Shown: piece after piece, positions 1-64,000 of the stretch
Numbering within the stretch: the stretch's first letter is position 1
Layout of the letters: each line of letters begins with the position of its first letter
Assembly (NCBI GenBank): GCA_014695325.1
Contig: JACJNZ010000039.1
Span: forward strand, 806,001-870,000
Reading direction: 5' to 3'
From: Cyanobacteria bacterium FACHB-502
GTDB taxonomy: Bacteria; Cyanobacteriota; Cyanobacteriia; Elainellales; Elainellaceae
Length of the DNA stretch: 64,000 bases
Translations under genes and position numbers: made by a program
The notes under the pieces: generated by a model
Databases searched by the model: none
Seen by the model: only the letters and a program-made list of their open reading frames with translations
What the model was told of the DNA's origin: nothing

Positions 1-2369
1 TCGGTGAGATAGCTGTGGCAAACTTCGGGATTGCTGAACGGGAAGTCGCTCGTTTCTCGCTCTAGCGACTGCAGTGCGGTGAGAGCGCGATGGCTGATTG
101 CCACTTCTGCGGCAACCTGGAGTTCTTGGGGCACTTCTAGCGCATCTCGGTAAAATGCCATCAGCACCCCGTAGTTATCGCGGTAAACCTGGGTATAAAG
201 CTGATCCAATCGAGTCAAGGTTTCTTGACTCAGCAGGCGCATAATCCGGTGACGTTCTTCAGCAAACAGATCTTGCAAGCTGTAGGACTGATTTCCAAAG
301 GCGCGATTCATTGCCAGGATCGTTCGTGCCGCACTTGCCTGAGCCATTGCCTCAAATAAACTGTCTCGAAGCTGGGTGTACGATCGGCGTCCGGCAAAGG
401 GCTGAATACAGCAGTGGAAGTCCCAGCCACCCAGGTGCAGCACCGCAAACACCAAATGACGCGTTTCTCGAACCAGCTCTGAAGTAATTTGAATTTGTCC
501 GACTGCCAGCGTGAGCGATCCCAATCGCTGAATCTGGTAATCCATCTGATGAATGCTGTAGCAATAAAGCCGCTGATCCCGTGCGTAGGGCGTAAACAGC
601 GACGTGATTGCATAGTGCGAAGCCACCTGCTCCAGGCTAATTTGCGCCGGAATCACAAGCTGCCGATACACTTCTGCCCCGTTCTGGAAAAACTCGACGT
701 TGCTAGGAGCTGCCGCCAAACGCTTAATAAATACCTTTTCAAGCTGAACGCCTGCTACATCTCCGGCTAACTCCAGGGCACGCGCCGCATAGCGCAAAAT
801 CTGTGTACCTTCCGGGCGAGAGAGTTCATCAAAAAACCAACCGCAGCTTGTGTACATTAACAGGGTGTGCCGCTGCATTTCTAGCAGTCTCAAGGCATCG
901 ATGCGATCGCCTACCGTCAGCTTCCGGCACTGATGCTCTGAAAGAAATCGATTCACGTTAGCAGGGCTGCGATCGAGCATGACGCGAATGTATTCATCCC
1001 GCGCCTTCCAAGGATCACGAAACAGCTTTCGCCCCTGTTCTTCAAACACTTTCACAAGCTGATCCCGCAGCCAGTCCAAACTATCCCGGAGCGGTCTACG
1101 CCACTGCTGATTCCATAACCCGCCGCCGCCGCAGCCGCAGTCTTCTTGCCAGCGATCGACCCCATGTGAACAGCTCCAAGCAGTCACGGGCTTCAACTCC
1201 ACCTCCCAAGTGGGCGGATTGAGGCTGAGATAGTGGGCAAAGTTTGTCACCGTCCAGTCGTGACGCGGAAACTCTTCGACAAAGGCATACGCCAGAGCTT
1301 TCTCAGTGCCGCCCTTGTGATGCCCAAAGGTTTCTCCATCGGTTGCCACCGAAATAAGCTGTGCCGGGCGATGATCCCCGCGCACTGCCTGCCCTAACCG
1401 CCCCACAAAGTGATGCGAACTGCTCAGCACATCGTTAAAGCCCATATCGCGGGAGATGGGGCCGTCGTAAAAGAAGATATCGATGTAGGAACGGTCTGTG
1501 GCGATCGGGAACGATCCCGACAAAGGATCAGACGCAGGATTCAGATAGCAGCGATAGGGCTGGATCGGATCGATCTGGCTACCCCCCACTTCAATCCAAT
1601 AGGGATCAGGCTCGTTAGTCGTTGGAAGCGGACGACAGCGTTGCGCCTGCGAGGGAGCCAGAACAATAAATTTAATTCCTTCTGCAATCAATGCCGCCAA
1701 CGTTGCCTGATCGACTGCCGTTTCTGCCAGCCACATGCCTTCGGGATCACGTCCAAATCGGGCCCGAAAATCAGCTTTGCCCCAGCGAATTTGCGTCAGC
1801 TTATCGCGATCGCTTGCTAGGGGCATAATGATGTGGTTATACACCTGAGCAATCGCATTGCCATGTCCATTGAGGCGATCGCAGCTTTTGTGGTCTGCTT
1901 CCAGAATACGCTGATAGGTTTCCGGGTCGTGCTGTTCTAGCCAGCTCATCAGCGTCGGACCAATGTTGAAGCTGAGATACTCGTAGTTATTCACGATCCC
2001 CAGCACTTCGCCACGATCGTTTAACACTCTAGCAAAGGCATTCGGTCGATAGCACTCGTGATAAATTCGCTCATTCCAATCATGAAACGGAGATGCACTC
2101 GGCTGACGCTCGATCGAATTCAGGTAAGGGTTTTCACGCGGCGGCTGATAGAAGTGACCGTGTACTGTGACATAAACCCCATGTGCCTGCTGAATGGGAT
2201 CAGGCTTCAGAAACGCAGACGAAGCTGTATTCACATGATCCCCGCCTGATGAAGCAATGACCTCAGATAAGAAACTACTTGAGCTTGGAGCAGAAGAATC
2301 CTGCATTGTTATCGCATCTGCATAAGTGAAGTCAGAAGAATCAGCCGAGTTAAAAGATTGAGAAGTCAT
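1..2369 (-). CDS. GH57-type glycoside hydrolase with DUF3536 (C-terminus cut by window edge)
   Basis: The minus-strand frame is open from an ATG at 2369 to base 1, about 789 codons, so the C-terminus lies outside the window. After a Ser/Asp-rich, probably flexible leader comes the GH57 signature VHGHFYQPPREN at about residues 69-80. GMWLAETAVD at about 211-220 carries the expected catalytic glutamate, and a later ATDGETFGHHKGG motif is also GH57-like. The second half matches the DUF3536 extension of cyanobacterial GH57 proteins. Members of this family act on alpha-glucans (amylase or branching type), so a role in glycogen metabolism is likely but not proven. A second in-frame Met lies at residue 22. 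The gene sits alone. Confidence 0.85.
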   Translation of the reverse strand, partial: MTSQSFNSADSSDFTYADAITMQDSSAPSSSSFLSEVIASSGGDHVNTASSAFLKPDPIQQAHGVYVTVHGHFYQPPRENPYLNSIERQPSASPFHDWNERIYHECYRPNAFARVLNDRGEVLGIVNNYEYLSFNIGPTLMSWLEQHDPETYQRILEADHKSCDRLNGHGNAIAQVYNHIIMPLASDRDKLTQIRWGKADFRARFGRDPEGMWLAETAVDQATLAALIAEGIKFIVLAPSQAQRCRPLPTTNEPDPYWIEVGGSQIDPIQPYRCYLNPASDPLSGSFPIATDRSYIDIFFYDGPISRDMGFNDVLSSSHHFVGRLGQAVRGDHRPAQLISVATDGETFGHHKGGTEKALAYAFVEEFPRHDWTVTNFAHYLSLNPPTWEVELKPVTAWSCSHGVDRWQEDCGCGGGGLWNQQWRRPLRDSLDWLRDQLVKVFEEQGRKLFRDPWKARDEYIRVMLDRSPANVNRFLSEHQCRKLTVGDRIDALRLLEMQRHTLLMYTSCGWFFDELSRPEGTQILRYAARALELAGDVAGVQLEKVFIKRLAAAPSNVEFFQNGAEVYRQLVIPAQISLEQVASHYAITSLFTPYARDQRLYCYSIHQMDYQIQRLGSLTLAVGQIQITSELVRETRHLVFAVLHLGGWDFHCCIQPFAGRRSYTQLRDSLFEAMAQASAARTILAMNRAFGNQSYSLQDLFAEERHRIMRLLSQETLTRLDQLYTQVYRDNYGVLMAFYRDALEVPQELQVAAEVAISHRALTALQSLERETSDFPFSNPEVCHSYLT

Positions 2370-3211
2370 ACTCTTGGGAATAGAAAAGCAAATCAGCAGA
2401 AATAAACGCAGAAATTAATCAGGGATCAACTGAAGATAAATCAAAATTAAAAGCCACAAACCCTAGAAAGGCCGAAGGATTCAGGACAAAACGATTTGCT
2501 AGCTGCTTCAGCAAGCAAGACATGATGAGAAACACAAATCTTTTGCAGTAAGTGCTTTTTGCAATGTTTCTGCAATGTTTTTGGAATAGTGCGGTTAAGC
2601 CGATCGCGATAAAGCAGGAAACAATCGCTAACAAAATAACAAACGGGGATGATGCAAAGACCAACTCTATTGCTTAACGCTGAACAAGCAGGAAGGATAA
2701 GCCGTGCTTCACTTGCAATTTACATTTTGCGATTCAATCAGGGGAATATCTGAAGTAACTTCCTGAATGCAGCGCAGAGATATCCTTGCTGTATCTTAAA
2801 CCTAAAGCTTAAGGAATGGGGTGTGTTAATTCTCTACAACAATCTCTTACCAAATCTCTACACTAAGTGAGAGTTCTTCATGTTTAGGGTAAAACCAAGG
2901 TTAGAATTCGGCCTGCTATTTTCCAAAAACACAAATCGATCGAAACGCTAATTTTTGAAAATCAGGCAGAATAACTGATCCCCGTTCTAAAATCTGCTGC
3001 AAGCCAAATTCATCGTCATCGGGATCGCAGAAAAGCACTAGCTGTTTCTGCCGAAAAATTCACCACTCAATATTCACAAAACCCGACTTTCGCATCAATT
3101 TTGCTTTTCTCTCCAGATCTTCTGTCCATCTGAACTGAGAAAACTCTATCAATCAGAAGATATTCTCAGGATAGGGATGATCCAGATGATCCGAAGGAAC
3201 TGTGAGGCAAC
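2370..3211. other. Intergenic region between GH57 gene and glnA
   Basis: About 840 bases upstream of the GH57 gene and downstream of glnA. The only open frame of note is 81 codons at 2419-2664 on the minus strand. It is hydrophobic at the N-terminus, shows no recognisable domain and is probably chance. No tRNA or strong hairpin was seen. The stretch just upstream of 2369 must hold the GH57 promoter. Confidence 0.4.
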
Positions 3212-3237
3212 AAAAAAGGACGCACCGTAGCACGTCC
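3212..3237 (-). terminator. Intrinsic terminator of glnA
   Basis: Read on the minus strand, GGACG, a short loop and CGTCC are followed by six T. It lies about 80 bases past the glnA stop codon and fits a Rho-independent terminator. Confidence 0.7.
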
Positions 3238-3318
3238 GATCGCTCGCAAATTAGATATAGATCACCAGAGGCAATTAAGACTCAGCGGATCTCGATCGCT
3301 CATTTGAGCAGTCCCTTT

Positions 3319-4737
3319 TTAGCAGTCATAGTAGAGCGAGAACTCATAGGGGTGCGGACGCAGGCGCATCGGGTTCACCTCATTGTCCAGCTTGTACTGA
3401 ATCCAGGTATTGATCAGGTCTTCGGTAAACACACCGCCCACCGTCAAGAAGTCGTGATCTTTCTCCAGGCACTCCAGCGCATCTTCTAGCGATCCCGGAG
3501 TCGAAGGAATCTTAGCCAGCTCTTCCGGGCTGAGGTCGTAGATGTCCACATCCAGCGGTTCACCGGGATCAATCTGATTCTTAATACCGTCAATTCCAGC
3601 GCAAAGCATTGCCGCAAACGCCAGGTATGGATTCGAGGTTGCATCCGGGCAGCGGAACTCCAGACGCTTCGCCTTCGGATTTGTACCAGATAGCGGGATC
3701 CGCACTGAAGCCGATCGATTGCCCTGCGAATATGCCAGGTTCACCGGAGCTTCAAATCCCGGAACCAGACGCTTGTAGGAATTGGTCGTTGGGTTGGTGA
3801 ATGCCAGCAGAGCGGGAGCGTGCTTCAGAATACCGCCGATATAGTGCAGTGCCATCTGGCTCAGACCTGCATAGCCATCGCCTGCAAACAGAGGCTGGCC
3901 GCCCTTCCAAATCGATTGATGGGTATGCATTCCAGAACCGTTGTCGTTGAAGACGGGCTTGGGCATGAAGGTAATGGTCTTGCCGTACTTCTTCCCAACG
4001 TTCTTAATGCAGTACTTGTAGGTCATCAGCCAGTCTGCTGCCTGAAGCAGCGTTCCAAACCGGAAGCCCAGTTCGCACTGACCACCCGATGCGACTTCGT
4101 GGTGATGCTTCTCGATCGGCACACCGCACTTTGCCATCGTCAGCAACATTTCAGTCCGCAGGTCTTGCGAAGTATCAGTCGGCGCAACGGGGAAATAGCC
4201 TTCTTTGTAGCGGGGCTTATAGCCCAGATTGCCGCCCGGCTCAACACGACCAGAGTTCCAACGACCCTCGATCGAATCAACATAATAATAGCCTTCGTGC
4301 TGATTCTGGTCGAAGCGAACATCATCAAAAATAAAGAACTCCGCTTCAGGACCGAAGAAAGCCGTGTCGCCGATTCCAGTCGAGGAGAGGTAGTCTACTG
4401 CTTTTTGGGCGATCGTTCGAGGATCGCGAGAATAGGGTTCGCCCGTCCGGGGTTCCTTGATGCTGCATACCACGCTCAGCGTCGGCTCCGCCATAAAGGG
4501 GTCAATCCAGGTGGTATTAGGATCAAGCACCATCATCATGTCTGATTCGTTGATCGCTTTCCATCCCCGAATACTGGAACCGTCAAACGGTACGCCCTGA
4601 TCGAAGCTGCTCTCGTCGATTTGGTCATGATAAACGGTGAGGTGCTGCCAGGTTCCAGGCAGATCGACAAACTTAAGGTCGATGAGCTGGATATTTTGCT
4701 CTTTAATCAAATTGAGAACGTCTTGGGGGGTCGTCAT
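3319..4737 (-). CDS. glnA: Type I glutamine synthetase
   Basis: Condenses ammonium with glutamate using ATP, the entry step of the GS-GOGAT pathway in the cytoplasm. The 472 residues match the dodecameric GlnA length. Visible signatures are DGSSIRGW near the N-terminus, the metal-binding EAEFF segment, the ATP-binding [10 protein letters not shown] and the substrate-loop [10 protein letters not shown] tyrosine sits in the DIYDLSPEE loop, where enterobacterial enzymes are adenylylated. Cyanobacterial GS is instead known to be controlled by small inactivating proteins, and no gif gene is in this window. The ATG is preceded by AAGGAG at good spacing. The upstream region carries a full NtcA-type promoter, so expression should rise under nitrogen limitation. 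Confidence 0.98.
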
Positions 4738-4922
4738 GAACTGCTCCTTAGCAACGATGAGCGATTAAAATTCAGTGGAGTGGAAACTGAGCGGTTCGAC
4801 TGGATTACTCAAGCATTCAAGGCACTCTCACCCACCCAGCGATAGCAATAACCTGGAGTTGGGGTTAGGCTGCGTTCAAGAGAAATTTCGTAAATTGAAC
4901 CGGGTTGTAACACACCTGAACC

Positions 4923-4964
4923 ATCGTAGGAACTGGTTCACCCGGATTTTGTATCGTAGATTAC
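4923..4964 (-). promoter_or_regulatory. NtcA-activated class II promoter of glnA
   Basis: On the minus strand GTA-N8-TAC (4964-4951, GTAATCTACGATAC) is followed after exactly 22 bases by TACGAT (4928-4923), which fits the TAN3T -10 box. This is the consensus arrangement of NtcA-activated cyanobacterial promoters. The implied leader is about 180 bases. Confidence 0.85.
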
Positions 4965-5152
4965 AAAATGTCCCTTCTCCTGCAACTTTCCACAATTCAA
5001 AACACAACTTAATAGACAAAAAACTTAACAATCAGAAGCCTTACGATCGCTGATTTGCTGCGAATTCTGAGAAACGCACCGTGATACACTGAAGGGCGAA
5101 TTGCTAATAGTAAGCACGATTACTAATCGGAATTTTTGGGAGATCAGATCTC

Positions 5153-5662
5153 ATGCGGGACGCGGTGACGAGCCTCATTAAAAACTACGACAGCACAGGT
5201 CGATATCTCGATCGCAATGCGCTAGACACCCTCAAAGCCTATTTCGATAGCGGCACCGCTCGCACTCAGGCAGCCGCCGTGATCAATTCCAATGCTGCAT
5301 CGATCGTGCGTCAGGCAGGGTCGCAGCTTTTTGAAGAAATTCCTGAACTCATTCGTCCGGGTGGTAATGCCTACACCACGCGCCGCTATGCCGCCTGTCT
5401 GCGCGACATGGACTACTACCTGCGCTATGCCAGCTATGCCCTGGTTGCAGGCAGTATGGATGTGCTAGATGAGCGCGTTTTGCAAGGGTTGCGTGAAACC
5501 TACAATTCGCTCGGTGTGCCGATCGGTTCCACGGTGATTGGCATTCAGATCATGAAAAATATTGTGAAAGAGCAAGTTGCTGCTGCGGGCATAGAAAATG
5601 CGGCGATCGTCGATCAGCCCTTTGACTACATGACCCGCGAACTCAGCGAACAGGATGTGTAA
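5153..5662 (+). CDS. apcF: Allophycocyanin beta-18 subunit (ApcF)
   Basis: A 169-residue phycobiliprotein that replaces one ApcB in the terminal-emitter trimers of the phycobilisome core and helps pass energy to the photosystems. It starts MRDAVTSLIKNYD and ends near FDYMTRELSE, both typical of ApcF rather than ApcB. The phycocyanobilin-binding cysteine is C82 in RRYAACLRDMDYY. The asparagine in RPGGN (about 72) matches the gamma-N-methylated position of beta-type subunits. The longer length and the LFEEIPELIRPGG segment also separate it from ApcB. The gene is single, as is usual for apcF, and is followed by an intrinsic terminator. Confidence 0.95.
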   Translation: MRDAVTSLIKNYDSTGRYLDRNALDTLKAYFDSGTARTQAAAVINSNAASIVRQAGSQLFEEIPELIRPGGNAYTTRRYAACLRDMDYYLRYASYALVAGSMDVLDERVLQGLRETYNSLGVPIGSTVIGIQIMKNIVKEQVAAAGIENAAIVDQPFDYMTRELSEQDV

Positions 5663-5724
5663 TCAGAGCTGGACTGAGCATCGTCTAGACGCATGCCTAT
5701 AGCAAAACCAAACGCAATGAAATC

Positions 5725-5757
5725 AAAGGGCATTTCTGAAATGAGATGTCCTTTTTT
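5725..5757 (+). terminator. Intrinsic terminator of apcF
   Basis: AAAGGGCAT pairs with ATGTCCTTT (one G:U pair) around a 12-base loop and runs into a T-rich stretch. It lies about 60 bases after the apcF stop. Confidence 0.75.
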
Positions 5758-6126
5758 ATTTGTAATAAAAATACTCGAATTGCAGCTGAGTGGGCACAAT
5801 ATCGGTAGGGTTCGCTGCCAAACACTGAACAAGAAGGCTAACCTTGTAAAATTTCCGCTTCGACTCACCAGAATTAATAAAGTTTACGGCGATTTTTCGT
5901 AAAAGCACTTGTCTGAAGGGCAACTTGATCGCCGATACTTTTACCTAGTGGCTTGCTTTAAGCTGTAGTTGTCATCCCTTGAAGATGCAATGTACTGACG
6001 TTGTTATGCACTACTCCGGCTGCTTTAGAACCAGATTTCGGTTCTGCCTGAGTTAGCCACCCGTTAGCCCACCCTGTTAGCCCTACCGTACTAGCCCTAC
6101 GATCGACGACCTGAGAGGCAATTTTT
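5758..6126. other. Intergenic region upstream of phosphohexomutase
   Basis: No gene seen. A short imperfect repetition of GTTAGCCC/CTAGCCCTAC lies at about 6050-6105 just before the phosphohexomutase start. It may reflect slippage or a binding site; nothing more can be read. Confidence 0.35.
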
Positions 6127-7593
6127 ATGGCAGTTCCCATCTCCCCCGCGTCCCTGGCAGCAAAACCGATTACCTTTGGCACAGATGGCTGGCGTGGCGT
6201 GATTGCCGCTGATTTCACCGTTGAGCGACTGCTGCGCGTTGCACCTCTCGCTGCCCATGCATTAGCCGACACCTACGGCAGTAACGGCAGTCGTCTGATT
6301 ATTGTGGGATACGATCGCCGCTTCCTCTCCGAAGAGTTTGCCAGAGTCACCGCAGAAGCGGTTCAAGCTGCCGGATACGAAGTCTTGCTTTCGGAAACCT
6401 ACGCGCCAACTCCGGCTTTTAGTTTAGCCGCCAAGCAGCTTAACGCGCTGGGTGCATTGGTCATTACTGCTAGCCACAACCCAGGCATTTATTCAGGGTT
6501 AAAAGTCAAAGGTGCGTTTGGGGGATCAGTACCGCCGGAAGTAACCCAAAAAATCGAGGCGAAGCTCAAGGAAACGCCTGCCGCCCTCGCTGCTCCTGCC
6601 GATCCGCTTCCTTCACTACAAACCTTTGATCCCTGGAAAAATTACTGCAATACGCTGCGCGCTCAAGTCGATATTGGAGCCATTCAAACTGCGCTGCGCT
6701 CGGGTCAGCTCACTGTCTTTGCCGATGTCATGCACGGGGCAGCGGCGGGCGGATTAGCCCGTTTGCTTGATGCACCAATTCAGGAGCTAAACAGCAATCG
6801 CGATCCCTTGTTTGACGGTGGCGCACCCGAACCCCTGCCTCGCTATATCCCGACGCTGCTCGATCGCCTGAAACAGCCCCATGACAATCTTGCCGTTGGC
6901 TTAGTGTTTGATGGCGACAGTGATCGCGTGGCTGCGGTAGACGGACAGGGTAATTTCCTCAGCTCTCAAGTCTTGATTCCCATTTTGATCGAGCACCTGG
7001 CAGTACGACGGGGCTTTACAGGTGAAGTGATTAAAACGATCAGCGGCTCCAACCTGATTCCAAAAATCGCCCAACTCTACAACCTGCCCCTGCACGAAAC
7101 GGCGATTGGTTACAAGTACATTGCCGATCGAATGCTGGAAACGCAAGTGCTCCTGGGCGGCGAAGAGTCGGGCGGCATTGGCTATGGGCATCATATTCCC
7201 GAACGCGATGCGCTGCTGTCTGCTCTGTATTTGCTGGAGGCGATCGTTCAGTCTGGAAAGGACCTGAGCCATCTCCATCAGACTTTGCAGCAAAAAACGG
7301 AATACGCCTCAACCTACGATCGCATCGATCTTCCCCTCGCCAGTATGGAGGTGCGTGCCCGCTTGCTGGAACAGCTCAAAACCCAGCCCCCTACTGAAGT
7401 TGCCGGACAAGGCGTGGTTGACTGTCTAACGATCGACGGATACAAACTTCAGCTTGCCGATCAAAGCTGGCTCCTGATTCGATTTAGCGGCACGGAGCCT
7501 GTACTGCGCCTCTACTCTGAAGGACTGACCGACGATCGAGTTCAGGCAAATCTTTTATGGGCAAAGGACTGGGCAAACGCGATTTCCGGTTAA
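6127..7593 (+). CDS. Phosphoglucomutase/phosphomannomutase family protein
   Basis: An alpha-D-phosphohexomutase of 488 residues. All four signature loops are present: the catalytic phosphoserine loop TASHNPG (S116), the metal-binding DGDSDR, the sugar-specificity loop GGEESGG and the C-terminal phosphate-binding RFSGTEP. It interconverts hexose 1- and 6-phosphates. The substrate (glucose, mannose or glucosamine phosphate) cannot be set from sequence alone, so no gene symbol is given. The GGEESGG loop fits a glucose or mannose enzyme better than GlmM. The gene stands alone, converging on the ribosomal protein block. Confidence 0.9.
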   Translation: MAVPISPASLAAKPITFGTDGWRGVIAADFTVERLLRVAPLAAHALADTYGSNGSRLIIVGYDRRFLSEEFARVTAEAVQAAGYEVLLSETYAPTPAFSLAAKQLNALGALVITASHNPGIYSGLKVKGAFGGSVPPEVTQKIEAKLKETPAALAAPADPLPSLQTFDPWKNYCNTLRAQVDIGAIQTALRSGQLTVFADVMHGAAAGGLARLLDAPIQELNSNRDPLFDGGAPEPLPRYIPTLLDRLKQPHDNLAVGLVFDGDSDRVAAVDGQGNFLSSQVLIPILIEHLAVRRGFTGEVIKTISGSNLIPKIAQLYNLPLHETAIGYKYIADRMLETQVLLGGEESGGIGYGHHIPERDALLSALYLLEAIVQSGKDLSHLHQTLQQKTEYASTYDRIDLPLASMEVRARLLEQLKTQPPTEVAGQGVVDCLTIDGYKLQLADQSWLLIRFSGTEPVLRLYSEGLTDDRVQANLLWAKDWANAISG

Positions 7594-7623
7594 AGGCGCA
7601 AGGTCGATTAGCTGATAAAAAAC

Positions 7624-7650
7624 AAAAAAGGGGCTTAATGCCCCCTCTTT
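7624..7650 (-). terminator. Strong terminator of the rplJ-rplL unit (partly bidirectional)
   Basis: GGGGC-TTAAT-GCCCC forms a GC stem. Read on the minus strand it is followed by TTTTTTG and more T, a canonical terminator after rplL. Read on the plus strand it has only CTCTTT after it, so it could also weakly stop the phosphohexomutase transcript. Confidence 0.85.
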
Positions 7651-7713
7651 GAGATATCACTTTCAGAACTTAATCAATTAGAACTGAAAGTAACCAATAA
7701 AACTGCGATCAAC

Positions 7714-8109
7714 TTACTTGATCGACACTTTACCGCCAGCCGCTTCGATCGCTTTCTTAGCTTCTTCGGCTGCTTCCTTAGCCACAGCTTCTTTCACAGG
7801 CTTGGGCGTTGATTCCACCAGATCCTTCGCTTCCTTCAGACCCAGACCCGTCAGTTCACGGACTGCCTTCAGCACGGCAATCTTCTTATCTGCCGGAACT
7901 TCGTCCAGAATCACGTCAAATTCGGTCTTCTCTTCAACTTCCTCAGCCGGAGCTGCTGCACCTGCGCCCGGAGCCATCATCATCATGCCACCAGCCGGAG
8001 CCGCCGCACTTACGCCAAAGGCTTCTTCAATTTGCTTGACCAGTTCAGACGCTTCCAGCAGCGTTAGGGTCTTAAGCTGGTCTAGAATTGCATCAGTTTT
8101 TTCAGACAT
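7714..8109 (-). CDS. rplL: 50S ribosomal protein L7/L12
   Basis: Stalk protein of the large ribosomal subunit that recruits translational GTPases. The 131 residues comprise an N-terminal dimerisation domain, an Ala/Gly/Met-rich hinge at about residues 35-60 and the conserved C-terminal domain with [32 protein letters not shown]-type sequence. AGGAG precedes the ATG. It is the last gene of the minus-strand ribosomal block, 89 bases after rplJ. Confidence 0.98.
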
Positions 8110-8198
8110 TCGCTCAACTCCTAGAGTGATTTAGTAAGTGAAACTTTTCGGTCTTTTCGATCGAGATCCGCCTAGATCTAAACCTAATCGACCTAAAA

Positions 8199-8738
8199 CT
8201 AAGCTGCTTCTTGCTCTTTATCTTTATCAGCAATCGCTTGCAGTGCCCGCGCTAGTCCACCAGGAACTTCGTTGATGCCAACCGCCAGCTTGGTTGCCAC
8301 ACCATTGATCGCCCCAGCAATTTGAGCGATGAGCTGCTCTTTCGAGGGTAGATCAGCGATCGCCTTCACATCGTCCTCGCTGAGCAAGCGACCTTCCATT
8401 GCGCCACCGCGAATCACAGACTTCTTTGTGACTCTTTGGAAATCCTGGTATGCCTTCAGTGCGCCGCCAATATCATCTTTTAGCAGCAGGAATGCAGAGG
8501 ACTCTTTTGCAATTTGGCCCAGTGGCTGCCAGTTCGTGTCGTCCTGGACTGCCATCCGCATCAACGTGTTTTTCGCCACCTTACAATCGCCGCCCTTCGG
8601 ACGTAGCCGCCGCCGCAGATCGGTAATTTCAGCAACAGTCAGGCTTTTGTAGTCGATCACCACTGCAAGCTGGGACTGACTCAGGCTTTCCTTCAGTTCT
8701 GCAACAAGCGCCTTTTTATCTTCCAGCGTTCTTCCCAT
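8199..8738 (-). CDS. rplJ: 50S ribosomal protein L10
   Basis: Anchors the L7/L12 stalk to 23S rRNA. At 179 residues it matches the family, with the conserved start [17 protein letters not shown] and the motif VAKNTLMR. The ATG is preceded by a very strong AAGGAGGTGA. A terminator-like hairpin in its leader (8829-8853) suggests that rplJ-rplL is regulated apart from rplK-rplA. In other bacteria L10 represses its own leader. Confidence 0.98.
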
Positions 8739-8828
8739 TCGTTTCTCACCTCCTTAAGTCATTAGTAAAGAACAAACCCATTCGTGCCGTTATTCCCACC
8801 GATAAAAGCATGAAAGCTCTAGACACAA

Positions 8829-8853
8829 AAAACCCCGAACAGCGTGCCGGGGT
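8829..8853 (-). terminator. Attenuator-like hairpin in the rplJ leader
   Basis: On the minus strand AACCCCG, a 10-base loop and CGGGGTT are followed by TTTTTG. It sits inside the 280-base rplA-rplJ gap, about 90 bases before the rplJ ATG. It could end the rplK-rplA transcript or act as a conditional attenuator for rplJ-rplL. Confidence 0.8.
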
Positions 8854-9018
8854 TCAAGTGAGTTAAACTCACTATTTCATCGACCATCGATCGCGATGGA
8901 AGAAGAGAACCTCGGCAGGAAATTAAGCATAATGCGCCTGCTGTCTACGGCTGTGATTTAGTTGTGGGAATTTGGCAAACTTGTGACTCCTGCAAGTCCT
9001 TCTTAGTTTAGCGCGTCA

Positions 9019-9732
9019 TTAAGCTGCATCTGCCTTCAGATCTCGCAGCGCGTTGATATCAACTTCGATCGACGGACCCATTGTGGCAGAAACATACATT
9101 GTTCGCCAGAAACGTCCTTTTGCCCCTGAAGGGCGGTTGCGATCGATCGTTTCTTGCAGTGTCTTTAGGTTCGTCAACAGATCTTCCGGCGAGAAGGATG
9201 CTTTGCCAAACAAAACGTGAACAATTCCCGTTCGGTCTGCCCGGAACTCTAGTTTTCCAGCTTTGAATTCAGAAATCGCCTGAGCGACATCAAACGTCAC
9301 CGTACCACCTTTAGGCGACGGCATCAAGCCGCGAGGACCCAGCAACTTACCCAACCTTGCGACCTGAGGCATGACATCTGGCGTTGCGACCAGTACATCG
9401 AAGTCCATCATGCCTTTCTGGATCTGGTCGATCAGCTCCTCAGAACCATAGATATCTGCGCCAGAGCTTGAAGCTTCTGTAACTTTTTCGCCCCGTGCAA
9501 TCACCGCAACACGAACCACCTGACCTGTTCCCTTCGGCAGTGCAACGGTTGTCCGAAGCTGCTGGTCTGTGTACTTGGGGTCAATTCCGAGGCGGATGTG
9601 CGCCTCTGCCGATTCTGAAAACTTTGCGGTTGCCGTTTCCTTTAAAAGCTGAAGAGCTTCAAGCGGCTGGTAAGGACGTTCCTCAACCTTTTGCTTGAGT
9701 TCCTGTAAACGCTTCGATACTTTTTTAACCAT
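9019..9732 (-). CDS. rplA: 50S ribosomal protein L1
   Basis: Forms the L1 stalk of the ribosome that handles E-site tRNA. The 237 residues match the family. The signature [20 protein letters not shown] and the following [14 protein letters not shown] segment are intact. AGGAG stands before the ATG. It lies 111 bases after rplK in the same direction and is followed by the rplJ leader hairpin. Confidence 0.98.
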
Positions 9733-9843
9733 GTCTTACACTCCTGGGGTAATTGCGAGGAGTTTCCTCTCCCCCGATAGAATTTTCGTCAGTCTGATTT
9801 ATCAGTCTGAAATGAGGGTTGAAGCAAGTTCGTCTTGAACTTT

Positions 9844-10269
9844 CTAGTCAACGATCGTCACGCCCATATTGCGAGCGGTTCCTGCAACAATTTTCATCGC
9901 TGCATCAATATCATTTGCATTTAAGTCAGGCAGCTTAGTTTGAGCAATCTCTCGGAGCTGCGCCTGCGTGATGGAACCAACCTTTTTCTTGTTTGGCTCA
10001 CCCGAACCTCGCTCAATTCCAGCTGCTTTGGTGATCAAAACCGAAGCCGGAGGTGTTTTGAGAATGAACGTAAAGCTGCGATCCTCAAAAACGGAGATTT
10101 CTACCGGAACCACAAGACCTGTTTGATCAGCAGTTCTCGCATTGTATTCCTTGCAGAACATCATGATGTTGACCCCGTGCTGACCGAGAGCCGGACCGAT
10201 CGGGGGAGCAGGGTTTGCTTTTCCTGCCGTAATTGCCAACTTAATAATCGCTACAACTTTCTTAGCCAT
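9844..10269 (-). CDS. rplK: 50S ribosomal protein L11
   Basis: Binds the GTPase-associated centre of 23S rRNA. The 141 residues are full length, with the N-terminal Pro-rich [17 protein letters not shown] and the C-terminal rRNA-binding domain ending [10 protein letters not shown]. It starts only 6 bases after the nusG stop, so the two are translated from one message. Confidence 0.98.
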
Positions 10270-10275
10270 TGAAAA

Positions 10276-10914
10276 CTAGCTCTGCTTTTGAACCTGATTA
10301 AATTCAAGCTCGACGGGCGTATCTCGACCAAAAATCGATAGCAACGCCTTCAGCTTGCTGCGCTCTGGAGTCACCTCAATCACTTCGCCCTCAAAGTCCT
10401 TAAATGGACCTGATAGCACCACGATTTTGTCACCCGTTGCCATATCAATCTTGACAACTGGCTTTTGCTCCTGCGCCTGCTTAAAGATCCGTTCGACCTC
10501 TGCTGCACCAAGCGGCAAAGGTTTCACATGACCTCTTCCCCGCCCGTATCGTCGCTTTTGCTCTGCGCCCACAAAGTTAATTACGTTTGGCGTATTTTTG
10601 ACAACCTGCCAAGTGTCGTCATCCATAACCATTTTAATTAGCACGTAGCCTGGAAAAACCTTTTCAGCTCCTTCCTTCGGCTTGCCTGCTTTCGTGGGCT
10701 TGAGGATTGGCGTTTGGGGAATCTCGATTTGCAGGATGCGATTCGCAACATCCAGGGTTTCGATTCGCTGCTCTAGATTGAGCTTGACGCGATTTTCGCA
10801 CCCCGACGCAACCTGCACGGCAAACCAGCGAGGTGTCCCTTGGGGAGTGGACTCATCTTCTGTGTCCTCGCTTTGCTGTAAAAGATTATCAGCTTCGTCA
10901 GATGAAAGAGCCAT
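10276..10914 (-). CDS. nusG: Transcription elongation/antitermination factor NusG
   Basis: Binds RNA polymerase and modulates elongation, pausing and Rho termination. A 30-residue acidic leader (EADNLLQQSEDTEDES), common in cyanobacterial NusG, precedes the NGN domain (RWFAVQVASGCENRVKLNL and PGYVLIKM). The C-terminal KOW domain contains GPFKDFEGEV. The ATG overlaps the secE stop by one base (TAATG), indicating translational coupling. Confidence 0.97.
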   Translation of the reverse strand: MALSSDEADNLLQQSEDTEDESTPQGTPRWFAVQVASGCENRVKLNLEQRIETLDVANRILQIEIPQTPILKPTKAGKPKEGAEKVFPGYVLIKMVMDDDTWQVVKNTPNVINFVGAEQKRRYGRGRGHVKPLPLGAAEVERIFKQAQEQKPVVKIDMATGDKIVVLSGPFKDFEGEVIEVTPERSKLKALLSIFGRDTPVELEFNQVQKQS

Positions 10915-11219
10915 TAGAACACCTGGCTAGCAGCCCAGCCAAATAATTGATCAACAAAATAGATCAGCGTTGCAGAGAGCGTGACCATCAAAATGACTGC
11001 GACCGACTCACTAATGAGCTGCTGGCGTGAGGGCCATACAACCTTATCTAATTCTTCTCTTGTCCCTTTAACAAACTCAACGGGATCAAATCCTGCTTTT
11101 CCCGTCTCCGCTTTCCTGACTTCTTTAGACTCTTTAGCAGCGTCTTTAGAGTCTTTTGACATTTTTTGAGCCTTAGCTTCTGTCTCGTCTTTCTTTGCCA
11201 CAGCCCTTTGTCGCCTCAT
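10914..11219 (-). CDS. secE: Preprotein translocase subunit SecE
   Basis: Essential small subunit of the SecYEG channel in the plasma and thylakoid membranes. The C-terminal part has the family motif EELDKVVWPSRQQL and one membrane helix (SVAVILMVTLSATLIYFVDQ). About 45 charged, Lys/Glu-rich residues precede it. Start sites at ATG 11219, GTG 11201 or the internal Met 20 are all possible; the longest is listed. It is coupled to nusG. Confidence 0.93.
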   Translation of the reverse strand: MRRQRAVAKKDETEAKAQKMSKDSKDAAKESKEVRKAETGKAGFDPVEFVKGTREELDKVVWPSRQQLISESVAVILMVTLSATLIYFVDQLFGWAASQVF

Positions 11220-11301
11220 TCAAAAGGGTTCATTTCCTGCTTTTCAGCGAATCCTTAACCTTCATCAATTGAAAGAAATCAACTGAAAGAAATAGAACCA
11301 G

Positions 11302-11374
11302 CGCGCCCTGGAGGACTCGAACCCCCGACATCAGGTTTTGGAGACCTGCGTTCTACCAACTGAACTAAGGACGC
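11302..11374 (-). tRNA. trnW: tRNA-Trp (CCA)
   Basis: The minus strand folds into a full cloverleaf. The acceptor is GCGTCCT/AGGGCGC with one G:U pair, and the anticodon loop TCTCCAAAA reads CCA. The T arm is GGGGGTTCGAGTCCTCC and the discriminator is G. The 3' CCA is not encoded. It sits between rplS and secE, a conserved bacterial position. Confidence 0.97.
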
Positions 11375-11543
11375 ACGCGGTTAAGGTTGATTTGGGAATG
11401 CCTTTCCTAGTCTAGCAGCAAAGAGCGATTGGTAACTAGCTTGTCAGAAATCTAACGGGGGAGTGCAAACTGCATTTTTCCTGCAACTTTCTGCAAACTG
11501 GGCGAGCCACCAATCACAAATGCTTGCGATCGCAGAAACTCGA

Positions 11544-11909
11544 CTATTCCAGAGGGCGATCGAACCGCTGCTTGAGGCGAGTGGCTTTACCCACCCGTTC
11601 ACGCAAGTAGTACAACTTTGCCCGCCGGGCTTTACCGCGACGTATGATCTTAATGTTGGCAACTCGCGGTGAGTGGAGCAGAAAAACCCGCTCTACGCCA
11701 ACGCCCTGAAAAATGCGACGCACGGTAATCGTGTGGTTGATCCCGCCCCGACGGATGGCAATGACTGTACCTTCGTAGGGCTGAACCCGCTCTTTGCCGC
11801 CTTCTTGAATTCGTACTCCGATCCGAACTGTGTCCCCAACATGGATGGTGGGGAGATCTTGCTTTAAGTGTTCCGCTTCAATCGAGCGGATAATCTCCTG
11901 CGCGTTCAT
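11544..11909 (-). CDS. rplS: 50S ribosomal protein L19
   Basis: Located at the subunit interface of the ribosome. The likely start is the ATG at 11909 ([17 protein letters not shown]), the family's normal N-terminus. The frame extends 11 codons upstream to 11942 without matching known L19 sequence. The core [24 protein letters not shown] and the basic C-terminus ([25 protein letters not shown]) are intact, giving 121 residues. It leads the rplS-tRNA-Trp-secE-nusG-rplKAJL block. Confidence 0.95.
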
Positions 11910-12072
11910 CAGACCCCAGCAAAACTCACAATTGCTTATCATAGCCTGGAGAGAGGGAAAAGTCTAGGGATTGGTTTACGAGTGGGGAGTGTTTTGCGAA
12001 TGAGGAACGGTTTGCCTACGGGGGGCCGGGTGAAAGGGTGAAATTGGGGGGAGGGTTGGGACGACTTTTACA

Positions 12073-13068
12073 ATGGGAAACGATTCGGGGATGGTTGAGA
12101 TGGAACGATCAGTAATGCTGTCTAGTTTTGAGCCGCTTTTAGGGCAGCCTCAGGCGATCGAGCTTCTTACTCGTGCAGTGACTCAGGGGCGGATTGCGCC
12201 TGCCTATTTATTTGCTGGGGCTGCGGGAGTGGGGCGGAGTTTGGCAGCAAGCTGCTTTGCAGAGCTGTTACTGGCGCGTCAGCCATTAGAGCCGATTTCT
12301 GAGGGATTGAGGCAGCGAATTCGTCAGCGCAATCATCCTGATTTGCTGTGGGTGGAGCCAACTTATTTGCATCAGGGAAAGTTTCTTTCTGCGGCTGAGG
12401 CGGTGGAGTTGGGGATTAAACGTCGATCGCTGCCTGAAATTCGGCTGGAGCAGATTCGGGAGGTTGCTCGGTTTTTGAGTCGTGCGCCGCTAGAGGCTCG
12501 TCGATCGGTGATTGTGCTAGAGCAGGCAGACCGTATGGCAGAAGCCGCTGCAAATGGACTGTTAAAGACGCTGGAGGAACCAGGACAGGCAACGCTGATT
12601 TTGATTGCGCCCAGCCCAGAGTCCTTATTACCCACCTTAGTGTCTCGCTGTCAGCGAGTTCCGTTTTATCGACTGGACAGGGAGACGATCGCGCAAATTC
12701 TGACGCAGGTAGGACAAGGGGAAATCTTGAACCATCCCGAAATTTTGACGCTGGCGCAGGGGAGCCCGGGGGAGGCGATCGTTCACTGGCAGCAGCTTCA
12801 GACCGTTTCGATCGAGCTACTTCATGCTGCAACGGCTATTCCTGTCAGTCTCAAAGATGCCCTTGATCTTGCACGTCAGATTGTTCGCAGCCTGGATGGC
12901 GAAACTCAGCTTTGGCTGGTGGACTATTTGCAGCAGCATTACTGGCAACAGCAACAGCCCTACTATTTGTCTCTGCTAGAAAACACCCGCCGAATGCTAT
13001 TGCAGTATGTGCAGCCTCAGCTGGTGTGGGAGGTAACACTAATGAAAATGCAGGAATTTGCTGGCTGA
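12073..13068 (+). CDS. holB: DNA polymerase III delta' subunit
   Basis: Clamp-loader subunit that helps place the beta clamp on DNA. An AAA+ fold begins at about residue 18 (FEPLLGQPQAIELL). The P-loop reads GAAGVGRS, with Arg in place of the usual Lys; delta' is normally a non-hydrolysing clamp-loader subunit. Other family marks are the NGLLKTLEEPG segment and the SRCQRVPF sensor region. The Met at 12115 (MLSSFEPLL) is a plausible alternative start. Convergent with the CYTH gene. Confidence 0.88.
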   Translation: MGNDSGMVEMERSVMLSSFEPLLGQPQAIELLTRAVTQGRIAPAYLFAGAAGVGRSLAASCFAELLLARQPLEPISEGLRQRIRQRNHPDLLWVEPTYLHQGKFLSAAEAVELGIKRRSLPEIRLEQIREVARFLSRAPLEARRSVIVLEQADRMAEAAANGLLKTLEEPGQATLILIAPSPESLLPTLVSRCQRVPFYRLDRETIAQILTQVGQGEILNHPEILTLAQGSPGEAIVHWQQLQTVSIELLHAATAIPVSLKDALDLARQIVRSLDGETQLWLVDYLQQHYWQQQQPYYLSLLENTRRMLLQYVQPQLVWEVTLMKMQEFAG

Positions 13069-13078
13069 GAACCTGAAA

Positions 13079-13555
13079 TCAAGAAGAAATTCCCCAGGTT
13101 TGGTAGGGGTGCTTTGACAGATAAGCGTTATAGTAGCGCGGGTCTTGCGTCACTTCTTCGCGAATCCAATCAGGAAGCTGTAGGGGGTAATCAGCGTTGG
13201 GGAGTTCGACTTCTGCCATGATGAGTCCCTGATTTTCGCCGTGGAATTCATCAATTTCCCAGACTAGGTCGCCGCTCGCCAGACAATGCCGCACCTTCTC
13301 AATTTGGGGGCGATCGCAGAGCGTATCGAGCAACTCAGTTGCATCAGTGACTGGGATGGGATATTCATATTCAGCGCGACCGATGCCAACTGACTCACCC
13401 TTGATCGTAATGTAAGCCTGCTCCCCGGCGATTCGCACCCGAACGACGCGCTCTTTCGTCGCTAAAATATAGCCCTGACGGTAGGGGGTCGCAGTAGCCT
13501 TTGATCGCCAGCTATCACCCTGCACTAAAAACTTTCGCTCAATCTCGATACCCAT
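13079..13555 (-). CDS. CYTH domain protein (triphosphate tunnel metalloenzyme)
   Basis: A compact 158-residue CYTH protein. The EIERK signature (E4, E6, K8) opens the first strand and alternating charged beta strands follow, with EIDEF and AEVELP typical of the tunnel. Relatives are adenylate cyclase IV, thiamine triphosphatase and inorganic triphosphatase. For stand-alone bacterial members an inorganic triphosphatase activity is most likely. Its start lies back to back with the next gene on the other strand. Confidence 0.88.
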   Translation of the reverse strand: MGIEIERKFLVQGDSWRSKATATPYRQGYILATKERVVRVRIAGEQAYITIKGESVGIGRAEYEYPIPVTDATELLDTLCDRPQIEKVRHCLASGDLVWEIDEFHGENQGLIMAEVELPNADYPLQLPDWIREEVTQDPRYYNAYLSKHPYQTWGISS

Positions 13556-13557
13556 GA

Positions 13558-14238
13558 TTGCTGTTTTCCTTTGGTGCGCTCAATGGTTCAGAAATCGTGC
13601 TTGCTGAACCGACGACAACCCTGACGGACTACGCGATCGCGCTAGAGTCTACGCTTTTAGCAGTTGCCCTACTGGGGCAGAACAAGATACAGCACGACAA
13701 ACTGGGTTTGCAACGATCGCGCTTTTTCTGGGGGATTGCGTTTGGCTGGGTTGCGATCGCGGCGGCGGCAGGGGGAACCTGTCACGGTTTTGCCCCAATT
13801 TTAACGCTATCGCTTTTGAATCGCCTGTGGACGTTGACGGGTTATGCGATCGGCTGCGCTAGTTTTTTTATGCTGCTGGGGGCAACTTTCAGTACATTCG
13901 CGGGATGGATTCGTTGGGTGGCAATTGTGGCAATCGGCGGTAAGTCAGCTCTATATCTGGCGCAGGTGGGACAGTATCAGCAATTTGTGCCGATGGCGAT
14001 CGATTATGGGTCAGCAATGCTCGTGGTGGTGCTGCTGCAATGGGTGCAGCTTCAACGTCAGCGCAGGAGTGCAATCTGGATTAATGCTGGAATTGGCGTT
14101 TCCATGATTGCGATCGGGATTCAGGCAACGCGGATTTCAATTGCACCTTCCTTCAATCACAATGATTTGTATCATCTGGTGCAAATGGTGGCTTTGTACC
14201 TGCTGTATTGGGGCGCGAGGATTTTGAAGGATCGCTAG
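13558..14238 (+). CDS. Polytopic membrane protein (DUF6962-like)
   Basis: A membrane protein of up to 226 residues with about seven hydrophobic segments. The C-terminal FNHNDLYHLVQMVALYLLYWGAR resembles the conserved end of DUF6962 proteins and carries possible metal-binding His residues. Function unknown. A stop codon (TGA at 13555) lies immediately upstream and no ATG is near. The start must be TTG 13558, CTG 13561 or GTG 13597, none with a clear ribosome-binding site. Confidence 0.65.
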   Translation: MLFSFGALNGSEIVLAEPTTTLTDYAIALESTLLAVALLGQNKIQHDKLGLQRSRFFWGIAFGWVAIAAAAGGTCHGFAPILTLSLLNRLWTLTGYAIGCASFFMLLGATFSTFAGWIRWVAIVAIGGKSALYLAQVGQYQQFVPMAIDYGSAMLVVVLLQWVQLQRQRRSAIWINAGIGVSMIAIGIQATRISIAPSFNHNDLYHLVQMVALYLLYWGARILKDR

Positions 14239-14472
14239 TCGATCGCTCAATGCTGCTCACTCACTGACCGTTTGAGCAAAGTTCAATTTTCTAAAGTTCA
14301 ATCTTCTACAGACTCCCGTACAAACTCCTCCAATTCCCCTTAAGGCAAAATCAGCGACGCGACTCTTCCTATCAGTCTTTACAATAGGAAAATGGACTTG
14401 CGGCAATTGTGCTGCTGATAATTGCCCTTTGTGGTTAGAGCCTAGTTCTTAAAGCCCTGGTTGTTGAAGCCT

Positions 14473-15945
14473 ATGTTTGAAGCGTTATCCGATCGTCTGG
14501 ATGCTGCCTGGAAAAAGCTCCGGGGGCAGGACAAAATTTCTGAGTCGAATATTCAGGATGCTCTGCGAGAAGTGCGGCGTGCCCTGCTGGAGGCAGACGT
14601 AAACCTTCAGGTGGTGAAGGATTTTGTCGCAGACGTGCAGACAAAGGCACTGGGCGCGGAAGTCATCGCGGGCGTGAATCCAGGTCAGCAGTTTATCAAG
14701 ATTGTTTACGACGAACTCGCTGGCTTGATGGGCGAAACGAACGTTCCTCTGGCAGAAGCCGATACCGCTCCGACGATCGTGCTTATGGCAGGTCTTCAGG
14801 GAACGGGTAAAACGACGGCTTCGGCAAAGCTGGCTCTGCACCTTCGCAAGCAAAATCGCAGCACAATGCTGGTAGCAACTGACGTTTACCGTCCTGCGGC
14901 AATCGACCAGCTCATCACGCTGGGTAAGCAGATTAATGTACCCGTGTTTGATCTGGGCAAAGATGCAAACCCGGTTGAGATTGCGCGGCAGGGCGTTGAA
15001 AAAGCGAAGGCAGACGGCGTTGATACGGTGATTATCGACACGGCGGGTCGCTTGCAGATTGACCAGTCGATGATGGCAGAGCTGGCACAGATCAAGGACA
15101 CCGTGAAGCCTCACGAAGTGCTGCTGGTCGTGGACGCGATGACCGGACAGGAAGCTGCCAACCTGACGCGCACCTTTCACGAGCAGATTGGGGTTACAGG
15201 CGCGATTTTGACCAAGATGGACGGCGATACGCGAGGTGGGGCAGCCCTGTCGGTGCGGCGCATTTCCGGTCAGCCGATTAAATTTATTGGCGTGGGAGAG
15301 AAGGTCGAGGCACTTCAGCCCTTTTATCCCGATCGCATGGCGCAGCGAATCCTGGGCATGGGCGACGTGCTGACGCTGGTAGAAAAAGCACAGGAAGAAG
15401 TTGATCTGGTAGAAGCAGAAAAGCTTCAGGAAAAAATTCTTACTGCCAAGTTTGACTTCACCGACTTTTTGAAGCAGACTCGCCTGATGAAAAACATGGG
15501 CTCGCTGGCAGGCATCGTCAAGCTGATTCCGGGAATGGGCAAGCAAATTTCCGAAGACCAGCTCCGCCAGGGCGAAGAACAGCTCAAGCGGGTGGAGGCA
15601 ATGATTAGCTCCATGACGATCGAAGAACGGCGCGACCCGGAACTGCTAGCAGGTTCTCCCAGCCGTCGGCGGCGAATTGCGAAAGGGGCAGGCTACAAAG
15701 TCGAAGATGTGAGCAAGCTAATCAGCGATTTCCAGAAAATGCGGATGCTGATGCAGCAAATGGGTCAGGGCAACTTCCCCGGAATGGGAATGCCAGGCAT
15801 GGGCGGAATGGGGGGTCTTTTTGGCGGCGCACCTGCGGGCAACCCAGGCAATGCACCCCCTCCAGGCTGGCGCGGCTATCCGAGTGGGGCATCGGGTAAG
15901 AAGAAGAAAAAAGAGAAGAAGCGCAAAGGATTTGGCTCTTTGTAG
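14473..15945 (+). CDS. ffh: Signal recognition particle protein Ffh (SRP54)
   Basis: GTPase that binds signal sequences and SRP RNA and delivers nascent membrane proteins to the translocon. The ATG at 14473 gives the family start MFEALSDRLDAAWKKLRGQ; a TTG four codons earlier is in frame. The N domain is followed by the G domain with GLQGTGKTT (107-115), DTAGRLQ and TKMDGDTRGG. The methionine-rich M domain ends in a Gly/Met stretch and a Lys-rich tail. At 490 residues it is full length. Confidence 0.97.
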   Translation: MFEALSDRLDAAWKKLRGQDKISESNIQDALREVRRALLEADVNLQVVKDFVADVQTKALGAEVIAGVNPGQQFIKIVYDELAGLMGETNVPLAEADTAPTIVLMAGLQGTGKTTASAKLALHLRKQNRSTMLVATDVYRPAAIDQLITLGKQINVPVFDLGKDANPVEIARQGVEKAKADGVDTVIIDTAGRLQIDQSMMAELAQIKDTVKPHEVLLVVDAMTGQEAANLTRTFHEQIGVTGAILTKMDGDTRGGAALSVRRISGQPIKFIGVGEKVEALQPFYPDRMAQRILGMGDVLTLVEKAQEEVDLVEAEKLQEKILTAKFDFTDFLKQTRLMKNMGSLAGIVKLIPGMGKQISEDQLRQGEEQLKRVEAMISSMTIEERRDPELLAGSPSRRRRIAKGAGYKVEDVSKLISDFQKMRMLMQQMGQGNFPGMGMPGMGGMGGLFGGAPAGNPGNAPPPGWRGYPSGASGKKKKKEKKRKGFGSL

Positions 15946-16247
15946 GCGGGCTGTGGGCAGACTGTAAGCGGACTGTGGGCAGACCCTAAGTAGACACTAA
16001 ACAGACTGTAGCAAGGTGTAAATTCCTGAATATCAGAAGAACATCTCGTGATAGGCTCATAGCTGGAGGGTTAATTGCACCCGATGTCTTGTGCCTTCCG
16101 CAGAAGGCAATATCACAAGGGACACCATAATATTTTGTTTGTTTTTTCCCTGAACTGACTTCACGAAGATTCGTTTCATGGGTTCATTCAGGTCGTCATT
16201 GTCTGCAATAAAACTGAATTAAGGTATCACCAGGAGCGATCGGAGAT
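15946..16247. other. Intergenic region after ffh with repeat and hairpin
   Basis: No gene seen. Just after ffh a direct repeat occurs (GCGGGCTGTGGGCAGAC at about 15947 and GCGGACTGTGGGCAGAC at about 15969). At 16088-16119 a two-part hairpin forms, with outer arms CTTGTG/CACAAG and inner arms GCCTTC/GAAGGC around CGCA. It lies in the 5' region of the next gene and could be a leader structure. Confidence 0.4.
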
Positions 16248-16802
16248 ATGGGCGTCATTGGTAAATTAATCGGCGGAATCTTCGCTTTCTTAGGCGGCAT
16301 TTTTAAGAGCGTGGGCAAGATTGTAGGCGGGGGCAAATCTGGCTATTACATGGAGGCAGAACCCCTCTCGGCAGGGGCATCGGCTGAGCCTGCAAAGCAA
16401 GGAGCAGCAAAGCCTGAACCCACCAAAGCTCCGGCAAAAGTCGAAGCAGCAAAAGCAGAAGCGACAAAGGCAGCAACAAAGGTAGAGGCAAAGGCAGCAA
16501 CTGCGGTTCAAGGGGCTCCGGCAAAGGGTAATCTTGCTCCGGCTCCGCTTGAAACCGTCAAAGCGGCGATCACAGAGGCTCCGGCAAACGGCTCGGCTCC
16601 AGCAAACGGCAAGACGAACGGTAAAAAGTCGCGCAAGGCGGAAGCCGCAAGCCTGCCTGAGCCAGTCAAAACGGCTGCGACCGAACCTAAAACGGATCAA
16701 ACCTTTGCCCCTAACTATCTGATTCAAACGAGCGGCAGTCGTCGTCGTCCGGGTCCGAGCATGGACTATTTCCGCAATATTGCCAAGCAGGTTAAGAACT
16801 AA
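16248..16802 (+). CDS. Cyanobacterial protein with amphipathic N-terminus and Ala/Lys/Pro-rich linker
   Basis: Not assigned to a named family. The 184 residues have three parts. First is a Gly-spaced hydrophobic helix (MGVIGKLIGGIFAFLGGIFK and on to about residue 28) that looks membrane-associating rather than a cleaved signal. Then comes a 110-residue disordered linker of AKVEA/ATKAA-type repeats. Last is a C-terminal motif (NYLIQT, SGSRRRPGPSMDYFRNIAKQVK) that I recall from other cyanobacterial hypotheticals. The ATG follows GGAG. A strong terminator ends the transcript. Confidence 0.7.
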   Translation: MGVIGKLIGGIFAFLGGIFKSVGKIVGGGKSGYYMEAEPLSAGASAEPAKQGAAKPEPTKAPAKVEAAKAEATKAATKVEAKAATAVQGAPAKGNLAPAPLETVKAAITEAPANGSAPANGKTNGKKSRKAEAASLPEPVKTAATEPKTDQTFAPNYLIQTSGSRRRPGPSMDYFRNIAKQVKN

Positions 16803-16861
16803 GCGATCGAGTCAGCTTCGCCGTTCTGAAGTGATCTTGATCTGATTTATCTGATAGGCAG

Positions 16862-16889
16862 CAAGGGGCGATTGTCCCTTGTTTTTTTT
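16862..16889 (+). terminator. Intrinsic terminator of the Ala/Lys-rich protein gene
   Basis: CAAGGG, an 8-base loop and CCCTTG are followed by eight T. Confidence 0.85.
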
Positions 16890-17013
16890 GGGCTTGTTTC
16901 TTGTTTAGGAATGAAACGCGATTTTCAAAGTAGGTCGATTGCTAAGGGGGCAAAGCTTCCCCCATTGCTGACTACAAAGCTGACTACAAACTCGCAAAAG
17001 AGGGAAACAGGAT

Positions 17014-18636
17014 TCACGAAGCGGGAGCCAGGGCAAGTGCCTGTTCGAGTTGTCTCAGTCGCTCTGCTTCTTTGTTATAGACGAGCGGATAGAGACGGGG
17101 AAGTTTGCCAGTTTCAATCAAAACCGATCGCACTTCTGAGTTTGTGATTTGTGCTAGCGTCCGTTTAGATAGAAGGGCGAGCGTTGCCGCAATGCCGATC
17201 GCCTGACCGACACCCGCATTAAATTCGACAATGCGCCCTGCTGAGCTTGCCAGTCCCACAAATCCAGAAGCCGGACTGACGACGGCTAAGTTAGGCACAC
17301 TTTTAGCGATCGCATGACGCATTCCCACATTGAATAGCGGCTGCTGAAAGTGAAGTTGCTGACTGCCCTTCTCCAGCAGGTAATCCTTCAATCCCACTCC
17401 TTTTTCCTGGGCGCGCGCCTTCAGTCCATCAATGCCGCCGCGAATATCAAAGTGGTAGCCAAAGGTTCCCAGAGCTTCTGCGGTGGGAATGCCGCCCACA
17501 AGCATCTGAGTGCCGCTCAGGGGCTGGACGGCATCGGTAATATTGCCTGCGTGACGAATATAGAGTTCAGGCATCGATCGCACTTGCGTTGCTCCCAGGC
17601 TTCTAAACCAGCGATCGATAAACGTCATTTCCTGTAGCATAGCGGGGGTCGGTTTCGCGCCCGATCGCGCCAGATTCTCAGCTTCGGCCGCTGTCACCCA
17701 AAACAGCAGCGCGTTCCAGACGAGCCGATCATTGGGCATCCGCGCAACGTTGGCATTGTCGAGAATGGAGAAACTTTCCTTTAGCGATAGCTTAGTACCG
17801 CGATAGGCATGGTAGGCGATCGAGAGGGCCTTGGTCGGGATGTCAATATAATCTGAACCGATCCACATCGATTTCGGTTTGCCAAACTGATCGACCAGTT
17901 CTAGCCGCAGCAGGTTTGCGAGCGCTGAATCGCCGTCGGTTGCGGCATTGAGATAGCGTTGTGCCTCGGTATCCGATGGATTGCTGAATCGCTTGATATA
18001 TTCCAGCTCGATTTGCTTCAGGGTAGACGGGCTTAGCCCCTCGGTTTCAAACACGAGCGAAACTGATAGCTCCGACTCGGGTAAGCCCAACGTGCCGAAT
18101 CCGGGCAGCTTTGGCACTCCTGCTGCCTGCGCTAGCTCTGCGTTGACCGTGGAATCGATAAAATACTGAGCAACATACACTTCGCCGTTCTGAGCCCGAA
18201 TGCCGCGCAGCCGTGAACCTTCTTTAGTGACTGACTCGATCGCCACCCCGCTGAGAATATCCACCCCGGCTTCGCGCAGCATTTGCCGCAGCACTGCATC
18301 TGCCCGCCACCTATCTAGCGCGACTTTGTCTACCCCAGTTTTGTTTAAAAACTCTTTGTATAAGGCAGGCGGCTCTCCAAAATCAGGCAGGTTCAGGTAA
18401 TTACGCAGGCTGAGTGGAATCTGACTGCGATCGAGATAAGCCAGCCCGCCCCTAACCAGATGTCCGCCGATGCCCTGCTTCGAGTTACCCTTCAACATCA
18501 GCAGAGAGCGCGGGAAATTACCGATGCGTCGCCGATATTCTCTTGCGGCTGCAATCAATGCCAGAATACCGGGAATTTCGTCGCCAAAACCGATGAAATC
18601 ATAGGTGCGGATTACGGAAGGGGTTCCAGAGGTCAT
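17014..18636 (-). CDS. FAD-dependent oxidoreductase (FAD_oxidored-like)
   Basis: A 540-residue flavoprotein of the PF12831 type. The N-terminal nucleotide-binding turn is unusual: YDFIGFGDEIPGILALIAAAREYRR sits where a GGTPxGIAAA motif is expected, so the glycine pattern is partly lost. The downstream ESVTKEGSRLRGI strand, the YFIDSTVNAELAQAAGV segment (normally DATGDADLAALAG) and a C-terminal GVGQAIGIAATLAL helix fit the family. The substrate is unknown. It is monocistronic, opposite to its neighbours. Confidence 0.75.
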   Translation of the reverse strand: MTSGTPSVIRTYDFIGFGDEIPGILALIAAAREYRRRIGNFPRSLLMLKGNSKQGIGGHLVRGGLAYLDRSQIPLSLRNYLNLPDFGEPPALYKEFLNKTGVDKVALDRWRADAVLRQMLREAGVDILSGVAIESVTKEGSRLRGIRAQNGEVYVAQYFIDSTVNAELAQAAGVPKLPGFGTLGLPESELSVSLVFETEGLSPSTLKQIELEYIKRFSNPSDTEAQRYLNAATDGDSALANLLRLELVDQFGKPKSMWIGSDYIDIPTKALSIAYHAYRGTKLSLKESFSILDNANVARMPNDRLVWNALLFWVTAAEAENLARSGAKPTPAMLQEMTFIDRWFRSLGATQVRSMPELYIRHAGNITDAVQPLSGTQMLVGGIPTAEALGTFGYHFDIRGGIDGLKARAQEKGVGLKDYLLEKGSQQLHFQQPLFNVGMRHAIAKSVPNLAVVSPASGFVGLASSAGRIVEFNAGVGQAIGIAATLALLSKRTLAQITNSEVRSVLIETGKLPRLYPLVYNKEAERLRQLEQALALAPAS

Positions 18637-18821
18637 AGTTACGGTCTTTAATGGGATAGGAAAAGAAACGCATCGTTCTGCAGATTCTACGGATTTTGAC
18701 GCACTTACTCAGGCACACCCTAACTTAAGCGATCGGTCAAACCTGCAGAATTTTTAGAAATCGTGATTTTATTTGGCATTGCTCAAATTTGGCTTAAACA
18801 AATTTAGGTGTAAAGGAATCT

Positions 18822-19838
18822 ATGAAAGCAAATGCCCCGAACGCTGATCCAGCCCTTCAACCTCCAGACTCTCCCTTAGCGCAAGCCGGACAAGGCCAAT
18901 CGGAACAAAACCAATCGGAACAAAACCAATCGAAACAAAACCAATCGGAACAAAACCAATCGGAACAAGCCGAACGCTATGAAGCCGAGATTCAGGCACT
19001 CAAAGCAGAACTTGACCAAACTCGTCTGGCGCATCAAATGGCGATCGAAATGGCGCAGTTTCAGGCAGGCTTTCTGGCACGGACTTCCCACGAGCTACGA
19101 TCGCCCATTAATAGCGTAATCAGCCTGCATCAGCTTATTTTGTCTGACCTGTGCGACAGCCCAGCAGAGGAGCGAGATTTTGTCGCGCAGGCACACGCCG
19201 CCGCTCAGAAAATGCTGGGTTTGATGGATGAGCTGATTCACGTCTCGCAGCTTGTGCAGAATACTGCCCGTTTGCATTTAGCTCCAGCCTCTCTCCAGGA
19301 CATTTTGGCATCGGTTAAGCAGGCAACGCAGCTCCAAGCAAAAAACCGCAACTTGCAGCTTGAGATTCAGCTTCCTGATCCGTCGGTTATGGTTCTGGCA
19401 GATGAACGACGGCTGAAACAGGTTTTGCTACATCTGGTGGATATGCCGCTGAGCGTTATGCAGCAGGGTTTTGTGCGAGTCACGACTCACATTCTTTCGG
19501 AGACTGCCCAGATTGAAATCACCGATCAGCGTCCGGCAGAGTGCTGGCAGGAATTGATTGACACTTTGCACAACTTCGAAGGAACCGATCAACTGTCACG
19601 GATGAAGGGCGAGACCAAGCAGGCCATCGATAAGGAAAGTACGCTACTCGCTCTGAGTCGATCGCCGATTCCCCCCTCGATCGGACTGAGGCTTTTAACG
19701 CAGCGATCGATTTTAGAACTCATGGGCGGACAGCTCATGCTGCTGGAAACCCCGGTGATTTCTGGCGAGCGTTCGGCGAACTCGCAGGAGGGCATCACTC
19801 GAATTCGGTGTGTATTGCCGCTTGCGACGACTCTTTAA
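18822..19838 (+). CDS. Histidine-kinase-like protein with degenerate ATPase domain
   Basis: A 338-residue soluble protein. A glutamine-rich linker of five SEQNQ-type repeats (about 27-49) leads into a coiled coil and a HisKA dimerisation helix with an intact H-box, FLARTSHELRSPIN (H90). The following region aligns with HATPase_c (DERRLKQVLLHLV). The N-box asparagine is missing, since LVDMPLSVM replaces the usual LLSNAIKF, and the DxGxG box reads TDQRPAECW. ATP binding is therefore doubtful and the protein may be a phosphotransfer or scaffold pseudokinase. No response regulator is adjacent. Confidence 0.75.
   Translation: MKANAPNADPALQPPDSPLAQAGQGQSEQNQSEQNQSKQNQSEQNQSEQAERYEAEIQALKAELDQTRLAHQMAIEMAQFQAGFLARTSHELRSPINSVISLHQLILSDLCDSPAEERDFVAQAHAAAQKMLGLMDELIHVSQLVQNTARLHLAPASLQDILASVKQATQLQAKNRNLQLEIQLPDPSVMVLADERRLKQVLLHLVDMPLSVMQQGFVRVTTHILSETAQIEITDQRPAECWQELIDTLHNFEGTDQLSRMKGETKQAIDKESTLLALSRSPIPPSIGLRLLTQRSILELMGGQLMLLETPVISGERSANSQEGITRIRCVLPLATTL
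18896..18970 (+). repeat. Five tandem 15-bp units encoding QSEQN
   Basis: CCAATCGGAACAAAA is repeated at 18896, 18911, 18926 (one change, Gly codon base G to A giving SKQN), 18941 and 18956 (last unit diverged at its end). It lies in frame in the histidine-kinase-like gene, so copy-number change would alter linker length without frameshift. Confidence 0.95.
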
Positions 19839-19886
19839 AAGAACGCTGCAAAAGCAACCGGGTTGATCAATGCGGGGACAGCCTGC

Positions 19887-19920
19887 CAGGGTTTATTCCT
19901 GATATCAGGAATAAACCCTG
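19887..19920. repeat. 34-bp perfect palindrome
   Basis: CAGGGTTTATTCCTGAT is followed directly by its exact reverse complement, with no mismatch and no spacer. No T-run follows on the plus strand. It lies between the pseudokinase and the SRPBCC gene and could be a terminator stem, a regulator site or a mobile palindromic repeat. Confidence 0.9.
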
Positions 19921-20043
19921 ATAAGCTTCACCCACCTTAACCGCAACGCCAACAGCTCAACCGCAAGAAAGCTAGCATTTGCTCAAAAAGGAGGAGCAGC
20001 GCATAATAGACTGAATTTTGTCCAAGGTTGATGCTGAATTGAC

Positions 20044-20700
20044 ATGATGCTTCCCACCCTGAAATTGAATCAGCGATTGATTAGCAGTAGTCTGGTCTGT
20101 AGCAGTTTGGCGATCGTCACGCCTGCCCTCGCCGCCACAGCCAATTATCCTGAAGCGAGAACGGCTTCACAGCGTCCGGTTTTCCGCTCTGAATCAGCCA
20201 CGATCGCAGTGCAACCATTCCACATTGCTCAGGCTGGGGTGAGCGTGACCGGATCAGAAGGCAACTTTACCGGGCAGGTCTTAGTTCGCACTTCGGTTCA
20301 AACTGCCTGGAGCGTGCTGACCGACTACAATCGTTTTTCGTCTTTTATTCCCAGCATCGCTGAGAGTCGAGTACTACAAAGCGACGGCAACCGCAAAGTG
20401 TTTGAGCAGGTGAACGTGATCCGGGTGTTTCCGTTCACGCGTCGCAGTCGGGTAGTACTTTCTTCGGTGGAGAGCTATCCGCAGCAGATTGCCTTTAGCC
20501 TGGTAGAGGGCGATATTGAGTCACTACAAGGGGTTTGGCGCATTCAGCCAAGGGGAGACAATCAGGTTTTGATTACACATCAGGTCGCAATTGATCCAGG
20601 GTCTTCGCCCATGCGGGGACTGTTTTTCAACATCTACAAAAGCACGCTTGCCAGTACGCTTGCTGCCCTAAAACAGGAAATGGAGCGACGGAGTAGCTAA
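20044..20700 (+). CDS. Secreted SRPBCC (polyketide cyclase/START-like) protein
   Basis: A 218-residue protein with an N-terminal signal peptide (hydrophobic ISSSLVCSSLAIVTPALA, likely cleavage after ALA). A SRPBCC lipid-binding fold runs from about residue 65 to the end. VQTAWSVLTDYNRFSSFIPSI and VNVIRVFPFTRRSRV are typical of the cyclase/dehydrase-like branch. It should bind a hydrophobic ligand outside the plasma membrane or in the thylakoid lumen. Its stop is one base from the next start, so it forms an operon with the SDR gene. The ligand is unknown. Confidence 0.8.
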   Translation: MMLPTLKLNQRLISSSLVCSSLAIVTPALAATANYPEARTASQRPVFRSESATIAVQPFHIAQAGVSVTGSEGNFTGQVLVRTSVQTAWSVLTDYNRFSSFIPSIAESRVLQSDGNRKVFEQVNVIRVFPFTRRSRVVLSSVESYPQQIAFSLVEGDIESLQGVWRIQPRGDNQVLITHQVAIDPGSSPMRGLFFNIYKSTLASTLAALKQEMERRSS

Positions 20701-20701
20701 T

Positions 20702-21535
20702 ATGGCTCAAACGCGATCGGACTGGACGGGAAAGATTGCGATTATCACGGGTGGATCAAGCGGCATTGGAAAAGCTCTGGCACAGCGTCTCGTCCGACAG
20801 GGAGCAAATGTAGCGATCGTCGCCCGTAATTCCGCAAAGCTAACCCAGGCAAAGGCGGAAATTACTGCTCAATGTCTTAATGCAAATCAGCAAGTCTGCA
20901 TCTACTCAGCGGATGTCTCCGATCGCGCCCAGGCAGAACAGGCAATGCAGCAGGCGATCGAGGCTTTGGGCACACCCGATTTGCTTGTGACCTGTGCCGG
21001 AATTGCCCATCCCGGATATTTTCAGGAATTGCCGATCGAGATTTTTGAAGAGACGATGGCAATCAACTATTTTGGGTCGCTCTACTGCATCCGGGCAGTG
21101 CTGCCTGCAATGGCGGCTCAGCGTCGAGGACAGATGGTAATGGTTTCCTCTGGCGCAGGACTAATCGGCATCTATGGCTACACGCCCTACAGCCCGACGA
21201 AGTTTGCGCTGCGGGGATTGGCAGAGTCGCTGCGGGGCGAGCTGAAACCGATGGGGATCGGAGTGGCGATCGTGTATCCACCGGATACGGATACGCCTCA
21301 GCTGGTAGAGGAAAACAAAACCAAACCGCTCGAAACCAAACGGATTACCGCGACCGCAGACACTTGGAGCGCAGATGGGGTTGCGTGTGAAATTATCACC
21401 GGGGTTGAGCGGAGGGCATTTGCGATCGCCCCTGGTACAGAAATGTCTGTGTTGGCGAAGCTGCATAGTGTGATTGCGCCGGGGTTGAACTGGTATTTCG
21501 ATCGAATTGTGCGACAGGTGAGGGAGGGCAAGTAA
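20702..21535 (+). CDS. SDR oxidoreductase resembling 3-ketosphinganine reductase
   Basis: A classical short-chain dehydrogenase of 277 residues. It has the NADP-binding TGGSSGIGKA (16-25), catalytic S150 and YSPTK (Y163, K167). The segment YPPDTDTPQLVEENKTKPLET closely recalls the signature of KDSR-type 3-ketodihydrosphingosine reductases and is not a general SDR feature. The C-terminus lacks an obvious membrane anchor. The substrate is inferred only. It is translationally coupled to the SRPBCC gene, which suggests a shared lipid substrate. Confidence 0.8.
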   Translation: MAQTRSDWTGKIAIITGGSSGIGKALAQRLVRQGANVAIVARNSAKLTQAKAEITAQCLNANQQVCIYSADVSDRAQAEQAMQQAIEALGTPDLLVTCAGIAHPGYFQELPIEIFEETMAINYFGSLYCIRAVLPAMAAQRRGQMVMVSSGAGLIGIYGYTPYSPTKFALRGLAESLRGELKPMGIGVAIVYPPDTDTPQLVEENKTKPLETKRITATADTWSADGVACEIITGVERRAFAIAPGTEMSVLAKLHSVIAPGLNWYFDRIVRQVREGK

Positions 21536-21568
21536 GCGGGTGTTGGAGGGGTTGCGGGTGAGCTATAT

Positions 21569-21604
21569 TGCCCCCTGAATTCCCCAACTTTAGGAACTTT
21601 GAAG
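21569..21604 (-). repeat. Copy of a dispersed GCCCCCTAAATTCCCC-type repeat
   Basis: TGCCCCCTGAATTCCCCAAC, then TTTAGGAACTTTGAA. It is a close inverted match to 27614-27650 and similar to 59556-59629. It sits just before the GT-C-like gene. Elements of this sequence type are scattered in many cyanobacterial genomes. Confidence 0.75.
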
Positions 21605-21616
21605 TGAGCGGGTGGT

Positions 21617-23356
21617 ATGGAGTCTGGGCGACTGAAACGACTACACCGTAGGATTTGGGGGGATGCGTCGCCTGAGGTCACTGGGCTACTGTTGAGTTTG
21701 CTGGTGCCGATTTACTTTGGTGCATGGTCCCTGTGGTTTGCGTTTGGTCATCCTTTTGTAATTCAGGATGATGCGCGTCAGCATATAGTCTGGTTTCAGC
21801 AGTTTGTTGATCCGGCTTTATTTCAGCAGGATTGGATTGCGCGTTATTTTGGCACGGTTGCGCCTGCGGGGTATCGGTTTCTGTATTGGATTATGGCGCA
21901 GGGAGGGATTGAGCCGATCGCCTTTGCCAAAGTCATACCGCTATTGTTGGCTTTAATTACCACTTATTATGTCTATCGCACTGCGCTGATTATTTTTCCA
22001 GTTGCGCTTCAGGCCTGCCTCAGCAGTTTAATTTTGAATCAGCAGCTTTGGCTAAATGATGATCTCAGTTCTGCAACGCCCAGGGCTTTTGTTTATCCAA
22101 TTTTTGCTGCTTTTCTGTATTTCCTGCTGCGTCAATCGCTCATTCCCGGTTTGATTACGATCGCCCTTCAGGGATTATTTTTTCCGCAGCTTGTTCTGGT
22201 TCAGCTTGGCATTCTGACGCTTCGGCTGGTGCGGTGGGAAAATCGGCGTTTTCGGTTGAGCCGCGATCGGAGGGCGTCCCTGTTCTGGATCAGCGGCATG
22301 ATTGTTGGAACGCTGACGCTGCTGCCCTTTTTATTAAAAACTTCCGAATTTGGAGGTGCAATTACCGCAGCACAAATGCAATCGTTGCCGGAGTATGGAT
22401 TGGGGGGACGCAGCGAGTATTTTGGCGTGAGTCCGATCGCGTTTTGGCTTCAAGGAGGAAGCGGGCTGAGAATTCCAGTTTTCCCGACGATTATTTGGGC
22501 AGGATTGGGTTTGCCGCTGCTTAAAAGAATGCGGTTGCCTTTAGTCAAATCGATCGCGCCAGAAGTCAACCTTTTGGGCCAAGTTTTAATCAGTTCGCTG
22601 GTTTGTTTTTTGCTGGCGCATTTGCTGCTGCTCAGGCTGCATTTTCCCAGTCGCTACACCTACCATACGCTGCGGTTTATTTTGTCGATCGCCGCTGGCA
22701 TTGTTCTTACCGTTTTGATGGATACGGGTTGGCGATGGGTTCAGCAAAGACGGCAACAGCGCGATTGGCAATTGAAACTCAAAGTCGGGATTGCGGTTGT
22801 TACTGCGGCGATCGTGCTGATTGTGCCTGCGATTCCTGCGCTGTTTTTCCAGTTTCAGGGATGGGTAATCGGAGAAGAGACGGCGTTGTATGAGTATCTC
22901 AGAACGCAGCCCAAGCAAACTCTCGTTGCCTCGCTATCGCCTGAAGCAAACAATTTACCTGCCTTTGCTCAGCGATCGACCCTCACCGGAAGAGAATTTG
23001 CCCTTGCCCATCATCCCCAGTATTATCAGCAGATTCAAGCACGAACGATCGATCTCATCCGACTGCAATATCTGGCAAATCTAGAAGAAGTAAAACAGCT
23101 TATCCAAAAACATCACATTGATTTTCTCTTAGTCGATCGCAACGCATTCACGCCGGATTATCTGATGCAGGATTGGTTGATTCACAGTTCTTTTCAAAAT
23201 ATTGTTCAGCAGGCGATCGATCAAATGCATCAGGGCAATCTTTCGGCGATCGGACAATTGCGTGATCACTGTGGTGTGGTTTCAACGGAGCGATCGATTT
23301 TATTAGAGACAAAGTGCATCATTGCAGCTTACTCACCCACTCACCCTCCTACTTAG
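21617..23356 (+). CDS. Polytopic membrane protein, GT-C glycosyltransferase-like (paralog 1)
   Basis: A 579-residue protein with roughly ten membrane segments and a soluble C-terminal part of about 140 residues. Right after the first membrane helix is HPFVIQDDARQH (D51-D52), placed like the catalytic acidic loop of GT-C glycosyltransferases. A second acidic site, LNDDLSSATPRAF, follows later. The late FPSRYTYHTLRF and a C-terminal DFLLVD strand are also conserved in the paralog at 27017. Membrane glycan or lipid-linked sugar transfer is an inference. Its last 8 bases overlap the convergent hydrolase gene. Confidence 0.7.
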   Translation: MESGRLKRLHRRIWGDASPEVTGLLLSLLVPIYFGAWSLWFAFGHPFVIQDDARQHIVWFQQFVDPALFQQDWIARYFGTVAPAGYRFLYWIMAQGGIEPIAFAKVIPLLLALITTYYVYRTALIIFPVALQACLSSLILNQQLWLNDDLSSATPRAFVYPIFAAFLYFLLRQSLIPGLITIALQGLFFPQLVLVQLGILTLRLVRWENRRFRLSRDRRASLFWISGMIVGTLTLLPFLLKTSEFGGAITAAQMQSLPEYGLGGRSEYFGVSPIAFWLQGGSGLRIPVFPTIIWAGLGLPLLKRMRLPLVKSIAPEVNLLGQVLISSLVCFLLAHLLLLRLHFPSRYTYHTLRFILSIAAGIVLTVLMDTGWRWVQQRRQQRDWQLKLKVGIAVVTAAIVLIVPAIPALFFQFQGWVIGEETALYEYLRTQPKQTLVASLSPEANNLPAFAQRSTLTGREFALAHHPQYYQQIQARTIDLIRLQYLANLEEVKQLIQKHHIDFLLVDRNAFTPDYLMQDWLIHSSFQNIVQQAIDQMHQGNLSAIGQLRDHCGVVSTERSILLETKCIIAAYSPTHPPT

Positions 23357-24944
23357 AAAAATCTAGCTCTGCCTCATTCCCTTCAATCTCCCCCTGAATT
23401 AAGCCGATCGGATAAGCTCGATCGCTCAAAACCTGCGTGTAGTTTGCCTGCAAAAAGGGCTGATAGGTTTCATCTTGCACAATGTATGTTTTGAAGAATG
23501 CGACGGTGAGGGCACTGTGATAGGTTTGGGAGATGCGTTTGAGTTCGCTCCAGGGGGTTTGGCGATTGGTGAAGCCGCCCAGCGTATCGTGCGTGAGGCG
23601 GGCGTGGGGTAACCCTTTGGCAACTGCAAGGTATTTTTGGGGAGCGGTCAGATGACGGTAAGCGGGCAACTGTTCAACCAGCAGCGGCGTGAGAATATCC
23701 TGATCGGTGGCTTCCCAGAAGACAGGCACTTTGACATCGCGCAGTCCTGCCTGTCCAAATAGGCTGCGACCAAACGGCACAAATAGATAGATGGCTTTGA
23801 TTCGATCGTCGCGCAAATTTTGATCGAGCTGGGGCAGGTCTAAGGCACGGCACTGATACAGCAGCGAAATGTTGATGATCGCCCTTTGCGTTTGACAGTT
23901 CGCTTGAAGCTGAGCGCGATCGAACTGTGCGCCTGCCAGCGATAGAGCCGTAGTGCCGCCGAAGGAATAGCCGAATACGCCCACCTGCTGAAGGTTGAGG
24001 CGATCGTTCAAGTCTGATTGATTGCGCCGAGTCAAATCGTCCAGCAAAACTATGACATCACGCGGACGATCAACATATTCAGTTGCGTCAAAATTTTCGC
24101 GATGTAGCCCCTGATAAAACGCGAGTAGGCGATCGCGATTGCTGCCCGGATGCTCAGGCACAGCAACGGCAAATCCGTGGGAGGCAAGCTGCTGAGCCAG
24201 TTCATCAAACAGATCGCGTCTGGCTCCCAGTCCATTTGAGATCACAATCAGCGGCACAGGCTGCGCAGCATCTGGCAAATACAGATCGGTGACAATCGAA
24301 CGATTTCGCTGGGCATCTTGAACCGTGAAGGTTTGCTTTTGCACAGCGACGTTTCCCGCCTGCCGTAAATCGGGCAATTTCGACCAATCCACGATCGCTT
24401 CAGACTGTGCGATTGCTGCAGACTGCTGTTCCAGATCACTCGCAAACCGATCGGTTTCCTGAAGCAGCGATCGAATTAAGCCCATTAGCCGGAACGCCTG
24501 ACCTACATCAATCCGCATATCGGTGGGCAACTGCCGCAGAAAATTAATTGCTGATAGCCCCTGCGAATCATCTGCTGCCAGAATCAGGGCTGCTCTAAGG
24601 CTGGAGGCTCCGTTTTGTCGAGAAGCCGTTTGAAAAATGTCGCCTGCTTCCTGCAAAAGCTGCTCGCCCGATCGCGTATAGCTGAACTGCGCCGCCATCG
24701 TGGGATCAACCTGATAGCGAGTTTGCAGCGCGTCCTGCACCTGGGTTTTGCGCCCGCTCAATAGCCCCGACAGATAGCCCAACCGATCAATTCCCTGTCC
24801 GCTTTGGGCAAATGTTTCCAGATCTTTGACCTCGATCGAAAATCCCAATAGCCCGTAGTTGAAATAAATTCGTTCTGCTGCCCGTACCGGAAAGGCGGTC
24901 AAGAGGGGAGCAAGCACACCAAGCAGCAAGGCAAATCGTTTCAT
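23349..24944 (-). CDS. Secreted DUF1400 plus alpha/beta hydrolase (dienelactone/PAF-AH-like)
   Basis: A 531-residue exported hydrolase. It has a signal peptide (MKRFALLLGVLAPLLTAFPVRA) and an N-terminal DUF1400 domain (RIYFNYGLLGFSIEVKDLETFA to about residue 135). The alpha/beta hydrolase domain follows, with the oxyanion region VISNGLGARRDLFD, nucleophile elbow GYSFGG and an FWEATDQDILTP acid region. The late LPHARLTHD supplies a candidate His. The family includes lipase-like and acetylhydrolase-like enzymes. It begins 75 bases after the acyl-AMP ligase on the same strand, so the two are probably co-transcribed. Confidence 0.82.
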   Translation of the reverse strand: MKRFALLLGVLAPLLTAFPVRAAERIYFNYGLLGFSIEVKDLETFAQSGQGIDRLGYLSGLLSGRKTQVQDALQTRYQVDPTMAAQFSYTRSGEQLLQEAGDIFQTASRQNGASSLRAALILAADDSQGLSAINFLRQLPTDMRIDVGQAFRLMGLIRSLLQETDRFASDLEQQSAAIAQSEAIVDWSKLPDLRQAGNVAVQKQTFTVQDAQRNRSIVTDLYLPDAAQPVPLIVISNGLGARRDLFDELAQQLASHGFAVAVPEHPGSNRDRLLAFYQGLHRENFDATEYVDRPRDVIVLLDDLTRRNQSDLNDRLNLQQVGVFGYSFGGTTALSLAGAQFDRAQLQANCQTQRAIINISLLYQCRALDLPQLDQNLRDDRIKAIYLFVPFGRSLFGQAGLRDVKVPVFWEATDQDILTPLLVEQLPAYRHLTAPQKYLAVAKGLPHARLTHDTLGGFTNRQTPWSELKRISQTYHSALTVAFFKTYIVQDETYQPFLQANYTQVLSDRAYPIGLIQGEIEGNEAELDFSK

Positions 24945-25019
24945 GAGACGCGATCGAAAATCATTGGAGGGGTAACTGAAAGTTCACAGCGCGAACCCAT
25001 TCTAGATTACTTTTTGAAG

Positions 25020-26906
25020 TCATTCGGAAACTCGGCGCATTCGCTCGATCCGTCCTTTTGCTAAAGCCATATATCGTTTCAAGTGCGTCAACGGATTGAG
25101 ATAGCGGCGAATCAGGGTAGAAATATCGCTGATCTGGTCGGGGTTCGATCGCCAAATTCCCAAACTTTCCTCTTCCCATTGCTGGTTGATAAATTGGGTG
25201 CGACAGGCGCGACGCTGGATTTTGCCGCTGGGGGTTTTGGGCAGGCTACCGGGTTTGAGCAGAACGATCGCATAAACATCAACAAAGTGTTCCTGAAACA
25301 ATCGCCAGCGAATTAGTTCAACCACTTCGTTAATCGAGAGCCGATCGCGGTAGCTGCGTTCCACCTCCTGAGCAATTACGAGGCGATCTTCCCCGTTGAC
25401 GGAAACTGAGAAAGCCGCACCGCTATTAGTACGAAAGGCAGGATGGCTCTCCTGAACGGTTTGCTCAAGCTGATCGGGATAGTGATTGAATCCCCAGAAG
25501 ACCATGACATCGTTGAGCCGTCCGGTGATGAACAGTTCGCCGTCCTGAATAAAGCCCAGATCGCCCGTCCGCAGAAAAGTTTCTTTGCCTGCTGTTTCTG
25601 CTGCGTCTGCCAGGACTGCACCAAAGGTTTGAGCGGTTAGCTCTGGCTGGTTCCAGTAGCCTTTGCCCAAACCGGAACCTGACACCCAAATTTCCCCCAC
25701 CCGATTATCTTGAAGGGGAAACGGCGCAGCCTCACCTGCACAGCAAATTCGCGTGACCGGATCAACGATCAGCATTTTGCCATCGAGCCAGGGTTGCCCG
25801 CAGGAAACGATCGACCGCACCCGCCGGGATTTGCCTTCAGCCTGCACGACGCGATTTTGCTCCAGGGCTGCTTCATCGATCGATCGGGCAATCGGCGGTT
25901 CATTCTTTTTGCCGCCCGTGATCAGCAGGGTTGCCTCTGCCATGCCGTAGCAAGGATAAAACGCTTCTCGGCGAAAACCGCAGTCCGCAAAGACTTGGGC
26001 AAAGCGATCGATCGTCTCAAGGCGGACGGGTTCGGCTCCGGTGAATGCCACTTCCCAGGAACTGAGGTCAAGCTGCTGTCGCTGAGCATCCGTCACCTGA
26101 CGGCAGAGCAAATCGTAGGCAAAATTGGGTGCGCCGCTGGTGGTAGCTCGATAGCGCGAAATTGCCTGAAGCCAGCGCACGGGTTTTTGCACAAAGTCGA
26201 TCGGCGACATCAGCACGCAGGACGCGCCCAGATAAATTGCTTGCAGCACGTTGCCAATCAGCCCCATATCGTGAAACAAAGGTAGCCAGCCTACCCCCAC
26301 CGATCGCGCGGTATGACCAAACGCAAGCTGAAGCATTTTTTGGTTCTGCATCAGGCATTCGTGGGTGATCATCACGCCTTTGGGCTGCCCGGTGGAGCCA
26401 GAGGTATATTGCAGAAATGCAAGCTGATCGGAATCGATCGTTTTCGCGGTCCAGCTTGAAGCGAGATCGTCAGATAGAGTGGCAGTAATCAGCCATTGCA
26501 GTTCTTCGATCGGAAGCTGGTGCTTGAGACGGTTTACCAGGGATTGAGCGGTGAGGACGATCGTTGCTCCTGCATCCTGGCATCGGGCAGACAGGTCAAA
26601 CACCGCATGACGATTGCGCGGCGGATGACAGGGTACCGCAACCACACCCGCATACAAACACCCCAAAAACGCGCTGATAAAATCGATCGCCCCATCATAG
26701 GGATAGACCAGCAGGGCCCGACTGCCGGACGGGACCAGGACACTGAGCTGAGCCGCGATCGTCTGAGCCTGCCGATCTAAGGCAGCATAGGTAATACGCT
26801 CGGCTTCATTGCCCTCTTTGAGAAAAATAAACGCAGTTTCCTGAGGTTGAGCCTGACTCCGCAGTGCAAGTAATTCGACCAGAGTGGGGGCAGGGGGTTG
26901 GAGCAT
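25020..26906 (-). CDS. Stand-alone fatty acyl-AMP ligase (FAAL)
   Basis: An adenylate-forming enzyme that activates fatty acids as acyl-AMP, usually for transfer to an acyl carrier protein. Core motifs are YTSGSTGQPKGV, the FAAL-typical LPLFHDMGLIGN, CYGMAEATL, LRTGDLG and GRLNDVMVFWGFNHYP. The C-terminal lysine is in TPSGKIQRR. HDMGL, GFNHYP and the missing CoA-type hinge set it apart from acyl-CoA synthetases. The ATG at 26906 is preferred; a TTG at 26933 extends it by nine residues. No acyl carrier protein or polyketide synthase is adjacent. The C-terminal tail of about 50 basic residues (LNPLTHLKRYMALAKGRIER) is extra. Confidence 0.88.
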   Translation of the reverse strand: MLQPPAPTLVELLALRSQAQPQETAFIFLKEGNEAERITYAALDRQAQTIAAQLSVLVPSGSRALLVYPYDGAIDFISAFLGCLYAGVVAVPCHPPRNRHAVFDLSARCQDAGATIVLTAQSLVNRLKHQLPIEELQWLITATLSDDLASSWTAKTIDSDQLAFLQYTSGSTGQPKGVMITHECLMQNQKMLQLAFGHTARSVGVGWLPLFHDMGLIGNVLQAIYLGASCVLMSPIDFVQKPVRWLQAISRYRATTSGAPNFAYDLLCRQVTDAQRQQLDLSSWEVAFTGAEPVRLETIDRFAQVFADCGFRREAFYPCYGMAEATLLITGGKKNEPPIARSIDEAALEQNRVVQAEGKSRRVRSIVSCGQPWLDGKMLIVDPVTRICCAGEAAPFPLQDNRVGEIWVSGSGLGKGYWNQPELTAQTFGAVLADAAETAGKETFLRTGDLGFIQDGELFITGRLNDVMVFWGFNHYPDQLEQTVQESHPAFRTNSGAAFSVSVNGEDRLVIAQEVERSYRDRLSINEVVELIRWRLFQEHFVDVYAIVLLKPGSLPKTPSGKIQRRACRTQFINQQWEEESLGIWRSNPDQISDISTLIRRYLNPLTHLKRYMALAKGRIERMRRVSE

Positions 26907-27016
26907 GGGGCGCGAGGAGGGAGGGAAGGGCAAGGAGTAAGGAGTAGATGAGTGGCTCGGTGATCGGTGGATGAGATGGAGATTGATGGGACGATCGAAG
27001 TTAGTCTAGCGGGGAA

Positions 27017-28897
27017 TTGGGTTTGGCGGAAGCAGTGGCAGTGACTCAGAAGGGGTTTGGTTCTCGGCGCGGGTTCTGGATTAGTTTGCTGATTCCGCTT
27101 TATTTTGGGCTGGTGTCAGCGGGATATCGGCTGAGCCATGCTTCGATCGTGCAGGATGATCAGCGATTGCATCTGGTTTGGCTTCAGCAGTGGCTTGATC
27201 CCCAGCTTTTTCAGAATGATTTGATTGCTCAGTATTATCAGTCGATTCAGCCGATCGGATTTCGTGCCTTCTACTGGATGGCTGCCCAGTTGAGCATTGA
27301 GCCAATGACGCTTGCCGCCATGCTGCCCCTGATTCTGGCATTGATGAGCAGCATTTTTCTGTACCGCGTGACATTTCGTCTGCTGCCCCATCCACTTGCG
27401 CCACTGCTGACCGTGCTGATTTTTAATCAGAATATTTGGTGTAAAGATGATCTGGTTTCTGCCTCGCCGCGATCGTTTGCCTATCTGCTGCTGATTTTGT
27501 TTCTGGATAGCGTGATCCAGTTAAAAGAAGGTTTGGGGAGAACTGATTCTAATTCCGCGAATCGTCACAGCCTTGCGAATCGCCTTCCAGGGCTAAACGA
27601 AGATTCTTCGGTGTTTCAAAGTCCTCCCAAATTAGGGAATTTAGGGGGCAGTCCGGCTTTCTGGTGCTTGTCTGTGCTAATTTTGCAGGGCTTGTTTTAT
27701 CCGCAAATCATGCTCGTTTCGCTGGGAGTTCTCTGGCTTCAGTTGCTTCCGTGGCGGCATGGCAGAGTGAGTTTAAGCCGCGATCGATCGCGCTATCTGC
27801 TTGCAGTGGTGGGACTGGTTCTCACCGGAATCATCCTGCTGTTTTTCTCCGGGAATGCCAGCACCTTTGGCGAGATTTTCAGCGCGGCACAGATGCGATC
27901 GATGCCCGAATTCCAACCGGGGGGCAGGCGAGCTTATTTTGGGGTAAATCCGCTTCAGTTCTGGTTTGGCGGCGCGAGTGGGCTGCGGCTTCCCCTATTT
28001 CCGCCGATTTTGTGGACTGCAATTGGCTTGCCGCTGGTTTTAAATCGCAAAGGGCGTATCGCTTCGGCCCTCCAACCCGAAATTAAGATACTGGCTCAGA
28101 TGATGATTGCCTCCGTGGGGCTCTTTGGACTGGCGCATCTGACTTTTCCGCTGCTTTATTTGCCCAGTCGCTACACCTTTTACAGTTCCAGAGTTGTAAT
28201 GTCGATCGCCGCAGGCATCACGCTCACCTTCCTCATCGATCGCTGCTGGAAATGGGTTTCTCGATTGCGGCAAGCGGGTCTTCTCCATCCGCACGATCGA
28301 ATCATGATCGCTTTTGTTGTTTTATTTGCGATCGTCGCCGTCATCGTACCCGCCATTCCGCCTCTTTTTTTATCAAATCAGGGTTGGATTATTGCTGAAG
28401 AAACGAACCTGTATTCATTTCTGGCAAATCAGCCTAAAACAAGCATGATTGCTTCTCTGTCTCCTATCACAGACAATATTCCTGCATTCTCGCGGCGATC
28501 GGTTTTGTTTAGTCCTGAGCTAGCGTTGCCCTATCATTCCGGTTTTTATCAGGCAATGCAGCAGCGCATCAACGATATCGTGCAGGCACAGTACAGCTCT
28601 GACGCATCAAACGTTAAACGAACGATTGAGAAATACAAGATTAATTTATGGATTATTGCATCAACAAGTTTTGATTCAGATTATTTGTTAAAACAGCCCT
28701 GGTTCATGAATCGCTCAATGCGATCGAACGTTCTCCAAGCCGTGGCTCAATTTCAGCCTGGTAAACCGCCCATTTTGCAAACGCTGAGCCAGCAATGCAC
28801 CATTTTTTCCGAAAATTCCGATACAGTTATTGATGCTCAGTGCGTCGTTCGATTGCTCAGCGCAACTGAAAGGGATGTGGGAATTCATAATCCATGA
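27017..28897 (+). CDS. Polytopic membrane protein, GT-C glycosyltransferase-like (paralog 2, with repeat-derived insert)
   Basis: A 626-residue paralog of the protein at 21617. The two align from the first membrane helix (LLIPLYFG; IVQDDQRLH with D47-D48) through the KDDLVSASPRSF loop, the LSRDR loop, the AAQMRSMPEF, YFGVNPLQFW and SRYTF segments and the C-terminal domain. Paralog 2 has about 45 extra residues at about 170-215. These include FQSPPKLGNLGGS, encoded by a dispersed genomic repeat. The start is uncertain: TTG 27017 is listed, with other TTG/GTG codons shortly after. It is divergent from the FAAL gene. Confidence 0.7.
   Translation: MGLAEAVAVTQKGFGSRRGFWISLLIPLYFGLVSAGYRLSHASIVQDDQRLHLVWLQQWLDPQLFQNDLIAQYYQSIQPIGFRAFYWMAAQLSIEPMTLAAMLPLILALMSSIFLYRVTFRLLPHPLAPLLTVLIFNQNIWCKDDLVSASPRSFAYLLLILFLDSVIQLKEGLGRTDSNSANRHSLANRLPGLNEDSSVFQSPPKLGNLGGSPAFWCLSVLILQGLFYPQIMLVSLGVLWLQLLPWRHGRVSLSRDRSRYLLAVVGLVLTGIILLFFSGNASTFGEIFSAAQMRSMPEFQPGGRRAYFGVNPLQFWFGGASGLRLPLFPPILWTAIGLPLVLNRKGRIASALQPEIKILAQMMIASVGLFGLAHLTFPLLYLPSRYTFYSSRVVMSIAAGITLTFLIDRCWKWVSRLRQAGLLHPHDRIMIAFVVLFAIVAVIVPAIPPLFLSNQGWIIAEETNLYSFLANQPKTSMIASLSPITDNIPAFSRRSVLFSPELALPYHSGFYQAMQQRINDIVQAQYSSDASNVKRTIEKYKINLWIIASTSFDSDYLLKQPWFMNRSMRSNVLQAVAQFQPGKPPILQTLSQQCTIFSENSDTVIDAQCVVRLLSATERDVGIHNP
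27614..27650 (+). repeat. Dispersed repeat copy inside a coding sequence
   Basis: TTTCAAAGTCCTCCCAAATT, then AGGGAATTTAGGGGGCA. The inverted complement matches the intergenic copy at 21569-21604 almost base for base, and the same element type occurs at 59556-59629. Here it is read in frame within paralog 2. Confidence 0.85.
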
Positions 28898-28957
28898 CTG
28901 CATATGGGTAGATTTATTTTTGTCTTCCGACTGAGCTGACATCAATCCACTTTAGTG

Positions 28958-29995
28958 ATGAAATACAACCCACTCGGCAACAGCGATCTGCGCGTTTCAG
29001 AACTTTGCCTAGGCACAATGACCTTTGGACGGCAAAACACGATCGAAGAAGCACATGAGCAGCTTGACTATGCCACCCACCAGGGAATTAATTTTATTGA
29101 TGCCGCCGAAATGTATCCTGTTCCAGCTCAGGCAGAAACCTATGGTCTAACTGAATCCTACATCGGTGAATGGCTGAAGCGGCAGCCGCGCGATCGATGG
29201 ATTATTGCCACAAAAATTACGGGTCCGGGTCGAGGCATGAAGTGGATTCGGAATGGAGCAAAGGCAATCAATCGCACTAACATTCGGCAAGCCGTCGACG
29301 ATAGCCTAACCCGACTGCAAACCGACTATATTGACCTCTACCAAGTTCACTGGCCCGATCGCTACACGCCCCTATTTGGACAAACTGAATTCGACCCCGC
29401 CAAAGATCGAGAAACCGTGCCAATCGCAGAACAGCTCGCCGCCTTTGCCGAAATCATTCAAGCAGGAAAGATTCGCTATCTCGGCTTGAGCAACGAAACC
29501 CCCTGGGGCATTACGAAGTTTTGCCAGGTTGCAGATCAGTTAGGGTTACCCAGAGCTGTCTCAGTTCAAAATGCCCATAACCTGCTGAATCGCGTTTTCG
29601 ATTGGACTTGGGCAGAAGCCTGCTACCAAGAGCAAGTCAGTTTGCTGGCGTACAGTCCGCTTGCCTTTGGCTGTCTGACAGGCAAATACCTGCATCACTC
29701 GCCTGAAGCAGCCCGCCTGACTCGGTTCGCCGGATTTGGGCAACGCTACCTGAAGCCAAACGTCTCTGAAGCAGTTGCCGCCTATGTTGAAATTGCTCAG
29801 CGACATCAGCTGACGCCTGCTCAAATGGCGATCGCCTTTGTCCGAAGCCGCTGGTTTGTCAGCAGTACGATCGTGGGGGCAACGTCGATCGATCAGCTGA
29901 GAGAAAACCTGAGCAGTTTAGAAATTACGCTTTCCAGCGAAGTGCTGGCAGAGATCGAGGCGGTGCAGTTACGCTATCCCAATCCTGCGCCCTAA
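28958..29995 (+). CDS. tas: NADP(H)-dependent aldo/keto reductase (Tas-like)
   Basis: A 345-residue AKR. The TIM-barrel motifs are LGTMTFGRQNT at the start, FIDAAEMYPVP (catalytic D and Y), WIIATKITG (catalytic K) and YQVHWPDRY (catalytic H). The phrase YPVPAQAETYGLTESYIGEWL is specific to the Tas/YghZ-like branch, and IVGATSIDQLRENL near the end binds NADP. ATG 28958 is preferred over the adjacent GTG 28955. It probably detoxifies carbonyls; the physiological substrate is not known. Confidence 0.9.
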   Translation: MKYNPLGNSDLRVSELCLGTMTFGRQNTIEEAHEQLDYATHQGINFIDAAEMYPVPAQAETYGLTESYIGEWLKRQPRDRWIIATKITGPGRGMKWIRNGAKAINRTNIRQAVDDSLTRLQTDYIDLYQVHWPDRYTPLFGQTEFDPAKDRETVPIAEQLAAFAEIIQAGKIRYLGLSNETPWGITKFCQVADQLGLPRAVSVQNAHNLLNRVFDWTWAEACYQEQVSLLAYSPLAFGCLTGKYLHHSPEAARLTRFAGFGQRYLKPNVSEAVAAYVEIAQRHQLTPAQMAIAFVRSRWFVSSTIVGATSIDQLRENLSSLEITLSSEVLAEIEAVQLRYPNPAP

Positions 29996-30045
29996 ACCCC
30001 CTACCGCTGACCGTTGCCAACGCTGATTCCCATAACACTGATTTC

Positions 30046-30738
30046 CTAAACAGCTAAGTAAGGCAACAAACCTTCAATGGAAAGCTGAGATGCGACCTGT
30101 GCTAGTTTGTTGGTGTCGGTCGGGTCGCTCATGTGAGGAATGCAGCCTAAAACGGGCTTTTGGGTCAACGATCGCAGCAGATCCGGCGATGCCCAATCCG
30201 CAATTTCTTGAGCGTGGCAGGGCTGCACACAATTCAACACAATGCCTTTCAAGTGAATTCGTGATTGATTAGCAAGGGCAACATTCGCGACGGCTTGAGC
30301 GATCGCCCCTGGCTGCACTGGAACCACCAGCACGACCGGAATCCGCCAATCCCAGGCGAGGTCAGCATTAGTCATCTCAGCGGTGAGTGGCGATCCGAGC
30401 CCGCCCAACCCTTCCAGCAGCACAAACTCCTTTTGCTGGCTGAGCGATTTAAACGATCGCCAAATTTTCTCTAACTCAATTTTTTGATTCTCCCGCAAAG
30501 CTGCGATCGGGGCGGGGAGCCTTGCCTCAAAGCGAATCGGGTTGGTTTGCTCTGGGGATTGCTCCAGGGAAAACTGCTGCTGAAAATATTGAGCGTCATT
30601 CGTTCCGCAGTCGATCGGCTTGATGATGCCCAGCGATCGAGAGCTGAGATAACGCTGCCAGTAAGCAGCCAGGGCAGAAATCAATACCGTTTTTCCTGCG
30701 CCAAGTGATGAGCCTGTAATCAATAGTGCGTTTAACAC
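30046..30738 (-). CDS. bioD: Dethiobiotin synthetase
   Basis: ATP-dependent ring closure of 7,8-diaminopelargonate with CO2, the penultimate step of biotin synthesis. The P-loop is GSSLGAGKT, where the textbook form is GTDTxVGKT, so the substitution at SLGA is slightly unusual. LLEGLGGLGSPL and the VLNCVQPC strand fit BioD. The GTG at 30738 is chosen because GAGGG lies at good distance upstream; a TTG at 30774 would add twelve residues. No other bio gene is near. Confidence 0.85.
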   Translation of the reverse strand: MLNALLITGSSLGAGKTVLISALAAYWQRYLSSRSLGIIKPIDCGTNDAQYFQQQFSLEQSPEQTNPIRFEARLPAPIAALRENQKIELEKIWRSFKSLSQQKEFVLLEGLGGLGSPLTAEMTNADLAWDWRIPVVLVVPVQPGAIAQAVANVALANQSRIHLKGIVLNCVQPCHAQEIADWASPDLLRSLTQKPVLGCIPHMSDPTDTNKLAQVASQLSIEGLLPYLAV

Positions 30739-30938
30739 GGGTTCCCTCAAAGGACGATGCGTGGGGTCTTGCAATTTTGTCGCAATGGCTACTGCAAAGG
30801 ACTGCTGATCTCCATTTAACGATGCGATTGGGTTTTGGGGAATATTGGATCAGGAAAACCGTGTAAAAGATTTTCGATCGGCACATCGCGCAATACCGCT
30901 TTTCGGTCCCCAATAAAGGTACAATAGAAAAGCAACTT

Positions 30939-31012
30939 CGGGATGTAGCGCAGCTTGGTAGCGCGCCTGCTTTGGGAGCAGGATGCCGCAGGTTCAAATC
31001 CTGTCATCCCGA
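30939..31012 (+). tRNA. trnP: tRNA-Pro (TGG)
   Basis: A full cloverleaf. The acceptor CGGGATG/CATCCCG is perfect, the D arm is GCGC/GCGC and the anticodon stem CCTGC/GCAGG encloses TTTGGGA (anticodon TGG). The T arm is GCAGGTTCAAATCCTGT and the discriminator is A. CCA is not encoded. Confidence 0.97.
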
Positions 31013-31743
31013 CTTAAGATTAGGAAAAATTAGGGATTCATGGAAGCAGAATCTCTAAACCGACCCCAGATGGATTTCTTCTGGGCATTATTCTAGTTCC
31101 AATTCACACCAAAAGCGTGCAAATTCCGGGGTGAAGCGGTCTCTATTAGAGGAATTTTTAGGATCAAAGCAACAGCGATAAAAAAGCTGTTATGCATGAA
31201 TAGACTGCCTTTAAAAACCGATGAGGTCTGGCACATGAACCAGACCCCGAAAACCGAGTTGAGTTGTGAACGAAATGAACCTTGAATTAAGATGTTCCTT
31301 TACGAAGGGTTCGGACTTAATCAACCGCAACTTTCACTTACAAATCTCTCGCATACCTGTCTCTACTAGGAGACATAGAGCTATGTGGCGCATCTCTTTC
31401 TGCCTTCAAAACCAATGTGCATTAGAAATGCAATTTTTCCACGGACTGAAGGGCAATGCGGAGCGGTAAGAGAAACATTACGTCTGGACTATTAGCGGGT
31501 GGTACAGGCTACTAATCCATTAATTCAAATCAATCGGTCGGTTTGTTTGATTCAGTTAAGGTTTGCTGTTGCTTTTCTGTACCTGAATTCAAGATAGCAT
31601 TGCCGATCGGGGAAGGGAACCTGCATTTACCAATGTTGGCGATCGTTAACTTAAGTTTATATAAGAGTAAAGAAGGCTTTATTTGTTGCAGCACTTGCTT
31701 ACATTACCCGATCGCCTTCCAAACGACTACTTCTGCCAAATGC
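31013..31743. other. Gene-free, hairpin-rich region after tRNA-Pro
   Basis: No convincing ORF in about 730 bases. Four hairpins can be read. CCCAGA/TCTGGG lies at 31065-31085. AAATTCC/GGAATTT, followed by T, lies at 31121-31157 with an inner CTCT/AGAG. GGTCTGG/CCAGACC lies at 31225-31246 and TGTCTC/GAGACA at 31358-31375. Their density suggests a structured RNA. The conserved ends of tmRNA and the core of RNase P RNA were looked for and not found. Confidence 0.35.
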
Positions 31744-32664
31744 CTAGCGCAGCAAAGCTCCCCAGGTTGCCGGACCGACCACTCCGTCAGGCTCTAGCCC
31801 AAAATTACGCTGTGCGACTTCCACGGCTGCCTGAGTTTGTGCCCCAAAGATACCGTCCACCTCACCGTCATAAAATCCGAGGGCTTGTAGTCGCTCTTGC
31901 AAGCGTTCGATCGCACTGCCGCGCATTCCAGGCCGAAGGGTGGGCAAATCGATCGAGGTCGAATTGCTGTCTGTTTCAGAGCTTGCCCCAGTGTTGGTTC
32001 CAGAGTCTGCGGGAGGAGTCGCTGGCAAATTGGTAGGACGAGTCGGAGTCGGGGAAGGGATGGGCGCAGACGTTGGAGAAGGAGTCGGGAAAGGAGTGGG
32101 CGTTGGAGTTGGAGAAGGAGTCGGGGAAGGCGCGGGTGCAGGCGTTGGAGTTGGAGAAGGAGTCGGGAAAGGAGTGGGCGCAGGCGTTGGAGAAGGAGCC
32201 GGGGAAGGCGCGGGTGCGGGAGCCGGGGAGGTGCTGGCTGTAGTGCTGGCATTGGGCGAGGGAGGCAGCAGACGGTTCCAGGTTTCAGAACCAACCACCC
32301 CATCAGCGTCTAGCCCGATCGACTGCTGAAAGGCAGAAACGGCATCTGCGGTACTTTGCTGATAACTGCCGTTAACTACCTCTTTGTAATAGCCCAGCAG
32401 TTTGAGCATTGCCTGAAGCTCTGTTACTGATTCTCCCTGGCTGCCAATTCTGAGAACCGGACGATTCGCACTTGCAGCTTCGGTCGTAGCAGCAGGGGGC
32501 GTCTGGCTGAAAGCAGGCGAGTAAAGCAAGCCTAGCGTTAAAAGGCTGAGCAAAGTCACCGTACTGGCGCGCAGCACTCTATTGATAGAAGAAACTGCAA
32601 TAGAAGGAACAGTGATAGGAGAAACTGAAACTGGAGTAGAACGCAGGCTAGATGGCATAAGCAT
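31744..32664 (-). CDS. Exported protein with two peptidoglycan-binding domains
   Basis: 306 residues: a long N-region, a hydrophobic signal or anchor helix ([20 protein letters not shown]), then PG_binding_1 domains at about 70-130 ([20 protein letters not shown]...[12 protein letters not shown]) and 240-306 ([20 protein letters not shown]...[12 protein letters not shown]). Between them runs a linker of about 90 residues of PTPSPTPAPAP repeats. The architecture suggests a cell-wall tether. No catalytic domain is present. The linker DNA is a set of degenerate tandem repeats at about 32050-32230. Confidence 0.85.
32050..32230 (-). repeat. Degenerate tandem repeats encoding the Pro/Thr/Ser linker
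   Basis: Units of the type GGAGTTGGAGAAGGAGTCGG / GGAAAGGAGTGGGCG (plus strand) recur many times with small changes. Such tracts often vary in length between strains. They also create an accidental Gly/Glu/Val-rich open frame on the plus strand. Confidence 0.85.
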
Positions 32665-32921
32665 GGATCAGCAGAGAGGTAAAAGGAATGAGATGCAGTC
32701 AGCTACAGAGGATTAGAAGCAGTCTGGCGGGTTGCAGTTCCCCCTACTCGAAATTGCCTCCGATCGATTGTAGGAGAGGAGAAGAGTCAGAGAGGGTTTA
32801 GCAGAAAACGGTGATCCAATTTAGACAGGAATCATTCTTATGCGATCGATCGTGTACAAAACGTTCACAATACGTTGAGCAGCAATTAGGATAGAGCGAG
32901 ATTAAGAATTATACAGTTGCC

Positions 32922-33896
32922 ATGCGGTTCTCGCTGAGAAGTCGGTTTCGCGGAGCGTTCTTAGGTGCAGCCCTGGGACAGGGGTTTGCTACGGTTGCTT
33001 CGCAGTTCTCCAAAGGGGGAATTGCCCCGGCTAATACCCATCCAGCCGATCGTGCCTCACATCAGGAACAAACCGCTCGCAATTTTCTTTCTTTCGCTCA
33101 GTTCTGCACCCCTCCTGGTGAGATCGACTCTGTCGCCGGAAATTGGGGCAGGCAGGCAGTCCAGCAAACGCGGGATATCATTAATCCGCAGCCAGTTTCT
33201 CAGCCTACTGATGATTTGTTTGATGACCCGTCGCAGCCTGCTTCAGCGATCGAGTTTTTGCCCCTGATCCTGCTTTGCCATGAGAGCCAAGAGCAGTTGC
33301 AGCATGCTCTGATGCCGCGAATCGCAAATTGTTCTCCCGCACAGCAAACCGAAGTTTGGGTGATTGCTGCAATCATGATGCTGATGCTGAAAGAAGAGTT
33401 TGTTCCCGATCAGATCATTCCCTTGTTGCTGGAAGGAAGACAGTTTCCATCGATCGAGCAAAGCCACGAACTGGTAGACCAGCTACAGCAGATTCAGTCC
33501 TGGCTCCTTGACCAGACCCCGATCGCCATGCTTCCGGCGGTTTCGCTCTCGCCCGGAGCGGCAGCCCTATACAGCGTTCTTAAAACGCCTGCCTCATTTC
33601 CGCTGGCTTTGCTGCACACACTGCGCCTCCAGCCTGATCCCGAAACAGCGGCACTGGTGGGACTGCTTGCCGGAACTCATCTCAGTGAAGCAGGTCTGCC
33701 AATCGGTTGGCGCAATGCATTCGATCGCTATCAATCCACGATGCTACAGGCTTCTTGGGACGTTTCATCGATCGCAGAGCTGTTAGAGCTGGCAGATCGA
33801 CTGTGGGCAGTTTGGTCAGGAGCGTTTCAGCCGCAGCACTGGCAGTCCTTGCCCACTACAATTACGGCAGTGCCCCGGCTGGTTCGTCCTCGCTAG
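32922..33896 (+). CDS. Degenerate ADP-ribosylglycohydrolase-like protein
   Basis: A 324-residue protein. The start, RFRGAFLGAALGQGFA, and the end, LVGLLAGTHLSEAGLPIGWRN, match the two ends of the all-helical ADP-ribosylglycohydrolase fold (normally GALLGAALGDALG and GAxxGxxGIPxxW). The metal-binding acidic motifs (GxxTDDT near the start and DDxAxxxG later) are not visible. Hydrolase activity is therefore doubtful and a binding or structural role is possible. The assignment rests on remote similarity. Confidence 0.6.
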   Translation: MRFSLRSRFRGAFLGAALGQGFATVASQFSKGGIAPANTHPADRASHQEQTARNFLSFAQFCTPPGEIDSVAGNWGRQAVQQTRDIINPQPVSQPTDDLFDDPSQPASAIEFLPLILLCHESQEQLQHALMPRIANCSPAQQTEVWVIAAIMMLMLKEEFVPDQIIPLLLEGRQFPSIEQSHELVDQLQQIQSWLLDQTPIAMLPAVSLSPGAAALYSVLKTPASFPLALLHTLRLQPDPETAALVGLLAGTHLSEAGLPIGWRNAFDRYQSTMLQASWDVSSIAELLELADRLWAVWSGAFQPQHWQSLPTTITAVPRLVRPR

Positions 33897-34172
33897 CCGA
33901 AACGAAGTCTTGAAACATTGCTGGAGCTAGGCGGAACAGAGCCTTCGATATACTATGAACAGTGGCTTAGGATTTACAGTCAGCTACAGTAGTTAATGCT
34001 TCGACAGGTTCTTTTGGAGAAGAAAAAGTTGTAATGCCCCGCCGGGCAAATCAACGGCGAATCAACAGGGTTATTCCATCGGGAGCAAGCAATGGCGAGC
34101 AGACCTTGAAAACGGCGCAAATTGAGCCTCTCTTTCCCATGAACTTACCCACACAGCCCCTGGGAGCAATTG

Positions 34173-36707
34173 ATGAAACCCCTGCGATCGTTCGGTCAAC
34201 AAGTGACACGATGGCGGCAAATCTTCCTCACTTTCGTCGATCGCTTCAGCGTTCGGCATCCCCATATTTACAGGCAGCTCCAGCCGATTCGAGGGCAATG
34301 GCGGCGGGTTTGGGTTTGGCTTGAGGAAACTTCCTGCTTTCGCACTCCCTTTAGCCCGCAGCAAATTCGCCGCAAGCTGCCTGCCCGAGTGAAATTTCGG
34401 CTGCCGCTCTTGCTGATTGTTGCGATCGTGCTGCTGACCAGTGCGATGGGCTACCGCTTCTATAACGAACCCGAACTTGCCGTTGGAACCGTTTCACCCC
34501 AGCTTTTGCGTGCCCCCGAGACCGTAACGGTTATAGATACTAAAACCACTGAAGCAAACCGGAAAGCGGCTCGGACGGCTGCCGTTCCTGCGCTCATGAT
34601 TGATCCGTCAGTGAATCAGGAAATTTATCAGGCTTTGCAGCGGTTGATCGATCAGGGCAATGCAATTCGGCAGCAGGCAGGTGCGTTTCCCTATGTTGAT
34701 CCGGGGTTTGTTTCAACGGCAACGCAGCAGTATTTGCGGCAGGGAACCGACTGGGACTGGCGATCGGCAATGGCAGCAGTAACCGGGCAAAGTGTTGCGA
34801 TCGCCAGAACTGATTTGCAGCAGCCAGCTGCTCAAGAGCCACCCTCTAGCCCCAATCCCTCGCTTCAGCTTGCCATTTTGGAACTGCAAAACTACCGCCG
34901 AACCAATGGAACTGACGATTTTTCCGCGCTTCAGGAAGTGGTGACGCGGGCAAGGCAACGATATCAGGCGGCAAAAGTGTCTCTAACAGCGAACCCCGGA
35001 GATACGCCAAACGGAGTGTACGACGATCGCCTCTTGACCCTGACGGATGGAGAATGGGATGCGACGCGAAAGGCAATCCGGCTCAGCTTAGAGCGAATCT
35101 TAACCCAGGGCGTTGCGCCTGGTTTACCCGATACTCTGCTGAAAACTGCGGTTCAGCTTCAGCTTGATCCGGCACTCTCCTCCAGTTCGGCGGCACTGGC
35201 AACAAATGTGTTGGTGGCGGTAATCGAGCCGAACCTGATCCAAGACCCAGAGCAAACCAAAATCCGGGCAGAGCAGGCCGCCCGGGCAGTTCAGGATGTG
35301 GTGGTTGAAGTGCGGCAGGGAGAGGCGATCGTTGATGCGGGGGAAATGATTGCCCAAAGCGACTTTGTGCTGCTTGATCACTTTGGCATGAGCCGCAGAC
35401 GCACGAACTGGGTAGGGCTTCTGGGCTTCGCCGCGCTGGTTGCCGGGGCGGTCGCTGTTTTTTTGCTGGTAGAGCATCGCTTTCACCCCGGTTTACGCCC
35501 TCCCGATGATGTGCTGATTCTGCTACTGACGCTGAGTGCGCCGATCCTGCTCGCGCTGAAGGTTCCCGGTACAAGCTTGCCTGCGATCGGCTTACTGGCG
35601 GGCAGTTTCTATGGCTCAGCGGTGGGCGCGACAATTGTGGGGCTGCTGAGTTTGCTGCTGCCGCTCGGCATGGAAATTCCCTGGACAAATCTGGTTGCTA
35701 GCGCGATCGGGGGACTGGTGGGTGCGATCGTGGCAGGGCGACTGCGAACCCGCGAAGAGTTTGCGCTCCTGGGAGGCGTGGTCGGCTTGGTGCAGGGTGG
35801 GGTGTACCTGCTGGGGAGCCTGATTTTGAGCGCGGCGGTAACTCCGGTGTGGTATGTGGTGCTGACCGGGGCAGCGATCCAAGCCCTGATGGGCGTCGCC
35901 TGGAGCGTGTTCGCGCTGGGAGTTAGCCCCTATCTGGAACATCTGTTTGATTTGATTACCCCGATCCGGCTGGCAGAGCTGGCAAACCCTAACTGCCCAA
36001 TGCTGAAGCGACTTGCCTCCGATGCTCCTGGCACGTTTCAGCATACGCTGTTTGTGTCTACGCTGGCAGAAGCGGCGGCGCGTCAGTTGGGCTGCAATGT
36101 GGAGCTGGTACGGGCAGGAACGCTCTATCACGACATTGGCAAGATGCACGATCCGCTCGGCTTTATTGAAAACCAGATGGGTGGACCCAACAAGCACGAC
36201 ACGATCGATAACCCCTGGCTCAGCGCAGATTTGATCAAAAAGCACGTCAGCGAAGGGTTGGTCATGGCACGTAAATGCCGCTTGCCTACCGCAATTCAGG
36301 CATTTATCCCCGAACACCAGGGCACGATGGCGATCGCCTATTTCTATCACCAGGCGCAGGAACAGGCAAAGAACGACCCCACGATTACCGTGAAAGAATT
36401 GGACTTTCGCTACGATGGACCGATTCCCCAAACCCGCGAAACCGGGATCGTGATGCTGGCAGATTCCTGTGAAGCCGCGCTGCGATCGCTTAAAGATGCA
36501 AGCCCCACCGAAGCTCTCGCCATGATTAATCGAATTCTGCGATCGCGGTGGCAGGACAATCAGCTTGCCGAAAGCGGCTTAACCCGCGAGGAGCTGAGTC
36601 AGATTGCTGAAACCTTTGTGCGAGTATGGCAGCAGTTTAACCATCAGCGCATTGTGTATCCGAAAGCAGTGGTCAGTCCTCAGCCTTCGGTTGGGGCACG
36701 GGATTGA
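34173..36707 (+). CDS. 7TM-HD family membrane phosphohydrolase (PgpH-like)
   Basis: An 844-residue protein. It has an N-terminal cytoplasmic stretch, one membrane helix (LPLLLIVAIVLLTSAMGY) and a large extracytoplasmic 7TMR-HDED domain. Seven membrane helices follow, then a cytoplasmic HD domain with the HDIGK site (H653, D654) and a later HQGTMAIAYFYHQA. PgpH-type members hydrolyse the second messenger c-di-AMP. Cyanobacteria make c-di-AMP, so that is the likely substrate. ATG 34173 has GGGAG upstream and is preferred over TTG 34170. It overlaps rsmB by 4 bases. Confidence 0.92.
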   Translation: MKPLRSFGQQVTRWRQIFLTFVDRFSVRHPHIYRQLQPIRGQWRRVWVWLEETSCFRTPFSPQQIRRKLPARVKFRLPLLLIVAIVLLTSAMGYRFYNEPELAVGTVSPQLLRAPETVTVIDTKTTEANRKAARTAAVPALMIDPSVNQEIYQALQRLIDQGNAIRQQAGAFPYVDPGFVSTATQQYLRQGTDWDWRSAMAAVTGQSVAIARTDLQQPAAQEPPSSPNPSLQLAILELQNYRRTNGTDDFSALQEVVTRARQRYQAAKVSLTANPGDTPNGVYDDRLLTLTDGEWDATRKAIRLSLERILTQGVAPGLPDTLLKTAVQLQLDPALSSSSAALATNVLVAVIEPNLIQDPEQTKIRAEQAARAVQDVVVEVRQGEAIVDAGEMIAQSDFVLLDHFGMSRRRTNWVGLLGFAALVAGAVAVFLLVEHRFHPGLRPPDDVLILLLTLSAPILLALKVPGTSLPAIGLLAGSFYGSAVGATIVGLLSLLLPLGMEIPWTNLVASAIGGLVGAIVAGRLRTREEFALLGGVVGLVQGGVYLLGSLILSAAVTPVWYVVLTGAAIQALMGVAWSVFALGVSPYLEHLFDLITPIRLAELANPNCPMLKRLASDAPGTFQHTLFVSTLAEAAARQLGCNVELVRAGTLYHDIGKMHDPLGFIENQMGGPNKHDTIDNPWLSADLIKKHVSEGLVMARKCRLPTAIQAFIPEHQGTMAIAYFYHQAQEQAKNDPTITVKELDFRYDGPIPQTRETGIVMLADSCEAALRSLKDASPTEALAMINRILRSRWQDNQLAESGLTREELSQIAETFVRVWQQFNHQRIVYPKAVVSPQPSVGARD

Positions 36708-38077
36708 GTGTGGAAAAGCAGGAGCGCAAAAATCTCATGTTGTCTGCCCGTCAGCTTGCGTTTCTGGCACTGCGATCGGTTGAGCGGGGAGCGTTTGCCG
36801 ATATTGCGCTCGATCGGGTGCTTCAGCAGGAGCTATCGTCAGTCGATCGGCGATTTGTGACCGAATTAGTGTACGGCACCGTGCGACGACAGCGAACCCT
36901 GGATGCCCTGATTGACAGTTTGGCAACTAAGAAGGCAGCGCAACAGCCTGCGGATTTGCGGCTGATCTTGCATCTAGGGCTATATCAGCTCCGCTATCTG
37001 GATCAGATTCCTGCTTCAGCCGCCGTGAATACTACCGTGGATCTGGCAAAGCAAAACGGATTTGCAGGTTTGTCTGGCTTTGTGAATGGCTTGCTGCGGC
37101 AATATCTTCGTGCCAGTCAATCTGATCCAGCAAAGCTTCCCGTGCTGCCCGACGACCCGATCGCCCATTTAGGCATTCAACATAGTTATCCCAACTGGAT
37201 CGTGCAGACGTGGGCAGAGGAATTTGGCTTGGCGGAGGCGGAAAAACTCTGCGACTGGTTTAATCGATCGCCCCAAATCGACCTGCGGGTGAATCGCCTG
37301 CGATCCTCGGTGGCAGAGGTGCGAGCGGCAATGGAGGCAGCCGGAATATCAGTCGCTCCCGTTTCCCTACTTCCTGCTGCCCTTCGTCTCCCTCAAGGAG
37401 TCGGCGCAATCAGCCAGCTTCCCGGCTATACCGAAGGCTGGTGGACAGTACAAGACAGCAGTGCCCAGCTTGTGAGCGAATTGCTCGACCCGCAGCCTGG
37501 TGAAACAGTGATCGATGCTTGTGCAGCCCCCGGTGGCAAAACGACCCATCTCGCAGAACTGATGCACGATCGCGGCACTATCTGGGCGATCGATCGTTAT
37601 GCCTCCCGCTTGAAAAAACTCCAGCAAAACGCTGCCCGCCTTCAGCTTCAGTCAATCCAGATCTGCACGGGAGACAGCCGGGATCAGCCTCAGTTCGGGA
37701 ATCAAGCCGATCGCGTGCTGCTAGATGCTCCCTGTTCTGGATTGGGAACGCTCCACCGTCACGCCGACGCTCGCTGGCGACAAACGCCCGACACCGTCAA
37801 GGAACTCAGCCAGCTTCAAGCCGAACTGCTCCAAGCAGCCGCGAGCTGGACAAAACCGGGCGGGATGTTGGTTTACGCCACCTGTACGCTTCACCCAACC
37901 GAAAACGAGGCGATCGTAACAGCCTTTTTGCAGGAGAATTTGCACTGGGCGATCGAGCCACCCGATGCGAATTCTGCGGCAGCGGCGTTTGTGTTACCTC
38001 AGGGCTGGCTAAAAGTGCTGCCCCACCATCACAATATGGATGGTTTCTTTATGGTGCGGCTGCGGCGGCAAACCTAA
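36704..38077 (+). CDS. rsmB: 16S rRNA (cytosine-967-C5) methyltransferase
   Basis: Methylates C967-type cytosine in small-subunit rRNA with S-adenosylmethionine. The N-terminal NusB-like RNA-binding domain (ARQLAFLALRSVERGAFADIALDRVLQ) is followed by the methyltransferase. That carries DACAAPGGKTTHLAEL (SAM loop), LDAPCSGLG (catalytic-site Cys) and YATCTLHPTENE (second Cys). The start is uncertain: TTG 36704 overlaps the upstream stop, GTG 36710 and ATG 36737 are in frame. The four-base overlap with the 7TM-HD gene suggests an operon. Confidence 0.93.
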   Translation: MSVEKQERKNLMLSARQLAFLALRSVERGAFADIALDRVLQQELSSVDRRFVTELVYGTVRRQRTLDALIDSLATKKAAQQPADLRLILHLGLYQLRYLDQIPASAAVNTTVDLAKQNGFAGLSGFVNGLLRQYLRASQSDPAKLPVLPDDPIAHLGIQHSYPNWIVQTWAEEFGLAEAEKLCDWFNRSPQIDLRVNRLRSSVAEVRAAMEAAGISVAPVSLLPAALRLPQGVGAISQLPGYTEGWWTVQDSSAQLVSELLDPQPGETVIDACAAPGGKTTHLAELMHDRGTIWAIDRYASRLKKLQQNAARLQLQSIQICTGDSRDQPQFGNQADRVLLDAPCSGLGTLHRHADARWRQTPDTVKELSQLQAELLQAAASWTKPGGMLVYATCTLHPTENEAIVTAFLQENLHWAIEPPDANSAAAAFVLPQGWLKVLPHHHNMDGFFMVRLRRQT

Positions 38078-38122
38078 TAAACCCTTGCAGATTCGAGTTT
38101 TTGCTTTGCTTAAAAACGACCT

Positions 38123-38791
38123 ATGCCCGATCGATCGCCCTCTGAAATGCCACAGCCAGATTTCGCCCTGTATGCAAACCGTCTCCGTAACCGAATGCAG
38201 CAGGTCAACCTATCCAGCTACCAGGCAGTGAGCAAAGCGGCGGGCGTATCCAAGTGGCAAATCGAACAGCTCCGGCAGGGCAAAGCGGCTGAGATGCGGC
38301 TAAACGTGCTTTGTCAAATTGCAGCTGCTCTGCAAGTTTCGCTCGATACTTTAATCCGCGAGTTTTCCGAGCTTGAGAATCTGCCGCAATCGGCTTCAGA
38401 CAATCCAAATTCGGCAAATCCTGATTCAGTTCAGGCATCTAATTCGTTGCAAGCTCAGCAGCACGAACAGCTTCAGCAGGAATTTCAGCAAGCCGCCCTG
38501 CAAGCGATCGAGTCCTGGCTGATCCAGTTTCCGACGGCTGCCTATGCTGCCCAGCAAAACCCCCAGCTTTCCGCCGTCAAACTGCTGCCCTTAATGCGCC
38601 CGATCGAGCAGCTATTGCAGAACTGGGGGATTGAGTCGATCGCTCCCGTGGGAACCGAGCTCCCTTACGACCCACAGCGGCATCAGCTCATGGAAGGAAC
38701 CGCTCAGCCCGGCGATCGGGTGCGCGTTCGCTATACGGGATATTGTCAGGGAGATCGGCTACTTCACCGGGCAAAAGTCAGTCCTTGCTAA
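38123..38791 (+). CDS. Helix-turn-helix protein with GrpE-like C-terminal domain
   Basis: A 222-residue fusion. Residues about 15-75 are an XRE/Cro-type HTH (YQAVSKAAGVSKWQIEQLRQGKAAEMRLNVLCQIAAALQVSLDTLI). A Gln-rich coiled coil (about 105-130) leads to a C-terminal part, IESIAPVGTELPYDPQRHQLMEG. Its order of elements (DPQRHQ, GD.VRVRY.GY, LLHRAKVSP) recalls the beta domain of the DnaK nucleotide exchange factor GrpE. A chaperone-linked transcription regulator is the simplest idea, untested. It lies 45 bases after rsmB. Confidence 0.7.
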   Translation: MPDRSPSEMPQPDFALYANRLRNRMQQVNLSSYQAVSKAAGVSKWQIEQLRQGKAAEMRLNVLCQIAAALQVSLDTLIREFSELENLPQSASDNPNSANPDSVQASNSLQAQQHEQLQQEFQQAALQAIESWLIQFPTAAYAAQQNPQLSAVKLLPLMRPIEQLLQNWGIESIAPVGTELPYDPQRHQLMEGTAQPGDRVRVRYTGYCQGDRLLHRAKVSPC

Positions 38792-39034
38792 GCGATCGGG
38801 CGATTGCAGCCCTTTAAGCAGCCCTTTCATCTAAGTAAAACTGGGGCAGTCTTCTGATTCTGTAATCATCAAATTGATTTTGATTTGAATTCTGAATATC
38901 CTTTTAGTCTTTTTTAAGTTAAAAAAGATTGTGGAAGGCGTATAGTTCTACCAAAAGTTGAGTTTACAAGCCCATTCGCTTGGCTTTAACTGTAACTAAC
39001 CTGGTCAGCATTTATTTTTGAAGAGAAGTAATTC

Positions 39035-39421
39035 ATGATGAAATCTCAATTCGCTCATGCACTGATCAAAAAGTTGATCCTTTCTGCTGGCGTTGTTAGC
39101 GCAATGGTTGCGGCAGGTGCAGTCATTGAAAGCCCGATCGCCCGCGCTGCCTATCCTGAGCGCACGCCGGGAACCTTTGAATGCCGCAACAGCCTCGACC
39201 CTCAGTGCGAAAACCCTGCTCGTGAGATTGAGTCAGAGGCATGGCGCGCCCGCAACAATCCCGGTCCTGATTTTGCTGAATCGCCCAGAATCACTCAGGA
39301 GCCGGAAGCAGGAAATCAGCAGTGCCGGAACAATCAGAACGTTGTGCTTTGCAGCAATCCCATTCGCTACACCGTAGAAGATCCTGAAGCTTGGTCGACC
39401 TTCTTCCCGGAGTCGCGCTAG
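39035..39421 (+). CDS. Small exported protein with four cysteines
   Basis: 128 residues with an N-terminal signal peptide (KKLILSAGVVSAMVAAGAVI...IARA, likely cleaved before AYPERTPG). The mature part of about 85 residues has four cysteines (FECRNS, PQCEN, QQCRNN, VLCSN) that could form two disulfides, plus the short repeats ECRNSLDPQCENP/QCRNNQNVVLCSNP. No domain recognised. It has its own promoter region and a strong terminator, so it is a single gene. Confidence 0.7.
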   Translation: MMKSQFAHALIKKLILSAGVVSAMVAAGAVIESPIARAAYPERTPGTFECRNSLDPQCENPAREIESEAWRARNNPGPDFAESPRITQEPEAGNQQCRNNQNVVLCSNPIRYTVEDPEAWSTFFPESR

Positions 39422-39518
39422 TCGCCGCGTTGGTCGGGCTTTTCCTGAGTTAAATCAAACCTGACCAATTAAGCCTAGTCGATCAAGCCTAGCCTGTTCA
39501 AAACTGAATCAAAACGGT

Positions 39519-39571
39519 GGGGGCAATTACCCCAAAGGGGACTGCGGAAGAACCGACTTGCCCCCTTTTTT
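39519..39571 (+). terminator. Terminator after the small exported protein gene
   Basis: GGGGGCAA at 39519 pairs with TTGCCCCC at 39558 and is followed by six T. A nested CCCC-AAA-GGGG hairpin lies inside. Confidence 0.85.
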
Positions 39572-39626
39572 ATGTCTTCATCTTTAGCTCAACATCTTCT
39601 CAACGCTGAGCCTGCCACAGCGAGTT

Positions 39627-41777
39627 CTACTGCGATCGAGCGTCCTGAATCGGCTTGCCGGTCAGAGATTGCAGGTTTGCTAGCCGCGATCGTCCCTGTC
39701 CTTTAACAAACTCGATTCTGGGATTGCCGATGCCATAGGTGAGGGCATAACTTTGAGTCAGCAGCCAGAGCCAGAGCGATGGATTCTTTGCCTCCAGCCA
39801 GGGCTGAATCGATCGCGCCAGGGAAGGAACCCAGCGCAGCAACCAGCACATCAGCGCAAACAGGGTGAAGTTGACATAGCTGCCCACCCAGCGCATTAGA
39901 TCCCGTGGGCCTGCCAGTTCCCAGATCCACAGCAGCAGCGACGGATTCAGCCAGGCCGCCTTAATTGCCATCCGGTTAAAGGGAATCCAGCCCGCCCGGT
40001 CTTTGATAAAGCGATCGGCAACGGCAGGAGGTTCGCTGGCAAGAATGCCAAAAAAAGTATTGAGCATCGAGTTCACCCGCTGGGGCGCAATAAAACGATG
40101 CGTAGGAACCATCATGCCCTTTGAGAACAACCAGGTCACAGAAATGTTGCTCTGATACGCCCGGATTTGATTCAGGTGATTTGCCTTCAGCAGATTGTGA
40201 CGCAGAGCCGTGTCGAGTAGATCGGTCAGGCGGGGCAAATTTCGCACCAGCGAACCGAATCCGGTAAACACCAGCGGAGACTGAAGCGAAGCCGCATCGC
40301 CGATCGTGATCAATCGATCAACGGCAATCTGGCGATCGGTTGCCGAGGTGCTGAAGTGTCCCGGAATGTAGCCAAAGGTCGCTTTTTTCCACTGAAGCTG
40401 GTTCAGGTCGCAGCGACGATACTCCGACACGATGGTAAAGAAATCTTCGTACATTTCCAGCAGCGAACCAGGATTATCAGGGTTCACCTGATGATAGTGA
40501 AACAGATAGAAAGTCAGCTCATCGCCCCGACCAGGAAACAGTTCCCAAATGAGCTGCCGCCCGCGTGAGATATCGCCGTGACTATTCAGCACATCCCCAT
40601 AGCGCGAATCCCAAACCCCCGGCTCAAATCCGCCGTCGATGACCGCTCCCACGGTGGGACACACGCTGTCAAATGCCCGTCCTCCGTTAAGCTGCCAGGC
40701 GATCGGCGAAGCGGTTCCCATTGCATCCACGAGTAGCCGTCCTTCTGCCTGTTTTGCCGTCCCGGTGGGTAAATGGGTGGCTCGAACGGTTACGCCCGAC
40801 GCACCGACTTCTGCCTGCAAAAATTCGGTTTCGTCCCAGATTTCACCACCCGCCGATCGCAGCTTTTCACCGCAGAGCCGCAGCAGTTTTTCGGCATCGA
40901 GCGCAACATTCAGCACGGTTGGCGTGTGCAGAACTGGAGCTTTTGCCTGCGGCGGATTGTTGGCATCGAAGAACTTGTGAAACCCGTCGATATATTCTCG
41001 GGCAATCAGTCCCTCAAACTCGGAGGCGGTAAATAACCCCAGATCAATCAGATTCTGAAACTCCGATCGCGAAATGTTCCACTCCCGGTTCATGCGTCCA
41101 AAGGGCAGCCGTTCTAACAACAGCACCCGGTAGCCGAGCCGAGCCATCACTGCTGCATGAATTACGCCCAGCGCGCCGCCAATATAAATCAGGTCATAGG
41201 CGGGTTGCTCAGGGGCAAGAGAGCTGGTTTGCTCTTGCTCCGGCTGTTTGCGAACAACAACTTGTTTGGGCTGCTGCGGCGATCGAACTCCCTCTCGCCA
41301 ACGTTTTTCCCACCAGTACACACGGGTCAAGTCATACTCACCGTTAGGAATTCGCCGGAAGCATTCCACTGTCTTGGGGTAATGGGGCGCGAGGGCATCA
41401 AAAATTGACTGCTGGCTCAGATCGATCGCTGAAGGTTCAGGATAGCGATTCGGAAACGCTTGACGAATTTGTTGCGTAAGCTGCTTTAGAATCTGTCGCT
41501 CCTGACGCACAGGCTGCACCGCCCAGCGAAAGACCTTTAAATAAGTGGTGCGCTGGACTGACCAAAGAAAAATAGAAAGTTCTTCAGCCAGACCATCGGC
41601 GATCGATGCAGTTGCAGGACGCAGGCGCGTAGAATCCGCAAATACTAACCGAATGCCGTCCGGCGTAGCCACTTTTGTGATGCCTGCTTCAATCCTAGGC
41701 TGAAAGCTTTGCTGGAGCCACTGCCCGACCGATGCAAGGTCTGGGGTGGGAACTTCAAGATAAAGAATTTCTTTCAT
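39627..41777 (-). CDS. cruA: CruA-type lycopene cyclase flavoprotein
   Basis: A 716-residue protein with an N-terminal domain of about 190 residues. An FAD-binding Rossmann start follows (YDLIYIGGALGVIHAAVMAR, 194-213), then ERLPFGRMNREWNISR (222-237) and a second dinucleotide-related motif, LLVDAMGTASPIAWQLN. GDAASLQSPLVFTGFGSLVRN comes near the C-terminus. The EWNISR signature and LHTPTVLNVALD fit CruA rather than the plant-like CruP, whose glycine loop differs. CruA cyclises lycopene to gamma- or beta-carotene in carotenoid synthesis. Monocistronic. Confidence 0.82.
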   Translation of the reverse strand: MKEILYLEVPTPDLASVGQWLQQSFQPRIEAGITKVATPDGIRLVFADSTRLRPATASIADGLAEELSIFLWSVQRTTYLKVFRWAVQPVRQERQILKQLTQQIRQAFPNRYPEPSAIDLSQQSIFDALAPHYPKTVECFRRIPNGEYDLTRVYWWEKRWREGVRSPQQPKQVVVRKQPEQEQTSSLAPEQPAYDLIYIGGALGVIHAAVMARLGYRVLLLERLPFGRMNREWNISRSEFQNLIDLGLFTASEFEGLIAREYIDGFHKFFDANNPPQAKAPVLHTPTVLNVALDAEKLLRLCGEKLRSAGGEIWDETEFLQAEVGASGVTVRATHLPTGTAKQAEGRLLVDAMGTASPIAWQLNGGRAFDSVCPTVGAVIDGGFEPGVWDSRYGDVLNSHGDISRGRQLIWELFPGRGDELTFYLFHYHQVNPDNPGSLLEMYEDFFTIVSEYRRCDLNQLQWKKATFGYIPGHFSTSATDRQIAVDRLITIGDAASLQSPLVFTGFGSLVRNLPRLTDLLDTALRHNLLKANHLNQIRAYQSNISVTWLFSKGMMVPTHRFIAPQRVNSMLNTFFGILASEPPAVADRFIKDRAGWIPFNRMAIKAAWLNPSLLLWIWELAGPRDLMRWVGSYVNFTLFALMCWLLRWVPSLARSIQPWLEAKNPSLWLWLLTQSYALTYGIGNPRIEFVKGQGRSRLANLQSLTGKPIQDARSQ

Positions 41778-41938
41778 CAGGGATTTCTAAAGCTCCGATA
41801 AATTCGCTGAGAGACGAGGTAAATTTCCTGTAAAAACAGGGTTGACAACTGCCCAATCTGCGCTACACTTCCGAGTACGCTAAATGTGCCTGAAAAAGTC
41901 TCGTCATTCGCCCGATCACTGCTAGAGATCGATTTCTA

Positions 41939-42172
41939 ATGCATTATCCCATCCCAGCCAGTTCACAAGAAATAGTTGCCCTGCGACAGCAGCCTGTTAA
42001 TGAAGAATTAATTGTGGCGGCAATTGCGGGCGTGGTGCAGGTGGCTCGCTCTAAAGGGCAATCGCTGGAAGATCTCACGGCTGAAGTGCTGGCAGACGAT
42101 AGCCTGCTTGATCGAGAACTGCGTCGCTGGCTCAGCGATGTTGTCACACATGCCTGGAAAACGTTACCGTAA
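41939..42172 (+). CDS. Small conserved cyanobacterial protein upstream of rpoZ
   Basis: 77 residues, acidic and helical (NEELIVAAIAGVVQVARSKGQSLEDLTAEVLADDSLLDRELRRWLSDVVTHAW). No known domain. Its position 46 bases before rpoZ on the same strand suggests co-transcription. Function unknown. Confidence 0.65.
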   Translation: MHYPIPASSQEIVALRQQPVNEELIVAAIAGVVQVARSKGQSLEDLTAEVLADDSLLDRELRRWLSDVVTHAWKTLP

Positions 42173-42218
42173 CAAGTAGTAACAACCAGTAATTGTATTT
42201 CGGCAATTTGCGATCAAC

Positions 42219-42530
42219 ATGGCTAAATTGGGAAGTAATCAACCTATGAACCGAGCTGACAGAATGAACGCTCTCACCAAACCAACCATTCGCACCACTG
42301 GAGTGGCAAAACGCTCTGCGCTTGATACCACCCAGCTGATGCGTCGAGCTGAAGATCTGGTCAATGCTGCATCAAACCGCTATCGCATTACGGTTCAAGT
42401 TGCCAACCGCGCCCAGCGTCGTCGCTTTGAGGAGTTTGACAGCCTCGACGACCCCAAAATGAAGCCTGTTATCCGGGCAATCATCGAAATGTCAGATGAG
42501 CTGACTCAGCCCGAAATTATCGGCGAATAG
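42219..42530 (+). CDS. rpoZ: RNA polymerase omega subunit
   Basis: Small polymerase subunit that supports assembly of beta'. The core [63 protein letters not shown] is typical of cyanobacterial omega. With the listed ATG it carries about 30 extra N-terminal residues; internal Mets at residues 10 and 16 may be the real start, and none has a clear Shine-Dalgarno sequence. Confidence 0.92.
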
Positions 42531-42571
42531 CCTAATTCATTCAGGGGAATCATTCAGGGGAATTTGGCAGA

Positions 42572-43294
42572 ATGCGATCGGCAAACCGTCGTCAGCAATT
42601 TCGTTCGGGGCGATTTATCGCGCTGATCACCACGGGTTTCTTTATTGCAATCGCAATGCTGCCTATCCAGAGGGGGGTTCCGCGACAGACAGATCCCCTG
42701 CCCCGCCTTATTTTTGCCGTATCGCCTCAGGCCACTCAGGCACAGCAACAGTTTTTGCGAATTGAAGAAGCCGCTGCCCAGGTCTATGCGCTGGAACCCG
42801 ATCTGCCGCTTGAAAATCAGTACGTCAACGAAGATACGGGGCGGGTGTCTGATCGCAATACGCTGCTAAGTCGCCTGATTCGCTATCACTCCTATGTCAG
42901 GGGCAGACCATTTACCTACCGCCTGGACTGGAAGCTGACCCTGGCGGATTATCTTGGCGCAAACGAAAGAGTTATCGCCTCAACTTATCCCGGTGTAGAT
43001 ACGTTGCGCCCCAGTCCTCACGCTGGAGACATCGCCGCCATCAATCGCCTCACCCGAAATCAGCGCGATCGGCTGGTCAATGCCCTCGTATCTGTTTATG
43101 CCGTCTATACCCCGCCTGCCGCGACTGCTGCGCCTTCGTCTGCCGAACCCCCTGCCTCGAGTGCTTCGCAGTTTCCCGAAGGGGTAATTCCTCCATCCAC
43201 TAATATTCGTCCTGCCCCGCAGCCCGCTCCCCGCCCTGCTGCGCCCTCACTTCAAAGTCCTCAACCCGGCGATGCTCAGCTTTTAGCTCCATAA
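42572..43294 (+). CDS. Membrane-anchored protein of unknown function
   Basis: 240 residues. An N-terminal basic stretch and one hydrophobic helix (FIALITTGFFIAIAMLPI) act as anchor or uncleaved signal. A soluble domain of about 120 residues follows (FLRIEEAAAQVYALEPDLPLENQYV...YLGANERVIASTYPG), then a Pro/Ala-rich tail from about residue 178. No family recognised. It lies between rpoZ and the DUF1818 gene with short gaps, so a small operon is likely. Confidence 0.65.
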   Translation: MRSANRRQQFRSGRFIALITTGFFIAIAMLPIQRGVPRQTDPLPRLIFAVSPQATQAQQQFLRIEEAAAQVYALEPDLPLENQYVNEDTGRVSDRNTLLSRLIRYHSYVRGRPFTYRLDWKLTLADYLGANERVIASTYPGVDTLRPSPHAGDIAAINRLTRNQRDRLVNALVSVYAVYTPPAATAAPSSAEPPASSASQFPEGVIPPSTNIRPAPQPAPRPAAPSLQSPQPGDAQLLAP

Positions 43295-43316
43295 GAGTTC
43301 GTTCTTAAACCTGCTC

Positions 43317-43682
43317 ATGGTACGTCAACTTAAACAGGGAACCGGATGGCGGCTCGGCTGGGATGCCGATGCACCTCAGTTTAAGGGACTTGTGGGCAGC
43401 GACGACTGGGCGATCGAGCTAACGGAAGCAGAGTTGGATGATTTTTGTCGGCTTGTGGTGCAGCTTGACCAGATGATGGGGCAGATGGGGCAGGAACTCA
43501 TGGAAGAGGAGCGGATTGGTCTGGAGGTCGAAAGCGATCGCATCTGGCTGGAAGCGGAGGGATTTCCCCAGGCTTATCAGCTTCGTTTGATTGTGCTAAC
43601 AGGGCGAGGCGCAGAAGGAACCTGGTCAGAGCAGGCAGTTCCGCCATTGGTTCAGGCAGTGCAAATGCTCAAGGTTTTTTAG
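43317..43682 (+). CDS. DUF1818 family protein
   Basis: 121 residues matching DUF1818, a family confined to cyanobacteria and plants: TGWRLGWDADAPQFKGLVGSDDWAIELTEAELDDFCRL. Soluble, acidic, no catalytic motif seen. It starts 22 bases after the preceding gene. Function unknown. Confidence 0.85.
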   Translation: MVRQLKQGTGWRLGWDADAPQFKGLVGSDDWAIELTEAELDDFCRLVVQLDQMMGQMGQELMEEERIGLEVESDRIWLEAEGFPQAYQLRLIVLTGRGAEGTWSEQAVPPLVQAVQMLKVF

Positions 43683-43743
43683 TAGATTGCAGAATGATGA
43701 CAATGAGTTATGTTATGCTGTTTAAGCACAAAACGAAGTGCAT

Positions 43744-43817
43744 CGGGGCGTAGCGCAGCTTGGTAGCGCACTACTTTGGGGTAGTAGGGGTCGTGGGTTC
43801 AAATCCCGCCGCTCCGA
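43744..43817 (+). tRNA. trnP: tRNA-Pro (GGG)
   Basis: A cloverleaf with acceptor CGGGGCG/CGCTCCG (one G:U), a D arm identical to the other tRNA-Pro, and anticodon stem CTACT/AGTAG with loop TTGGGGT (anticodon GGG). The T arm is GTGGGTTCAAATCCCGC and the discriminator is A. Confidence 0.97.
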
Positions 43818-43845
43818 TCGCTTAAATCAAATCCCCACTTGAAAG

Positions 43846-43876
43846 CCTGCTTTTCTCACTAGAGAGGGCAGGTTTT
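43846..43876 (+). terminator. Terminator after tRNA-Pro (GGG)
   Basis: CCTGC and GCAGG with an internal CTC/GAG pairing around the loop, followed by TTTT. Confidence 0.6.
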
Positions 43877-44283
43877 CTACTTGGCATTGCTTGGCATTAA
43901 TTAAGCATTTCTACCGCTAGATCCAATCAGATCTTGCTGAATCTGGGCAGCTAGTTTCTTGGCACGGTGCAGATTCAAGTGAGAAACGCTCTCTTGCTAC
44001 TGTCCATCTAAGTTGGAGACGATCGCCCCTATGATTAACCTTGATGCTGCCGCGCTCTGCACGTTGGCGTGGTTTCTTCATGGGAGAGAAATTTTAGATA
44101 TTGCTCGATGTTGCGCTGATGTTGGGCTGGGTGCGATCGGTTTATGAACTTGACTATTTAAACGAGCCAGAGTCACTATCACGCTGAAGCAAGATTCAAT
44201 CAATTGAAGGATTGAAGCTGTTTCTGAAATGACGCAACATGGTTGAATCATAAAGCCCCACTGCTGCACCATTTATAACGTCC
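43877..44283. other. Intergenic region before the GAF gene
   Basis: No well-supported gene. An ATG-started frame of 38 codons at about 44031 (MINLDAAALCTLAWFLHGRE...) ends before the GAF gene. It has no Shine-Dalgarno sequence and no known relative, so it is not called. Confidence 0.3.
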
Positions 44284-44781
44284 ATGCTTACCACCTCTCA
44301 CTTATCGTCCCATCCTACAAAAGCAATTGCTACCTTTCGTGAACTCCTTAGAGTAGGAGGTGTTCGGGCAGCGCTGCAATTCCTCAACTCAATTAGTAAC
44401 CATCGCTTTACTGCCGTTTTTCGCTTTGAGGGGGATACCCTCCGCAACCTGCATCTAATTGACCGGGAGAACTCTAAGATTGAGCGTTGCCCGGACTTAC
44501 CAGTAGTAGATTCCTATTGCGTCTATGTGCGAAGTGCTGCCAAGCCTTTTGTCATCAATGACTCCCTAGACGACGATCGAGTAGAGGGGCATCTGAAACA
44601 GCAAATAGTGCGGTCTTACTGCGGCGTACCGCTATTGGAAGAGAATGGAGAACTGTTTGGCACAATCTGTCACTTCGATTTCAAGCCAATTCCTTTTACA
44701 GCTGAAGAGGCATTTTTGCTAGATGAGATTACGCCATATCTTGTTAAGGCAATTCAGGAAACAGAACTCAATTTACCTTAG
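44284..44781 (+). CDS. Single GAF domain protein
   Basis: 165 residues consisting almost entirely of one GAF domain: FLNSISNHRFTAVFRFEGDTLRNLHLIDRE, then PVVDSYCVYV, VRSYCGVPLLEENGELFGTICHFD and a C-terminal helix. The SYCVYV and HFD motifs are those of small-ligand GAFs. The canonical bilin-binding Cys-His motif of phytochrome-type GAFs is not evident. No output domain is present, so it must act through a partner. Confidence 0.82.
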   Translation: MLTTSHLSSHPTKAIATFRELLRVGGVRAALQFLNSISNHRFTAVFRFEGDTLRNLHLIDRENSKIERCPDLPVVDSYCVYVRSAAKPFVINDSLDDDRVEGHLKQQIVRSYCGVPLLEENGELFGTICHFDFKPIPFTAEEAFLLDEITPYLVKAIQETELNLP

Positions 44782-44826
44782 GAAGTAAAGAACTAGATTG
44801 GCTCTTGTTTACCTGATACAAATACA

Positions 44827-44855
44827 AAGCCCTCGATCACACTGATCAAGGGCTT
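44827..44855 (+). terminator. Hairpin after the GAF gene
   Basis: AAGCCCTCGATCA, CAC, TGATCAAGGGCTT with a single mismatch. There is no long T-run, but its place 45 bases after the stop suggests transcript end processing or termination. Confidence 0.55.
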
Positions 44856-45392
44856 CTCTGGAGAACGAGTTAAGTAACAGAAAACGCTTTTAATAAGCTG
44901 GGGCTGCTTGTTCAACAAATATGCTATGTACAGATAATCACAAAGTCACTTCATATTTCAATCTAACTATTGATAGAGAAAGTAGTCGAGGTACTCTATC
45001 GGTCGGACTAGGGGAATTCCCCCATCACTAGCACTTCAGCTTGGGAGACGTTAGGGCAATCAATGTTGCACTAGTCGAGGGCTTGTCTTGAAGAACGTTC
45101 CAAGTAATAAAAATGCCCCCGATGATTAGGGAGCGGTTTATTAAATCCTTTCTTGTTATGTATTGATTATTGCAATTATGCTTTACATCTCCTTCCTGCT
45201 AAAGGTAGGAAAAGCAGTCAAAATATTCATGCGATCGGCTTAGGGAGATGTCCCCGTCAGCCTTCCTCGGTGAGTAGGTGATCGCTATGAAGCTAATTGC
45301 TTCAGTCGTTAATAGTCAGTGTGCCAGTGGAAAGGGCGGAATGTCAGGTATAGCTTCGCCCCTAGCAACCTCTTTTTCTTGAAGTGGAAGTT
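44856..45392. other. Gene-free region between GAF gene and ccmK
   Basis: No ORF seen. It contains the palindrome GGGGAATTCCCC at 45011-45022. GTCGAGGGCTTGTCTTGAAGAACG at about 45073-45096 partly repeats the sequence after the GAF gene (CAAGGGCTTCTCTGGAGAACG), possibly a decayed duplication of a transcript end. Confidence 0.35.
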
Positions 45393-45707
45393 TTACATCC
45401 CATCTCTAAACTGCGTGACTGCTTCGGTGTAGCGAATGGGCAGCACATACTCCAGGTTCTCATGGGGGCGCGCAATGATGTGAGTTGACAGCACAGAGCC
45501 GCCATTAACCCGATTGACCGACTCAATGCCCGCGGCGATCGAGGCCTGAACTTCGGAAACATTGCCCCGAACGATGACGGTGACTCGACCACTGCCGATT
45601 TTTTCGTAGCCGACTAAGGTAACCTGAGCCGCTTTCACCATGGCATCCGCCGCTTCGGTAATCGCCGGGAAACCCAGGGTTTCAATCATTCCAACAGCAA
45701 TTGACAT
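45393..45707 (-). CDS. ccmK: Carboxysome shell protein CcmK (CcmK1/CcmK2 type)
   Basis: A single BMC domain of 104 residues that forms the hexamers of the beta-carboxysome facets. The start is the ATG at 45707 ([27 protein letters not shown]); the frame continues 36 codons upstream without family similarity. The pore-lining segment KIGSGR and [17 protein letters not shown] identify the CcmK1/K2 type, not CcmK3/K4. Known main ccm operons carry ccmK1/K2 next to ccmL-ccmM-ccmN; none of those is here, so this copy stands alone. Confidence 0.93.
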
Positions 45708-46207
45708 AAAGATACATCTAACCTTTTTGATAGTTTTGATGGTCGATAGACACTCAGGAATCCGTCCCTGATTCCATTTGAACGAATCTGCCTGATGGGT
45801 TGATACGGTGCCCAACCCATATTGATCAAGCGTCCTTTGTTGCCTGTTTTATAGAATGCCGTGCGTGTTAACTAAGTACGGTGGTAGTAGCTCTAAGAAC
45901 CATATACCAAAGCCTTTGCACTCAATAGCGTTGCGCAGCACTATCAATAAAATTCAGGATACGGTGTCAAATAAAATCTTGATTTCTTAAAAGTGTATCT
46001 AACTATTAAGTGTACCGCTGTTTAGTCACGATATGGAACTACTCGCCGATCGAATCACGTCCGAGCTTCGGGTACTGGCTAGGCAACCAGCAGTTCGATT
46101 GGGACAAGGCTGAGTCGGAGGGTCGATCGTTGCAAAGCATTTCTGAAATGAGCCCATGTCATGCAAGCCCTCTAATCAGTGCGATCGGAAGGCTTTTTGA
46201 TGGCTAA
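45708..46207. other. Gene-free region upstream of ccmK
   Basis: Must hold the minus-strand ccmK promoter. A 65-codon frame at 46010-46207 on the plus strand shows no domain and is not called. An ATG frame at about 46033 (MELLADRITSELRVLARQPAV...) is coding-like for 27 codons and then meets TGA; it may be part of the decayed gene described next. Confidence 0.35.
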
Positions 46208-46512
46208 TCGAGAGTCATTCGGCAGCAGACAACAGATGAAGCGGAATTACATCGCCGTTTAGCTAGTTCTCCCAATCGACGCTCACCCTTCCCCATTTCG
46301 TTGCCAGAGCCATTCAACTCCAATCTGTACGAATACGGGACGAATACGGGTGGCAAGCTCGCCCCTTGCCCGATCGCTCGATGAGTTGGCGAGCACAGAG
46401 GCGTTTGTAACAGAGCTGGACTTGCGCTTGCCCACCTTGGGTTGCTTCAGTCAGCTGCGGGGTTGTCCTCTCGCCATCTTTGAGCAGTTCATACCTCTAC
46501 CTGAGATGTAAG
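46208..46512 (+). pseudogene. Possible decayed gene with an 11-bp tandem duplication
   Basis: From about 46290 to the TAA near 46510 a coding-like frame can be read if one copy of an 11-bp duplication (ACGAATACGGG at 46329-46339 and 46340-46350) is removed: VARAIQLQSVRIRVASSPLA, then RSLDELASTEAFVTELDLRL and on to PLPEM. The intact DNA shifts frame there. No family recognised; the call is tentative. Confidence 0.25.
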
Positions 46513-46516
46513 TTTT

Positions 46517-47206
46517 TTACCTGCCACTCGATCGTGTACTTACAGCTCTGCCACTACAGCGGCTTCTATCAGTGGCAATGTCACTCGGCGTGTTACAGCT
46601 TCCGCCTCCTGTAGACCCGCTAAGCTCGACCGAGAGGGGGAGAGAAGTTTGGATGGGAAGCGACAACGAGGAACCGCCGTGCCCCAGAAAATCACTGCCG
46701 CCAAAAGAGTTGGTGTCAACTGAGGCAGAGCTACTGCCAGAAGAACTGCTGCCGACTGAGGAACGACCACTGCGATAGGGAAGGTCAAAGTCGATCGCAG
46801 AACTGCCAATACTGGAACCGCTTGAAACCGGACTGCTCGCGTGGGAGGCTCCGCCTGTTCTTCTGCCGCCGCTTCCTGCCCCATTTCTAATTGTGCTTGC
46901 AGCTCGCTCCCACTGCTCAGTCGAAATCCGATCGCCACAGCCGGGAATCGTGCTGAATCTTGCCCCGGTTTGGGCGTAGCGAGCCAGCAGGTCGCGATGG
47001 TCACTCATCTGCTCTCGCTGCCCTAGATTCCACTGAATTGGAGCCGCGAGAAGTCGATCGGCTGTGCTGGCTGCGTCTGCCCACTGTTGTGAGCAGTATT
47101 GCTGGTGCAACTGAGCCTGAAGCCCTTGCACATTGAGGGCTTGAGCGGAAACCGGACGTGCGGGAAGAAATAGGGCGATCGTCAGCACTGCAAGAGAGAA
47201 TTTCAT
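46517..47206 (-). CDS. Exported Ser/Gly-rich protein of unknown function
   Basis: 229 residues. A signal peptide (MKFSLAVLTIALFLPARPVSA) precedes a helical segment with two conserved-looking cysteines (QQYCSQQWADAASTADRLLA; GCGDRISTEQW) at about residues 25-100. From about 110 the chain is Gly/Ser-rich and low complexity, with a final Cys-containing tail. The N-terminal part recalls short helical, TPR-like periplasmic domains of cyanobacteria, but no family is assigned. Confidence 0.6.
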   Translation of the reverse strand: MKFSLAVLTIALFLPARPVSAQALNVQGLQAQLHQQYCSQQWADAASTADRLLAAPIQWNLGQREQMSDHRDLLARYAQTGARFSTIPGCGDRISTEQWERAASTIRNGAGSGGRRTGGASHASSPVSSGSSIGSSAIDFDLPYRSGRSSVGSSSSGSSSASVDTNSFGGSDFLGHGGSSLSLPIQTSLPLSVELSGSTGGGSCNTPSDIATDRSRCSGRAVSTRSSGR

Positions 47207-47368
47207 GGGTTTGCTTGAGAGGGAGGTTTGGTTTAAACCTTCCCGGAGCAGTGGGAGGGGTAACGATCGAGTGTCCTGAGGATGCCCCTAGTTCGCCTTT
47301 GTTTAGCAATCGAAGTCTTCCACCAACAATTCAAGATGGCGTGAGCAGCACAAAGCCCTTGACTAGTG

Positions 47369-47695
47369 CTACCGACGAGAAAAACAGCGATCGAACTCCT
47401 CCACCAATTCTTTGGCTTTGGCGTGATCACCCTGTCTTACCACTTCTGAAAGTTGCTTAAGCCAATCAGATTCTTCTTTGAGATGTTCAATAAAATTTTC
47501 AGCTGTTCGAACAAAAAGAGATCGTCGCTCTTTGTCCACCAGCCCAAACTTGAGCCAATCATTAAGAGCGCTGAAGGGCAAGGCTTTCGCTAGTTTGTGG
47601 AGGACTTTGCTACTAGGACTGCGTGAGGGGTCGTTGTAGAGCCGATAAACTATGTCTTGTGCTAAATTCCGTTCGTCTCCACAGAGATCAATCAT
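47369..47695 (-). CDS. Hypothetical helical protein
   Basis: 108 residues, soluble, charged and predicted helical: MIDLCGDERNLAQDIVYRLY, then KVLHKLAKALPFSALNDWLKFGLVDKERRSLF and LKQLSEVVRQGDHAKAKELVEEF. The amphipathic pattern and codon use look real, but no family is recognised. It lies 160 bases upstream of the Ser/Gly-rich protein gene on the same strand. Confidence 0.5.
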   Translation of the reverse strand: MIDLCGDERNLAQDIVYRLYNDPSRSPSSKVLHKLAKALPFSALNDWLKFGLVDKERRSLFVRTAENFIEHLKEESDWLKQLSEVVRQGDHAKAKELVEEFDRCFSRR

Positions 47696-48075
47696 CGTAA
47701 GCGGGACAGCTTATCCTTAACGACCATTTTTTTCGGCTGCTATACAAAGGCGTGCCTGAGTGTGCCAGTTACTCGGTCGCTAAAACAAGGAAAAATCAAG
47801 GATTTGCGCGATCTTTTGCCTGCCTGTTTGCAATACGTAACTAAGCAAAAAGGTAGAAATTTTGCCAGGAGCAGTTTTTATAAGTTGAAAAAGCCTTTGG
47901 ACTAACGCTGGACTATTCAGTAAATTTTTGGGGCTTTGTCGATAGGTCGATCGGGTAATTGTGCCAATTGAAGCGGTAAGCAGATTAATCTTCCAGCAAA
48001 TTATCAGGAAATGGGACATCTGCAAGTGGATCTAGAAACATCTAAGCAACTGTAAAAACTCTATCCTCTCTTGAG

Positions 48076-48100
48076 TGCCCTGACTCCTACCAGGGCATTT
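48076..48100 (+). terminator. Terminator-like hairpin 1 of a cluster
   Basis: TGCCCTG, 8-base loop, CAGGGCA, then TTTATTT. No protein gene on the plus strand leads into it. Confidence 0.65.
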
Positions 48101-48136
48101 ATTTATATTAATGGCTGGACATTACTAGCTGGACGC

Positions 48137-48296
48137 TATAGAGATATTCAACTTTATTATGTTGTAGCAACGATCGCTGGGTTGAGCTTCTGCCGTTTTA
48201 TCACAATTTCATAGCTGCATGGGAATCTGAGAACGATATTCCATGCACCTTATGAGTTTTGCCTCATCCGATCGAGACAAGGGGGATGAGGTTTTT
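48137..48296 (+). ncRNA. Candidate small RNA
   Basis: A -10-like TATAGA at 48137-48142, with TGGACA 15 bases upstream, could start a transcript near 48149. It would contain a hairpin GCATGGGAAT/ATTCCATGC (48217-48246, one bulged G) and end in the terminator CCTCATCC/GGATGAGG-TTTTT (48262-48296), giving about 148 nt. No ORF lies within it. Purely sequence-based; expression unknown. Confidence 0.4.
48262..48296 (+). terminator. Terminator-like hairpin 2 of a cluster
   Basis: CCTCATCC and GGATGAGG around a 14-base loop, followed by TTTTT. Confidence 0.75.
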
Positions 48297-48336
48297 CAAT
48301 CGCTGTGCCCTATAAAACTATGCCCCATAAAACAAT

Positions 48337-48365
48337 AAGCCCTAGCCGATCGGTTAGGGCTTTTT
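48337..48365 (+). terminator. Terminator-like hairpin 3 of a cluster
   Basis: AAGCCCTAGCC, GATC loop, GGTTAGGGCTT (one G:U pair), with the stem end running into TTTTT. Confidence 0.8.
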
Positions 48366-48373
48366 CCTATATA

Positions 48374-48404
48374 CCAGCCTAAATAGGGTGCGGCTGGCGT
48401 TTTT
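48374..48404 (+). terminator. Terminator-like hairpin 4 of a cluster
   Basis: CCAGCC, 12-base loop, GGCTGG, then CGTTTTT. Confidence 0.65.
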
Positions 48405-48622
48405 GATATGGGTTCATCATCCTATCTTTTGAGTTGCGGGCATAGTCGGAAAGTCCCCCATTTTTTTGGGTACAGTTACGCAGGAATAAATACTCAGTAT
48501 AGATTTCCGAGAGAAGCGATCGTCAAATTAGATGAACTCGCTCACCCTGCGACTCCCTCCAAAACTGTGATAATTCAGCACCCCTAACCTTATCTGAGCC
48601 TTGTAGAAGGCTCCAGGCCAAA

Positions 48623-50209
48623 CTATGCTGTCACAGACATCGATTCTTCTACTGCTGGCACAGGCACTGTTAGTGGATCGTAGCCTAGCTGCTGGGTAAT
48701 CCGTTCTCTTGCTAAAACGCGGTACTCCCAGAAATGCTCTCCGGCAGCACATAATCCAAGATACATATTGAGAAATTGAGGCTTACTACGCAAAATCGTC
48801 CAAAGCTGTTGCCAAAATTGAGCGCGAGTCTCAGATCGCCAGATACCTTGATGCCAAATCAACTGAGCAACGAGCCGTAGACCTTTTCCTGGTGGAAAGT
48901 ACATATTCTGCTGGAGCTGAGGATTAGTTCTGATGCTCAGACATTGCTGGAGACAACGCTTGAGATAGTTTTTGGGTTCATACATTGTCCAGAGCGCATC
49001 AATGTACTCATTGGCAACTTCAGCGATCGGACGGGTGGGAGTAAAATTCATCAATGAATTCTGATCTCCTACCTCAACAGCACCCAAGCCCTCTAATAAT
49101 CGCTGCTCTTTTTCAAGTCGCTGCCATAGTGCGGTATTGGGTAGGGCTTGTAGAACGCCGAGCATCGGTTGAGGAATGCCGGTTTCTTCCACAAAGGCTC
49201 GAATTCGCTCACCAGCACCCGCTCGTTCCCCATCAAAGCCAATGATAAATCCGGCGTAAATGAGTAACCCAGCTTGATTAATAGTACGACAAGCTTCTAC
49301 TAAGGGGTTGCGGGTGTTCTGAAGCTTGCGAGTGACTTGCAGGCTGTCTTGATCAGGGGTTTCAATGCCTAAAAAGACGCCGTAGAACCCCGCTTTAGCC
49401 ATCAAATCTAACAGTTCAGCATCCTCTGCCAAATTCACAGAGGCTTCAGTAAGGAAGGTGAAGGGATAATTGCGCTCCTGCATCCAAGGAATCAATTCCC
49501 TCAGCAAGCATTTAACATTACGCTGATTACCAATAAAGTTGTCATCAACAATAAAAACAGACCCCCGCCAGCCCAGGTCGTATAGAGTTTGGAGCTCTGC
49601 AAGGGTCTGACCCGGCTCTTTCGTGCGGGGTTTGCGACCGTATAAAGTGATAATGTCACAGAATTCACAGTTGAAGGGGCAGCCACGAGAAAACTGAATC
49701 GCCATCATCAAGTAGGCATCCTGCTGGAGCAGATCGAAGCGGGGAGTTGGGCTAGTGGTGACGTCAGGCTTCTCAGTGGTGCGAAAAATTCCTTGGTCTC
49801 TGCCTTGAGCAAGGGCTTCCAAAAATTGTGGAACAGTTATCTCCCCCTCATCCAATATCAGGTAATGCGCTCCAGAAGCGAGGGCATCTTGAGGGACTGA
49901 CGTTGGATAGGGACCACCCACGGCCACCTTCTTGCCCAACCGCACAGCTTTCTGAATCAAGGCGTGGAAGTCAGGCTTCTGAACCAGCATGGCAGAGAGA
50001 ATAACGATCTCACACCACTCCCAATCGTCATCGGTTTCAGGTTTGACATTGCGGTCATAAAACCTAATTTCCCAATCCTCTGGCAGGAGTGCTGCGACTG
50101 TAATAATTCCTAATGGCGGAATGACTGCTTTGAGTCCAGCCAATTCCATAAATCGGTCATAAGACCAGAAAGATTGGGGAAAGCAAGGGTAGAGTAAGAG
50201 TGCCTTCAT
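48623..50209 (-). CDS. B12-binding-domain radical SAM protein (DUF4070-type)
   Basis: 528 residues. The N-terminal cobalamin-binding-like domain (to about 150) has no DxHxxG motif, so cobalamin may bind without a His ligand or not at all. The radical SAM core has the [4Fe-4S] motif CPFNCEFC (C177, C181, C184), FIVDDNFIGN and FLGIETPDQDSL. A C-terminal region of about 170 residues follows (TMYEPKNYLKRC and beyond), typical of DUF4070 members. The reaction is unknown; relatives include hopanoid and bacteriochlorophyll methylases. The nearest upstream tRNA is on the other strand. Confidence 0.85.
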   Translation of the reverse strand: MKALLLYPCFPQSFWSYDRFMELAGLKAVIPPLGIITVAALLPEDWEIRFYDRNVKPETDDDWEWCEIVILSAMLVQKPDFHALIQKAVRLGKKVAVGGPYPTSVPQDALASGAHYLILDEGEITVPQFLEALAQGRDQGIFRTTEKPDVTTSPTPRFDLLQQDAYLMMAIQFSRGCPFNCEFCDIITLYGRKPRTKEPGQTLAELQTLYDLGWRGSVFIVDDNFIGNQRNVKCLLRELIPWMQERNYPFTFLTEASVNLAEDAELLDLMAKAGFYGVFLGIETPDQDSLQVTRKLQNTRNPLVEACRTINQAGLLIYAGFIIGFDGERAGAGERIRAFVEETGIPQPMLGVLQALPNTALWQRLEKEQRLLEGLGAVEVGDQNSLMNFTPTRPIAEVANEYIDALWTMYEPKNYLKRCLQQCLSIRTNPQLQQNMYFPPGKGLRLVAQLIWHQGIWRSETRAQFWQQLWTILRSKPQFLNMYLGLCAAGEHFWEYRVLARERITQQLGYDPLTVPVPAVEESMSVTA

Positions 50210-50261
50210 TCACGAAGTCCTCAACCTAGGATGACTTGGTTTCAATAACATATTGCACTGA

Positions 50262-50465
50262 ACTTCCTATAGTGGGAAAAAGGTATGGATAAAAGTTAAC
50301 GTTCAACTGGTTGATGTCTACCACTCGCCTCAAGCCCAAGCGGTAGTTTCGATGTTGATCAGCTTGATGCTAACGCACTATCAACAAGCAAGCTTCCAAA
50401 CTCTGCCAAGTCTGTTCCTGGAACAAACTGTTTTAGATGGTTTAAGTCTCTATCGGGGAGCCTAA
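50262..50465 (+). pseudogene. Coding-like remnant without start codon
   Basis: An open frame from a TGA at 50259 to TAA at 50463 reads VNVQLVDVYHSPQAQAVVSM, then LISLMLTHYQQASFQTLPSL and FLEQTVLDGLSLYRGA. Composition and helix pattern look like the C-terminus of a real protein. No ATG, GTG or TTG lies near the 5' end, so it is probably a fragment of a lost gene. No family recognised. Confidence 0.3.
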
Positions 50466-50620
50466 ATTTTTCTACTGACTTCGATCGCTACTCGTACCCG
50501 TTTTCATTTACAATAGTGAAACAGATACAGAGCGGACGAATTCAGCTTTTGCTTGATTCTGCTTGGTATTCATTGGCACAGTTTATTAGCCCAGTATCAC
50601 TGCGCTTTGCTGATTCTTGT

Positions 50621-50693
50621 GCCCCCATCGTCTAGAGGCCTAGGACACCTCCCTTTCACGGAGGCGACGGGGATTCGAATTCCCCTGGGGGTA
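50621..50693 (+). tRNA. trnE: tRNA-Glu (TTC)
   Basis: A cloverleaf with acceptor GCCCCCA/TGGGGGT, D arm with GTCTAGAGGCCTAGGAC and anticodon stem CCTCC/GGAGG with loop CTTTCAC (anticodon TTC). The T arm is CGGGGATTCGAATTCCCCT and the discriminator is A. In cyanobacteria charged tRNA-Glu also feeds tetrapyrrole synthesis. Confidence 0.97.
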
Positions 50694-51002
50694 TTTCAAA
50701 CAAATCTTCTGGCAGGTCTGCTGAGACTGGCAGGTTGCCTTTGCAGCTAGATCTCTCTAGATAAAGCTGAAAAAATTACGAAAGAGAGAGGTTGCCCAAG
50801 CGAAAAGTGCAGCATTTCTGGGCATACTCTGTAAAAGAGCCACCTCGATCGCTTGAGGTCAAGGCTTCAACTGAATTCTGATGAATTCCTAAGCGGGTAG
50901 ACTCGTTTAACGCAAAACCAGACAAGGAATTGTAGTCAGTGCGTAGGTACGACAGCCTATCTACTGTTGCAGGACCTATCGGGGAATCTAGAGAAGGAAG
51001 CT
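50694..51002. other. Region between tRNA-Glu and the response regulator
   Basis: Nothing gene-like seen. It presumably holds the response regulator promoter; AAGGA lies 5 bases before the ATG at 51003. Confidence 0.35.
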
Positions 51003-51374
51003 ATGAGTACGGTGTTAATCGTGGACGACAGCCAGATAGTACGAAAAATGCTGTCAGAACTGCTGCAAAATAGCGGACTTCGAGTGATTGAGGCAACAAA
51101 CGGCTTTGAGGCTCAAGAAAAAATGCAGAGTGCCCTGCCCGATCTCGTCATCACCGATATTGTCATGCCCAAGATGAATGGCTATGAGCTGTGCCGCTGG
51201 ATCAAAAAAGAGCCGGAGATGCAAAATATCCCCGTCTTGATCTGCTCTACCAAGGATCAGGAATTCGATCGCTATTGGGGCATGAAACAGGGAGCGGATG
51301 CCTACATTACAAAACCATTTCACCCTATAGAAATGATGAAAACCGTTAAGCAGCTTTTGCAGTCGGCTCGTTAA
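51003..51374 (+). CDS. Single-domain response regulator (CheY/PilH-like)
   Basis: 123 residues, only a receiver domain. It has the acidic pair D8-D9, phosphoacceptor D52 in LVITDIVMPKMNG, the Ser/Thr of CSTKDQE and K104 in TKPFHP. The phrase WGMKQGADAYITKPF is typical of the PilH-type regulators of cyanobacterial pilus chemotaxis-like systems. The ATG at 51003 has AAGGA upstream; the frame extends 12 codons further without support. No kinase is adjacent. Confidence 0.9.
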   Translation: MSTVLIVDDSQIVRKMLSELLQNSGLRVIEATNGFEAQEKMQSALPDLVITDIVMPKMNGYELCRWIKKEPEMQNIPVLICSTKDQEFDRYWGMKQGADAYITKPFHPIEMMKTVKQLLQSAR

Positions 51375-51403
51375 ACCGTCCCCTTGCCGACCGGTTTACG
51401 GCT

Positions 51404-51796
51404 TTAAGGCTTTACGGCAATACATTCAATCTCAACTCGCACATCTTTAGGCAGCCGCGAAACTTCAACACAGGCGCGGGCAGGGGCGAGTGCCTCATCA
51501 AAATACTGGGCGTAGACAGCATTCATGGCTGCGAAATCATTCATATCTGCTAGAAAAACAGTGGTTTTCACAATATCTTGCAGCGTGGCTCCAGCCGCTT
51601 CAAGAACGCCTTTGAGATTGGCAAAAACCTGCTCAGTTTGGCGTGCGACATCTCCTTCACCGACGATCGTTCCTGTCGCAGGATCAAGCGCAATCTGCCC
51701 AGCGGCGAACACGAGCTGCCCAGCGGCAACGACTGCCTGATTGTAGGGACCAACCGGAGCAGGAGCCTGATTTGTACGAATAATTTCGCGAGTCAT
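51404..51796 (-). CDS. ridA: RidA family reactive intermediate deaminase
   Basis: 130 residues matching RidA/YjgF trimers that hydrolyse reactive enamine/imine products of PLP enzymes such as threonine dehydratase. Motifs are [23 protein letters not shown] at the start and the active-site Arg in [23 protein letters not shown]. Full length, with the ATG within normal family range. Convergent with the response regulator. Confidence 0.96.
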
Positions 51797-51860
51797 AGGA
51801 AAAAGGGGTCAGGAAGATCTAAGGGTCAGGAAAATCAAGGGGCCAGGAAGATCAGAAGGG

Positions 51861-52241
51861 TCAGAAGTGGGCAGAGGAAGCCCTCAGCCTGCGATAGCTC
51901 AGCAACCAGTTCACAATCGTTGCCCGACGGGTCTTACGGGGAACCAGCTCATTCACTTGATAGCCCGGAAAGCCGAGTTCCTCTTTGAGCAACTGCTTGT
52001 TTTCGGACGGAATCGATCGCGTCAGCTTGACCGTTGCCGGACGGCTGGCAATAAAGTCTGGTGGCTCAGGATAGGCAGAACCCCAGTCTTGCGGGACAGC
52101 CGCATGACTCCACTGGTGGCATGTCTCGTCGTAGCAATAGCCCAACGCTTGCCACACAAGCTGATTGACCGTCGAATCATCTAACTCGTCATGCAAAATT
52201 GCCCAAAGAGTGGCGTTGGTGAGCGGGGGAAGTTCTGGCAT
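51861..52241 (-). CDS. DUF1823 family protein
   Basis: 126 residues matching DUF1823, known from cyanobacteria: LWAILHDELDDSTVNQLVWQALGYCYD, the block YPEPPDFIASRPATVKLTRS, then IPSENKQLLKEELGF and ELVPRKTRRATIVNWLLSY. Soluble. Function unknown. Same strand as ridA, 64 bases upstream of it. Confidence 0.88.
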   Translation of the reverse strand: MPELPPLTNATLWAILHDELDDSTVNQLVWQALGYCYDETCHQWSHAAVPQDWGSAYPEPPDFIASRPATVKLTRSIPSENKQLLKEELGFPGYQVNELVPRKTRRATIVNWLLSYRRLRASSAHF

Positions 52242-52395
52242 TGTGCTAACTTATTGAATTCTGAGTGGAATCGAATTCTGAGTGGAATTGTTGAGAAACC
52301 TTAACCTGGCACAGAAACGGTTTGGCCGCTTATCACTCATTACAAACCCTCAAAACGTCTCCTCATCGTGATCCCTGCATTTCGTCAGATCCGGC

Positions 52396-52512
52396 TATAG
52401 AGAGGACACTGAAGAAATCGGCACAAAGGTAGAGGAAACGGTCGATCGCCAGAAGCACACTGGATTTAGCGTTTAACTGTCCTTGCCCTGCAATCGAATT
52501 GTGGGGCTTTTT
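52396..52512 (+). ncRNA. Candidate small RNA with own terminator
   Basis: The terminator at 52485-52512 has no plus-strand gene before it for over a kilobase. A -10-like TATAGAG at 52396-52402 lies about 85 bases upstream, suggesting a transcript of roughly 105 nt that contains an A/G-rich unstructured stretch. No clear -35 box is seen. Expression not shown. Confidence 0.4.
52485..52512 (+). terminator. Intrinsic terminator without a plus-strand protein gene
   Basis: GCCCTGCAAT and ATTGTGGGGC pair over ten bases (two G:U) around a CGA loop, followed by TTTTTATTTTTT. Confidence 0.85.
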
Positions 52513-52576
52513 ATTTTTTCATGAGATGAGCTGCGAGATTAATGCCATCTCCCCATTTCCTCATCTCCTCATTCCC

Positions 52577-53353
52577 CTACATTCCCATAATTTCATAACC
52601 CGCATCCACATAAAGAATTTGCCCAGTAATGCCGGTTGCCAGATCGCTGCACAGAAAAGCCGCTGTGTTGCCGACTTCTGCCTGAGTCACAGTGCGCCGT
52701 AGGGGAGCCACTTCCTCAACATGATGGATCATATCCAGAATGCCGCCTACGGCTGAAGAAGCCAGCGTCCGAATTGGACCTGCCGAGATACCGTTGACCC
52801 GCACGTTTTGCGAGCCCATTTCAAAGGCAAGATACCGCACGTTCATCTCAAGCGCGGCTTTGGCAATGCCCATCGTATTGTAGTTGGGAATTACGCGCAC
52901 ACCGCCTAGATAGGTGAGCGTTACGATGCTGCCGCCTTCGGCCATGAGAGGCTTTGCGGCACGGCTCATGCTCACCAGCGAATAGGCACTCACCTCGATC
53001 GCCTGCGCATAATCTTGCCGGGAGACGCTGCTAAAGTCCCCACTCAAAGCATCTTTGCTGGCAAAGGCAAGACAGTGAATCAAAATATCCAGCTTGCCCC
53101 ACTTGTCCTTGATGGTGTCGAAGGTTTCCTGGAGCTGCACCTCATTTTGCACATCGCAGGGCAGAAACAGGCTGGGCTGCAAGGGTTCCACTAACTCTGA
53201 CACTTTCTTTTCAAAGCGTCCCTTCTCGTCTGGTAGATAAGTCACGCCCAGATTCGCTCCGGCGGCATGAAGCTGCTGAGCAATCCCCCAGGCGATCGAT
53301 TTATTGTTGGCAATACCCGTAACGAGGGCGTTTTTTCCGGTTAAGTTCAGCAT
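52577..53353 (-). CDS. fabI: Enoyl-[acyl-carrier-protein] reductase (NADH)
   Basis: Last reduction of each fatty-acid elongation cycle. 258 residues, with the modified Rossmann motif GIANNKSIAWGIA (13-25) that marks FabI rather than other SDRs. The catalytic spacing is Y148 and Y158-x6-K165 in TYLGGVRVIPNYNTMGIAKAALE. NGISAGPIRTLAS and the C-terminal GYEIMGM are also typical. Monocistronic. Confidence 0.97.
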   Translation of the reverse strand: MLNLTGKNALVTGIANNKSIAWGIAQQLHAAGANLGVTYLPDEKGRFEKKVSELVEPLQPSLFLPCDVQNEVQLQETFDTIKDKWGKLDILIHCLAFASKDALSGDFSSVSRQDYAQAIEVSAYSLVSMSRAAKPLMAEGGSIVTLTYLGGVRVIPNYNTMGIAKAALEMNVRYLAFEMGSQNVRVNGISAGPIRTLASSAVGGILDMIHHVEEVAPLRRTVTQAEVGNTAAFLCSDLATGITGQILYVDAGYEIMGM

Positions 53354-53538
53354 GGGTCATCTTCTCAAAGCTTTTCTGGCGCAATTAGGATTTTGACCGA
53401 AAAGGGGACAGAGGGGAAGCGTGGAGAGGGACTGTTTGTTTTATGAGAGGGGGAGCTTTGAGGATTGTTCGTTACTGACGCGGGTTAGGGTGGGCTGGTT
53501 GATGGATTAGAAGACTGATTTTGAGAGCAGAGACAGCT

Positions 53539-54807
53539 ATGCCAGTTTTACGAATTGTTCAAAATACTGTGTTTAAGAAAGCACCTCTGTCGGCGAATCG
53601 TCTGTCGCTGCCGAATAAATTTATGGTTACGATCGATCAATTTTTTGAGATCCGATATGCATTTCGAGTGGGCGATCATTGCTTTGTGGAATTGACTCGA
53701 TCGCTGGGCACAGTTGGGAAATTAGGATATTTTCTTCTGTCGCACGTTCGGGTTGCCATTCAGGAGCTACGAGCCGTTTGGCTAACGAATGTGGATAGCA
53801 AAGTTCTTTATTCCCGCAGCAATCTTGTACAGGGTTTGCAATGGTTGAAAGAGCTAGGCTTTAATACCGTTTATCCAGTTGTTTGGAACAAAGGATTCAC
53901 CCTTTATCCAAGTTCAGTCGCGCAGGATTTTTTTGGCTCTGCGGTGACTCCTGATCCGAATTTTGCGAATCGGGATATGTTAGCAGAACTGGTTGCAGAA
54001 GCAAGAATTTTGGGGCTACGGGTCATTCCCTGGTTTGAGTATGGATTGATGGCTTTGCCAGGTTCTCCGATCGCAGCGCGTTATCCCAATTTCATTACTA
54101 GCGATCAGCAAAACAATTCTATCCGCAATAGCAAAGTTTGGCTAAATCCGTGTCATCCTGAGGTGCAGCAATTCATTATTGATTTGATTACGGATGTGGC
54201 GGCTCGCTATGACGTAGATGGGGTGCAGCTTGATGACAATTTTGGCTTGCCGATCGAGTTGGGCTATGATGCGTTTTCTCAAGCTCTTTACCGTCAGGAA
54301 AATCAGAATCAATCGATGCCGATCGTCCCAAACGATTCAAGGCGACAGCAATGGTTAACCGATAAGGTTACGCTGCTGTTTCAGCGCATTTTTAGGGAAG
54401 TAAAAACTAAACGAAGCTGTCTGATGTCTCTCTCGCCCAACCCGTTAGGCTTTTCTCGCCGCAATTATTGCGTGGATTGGCGATCGTGGCAGCAGGAAGG
54501 ATGGGTTGAAGAACTTGTTTTACAGGTTTACCGCAGTAATTTATCTGCTTTTTTGGGTGAAATTGATAAAGCTGAAGTGATCGATATCCGCTCTCATATT
54601 CCAACTGCAATTGGCATTCTGACCGGACTTCGTACCAGTTCTGTTCGCATGAGCCAAATTCAAGAGCAGGTGCAAACAACCCGCCAGGAACAATTTGCTG
54701 GAATTTCCTGTTTTTTCTACGAGACGCTGTTTTATGAGCAGCTATCGCCTCATAAAATTGCCCGAAATCTAGCTGATTTAAGAGTCTTATTTCCTGGCAA
54801 TTCCTAA
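53539..54807 (+). CDS. GH10-like (GHL10/DUF187) glycosidase domain protein
   Basis: 422 residues. After an N-terminal segment of about 75 residues that I cannot assign comes a TIM-barrel of the glycosyl-hydrolase-like 10 family. It reads RAVWLTNVDSKVLYSRSNLV, then GLQWLKELGFNTVYPVVWNKG, VIPWFEYGLMALP, VWLNPCHPEVQQFIIDLITD and the acidic DGVQLDDNFGLP. These are the usual landmarks of the family that acts on cell-surface or storage polysaccharides. No signal peptide is visible, which is unusual for the family. The ATG at 53539 is preferred; a TTG at 53521 is in frame. Confidence 0.82.
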   Translation: MPVLRIVQNTVFKKAPLSANRLSLPNKFMVTIDQFFEIRYAFRVGDHCFVELTRSLGTVGKLGYFLLSHVRVAIQELRAVWLTNVDSKVLYSRSNLVQGLQWLKELGFNTVYPVVWNKGFTLYPSSVAQDFFGSAVTPDPNFANRDMLAELVAEARILGLRVIPWFEYGLMALPGSPIAARYPNFITSDQQNNSIRNSKVWLNPCHPEVQQFIIDLITDVAARYDVDGVQLDDNFGLPIELGYDAFSQALYRQENQNQSMPIVPNDSRRQQWLTDKVTLLFQRIFREVKTKRSCLMSLSPNPLGFSRRNYCVDWRSWQQEGWVEELVLQVYRSNLSAFLGEIDKAEVIDIRSHIPTAIGILTGLRTSSVRMSQIQEQVQTTRQEQFAGISCFFYETLFYEQLSPHKIARNLADLRVLFPGNS

Positions 54808-54896
54808 ACTTTTTACACGATTGGGGGTGATACGAACCTGTGATACGAACTGGGAAAACCAGGAGTTAACCATCCGCATAGTTGCAGGCAGGAAAC

Positions 54897-55760
54897 ATGG
54901 CACGGGGATTATTTGTTGGGCTGGTGACGCTGGATTTGATTTATTTGGTGGAGGATGTGCCCGATCGCAATCAAAAGCAGGTCGCGCTGGATTATGTGGC
55001 AGCAGCAGGGGGGCCGGCAACCAATGCGGCAATGACATTTAGTGATTTGGGGAACGAGGCTCAGGTGTTGGGGGTGCTGGGGCTGCATCCGATTCGGGAA
55101 CTGATTCTGGCAGATGTACAGCCTTGGGGGGTGACGATCGTCGATTTGCAGCCCCATCGCACCGATCCGCCGCCGACTTCTTCGATTTTGGTCACGCAAT
55201 CGACTGGGGAACGGGCAGTGATTTCGCTCAATGCGGTGCAGTCTCAGGCAGACCCGGTTGCGATTCCGCCAGAAGTTTTGAGCGGGGTGGATGTGGTGCT
55301 AATCGATGGGCATCAAATGAGGGTCAGTGAGACGATCGCCCGACAAGCAAAGGCACAAAATATCCCGATCGTGGTGGATGGTGGAAGTTGGAAACCCGGA
55401 TTCGAGCGGGTGTTGCCTGAGGCAGACTTTGTGATTTGCTCGGCGAATTTTCGTCCACCCGGAAAGGAAACCATTCCGGATGTGCTGGATTACCTGGAAT
55501 GGTTGGGGGTTCCTCACAGTGCAGTCACCCAGGGAGAGCAGCCGATCGCTTATCGCAGTTTGGGACAGTCTGGCGAGGTTGCAGTTCCCAGGGTGCAAAC
55601 GGTCGATACGCTGGGGGCAGGGGATGTGTTTCATGGCGCGTTTTGCCATTTCTGCTTGCAGTCAGAGTTTACAGAAGCATTAACGCAGGCGGCTCAGGTT
55701 GCCAGTCGTGCCTGTACTGCCTTTGGGACGCGATCGTGGATGAGACCCAAACCTTTATAA
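54897..55760 (+). CDS. PfkB family carbohydrate kinase
   Basis: 287 residues of ribokinase fold. It begins GLFVGLVTLDLIYLVEDVP, has the early AAGGPATNAAMTFSDLG (sugar-binding Gly-rich loop) and ends with the PfkB signature DTLGAGDVFHGAF, whose Asp is the catalytic base. The substrate sugar is not determinable. The ATG at 54897 follows AGGA. It stands 163 bases before the CysQ-like gene on the same strand. Confidence 0.9.
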   Translation: MARGLFVGLVTLDLIYLVEDVPDRNQKQVALDYVAAAGGPATNAAMTFSDLGNEAQVLGVLGLHPIRELILADVQPWGVTIVDLQPHRTDPPPTSSILVTQSTGERAVISLNAVQSQADPVAIPPEVLSGVDVVLIDGHQMRVSETIARQAKAQNIPIVVDGGSWKPGFERVLPEADFVICSANFRPPGKETIPDVLDYLEWLGVPHSAVTQGEQPIAYRSLGQSGEVAVPRVQTVDTLGAGDVFHGAFCHFCLQSEFTEALTQAAQVASRACTAFGTRSWMRPKPL

Positions 55761-55923
55761 GTTTTGATGTTCCTGGATGAGGCAGAAGGATGGGCGATTC
55801 AGGCCGGGGAAGCTGTAGCGATGCCTTTATAATGAGCGGAGTAATAAACGAACCGCCTAATCTTAGCCTAATCTCAGAAGGTGTTTGAGCAGTCGTTTCA
55901 CCTGGTAGACCAGAGGAGCAAAC

Positions 55924-56811
55924 GTGGCAATTCCATCCGTGACCCCGCAGACGCTAGATTCAATGCTGCCTATTGCCCGATCGATCGGATGGGGGGCAGC
56001 CAAAATTCTGCGGGCTTATTACCGGGGCGAACCAATGCAGGACGGCAGCGTCCGGGAGCTGAATGTTCAAGACAAAAAAGATGGTCCGGTGACAGCAGCA
56101 GACCTGGCAGTCAATCACTATGTGCTGAGCAAGCTGGAAGCGGCATTTGGCACAGAGGATTTTGGCTATCTCAGCGAGGAAACCTACAAGGCGAAGGCTG
56201 CCCCGGAACCGTTGCCCCACGATTGGGTGTGGATTCTCGACCCGCTAGACGGAACCCGTGATTTTATCGACAAAACTGGAGAATTTGCCTTTCATTTGGC
56301 ACTGGCTTATCAGGGTCGTCCGATGCTGGCAATCGTGGCTTGCCCGGAGCTGGATAAGCTTTATTACGCAACCCTTGGCGGCGGCACATTTGTAGAAACG
56401 CCAGACGGGGCAGCAAAGCCGATGCGCGTGTCGGACCGTGAGCAGATCGCCGACTTAACGGTGGTCGTTAGCCGCACCCATCGAGACGATCGGTTTAACG
56501 CCATGCTGAAGCAGATACCCTGTCAAAATCAGCTTGCGGTGGGCAGTGTCGGCGGCAAGATTGCAGCGATCGTCGATCAGCGGGCGGATGTATATATTTC
56601 GCTGTCGGGCAAGTCGGCCCCAAAAGACTGGGACATGGCGGCTCCTGAACTCATCCTGACCGAGGCGGGCGGCAAATTTACCCATGCAGACGGCTCGTCC
56701 CTACGCTACAACCAGGGCGATGTGAGTCAGTGGGGCTGTTTGATTGCCAGCAACGGAACCTGCCATGAGCAGCTTTGCACAATCGCCTCAGAACTGCTAG
56801 CTGAGGGATAG
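55924..56811 (+). CDS. Inositol monophosphatase family phosphatase, CysQ-like
   Basis: 295 residues with the lithium-sensitive phosphatase metal sites: SEE (S84-E86), WILDPLDGTRDF (D106, D109) and KDWDMAAPELIL near the C-terminus. KTGEF and the length suggest the 3'(2'),5'-bisphosphate nucleotidase (CysQ) branch, which removes PAP formed in sulfate assimilation. Inositol or fructose-1,6-bisphosphatase activity cannot be excluded. The GTG start at 55924 is set by GAGGAG five bases upstream. Confidence 0.85.
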   Translation: MAIPSVTPQTLDSMLPIARSIGWGAAKILRAYYRGEPMQDGSVRELNVQDKKDGPVTAADLAVNHYVLSKLEAAFGTEDFGYLSEETYKAKAAPEPLPHDWVWILDPLDGTRDFIDKTGEFAFHLALAYQGRPMLAIVACPELDKLYYATLGGGTFVETPDGAAKPMRVSDREQIADLTVVVSRTHRDDRFNAMLKQIPCQNQLAVGSVGGKIAAIVDQRADVYISLSGKSAPKDWDMAAPELILTEAGGKFTHADGSSLRYNQGDVSQWGCLIASNGTCHEQLCTIASELLAEG

Positions 56812-56860
56812 CCGATCGACCTCGCCGATCGACCTTGCTAATGGGCATTGCTGATGGGGA

Positions 56861-57760
56861 TTAATGTTCCGCTTCGAGCATTTGCCGCGCCTGGACGAGT
56901 GCCTGTCTTTGTGCCTGGGTGATTTCGGGGTAGGCTAAGTTGAGCTGCTCCATCGTTTGCTGAATCACAGCCGCAACGACCAGGCGCGCATACCATTTGC
57001 GATCGGCAGGAACAATATACCAAGGCGCGTGTTCCGTACTGGTGTGATTGAATACGTCTTCAAAAGCGTTCATATAATCATCCCAGTATTGTCGCTCTCG
57101 GACATCGTTGGCAGAAAATTTCCAGTTCTTCTCTGGTTCATCCAATCGTTTCAGAAAACGTTTCTTTTGCTCTTCTTTCGAGACGTTGAGGAAAAACTTG
57201 AGAATCACAACGCCGTTATTCGTCAGATATTTCTCAAAATTGTTAATTTCCTCGAACCGCTGCTGCCAAATGTTTTTGCTGTGTCTCAGTCTGTCGGGAA
57301 GCTGCTGGCGATCGAGCAGTTCAGGATGCACGCGCACCACCAGCGATTCTTCGTAGTAGGAACGGTTAAAAATTCCAATGCGACCCCGCTCTGGCATATT
57401 TCTGGCGTATCGCCACAGATAATCGTGGTCCAGATCTTCGGCAGAAGGCTGCTTAAAGCTAAACACCTGACAACCCTGGGGATTGATGCCCGACATGACG
57501 TGCTTGATTGTGCCATCTTTGCCTGCCGCATCCATTGCTTGAAAAATGCAAAGTAGCGCATAGGTGTTTTGGGCGTAGAGCTTATCTTGAAGTTCACCGA
57601 GCCGCTTTACCCCCTGAAGTAGCAGTTCATCCGATCGCGCTTTCAGTTCATCTTTTGAAAGGTGAAGATCTTGGGTTTCTAGTCCTGAAATAAAGCGCGG
57701 ATCGTAGTGTTTAAGTTTAATCGAAGAATTAGGCTTGACAAGAAATGGATCAAAGTTCAT
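56861..57760 (-). CDS. Polyphosphate kinase 2 family protein
   Basis: 299 residues, PPK2 class I-like. Walker A AMDAAGKDGTI (75-85), FKQPSAEDLDHDYLWRYARN, then GIFNRSYYEESLVVRVHPE (lid and polyphosphate-binding Arg residues) and APWYIVPADRKWYARLVV. It transfers phosphate between polyphosphate and nucleotides or nucleoside monophosphates. The direction in the cell is not known. Convergent with the CysQ-like gene. Confidence 0.92.
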   Translation of the reverse strand: MNFDPFLVKPNSSIKLKHYDPRFISGLETQDLHLSKDELKARSDELLLQGVKRLGELQDKLYAQNTYALLCIFQAMDAAGKDGTIKHVMSGINPQGCQVFSFKQPSAEDLDHDYLWRYARNMPERGRIGIFNRSYYEESLVVRVHPELLDRQQLPDRLRHSKNIWQQRFEEINNFEKYLTNNGVVILKFFLNVSKEEQKKRFLKRLDEPEKNWKFSANDVRERQYWDDYMNAFEDVFNHTSTEHAPWYIVPADRKWYARLVVAAVIQQTMEQLNLAYPEITQAQRQALVQARQMLEAEH

Positions 57761-57827
57761 AAAAATATTCCGATTGAGGCGGGCGAATATTCCAATGAGC
57801 TGATCTTAGAAGTCCAGTGGAAATTCA

Positions 57828-59057
57828 TTATCCCGCGTCAGGCTGGACTTTGAAAGGAATCATTGCCTGATGAGATTCGCCACAAGATAGAATTCCTTGC
57901 TCCAGCAGCGTTAACACCTCTTCAAGCGAAAACGATCGATTTTCCTGAATCGCGATCGCCTTCATTGCCTGACTGAGCTGCTTGTATTGTTCTGAGGTCA
58001 GCGGCATTTGCAGATGATGTTCAAACAGATAGCGAAAATTGCTCATCCCGCTATGCTTGCCAAACCAGATTTCCACCTGGCTATGGGGCAGGCTGGTGTA
58101 GCTGTGGCGATCGCGCAGCAGGGAATGGACGTGAATCCCCGTTTCGTGATGCTGTGCTTGAGGCGAGTAGGGCGCATGGGCACGAATCCCCTGATGGTGC
58201 AATTTCTCAGCGACCTGCGCCACTGCACTGTAGCGAATGCCCGCCACCTCCCAGCCGAACCGCAGCTTTAAGCCGTTGAGCACCTGCTCTAACGCCACAT
58301 TCCCCGCCCGTTCCCCGATACCGCCAAAGGTTCCAGAAATACCCGATGCTCCAGCTCGAACTGCCTGAATCGTGTTTTCCAGTGCCAAGCCCATGTCGTT
58401 GTGAAAATGAACCGCAATTGGCGTTTGGGGTGCGTATTGCAGCAAATCGTGAATCCAGACATAGGTTTTTTCGGGCGTGAGAATGCCGACCGTATCGCAC
58501 AGAAGAATTTGCTCCACATAGGGCGCAAAAGCGGTCAAACACTCGACCAGAAACTCAAAATCTGCCCGACTCGCATCTTCAGCAGCGAAGCAAATCCGCA
58601 AGCCCAGATTGGCAGCATAGCGCAAATGATCCACCACTTTGCCCATCATCTGGCGACGAATTCGATCACGAAGCGCAGAGGGCAATGATTCCCGGTATGC
58701 TTTGCCTGCATACAGCGGATGGCGATCGATTTCCGGGTCGCGCAAAAACAGCAGGTGATCGGACACCGCATGAAACAGAATAATTTGCTCCACGCCACAG
58801 CTTTTCGACTGGTCGATCGCGCTATAGGTCATTGGGGTGGAAGCGGCAAGGCGATCGGCAAGCCCCTCAGTGACTAACATTTTGACCAGTTCAGCTTCCG
58901 TTTCGTGAACCGCAGGCATAAGAGCAATCTGGTGAACGCCTGTGGCAGCAATCTGATGGGCAAGACTGCGTTTTGTTTCCGCGCTGAAGCATAAACCGAC
59001 CTGCTGTTCTCCGTCGCGCAGCGTCTCATCGGAAATGGTCAGATGAATGATCTCCAT
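57828..59057 (-). CDS. HMGL-type synthase (isopropylmalate/homocitrate synthase relative)
   Basis: 409 residues. The TIM-barrel of the DRE-TIM metallolyases starts ISDETLRDGEQQVGLCFS; E replaces the usual second T of DTTLRDGEQ. HFHNDMGLALEN contains the metal-binding His pair, and GTFGGIGERAGNVALEQV is the NifV/LeuA-type loop. It lacks the C-terminal LeuA regulatory domain, so it resembles homocitrate synthase (NifV) or citramalate synthase in length. No nif gene is in the window. ATG 59057 is preferred; GTG 59081 is an alternative. Confidence 0.8.
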   Translation of the reverse strand: MEIIHLTISDETLRDGEQQVGLCFSAETKRSLAHQIAATGVHQIALMPAVHETEAELVKMLVTEGLADRLAASTPMTYSAIDQSKSCGVEQIILFHAVSDHLLFLRDPEIDRHPLYAGKAYRESLPSALRDRIRRQMMGKVVDHLRYAANLGLRICFAAEDASRADFEFLVECLTAFAPYVEQILLCDTVGILTPEKTYVWIHDLLQYAPQTPIAVHFHNDMGLALENTIQAVRAGASGISGTFGGIGERAGNVALEQVLNGLKLRFGWEVAGIRYSAVAQVAEKLHHQGIRAHAPYSPQAQHHETGIHVHSLLRDRHSYTSLPHSQVEIWFGKHSGMSNFRYLFEHHLQMPLTSEQYKQLSQAMKAIAIQENRSFSLEEVLTLLEQGILSCGESHQAMIPFKVQPDAG

Positions 59058-59081
59058 GCGCTTAGGACAGGGAGAAACCAC

Positions 59082-59738
59082 AATTGAGCAGGCTTATTGT
59101 GGGTAAGCAATCCCAAGGTAACCAATCCCAAGGTAAACAGTCCCATTGAATGATGGTGAGATACCGCTTGCCAGACCCTAAAAACATGAATTTCTCCTCA
59201 CACCAAAGACATCTTGAGAAAACACCCTGATAGACTGTCGCATCCTCTTCAGAAATTGGTGTATCCCAATTCACGGAATGACATTCTAGATGGTTATAGA
59301 GTATCAGAGGTGATTTATGAAGAGAACTTGAGGGAAATTTGGATTGTTCTTGAGCCAATCTTTCACTAATTAGCCAGGTTGCTAACTGGGTAGCTCACTA
59401 ACCGGGCAATAAAAGAATTTTCGTTCTGAATTGCCCTAAGCACATGTTTGCCTTCAGATGTTTGCCTTGAGCAGATAAAAGCTTCAAACTCTCTTTTGGT
59501 TCCTGATTCGGCGTTGCTGAATCGAAGTATAAAGACACAACTTGAGACGCTGCATCGCCCCCTAAATTCCGCAATGCTGGGGGACTTTGAGGATCAGTTC
59601 CCCCCAAAATTAGGGGGCTAGGGAGGCGTATCATACTCCAATTCAGCAACGCCCCTGATTCAAAGGGGTTTGGGGGCAATGCAGAAGATTCACCACTGCT
59701 CAAGCTCTCCTCACCTTTAACTGTTTAACGCGAACTGT
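59082..59738. other. Repeat-containing intergenic region
   Basis: No gene supported. Near 59090-59150 the phrase CCCAAGGTAA(CC/AC) recurs twice. From 59556 the dispersed repeat family is present, and near 59640-59690 a further degenerate part follows (GCCCCTGATTCAAAGGGGTTTGGGGGCAA). Confidence 0.5.
59556..59629. repeat. Dispersed inverted repeat element (MITE-like)
   Basis: CGCCCCCTAAATTCCGCAAT...GGGGGACTTTGA is followed by CCCCCCAAAATTAGGGGGCTAGGG, so the two halves face each other. The left half is the same family as 21569-21604 and 27614-27650. The structure is compatible with a small non-autonomous element, but no target duplication could be defined. Confidence 0.7.
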
Positions 59739-60563
59739 TCAACGCGCCAAATCCTGCTGCGAATCTGCCATCCCAAAGAGTCGTCGGACGATCGGCTTCA
59801 TTACAGCAGGAGCCACATGAAACGCAGTCGTCCAGAAGTTTGCCGTACCAACCAGGACATCGTTTTGCCGATGTTCGATCGCCCTTCGCAGCGTTTGGGC
59901 AACAAATTCTGGGGTTTCCAGAAACGGACTGTGGAACGCTTTATACATCAACTCAAACCGATTTTTGGCGTCATCGCCGCGAAAGAGTGCTCGCTCATAA
60001 AGCTGCGTCCGAATAAAGCTGGGATAAATGCCGCAAACCTGAATGCCTTTCGGTTCTACCTCGGCTCGCAGAGATTTTGTTAAGCCTGTAAGCGCGTGTT
60101 TGCTGGTGGAATAGGGAACCTGATAAGGAATCGGGTCAAGTCCGCCGATCGACACCACATTGACGATCGTGCCGTTTCCGCGTGTCAGAAAGTGCGGCAG
60201 CAGTGCATGAATCGTGTGAATATAGCCCCACAAATTTGTATCCAGAATCGTGTGCCAGTCGTTTAGCGACGCATCCTCGACTGGACCCATGTAGTAAATT
60301 CCTGCATTGTTCACTAGCACATCAATTTGTCCTGCCTGAGCAATGGCCTGCTGCATTAACTGTTCCACTTGCACCGGATTGCTAACATCCGCAGAAATCG
60401 GGTATGCTTGCTGTCCCAGATTTCGCACTTCGATCGCAGCCGCTTCCAGGGGTTCCGGTTCGCGAGCAACTAGGACGATAGTATAGCCGTGCTTTGCCAG
60501 CTCTAGAGCAGTAGCTTTTCCAATCCCTTTTGATGCGCCTGTGACTAGAGCAGTTTTCGTCAT
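59739..60563 (-). CDS. SDR family oxidoreductase
   Basis: 274 residues, classical SDR: TGASKGIGKATA (8-19), NNAGIYYMG, catalytic S138 and YSTSK (Y151, K155), then the PSFIRTQLYE loop. A C-terminal amphipathic stretch (TAFHVAPAVMKPIVRRLFGM) could touch membranes, as in retinol- or lipid-acting SDRs. The substrate is unknown. It follows the MDR gene on the same strand with about 115 bases between, so co-transcription is possible. Confidence 0.85.
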   Translation of the reverse strand: MTKTALVTGASKGIGKATALELAKHGYTIVLVAREPEPLEAAAIEVRNLGQQAYPISADVSNPVQVEQLMQQAIAQAGQIDVLVNNAGIYYMGPVEDASLNDWHTILDTNLWGYIHTIHALLPHFLTRGNGTIVNVVSIGGLDPIPYQVPYSTSKHALTGLTKSLRAEVEPKGIQVCGIYPSFIRTQLYERALFRGDDAKNRFELMYKAFHSPFLETPEFVAQTLRRAIEHRQNDVLVGTANFWTTAFHVAPAVMKPIVRRLFGMADSQQDLAR

Positions 60564-60678
60564 GAGAAATTGAGTGGAGGAAAGTTGCTGATGATCCTAC
60601 TCAGCCGATCGCCTCAATCACCTGCATCGCCCGGACGACTTCTATTCCTCCATCGGACAGAAAATGAGCAAGCGCAAA

Positions 60679-61683
60679 TTAAACACGAATCACGATCTTG
60701 CCAAAATGCGTCCCGCTCTGAAGATGCTGATACGCTGCCTTTGCCTCTTTCCACTCAAAGATGCGATCGATCACAGGTTCGATTTGGTGTAGCGTCATCA
60801 CCCGATTCATCGCCTCAAACATTTCGCGGTTGCCCACGTAAATTCCCTGCACATCAATACTTTTCATAAAAATCTGGGCATAGTTCACGTCGCCCGCTCC
60901 TGCCACCACCCCGATCAGGCTCACCCGTCCACCGATTCTCACCGATCGCAGCGATTTATCCAGCGTTCCGGCTCCGCCCACTTCGATTACCTGATCCACA
61001 CCTTCGCGATCGCTCAATCTGTAAACCTGTTCTTCCCAAGCAGGATAGGTTTTGTAGTTGATGGTTTCATCGGCTCCCATCGCTTTCGCCCGCGCCAACT
61101 TTTCATCGCTGCTAGAGGTAATGATGACTCTCGCGCCGTTGATTTTGGCAAACTGAAGCGCAAAGATAGAAACTCCGCCCGTCCCTAGCAGCAGCACCGT
61201 TTCACCGGGAATTAAGTGACCCCTGGGGACAAGAGCGTGCCATGCCGTTACCGCCGCACAGGGTAAAGTTGCCCCCGCCTCGTAAGATAAATACTCAGGA
61301 AGCTTTACCACCCCATCTTCATGCAGCAGCACCAGTTCTGCCAGCATTCCGTCGATCGCCCCACCCAAAGCCGATTTCGTTTTCTCGCGGGTTAAGCTGC
61401 CCGACTGCCAAGCCTGAAAAAAGATGCCTGCAACCCGATCGCCCACCTTGATTCGCGTGACACCCGCACCCACTGCTACGACTTCGCCTGCACCATCTGA
61501 TAGGGGGACGATCGGAAGCTTTTGTCCGGGATAACTGCCGCGAATTACCGCCGTATCGCGAAAGTTGAGCGAGGTTGCCCGCACCCGAATGAGTACCTGT
61601 CCTGCTCCGGGCGTTGGATCAGGAAGTTCAACCTGTGCTAAGCCATCCAGCCCGTCTGCGGTTTGAATCTGATAAGCCTTCAC
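60679..61683 (-). CDS. Zinc-independent MDR oxidoreductase (quinone reductase/zinc-type ADH family)
   Basis: 334 residues. It has a GroES-like N-domain (VLIRVRATSLNFRDTAVIRGSYP...PLSDGAGEVVAVGAGVTRIKVGDRV) and the NADP-binding LLGTGGVSIFALQFAK. The catalytic-zinc Cys/His/Glu set and the four structural-zinc cysteines are not visible, so a zinc-free quinone oxidoreductase or enone reductase is likely. It has a C-terminal GTHFGKIVIRV. Substrate unknown. Confidence 0.85.
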   Translation of the reverse strand: MKAYQIQTADGLDGLAQVELPDPTPGAGQVLIRVRATSLNFRDTAVIRGSYPGQKLPIVPLSDGAGEVVAVGAGVTRIKVGDRVAGIFFQAWQSGSLTREKTKSALGGAIDGMLAELVLLHEDGVVKLPEYLSYEAGATLPCAAVTAWHALVPRGHLIPGETVLLLGTGGVSIFALQFAKINGARVIITSSSDEKLARAKAMGADETINYKTYPAWEEQVYRLSDREGVDQVIEVGGAGTLDKSLRSVRIGGRVSLIGVVAGAGDVNYAQIFMKSIDVQGIYVGNREMFEAMNRVMTLHQIEPVIDRIFEWKEAKAAYQHLQSGTHFGKIVIRV

Positions 61684-61972
61684 TCAAGTTTCTCCAGGAG
61701 TTCTTTTTCTGATCTTCTGGGAAGCAACTGTTCGATCGCCCATTCAATTATCGATCGCATTATTTATTGATCATTCTTCATGATCAGAAGCAGACGATCG
61801 TAATATTCTCAGCATTTCCTAAAATCAGTAAAAAGTTACTTCTCTATCTTCAGAATAAATTGCTCTACTTCCTTAGACAGGTTGCTCCTTGTGTAAAGAC
61901 TGATTACGCTACTCTCAGTTTACGGTGCTGCGCTCCACAGCCACTCCTATTCCTCCCTATTGATGCGATTTA

Positions 61973-63445
61973 ATGCGATCGATGAAAACAAAGCCATTTC
62001 CGCAAAACGTTCAGCTTCAAAATGCTTCAGATGTTTCATCTGTCGAAGATTTACTGATAACAGAACAAACAGCACCTTTTCGAAGCTTTAATAAACGAAT
62101 TGTCGCGCTGTTTCAAAACTTGGGAACGTTGGCTTTATTAGCGATCGCATTTCCCTTTAATCTCACGGTTGTTCTTTTATCGCTGCTGTGGAGCTGGATT
62201 AGTCGTCCTTTCCAGAAACCTCGTACGGTTGCTGAGTTTCCCAAAACGGTATTAATTGCGGGAGCAAGAATGACCAAAACGCTGCAACTGGCGCGATCGT
62301 TTTATGAAGCCGGACATCGCGCAATTATTATCGACACTGAGAAATTCTGGCTGAACGGTAATCAATACTCGAATGCAGTTGATGCATTTTATACAGTTCC
62401 TGACCCTGCTAAAGATTGGGAAGGCTATCAACGAAAACTGCGATCGATCGCTGAGCAAGAGAAAGTTGATTTATTTATTCCGGTTGCCATTTTTGCAGTG
62501 ATTTACCCAGACGGTGTCAATGAACATCCGCTCGAAGGCTACTGTGAAGTGTTGCACTTTAATGCCGACACTACACGAATGCTAGACGACAAATTTGCGT
62601 TTGCGGAAAAGGCGCGATCGTTAGGCTTATCCGTTCCCAAATCGTTCAAAATCACTGCACCAGAACAAGTTTTGAATTTCGACTTTTCACAAGAGCAGAA
62701 TCCCTACATTCTCAAAAGCATTCCTTACGATGCTGTGCGTCGCCTGGACATGACTAAACTGCCCTGCGCCACGCCTGAAGAAACGGCTGCTTTTGTGAAC
62801 AGCTTACCGATCAGCGAAGACAAGCCCTGGATTATGCAGGAGTTTATTCGCGGCAAGGAATACTGCACCCACAGCACCGTGCGGAACGGCAAATCAACAC
62901 TCTACTGCTGCTGTCCCTCCTCGGCGTTTCAAGTGAACTACGAGAATGTCGATAAACCCGAAATTAGCGACTGGATCACCCGTCTTCTCGCAGGCGTTGA
63001 CGGCATCGGACAGGCTTCTTTTGACATCATTCAAACCGAAGATGGAACCGTTTACCCGATCGAGTGTAACCCTCGCACTCATACGGCAGTGACGCTGTTC
63101 TACAACCACCCCGGCGTCGCAGATGCTTACCTCAATCCAGAACCCCCCGCCGAACCCCTACACCCGCTTCCAGATGCCAAGCCGACCTACTGGCTCTATC
63201 ACGAACTCTGGCGATTGAATGAGGTGCTATTTCCCCGAAAGGGAACTGCGAAGCAACCGATCAAACAGCTTCAAACCTGGTTGAGCAACATCACAAGCGG
63301 CACAGATGCCCTGTTCAGAGTCAACGATCCCCTCCCGTTTCTAATGGTGCATCACTGGCAAATTCCCTTATTGATTCTCGAAAACTTGCGCCAACTCAGG
63401 GGATGGATCAGAATCGATTTCAATATTGGTGAATTGATTGAGTAG
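61973..63445 (+). CDS. MysC-like ATP-grasp ligase
   Basis: 490 residues. A hydrophobic helix pair at about 45-76 (NLGTLALLAIAFPFNLTVVLLSLLWSW) is followed by VLIAGARMTKTLQLARSFYEAGH. The ATP-grasp domain has FHFNADTTRMLDDKFAFAEKARSLGLSVPKSF-type sequence, PYILKSIPYDAVRRLDMT, PWIMQEFIRGKEYCTHS and PIECNPRTHTA with the metal-binding E and N. From memory this follows MysC, which joins glycine to 4-deoxygadusol to give mycosporine-glycine, a UV screen. Known clusters place mysA and mysB before mysC; here the upstream gene is an MDR on the other strand, so this copy is an orphan. It may act on a different amino acid or cyclohexenone. Confidence 0.75.
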   Translation: MRSMKTKPFPQNVQLQNASDVSSVEDLLITEQTAPFRSFNKRIVALFQNLGTLALLAIAFPFNLTVVLLSLLWSWISRPFQKPRTVAEFPKTVLIAGARMTKTLQLARSFYEAGHRAIIIDTEKFWLNGNQYSNAVDAFYTVPDPAKDWEGYQRKLRSIAEQEKVDLFIPVAIFAVIYPDGVNEHPLEGYCEVLHFNADTTRMLDDKFAFAEKARSLGLSVPKSFKITAPEQVLNFDFSQEQNPYILKSIPYDAVRRLDMTKLPCATPEETAAFVNSLPISEDKPWIMQEFIRGKEYCTHSTVRNGKSTLYCCCPSSAFQVNYENVDKPEISDWITRLLAGVDGIGQASFDIIQTEDGTVYPIECNPRTHTAVTLFYNHPGVADAYLNPEPPAEPLHPLPDAKPTYWLYHELWRLNEVLFPRKGTAKQPIKQLQTWLSNITSGTDALFRVNDPLPFLMVHHWQIPLLILENLRQLRGWIRIDFNIGELIE

Positions 63446-63496
63446 TGAATCAGAATTGAAATTGGAGGATAAACACGATTAATTCTTGCAGGATCG

Positions 63497-63994
63497 TTAG
63501 CGATAGTGTAGCTCACGGTGTTTTAAGCCTTTAGATTTCAAAGCTTCTCGATGAGTAAGACACTCTAGAGCCATTGCACCAATATGGCGATTGATGAAAT
63601 AGCGACTCATTACGTCGAGGGAGAGGTATTTGGCTCCAGCAATTAGCCTCAGGCAGTTCGATGCACTACAGAGGCAGATGAAGGGAGAAGTCATATCCCA
63701 TTCAGTGCTGGGGTAGAAAAAAGATAGCTCGTCTCCAGGCTGGATGTCTCGCGCTGCTTTAAGCTCCATCCGGGTAGTATCAACAATGACATTGGGATCA
63801 CAGCTATGATTCAGGTTGGCAAGACAAGCGTAGTCTTCAATGCTAGAGTCGTAGCTGATCTGAATGCTCGTGTAGGTGGGCTTGGCAATAGTTTTGTAGC
63901 TGCTCATCTTGTAAAAGGTTTCACCCTCGGAGATTGGCATTGTTGCGATCAACTGCTTGCCTTTTCCATCGATCGCGGCTTTCACTTGCATCAT
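63497..63994 (-). CDS. SET domain protein (lysine methyltransferase-like), possibly incomplete at window edge
   Basis: At least 165 residues. SET motifs are KGKQLIATMPISEGETFY at the start, CLANLNHSCDPNVIV (SAM-binding NHSCDPN) and LKAARDIQPGDELSFFYPSTEWDM with the Tyr/Phe switch region. A post-SET-like FICLCSASNCLRLIAG follows. The frame stays open to base 64000, so a start further upstream cannot be excluded. Free-standing SET proteins in bacteria methylate protein lysines; the substrate here is unknown. Convergent with the MysC-like gene. Confidence 0.8.
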   Translation of the reverse strand: MMQVKAAIDGKGKQLIATMPISEGETFYKMSSYKTIAKPTYTSIQISYDSSIEDYACLANLNHSCDPNVIVDTTRMELKAARDIQPGDELSFFYPSTEWDMTSPFICLCSASNCLRLIAGAKYLSLDVMSRYFINRHIGAMALECLTHREALKSKGLKHRELHYR

Positions 63995-64000
63995 GAATTT

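Follow-up and report, generated by a model that had tools for sequence, protein, structure and literature searches.

In the passages of its source that describe it, the PfSgaAB system of Pseudomonas fluorescens MYb115 consists of two genes, encoding an iterative polyketide synthase (PKS) and a separate alpha-oxoamine synthase (AOS) (PMC12134224). The rhodobacterial AasR-AcpR-SPT route, that of Caulobacter, is described as using a dedicated acyl-ACP synthetase to load a dedicated ACP feeding serine palmitoyltransferase (SPT), and the gene sets given in its source include a predicted dehydrogenase/epimerase (PMC9386255). Milano et al. (2013) listed A-CP-PLP2 proteins from Microscilla and Blastopirellula, and used the SPT structure 3A2B to model the PLP domain of B1XHP8, an AMP-binding protein from Synechococcus sp. 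PCC 7002; the relevant passages of that paper list and model the domains, and link no cyanobacterial reductase, glycosyltransferase or sphingolipid pathway to them (PMC3870968). An earlier published view, as its relevant passage has it, denied Nostoc punctiforme the ability to make sphingolipids, on the ground that the one AOS it has is BioF-like. The making of sphingolipid-like lipids in cyanobacteria is so far unexplained. The heterocyst glycolipid (hgl) pathway provides a cyanobacterial example of a PKS-made glycolipid and, in this, resembles the pathway proposed here; to our knowledge, neither an AOS nor an SDR of the 3-ketodihydrosphingosine-reductase (KDSR) type forms part of it. Heterocyst glycolipids are tied, in the part of the source that treats them, to a PUFA-type PKS (PMC4247773).

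The DNA analysed, a stretch of 64,000 nucleotides from Cyanobacteria bacterium FACHB-502 (hereafter, the window), contains part of a scattered gene set that most likely builds a sugar-bearing, sphingolipid-like lipid. Unlike PfSgaAB as outlined in its source, this set starts with a fatty acyl-AMP ligase (FAAL), has its AOS fused to a PKS or to a FAAL-ACP, makes use of a KDSR-type SDR and GT-C-, GT4- and GT39-like glycosyltransferases, and occupies dispersed loci; the main text of the PfSgaAB paper has no word beginning with "cyanobact" (PMC12134224). A dedicated acyl-activating enzyme and carrier feeding an SPT/AOS-type enzyme recall AasR-AcpR-SPT, but the Caulobacter components are described as three separate proteins, whereas some cyanobacteria have a single FAAL-ACP-AOS fusion and others a PKS route (PMC9386255). 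No description of this cyanobacterial pathway was found in the open-access literature surveyed; subscription papers and preprints lie outside that scope, and it may be in print elsewhere.

The gene block and its enzymes

The earlier note described two membrane paralogs (here memA and memB) enclosing a FAAL and a DUF1400 hydrolase on the opposite strand. This layout is real: the listing of open reading frames (ORFs), made with a simple script and therefore approximate in its start codons, confirms all four genes at their positions, and the two membrane proteins are 38% identical over 600 columns (E 3e-143). The block begins two genes before memA, with an SRPBCC and an SDR gene that also belong to it. 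The memA gene (579 aa, SDR-linked clade) lies at 21617..23356 and memB (626 aa, FAAL/DUF1400-linked clade) at 27017..28897, both on the + strand; between them, on the - strand, are the DUF1400 gene (23349..24944), overlapping the 3' end of memA by 8 bp, and the stand-alone FAAL gene (25020..26933). Co-occurrence of these families, with linkage, is seen in other genomes. Convergent memA/DUF1400 ends recur in G220 and G138, and divergent FAAL/memB starts in G109, G261 and G118. The order in G220 is FAAL, DUF1400, memA, SDR, SRPBCC and KS, and G109, from the same genus as the window, has a FAAL-memB pair, an SRPBCC-SDR-memA set and a DUF1400 gene at three separate places. The arrangement is more than chance: FAAL-clade and DUF1400-clade genes are no more than 2 kb apart in 10 of the 14 FAAL-clade genomes.

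The SDR (20702..21535, +) is a core gene of the proposed pathway. TSC10 (8jat) ranks first among the 595 solved sequences matched (E 4.4e-33, against 3.4e-29 for the second), over SDR residues 7-242. The match includes a block common to both proteins, EN.TKP..T, which is present in 21 of 23 SDR-clade members checked (absent from G166 and G216) and in none of five other SDRs. In sequence, the window SDR resembles KDSR more than it does other SDRs; it differs from TSC10 in being bacterial and in having an activity predicted from sequence. Its top NCBIfam SDR model, PRK06181, names no substrate and scores 203 bits against a cut-off of 215. The SDR clade was set at 250 bits or more, the next match scoring 124. 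Directly before the SDR, as also in G220, G186, G214, G131, G138, G118, G099, G109 and LEGE 07170, lies the gene for an SRPBCC/polyketide-cyclase-like protein (20044..20700, +; PF03364, E 1.4e-18). All 11 such proteins considered, including that of the window, have a hydrophobic stretch of 15 residues near the N-terminus (mean Kyte-Doolittle 1.7 to 2.5), and the SRPBCC protein is probably a secreted lipid-binding protein.

The window ligase (AMP-binding domain, E 1.5e-59) contains the motifs YTSGSTGQPKG, FLRTGDLG and PKTPSGKIQR. FAAL-type chains are its top PDB matches, the nearest being 7r7e, named "Polyketide synthase" (E 8.6e-160), with the ligases FadD23, FadD32 and FadD28 ranking lower. 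A long NRPS/PKS model comes first in NCBIfam and the fatty-acid--AMP ligase model PRK05850 second (402 bits), both under their cut-offs; FAAL-type models score higher than acyl-CoA-ligase models, none of them above cut-off. These similarities group the protein with fatty acyl-AMP ligases, not acyl-CoA ligases. Its clade, somewhat arbitrarily delimited since there is no real gap between the threshold of 711 bits and the next match at 703, is found in 14 of 291 genomes among the matches listed, 13 with a full SDR and one (G267) with an SDR fragment. All 14 also carry the DUF1400 clade, and a wider FAAL set (663 bits or more) coincides with the SDR in 19 of 24 genomes.

The DUF1400 protein has a signal-peptide-like N-terminus and matches PF07176 at 120.6 bits (E 6.5e-35; curated cut-off, 23.4). 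The motif G.S.GG is present in nine of nine DUF1400 proteins, including this one (GYSFGG in eight), and the protein can be assigned to the DUF1400 family, with a predicted alpha/beta hydrolase core. Among the matches listed, the clade (427 bits or more, next match 369) is present in 20 of 291 genomes. The SDR clade accompanies it in 17, and G135 and G163 carry it with neither the SDR nor the AOS clade. At locus L037, a DUF1400 gene is present but hidden in the script-made ORF calls.

The membrane proteins memA and memB

Neither memA nor memB has a Pfam or NCBIfam match above cut-off, and a profile search of the family against solved PDB chains gave no match up to E 1, so that a predicted fold is needed to place it. 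The AF2 model of memA (5 sequences) is of medium confidence (pLDDT 69.9, pTM 0.70). All 15 Foldseek matches with E <= 0.001 are GT-C-type transferases or a chain of the OST complex, and VIA-align gives Z values of 25.0 to 10.4 over 50 rows, among the matches listed; we take all 50 to be chains of GT-C-fold families. The GT-C resemblance proposed in the earlier note is thus borne out by the model, from which memA is predicted to have a GT-C fold and to be a probable lipid glycosyltransferase. In fold and in its acidic residues after the first helix, the model resembles STT3/AglB/PglB, ArnT, Pmt4, DPY19 and ALG12, although identity in the structural matches is only about 7-15%. In the GT-C superfamily, the first extracytoplasmic loop characteristically carries acidic residues. 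The acidic loop noticed earlier is genuine: it follows helix 19-44 of the model, and D52, R54, H56 and D72 (memA numbering) are invariant across 43 aligned family members. GPI-transamidase chains (PIG-U), presumably non-catalytic, also match the model, so the fold alone is no proof of sugar transfer from a lipid-linked donor.

The memA and memB clades are separately supported in the tree (98/96 and 100/99, the latter with 7 rows), each includes orthologs from other genera, and in G109 a distance of about 1.9 Mb separates the two genes on a single contig. The idea that a recent duplication of the membrane gene was followed by insertion of the enzyme pair is therefore not supported and is rejected; memA and memB are older paralogs. 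In the stretches of this genome covered (the window, L075-L082 and L128), the 14-base core of a repeat-like piece in the memB insert has no second copy, and a dispersed-repeat origin is not supported. The tree rows are a non-random sample, picked for best matches and for pathway genes, and 16 of the 43 form a clade of paralogs with no tie to the pathway. At least 11 of the 34 SDR-clade genomes have a mem-family gene next to the SDR, a lower bound rather than a rate, as only adjacent-looking cases were entered. Among the matches listed, linkage of memA-family genes to the SDR is confined to one family (f1), and the core pathway outside it seems to do without them.

The AOS clade and PKS genes outside the window

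The absence of PKS and carrier genes reported in the earlier note holds locally, but is misleading, since pathway parts seem to be dispersed over the genome. Other contigs of the same genome encode a FAAL-ACP-KS-AT-DH-ER-KR-ACP protein (PKS1, contig C23) and a KS-AT-DH-ER-KR-ACP-AOS protein (PKS2-AOS, contig C29); C23 also bears a KS gene and a PMT_2 gene, and C55 a GT4 gene (Glycos_transf_1 matches being taken here as GT4-type and PMT_2 matches as GT39-type). Several relatives have genes of this kind beside relatives of the window genes. The pathway thus seems to be present in this genome in dispersed form, with several parts on separate contigs.

The AOS on C29 (PF00155, E 4.2e-45) has SPT 3a2b as its best solved match (E 1.9e-71). 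Its TLSKSF aligns with TFSKSL of 3a2b, and its lysine, histidine and C-terminal arginine align with those of 3a2b that we take to be catalytic. It is predicted to be a fold-type I PLP alpha-oxoamine synthase with a catalytic lysine. By curated cut-off, SPT membership is rejected (best NCBIfam SPT model, 334.5 against 640 bits), and the bioF score, slightly above the SPT score, is also below threshold (362.2 against 426.45); we therefore use the name AOS, rather than SPT or that of an enzyme for any one amino acid. The clade (428 bits or more, plus G233, with an AOS split over two frames at ~294 bits each) is separated in score from BioF-like proteins, with two intermediates at about 345-346 bits and then ~305 and less.

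Clades were defined by score gaps of our own choosing, from the best ~160 matches listed per class in a sample of 291 genomes. Among the matches listed, 30 genomes have both SDR and AOS clades, four the SDR alone, four the AOS alone and 253 neither (Fisher p 3.1e-32, ignoring genome relatedness). In these counts, G267, with its SDR fragment, is scored as lacking the SDR, the G249 AOS match is partial with an internal stop, and the SDR of G113 is truncated where its contig ends. The 30 genomes span six families. SDR and AOS are no more than 2 kb apart in 14 of them, and further apart or on different contigs in the other 16; the AOS of the window's genome is not near the window. Two of the SDR-only genomes (G003 and G164; the others are G214 and G238) have, next to the SDR, a FAAL-AOS fusion, its AOS part 35-37% identical to the Planktothrix AOS, and G022 has such a fusion without the SDR clade.

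Neighbouring genes in other genomes were labelled mostly by blastp against slices of Planktothrix proteins and other locus proteins; Pfam scans covered the Planktothrix proteins, the PKS proteins of the window's genome, the AOS and ACP of L048, two fusions and some neighbours. FAAL-AOS fusions lie beside the SDR at L095, L097, L098, L099 and L112, and the two examined with Pfam (L097, L099) are each a single FAAL-ACP-AOS protein. PKS-AOS genes are followed by the SDR at L066, L071, L102 and L108, GT4- and GT39-like genes are found near PKS2-AOS at L087, L118, L119 and L123, and a GT28-like gene adjoins the FAAL-AOS/SDR set at L095, L097 and L098 (PF04101 in L098, with homologues in the others). 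No N-acyltransferase (ceramide synthase) was recognised among the scanned neighbour genes. In 10 of 21 loci the gene after the AOS is LeuB-like, and the amino acid used may, given this neighbour, not be serine.

Proposed pathway and alternative readings

The block is probably one piece, among several at separate sites, of a pathway whose product would be a glycosylated, sphingolipid-like long-chain amino alcohol. Co-occurrence, linkage, domain fusions and the GT-C fold provide computed support for this reading, in which the enzyme activities and the product are predicted. To judge from domains, a FAAL domain would load a fatty acid onto a PKS1 ACP, and PKS1 and PKS2 would extend it with malonyl units. 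By homology, the AOS ending PKS2 would free the chain in a decarboxylative condensation with an amino acid; on grounds of homology and co-occurrence, the window SDR would reduce the resulting 2-amino-3-ketone to a sphinganine-like base. Sugars would be attached by memA and memB, on the membrane's outer side, and by the unlinked GT4 and GT39-like enzymes. The probably secreted SRPBCC protein might carry the lipid, the putatively secreted DUF1400 enzyme might trim or transfer an acyl group, and the stand-alone FAAL might furnish either a different starter or an additional acyl chain. It is conceivable, if rather doubtful, that the product forms a glycosphingolipid-like class peculiar to cyanobacteria and assembled by FAAL/PKS and an AOS; that in this lineage its amino acid is one other than serine, provided by a dedicated dehydrogenase of LeuB-like type together with a LeuD-LeuC-like fusion enzyme, both encoded beside the PKS-AOS; and that paired GT-C proteins, from a family lacking a named Pfam or NCBIfam model, glycosylate it outside the cell membrane.

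The earlier note had proposed an acylated surface glycan or glycolipid. The glycolipid class stands, but a glycosylated long-chain amino alcohol is a likelier product than an acylated glycan, since the adjoining SDR belongs to the ketosphinganine-reductase type and tends to occur with the AOS. A role of the FAAL and GT-C proteins in making or remodelling such a glycan or glycolipid, with no sphingoid base, would fit the GT-C fold, the FAAL itself and other mem members that neighbour GT4- or GT39-like genes in loci lacking pathway genes (L034, L080, L091, L092); it seems improbable, as it leaves the SDR type, the SDR-AOS co-occurrence and the FAAL-ACP-AOS fusions unexplained. CqsA makes CAI-1. 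The AOS and SDR might likewise yield a diffusible small molecule, an amino ketone or amino alcohol serving in signalling or defence, with the GT-C genes mere neighbours: the AOS clade falls under every NCBIfam SPT cut-off, the PKS fusion and LeuB-like partner resemble specialised metabolism, and CAI-1 synthase is among the distant PDB matches of the AOS (E about 7e-24). This too is unlikely in view of the KDSR-type block of the SDR, the loading of fatty acids by a FAAL, the repeated pairing with glycosyltransferases and the GT-C genes that adjoin the SDR in the genomes counted above. Proximity by chance or gene-order drift, for which the three places occupied in G109 could speak, is very improbable, as both window junctions recur in other genera and the FAAL and DUF1400 clades are regularly close together and always co-occur in FAAL-clade genomes.

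If the dispersed glycosylated amino alcohol pathway is correct, the AOS and SDR clades name candidate genes in the 30 genomes found among the matches listed, making the cyanobacterial sphingolipid question directly testable, and an orphan GT-C membrane family, with genes in at least 110 of 291 genomes and four copies in that of the window, gains its first functional setting. Scanning genome contigs with the single memA protein returned 2 loci. A plasmid search gave three hits, of which two are plasmids of Planktothrix agardhii (~47% identity) and the third, in Phyllobacterium, is weak and partial.

The gene block in the window

The genes for a fatty acyl-AMP ligase (FAAL; 25020–26933, minus strand) and a DUF1400 alpha/beta hydrolase (23349–24944, minus strand) lie between those for two paralogous membrane proteins, memA (21617–23356, plus strand) and memB (27017–28897, plus strand), which are 38% identical over 600 columns. 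The four genes are where an earlier note on this DNA had placed them, but two genes upstream, also on the plus strand, had been overlooked: one for a secreted-looking SRPBCC protein (20044–20700), and one for an SDR (20702–21535), immediately upstream of memA. The SRPBCC–SDR gap is 1 bp and the SDR–memA gap 81 bp, a spacing like that of an operon. The memA and DUF1400 genes are convergent, with an overlap of 8 bp, whereas FAAL and memB are divergent. An FAD-dependent oxidoreductase gene (minus strand) and a histidine-kinase-like gene (plus strand), at 17014–19838, still adjoin SRPBCC-SDR-memA in a genome of the same genus, G109 (L055).

The earlier note suggested that this arrangement could make or remodel an acylated surface glycan or glycolipid. 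Its observation holds and its interpretation holds in part, the adjoining SDR and the dispersed genes for polyketide synthases (PKS) and alpha-oxoamine synthase (AOS) altering the meaning. Its remark that no PKS is near is correct for this place, but not for the genome. Contig C29 (L075) encodes a PKS2-AOS of 2841 aa, and contig C23 (L076) a FAAL-ACP-KS-AT-DH-ER-KR-ACP protein of 3049 aa, together with a separate KS of 621 aa and a PMT_2 (GT39-like) gene. In both PKS proteins the KS cysteines and the ACP serines are present, as are ER and KR motifs and a HAFH signature that marks the acyltransferases as malonyl-type; by eye, the DH domains retain the histidine and aspartate but not the usual HxxxGxxxxP pattern. 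On a Planktothrix agardhii plasmid (NZ_LR882937.1, L031), a memA relative lies between two PKS genes, in a stretch that also carries an SRPBCC gene, one GT4 gene, GT39-like genes and a DUF1400 hydrolase. The first PKS, cut by the end of the stretch, has the domains FAAL-KS-AT-DH-ER-KR-ACP; the second has KS-AT-DH-ER-KR-ACP followed by an Aminotran_1_2 domain, the AOS. In the genome of the window, the protein most similar to the Planktothrix GT4 (53%) is encoded on contig C55.

Sphingolipid-like signature and proposed pathway

The solved structure nearest to the AOS domain is a serine palmitoyltransferase (SPT; 3a2b, E 1.9e-71). Independently of this match, the window SDR matched 595 solved sequences, with TSC10, a 3-ketodihydrosphingosine reductase, at the top (E 4.4e-33; next, 3.4e-29). 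The two share the block EN.TKP..T, which is present in 21 of the 23 SDR-clade members checked and in none of five other SDRs. Clades were defined, in a search of 291 genomes, as the matches above a score gap (for the SDR, 250 bits or more, with the next match at 124). The clades of SDR and AOS each comprise 34 genomes and coincide in 30 (p 3.1e-32, uncorrected for relatedness), leaving four genomes with SDR only and four with AOS only. The 30 genomes belong to six families (f1, 14; f26, 9; f13, 3; f32, 2; f16 and f39, 1 each), and SDR and AOS are no more than 2 kb apart in 14 of them. The window itself belongs to f1, as does G159; locus L068 of G159 corresponds gene by gene to L033, from the filamentous cyanobacterium LEGE 07170, in keeping with a cyanobacterial origin of the window. 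In two of the four SDR-only genomes, a more diverged FAAL-AOS fusion adjoins the SDR (L099, L112), and a FAAL-AOS fusion is also present in G022, one of the four genomes that have the AOS but not the SDR clade. The DUF1400 clade occurs, too, in two genomes that do not fit, G135 and G163, both of which lack the SDR and AOS clades.

These similarities indicate that the genes likely encode a sphingolipid-like pathway combining PKS/FAAL-AOS with GT-C glycosylation. The FAAL domain would load a fatty acid, to which each PKS module would add roughly one C2 unit. The AOS would then join the chain to an amino acid and so release a 2-amino-3-ketone, which the window SDR would reduce to a sphinganine-like base. 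With a C16 or C18 starter, one malonyl unit added by each module and serine as the amino acid, the predicted bases would have about C22–C24. Known GT-C proteins act outside the membrane, which fits the secreted-looking SRPBCC and DUF1400 proteins; the roles of the SRPBCC and DUF1400 proteins and of the stand-alone FAAL in the pathway are guesses. Glycosylation of the lipid is suggested by GT4- and GT39-like genes near PKS2-AOS (L087, L118, L119, L123) and also by a GT28-like gene near FAAL-AOS fusions (PF04101 in L098; homologues in L095 and L097). A second protein of 423–433 aa, with no Pfam match and a GT28-like look by eye, is encoded near the same FAAL-AOS/SDR sets (both genes, L095:4868–7321; L097:10004–11152 and 12479–13750; L098:7997–10520).

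Some points fit this picture poorly, several of them bearing on the amino acid used. The AOS did not reach the cut-offs of curated SPT models (best 334.5 of 640), and scored slightly higher with bioF (362.2 of 426.45). Of the 21 AOS loci examined, 19 encode PKS-AOS proteins, one of them on the Planktothrix plasmid and several cut by contig ends; the other two, L125 and L127, hold pieces of an AOS where a contig ends. The downstream side of L129, one of these loci, is beyond the contig. In 10 of the 21 (L075, L087, L110, L111, L118, L119, L121, L122, L125, L126), the gene immediately downstream of the AOS gene encodes a LeuB-like dehydrogenase, and in L123 such a gene lies within 8 kb; this dehydrogenase is distinct from the strongest Iso_dh match of this genome (312 vs 470 bits). 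A fused LeuD-LeuC-like protein is encoded close to the AOS-bearing PKS in this genome, G109 and G220 (this gene and the second LeuB-like gene, L075:17285–18325; L128:2920–4671; L110:7623–10395; L111:11345–15358). Lying beside PKS-AOS, these genes suggest, possibly, a dedicated supply of a special amino acid for the AOS. Among the neighbouring genes scanned, none was recognised as coding for a ceramide synthase.

Pseudomonas fluorescens has been shown to make sphingolipids with PKS and AOS (PMC12134224), and the SPT of Caulobacter to be fed by a dedicated acyl-ACP synthetase and ACP (PMC9386255). Combinations of AMP-binding, carrier and Aminotran_1_2 domains were described in 2013, as was an SPT-like domain in an AMP-binding protein, B1XHP8, of Synechococcus PCC 7002 (PMC3870968). 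Words beginning with 'sphing' or 'oxoamine' are absent from the main text of a 2025 FAAL review (PMC11837247), and a search of an open-access library retrieved no paper containing 'oxoamine synthase' together with 'fatty acyl-AMP ligase'. By these comparisons, the putative pathway would be a variant of known sphingolipid routes: PKS with AOS and acyl-ACP-fed SPT are already known elsewhere, and the new element would be a cyanobacterial sphingolipid-like PKS/FAAL-AOS pathway with GT-C decoration.

The GT-C membrane protein family

Neither memA nor memB matched a named family above the cut-off. An AlphaFold2 model of memA was built from five sequences (pLDDT 69.9, pTM 0.70). Foldseek gave 15 matches at E <= 0.001 (DPY19, AglB, PglB, ALG12, AftA, ArnT and one chain of an OST translocon complex), and VIA-align gave Z values of 25.0 to 10.4 for the best 50 rows, all of them chains of GT-C-fold families. 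The GT-C likeness proposed earlier is thus supported for memA by structure prediction. The acidic loop is real, D52, R54, H56 and D72 being invariant in 43 family members.

Of the 291 class-level genomes, 110 have members of the family; the genome of the window has four. A 43-row tree sets apart, with support of 100/99, a group of 16 copies that have no pathway genes beside them, and both remaining copies of the window's genome fall in this group. The remaining 27 rows include a 13-row clade with memA (98/96), eight rows of which adjoin an SDR, and a 7-row clade with memB (100/99), five rows of which are linked to FAAL or DUF1400. As memA and memB fall into separate supported clades, they are paralogs older than the genus, which speaks against the suggestion of a membrane gene duplication with later insertion of the enzyme pair.

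Residues of about 165–215 of memB (window 27512–27662) form an extra segment, missing from the four relatives aligned; it contains SPPKLGNLGG, the coding DNA of which is partly palindromic, and the letters differ in the same-genus ortholog (L035). A stretch of Lyngbya aestuarii BL J (L034, 3941–11602) with two family members near GT4- and GT39-like genes, and no FAAL, AOS or SDR labels, is another setting of the GT-C family. On a Phyllobacterium plasmid (L032, 8001–8675) lies a relative of memA that matches weakly and in part, with 28% identity across 39% of the query.

Gene orders in relatives

FAAL-AOS fusions adjoin the SDR in five stretches (L095, L097, L098, L099, L112); both fusions scanned with Pfam (L097, L099) contain AMP-binding, PP-binding and Aminotran_1_2. 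Three others have the order ACP-like piece, AOS, histidine phosphatase, SDR (L048, L104, L109), with FAAL as well in L048 and L104, and PKS-AOS is followed by SDR in L066, L071, L102 and L108. A run of KS, SRPBCC, SDR and memA is found in L037, L056, L064 and L072, and KS, SDR, memA in L065. In G220, FAAL- and DUF1400-clade genes are directly joined to the KS-SRPBCC-SDR-memA run, and the gene order of the window is therefore not peculiar to this species. In G109, of the same genus, parts of the block are at separate places. By parsimony, we infer that a larger ancestral cluster is breaking up in this genus.

The AOS part of the PKS in G233 (C150:21369–22593; L071/L084) lies in two overlapping frames, a frameshift or assembly error. 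A PagL-like gene (lipid A deacylase family) lies near PKS-AOS in three genomes (L087:14261–15202, PF09411; L126:5397–6383 and L123:7614–8534, both by blastp).
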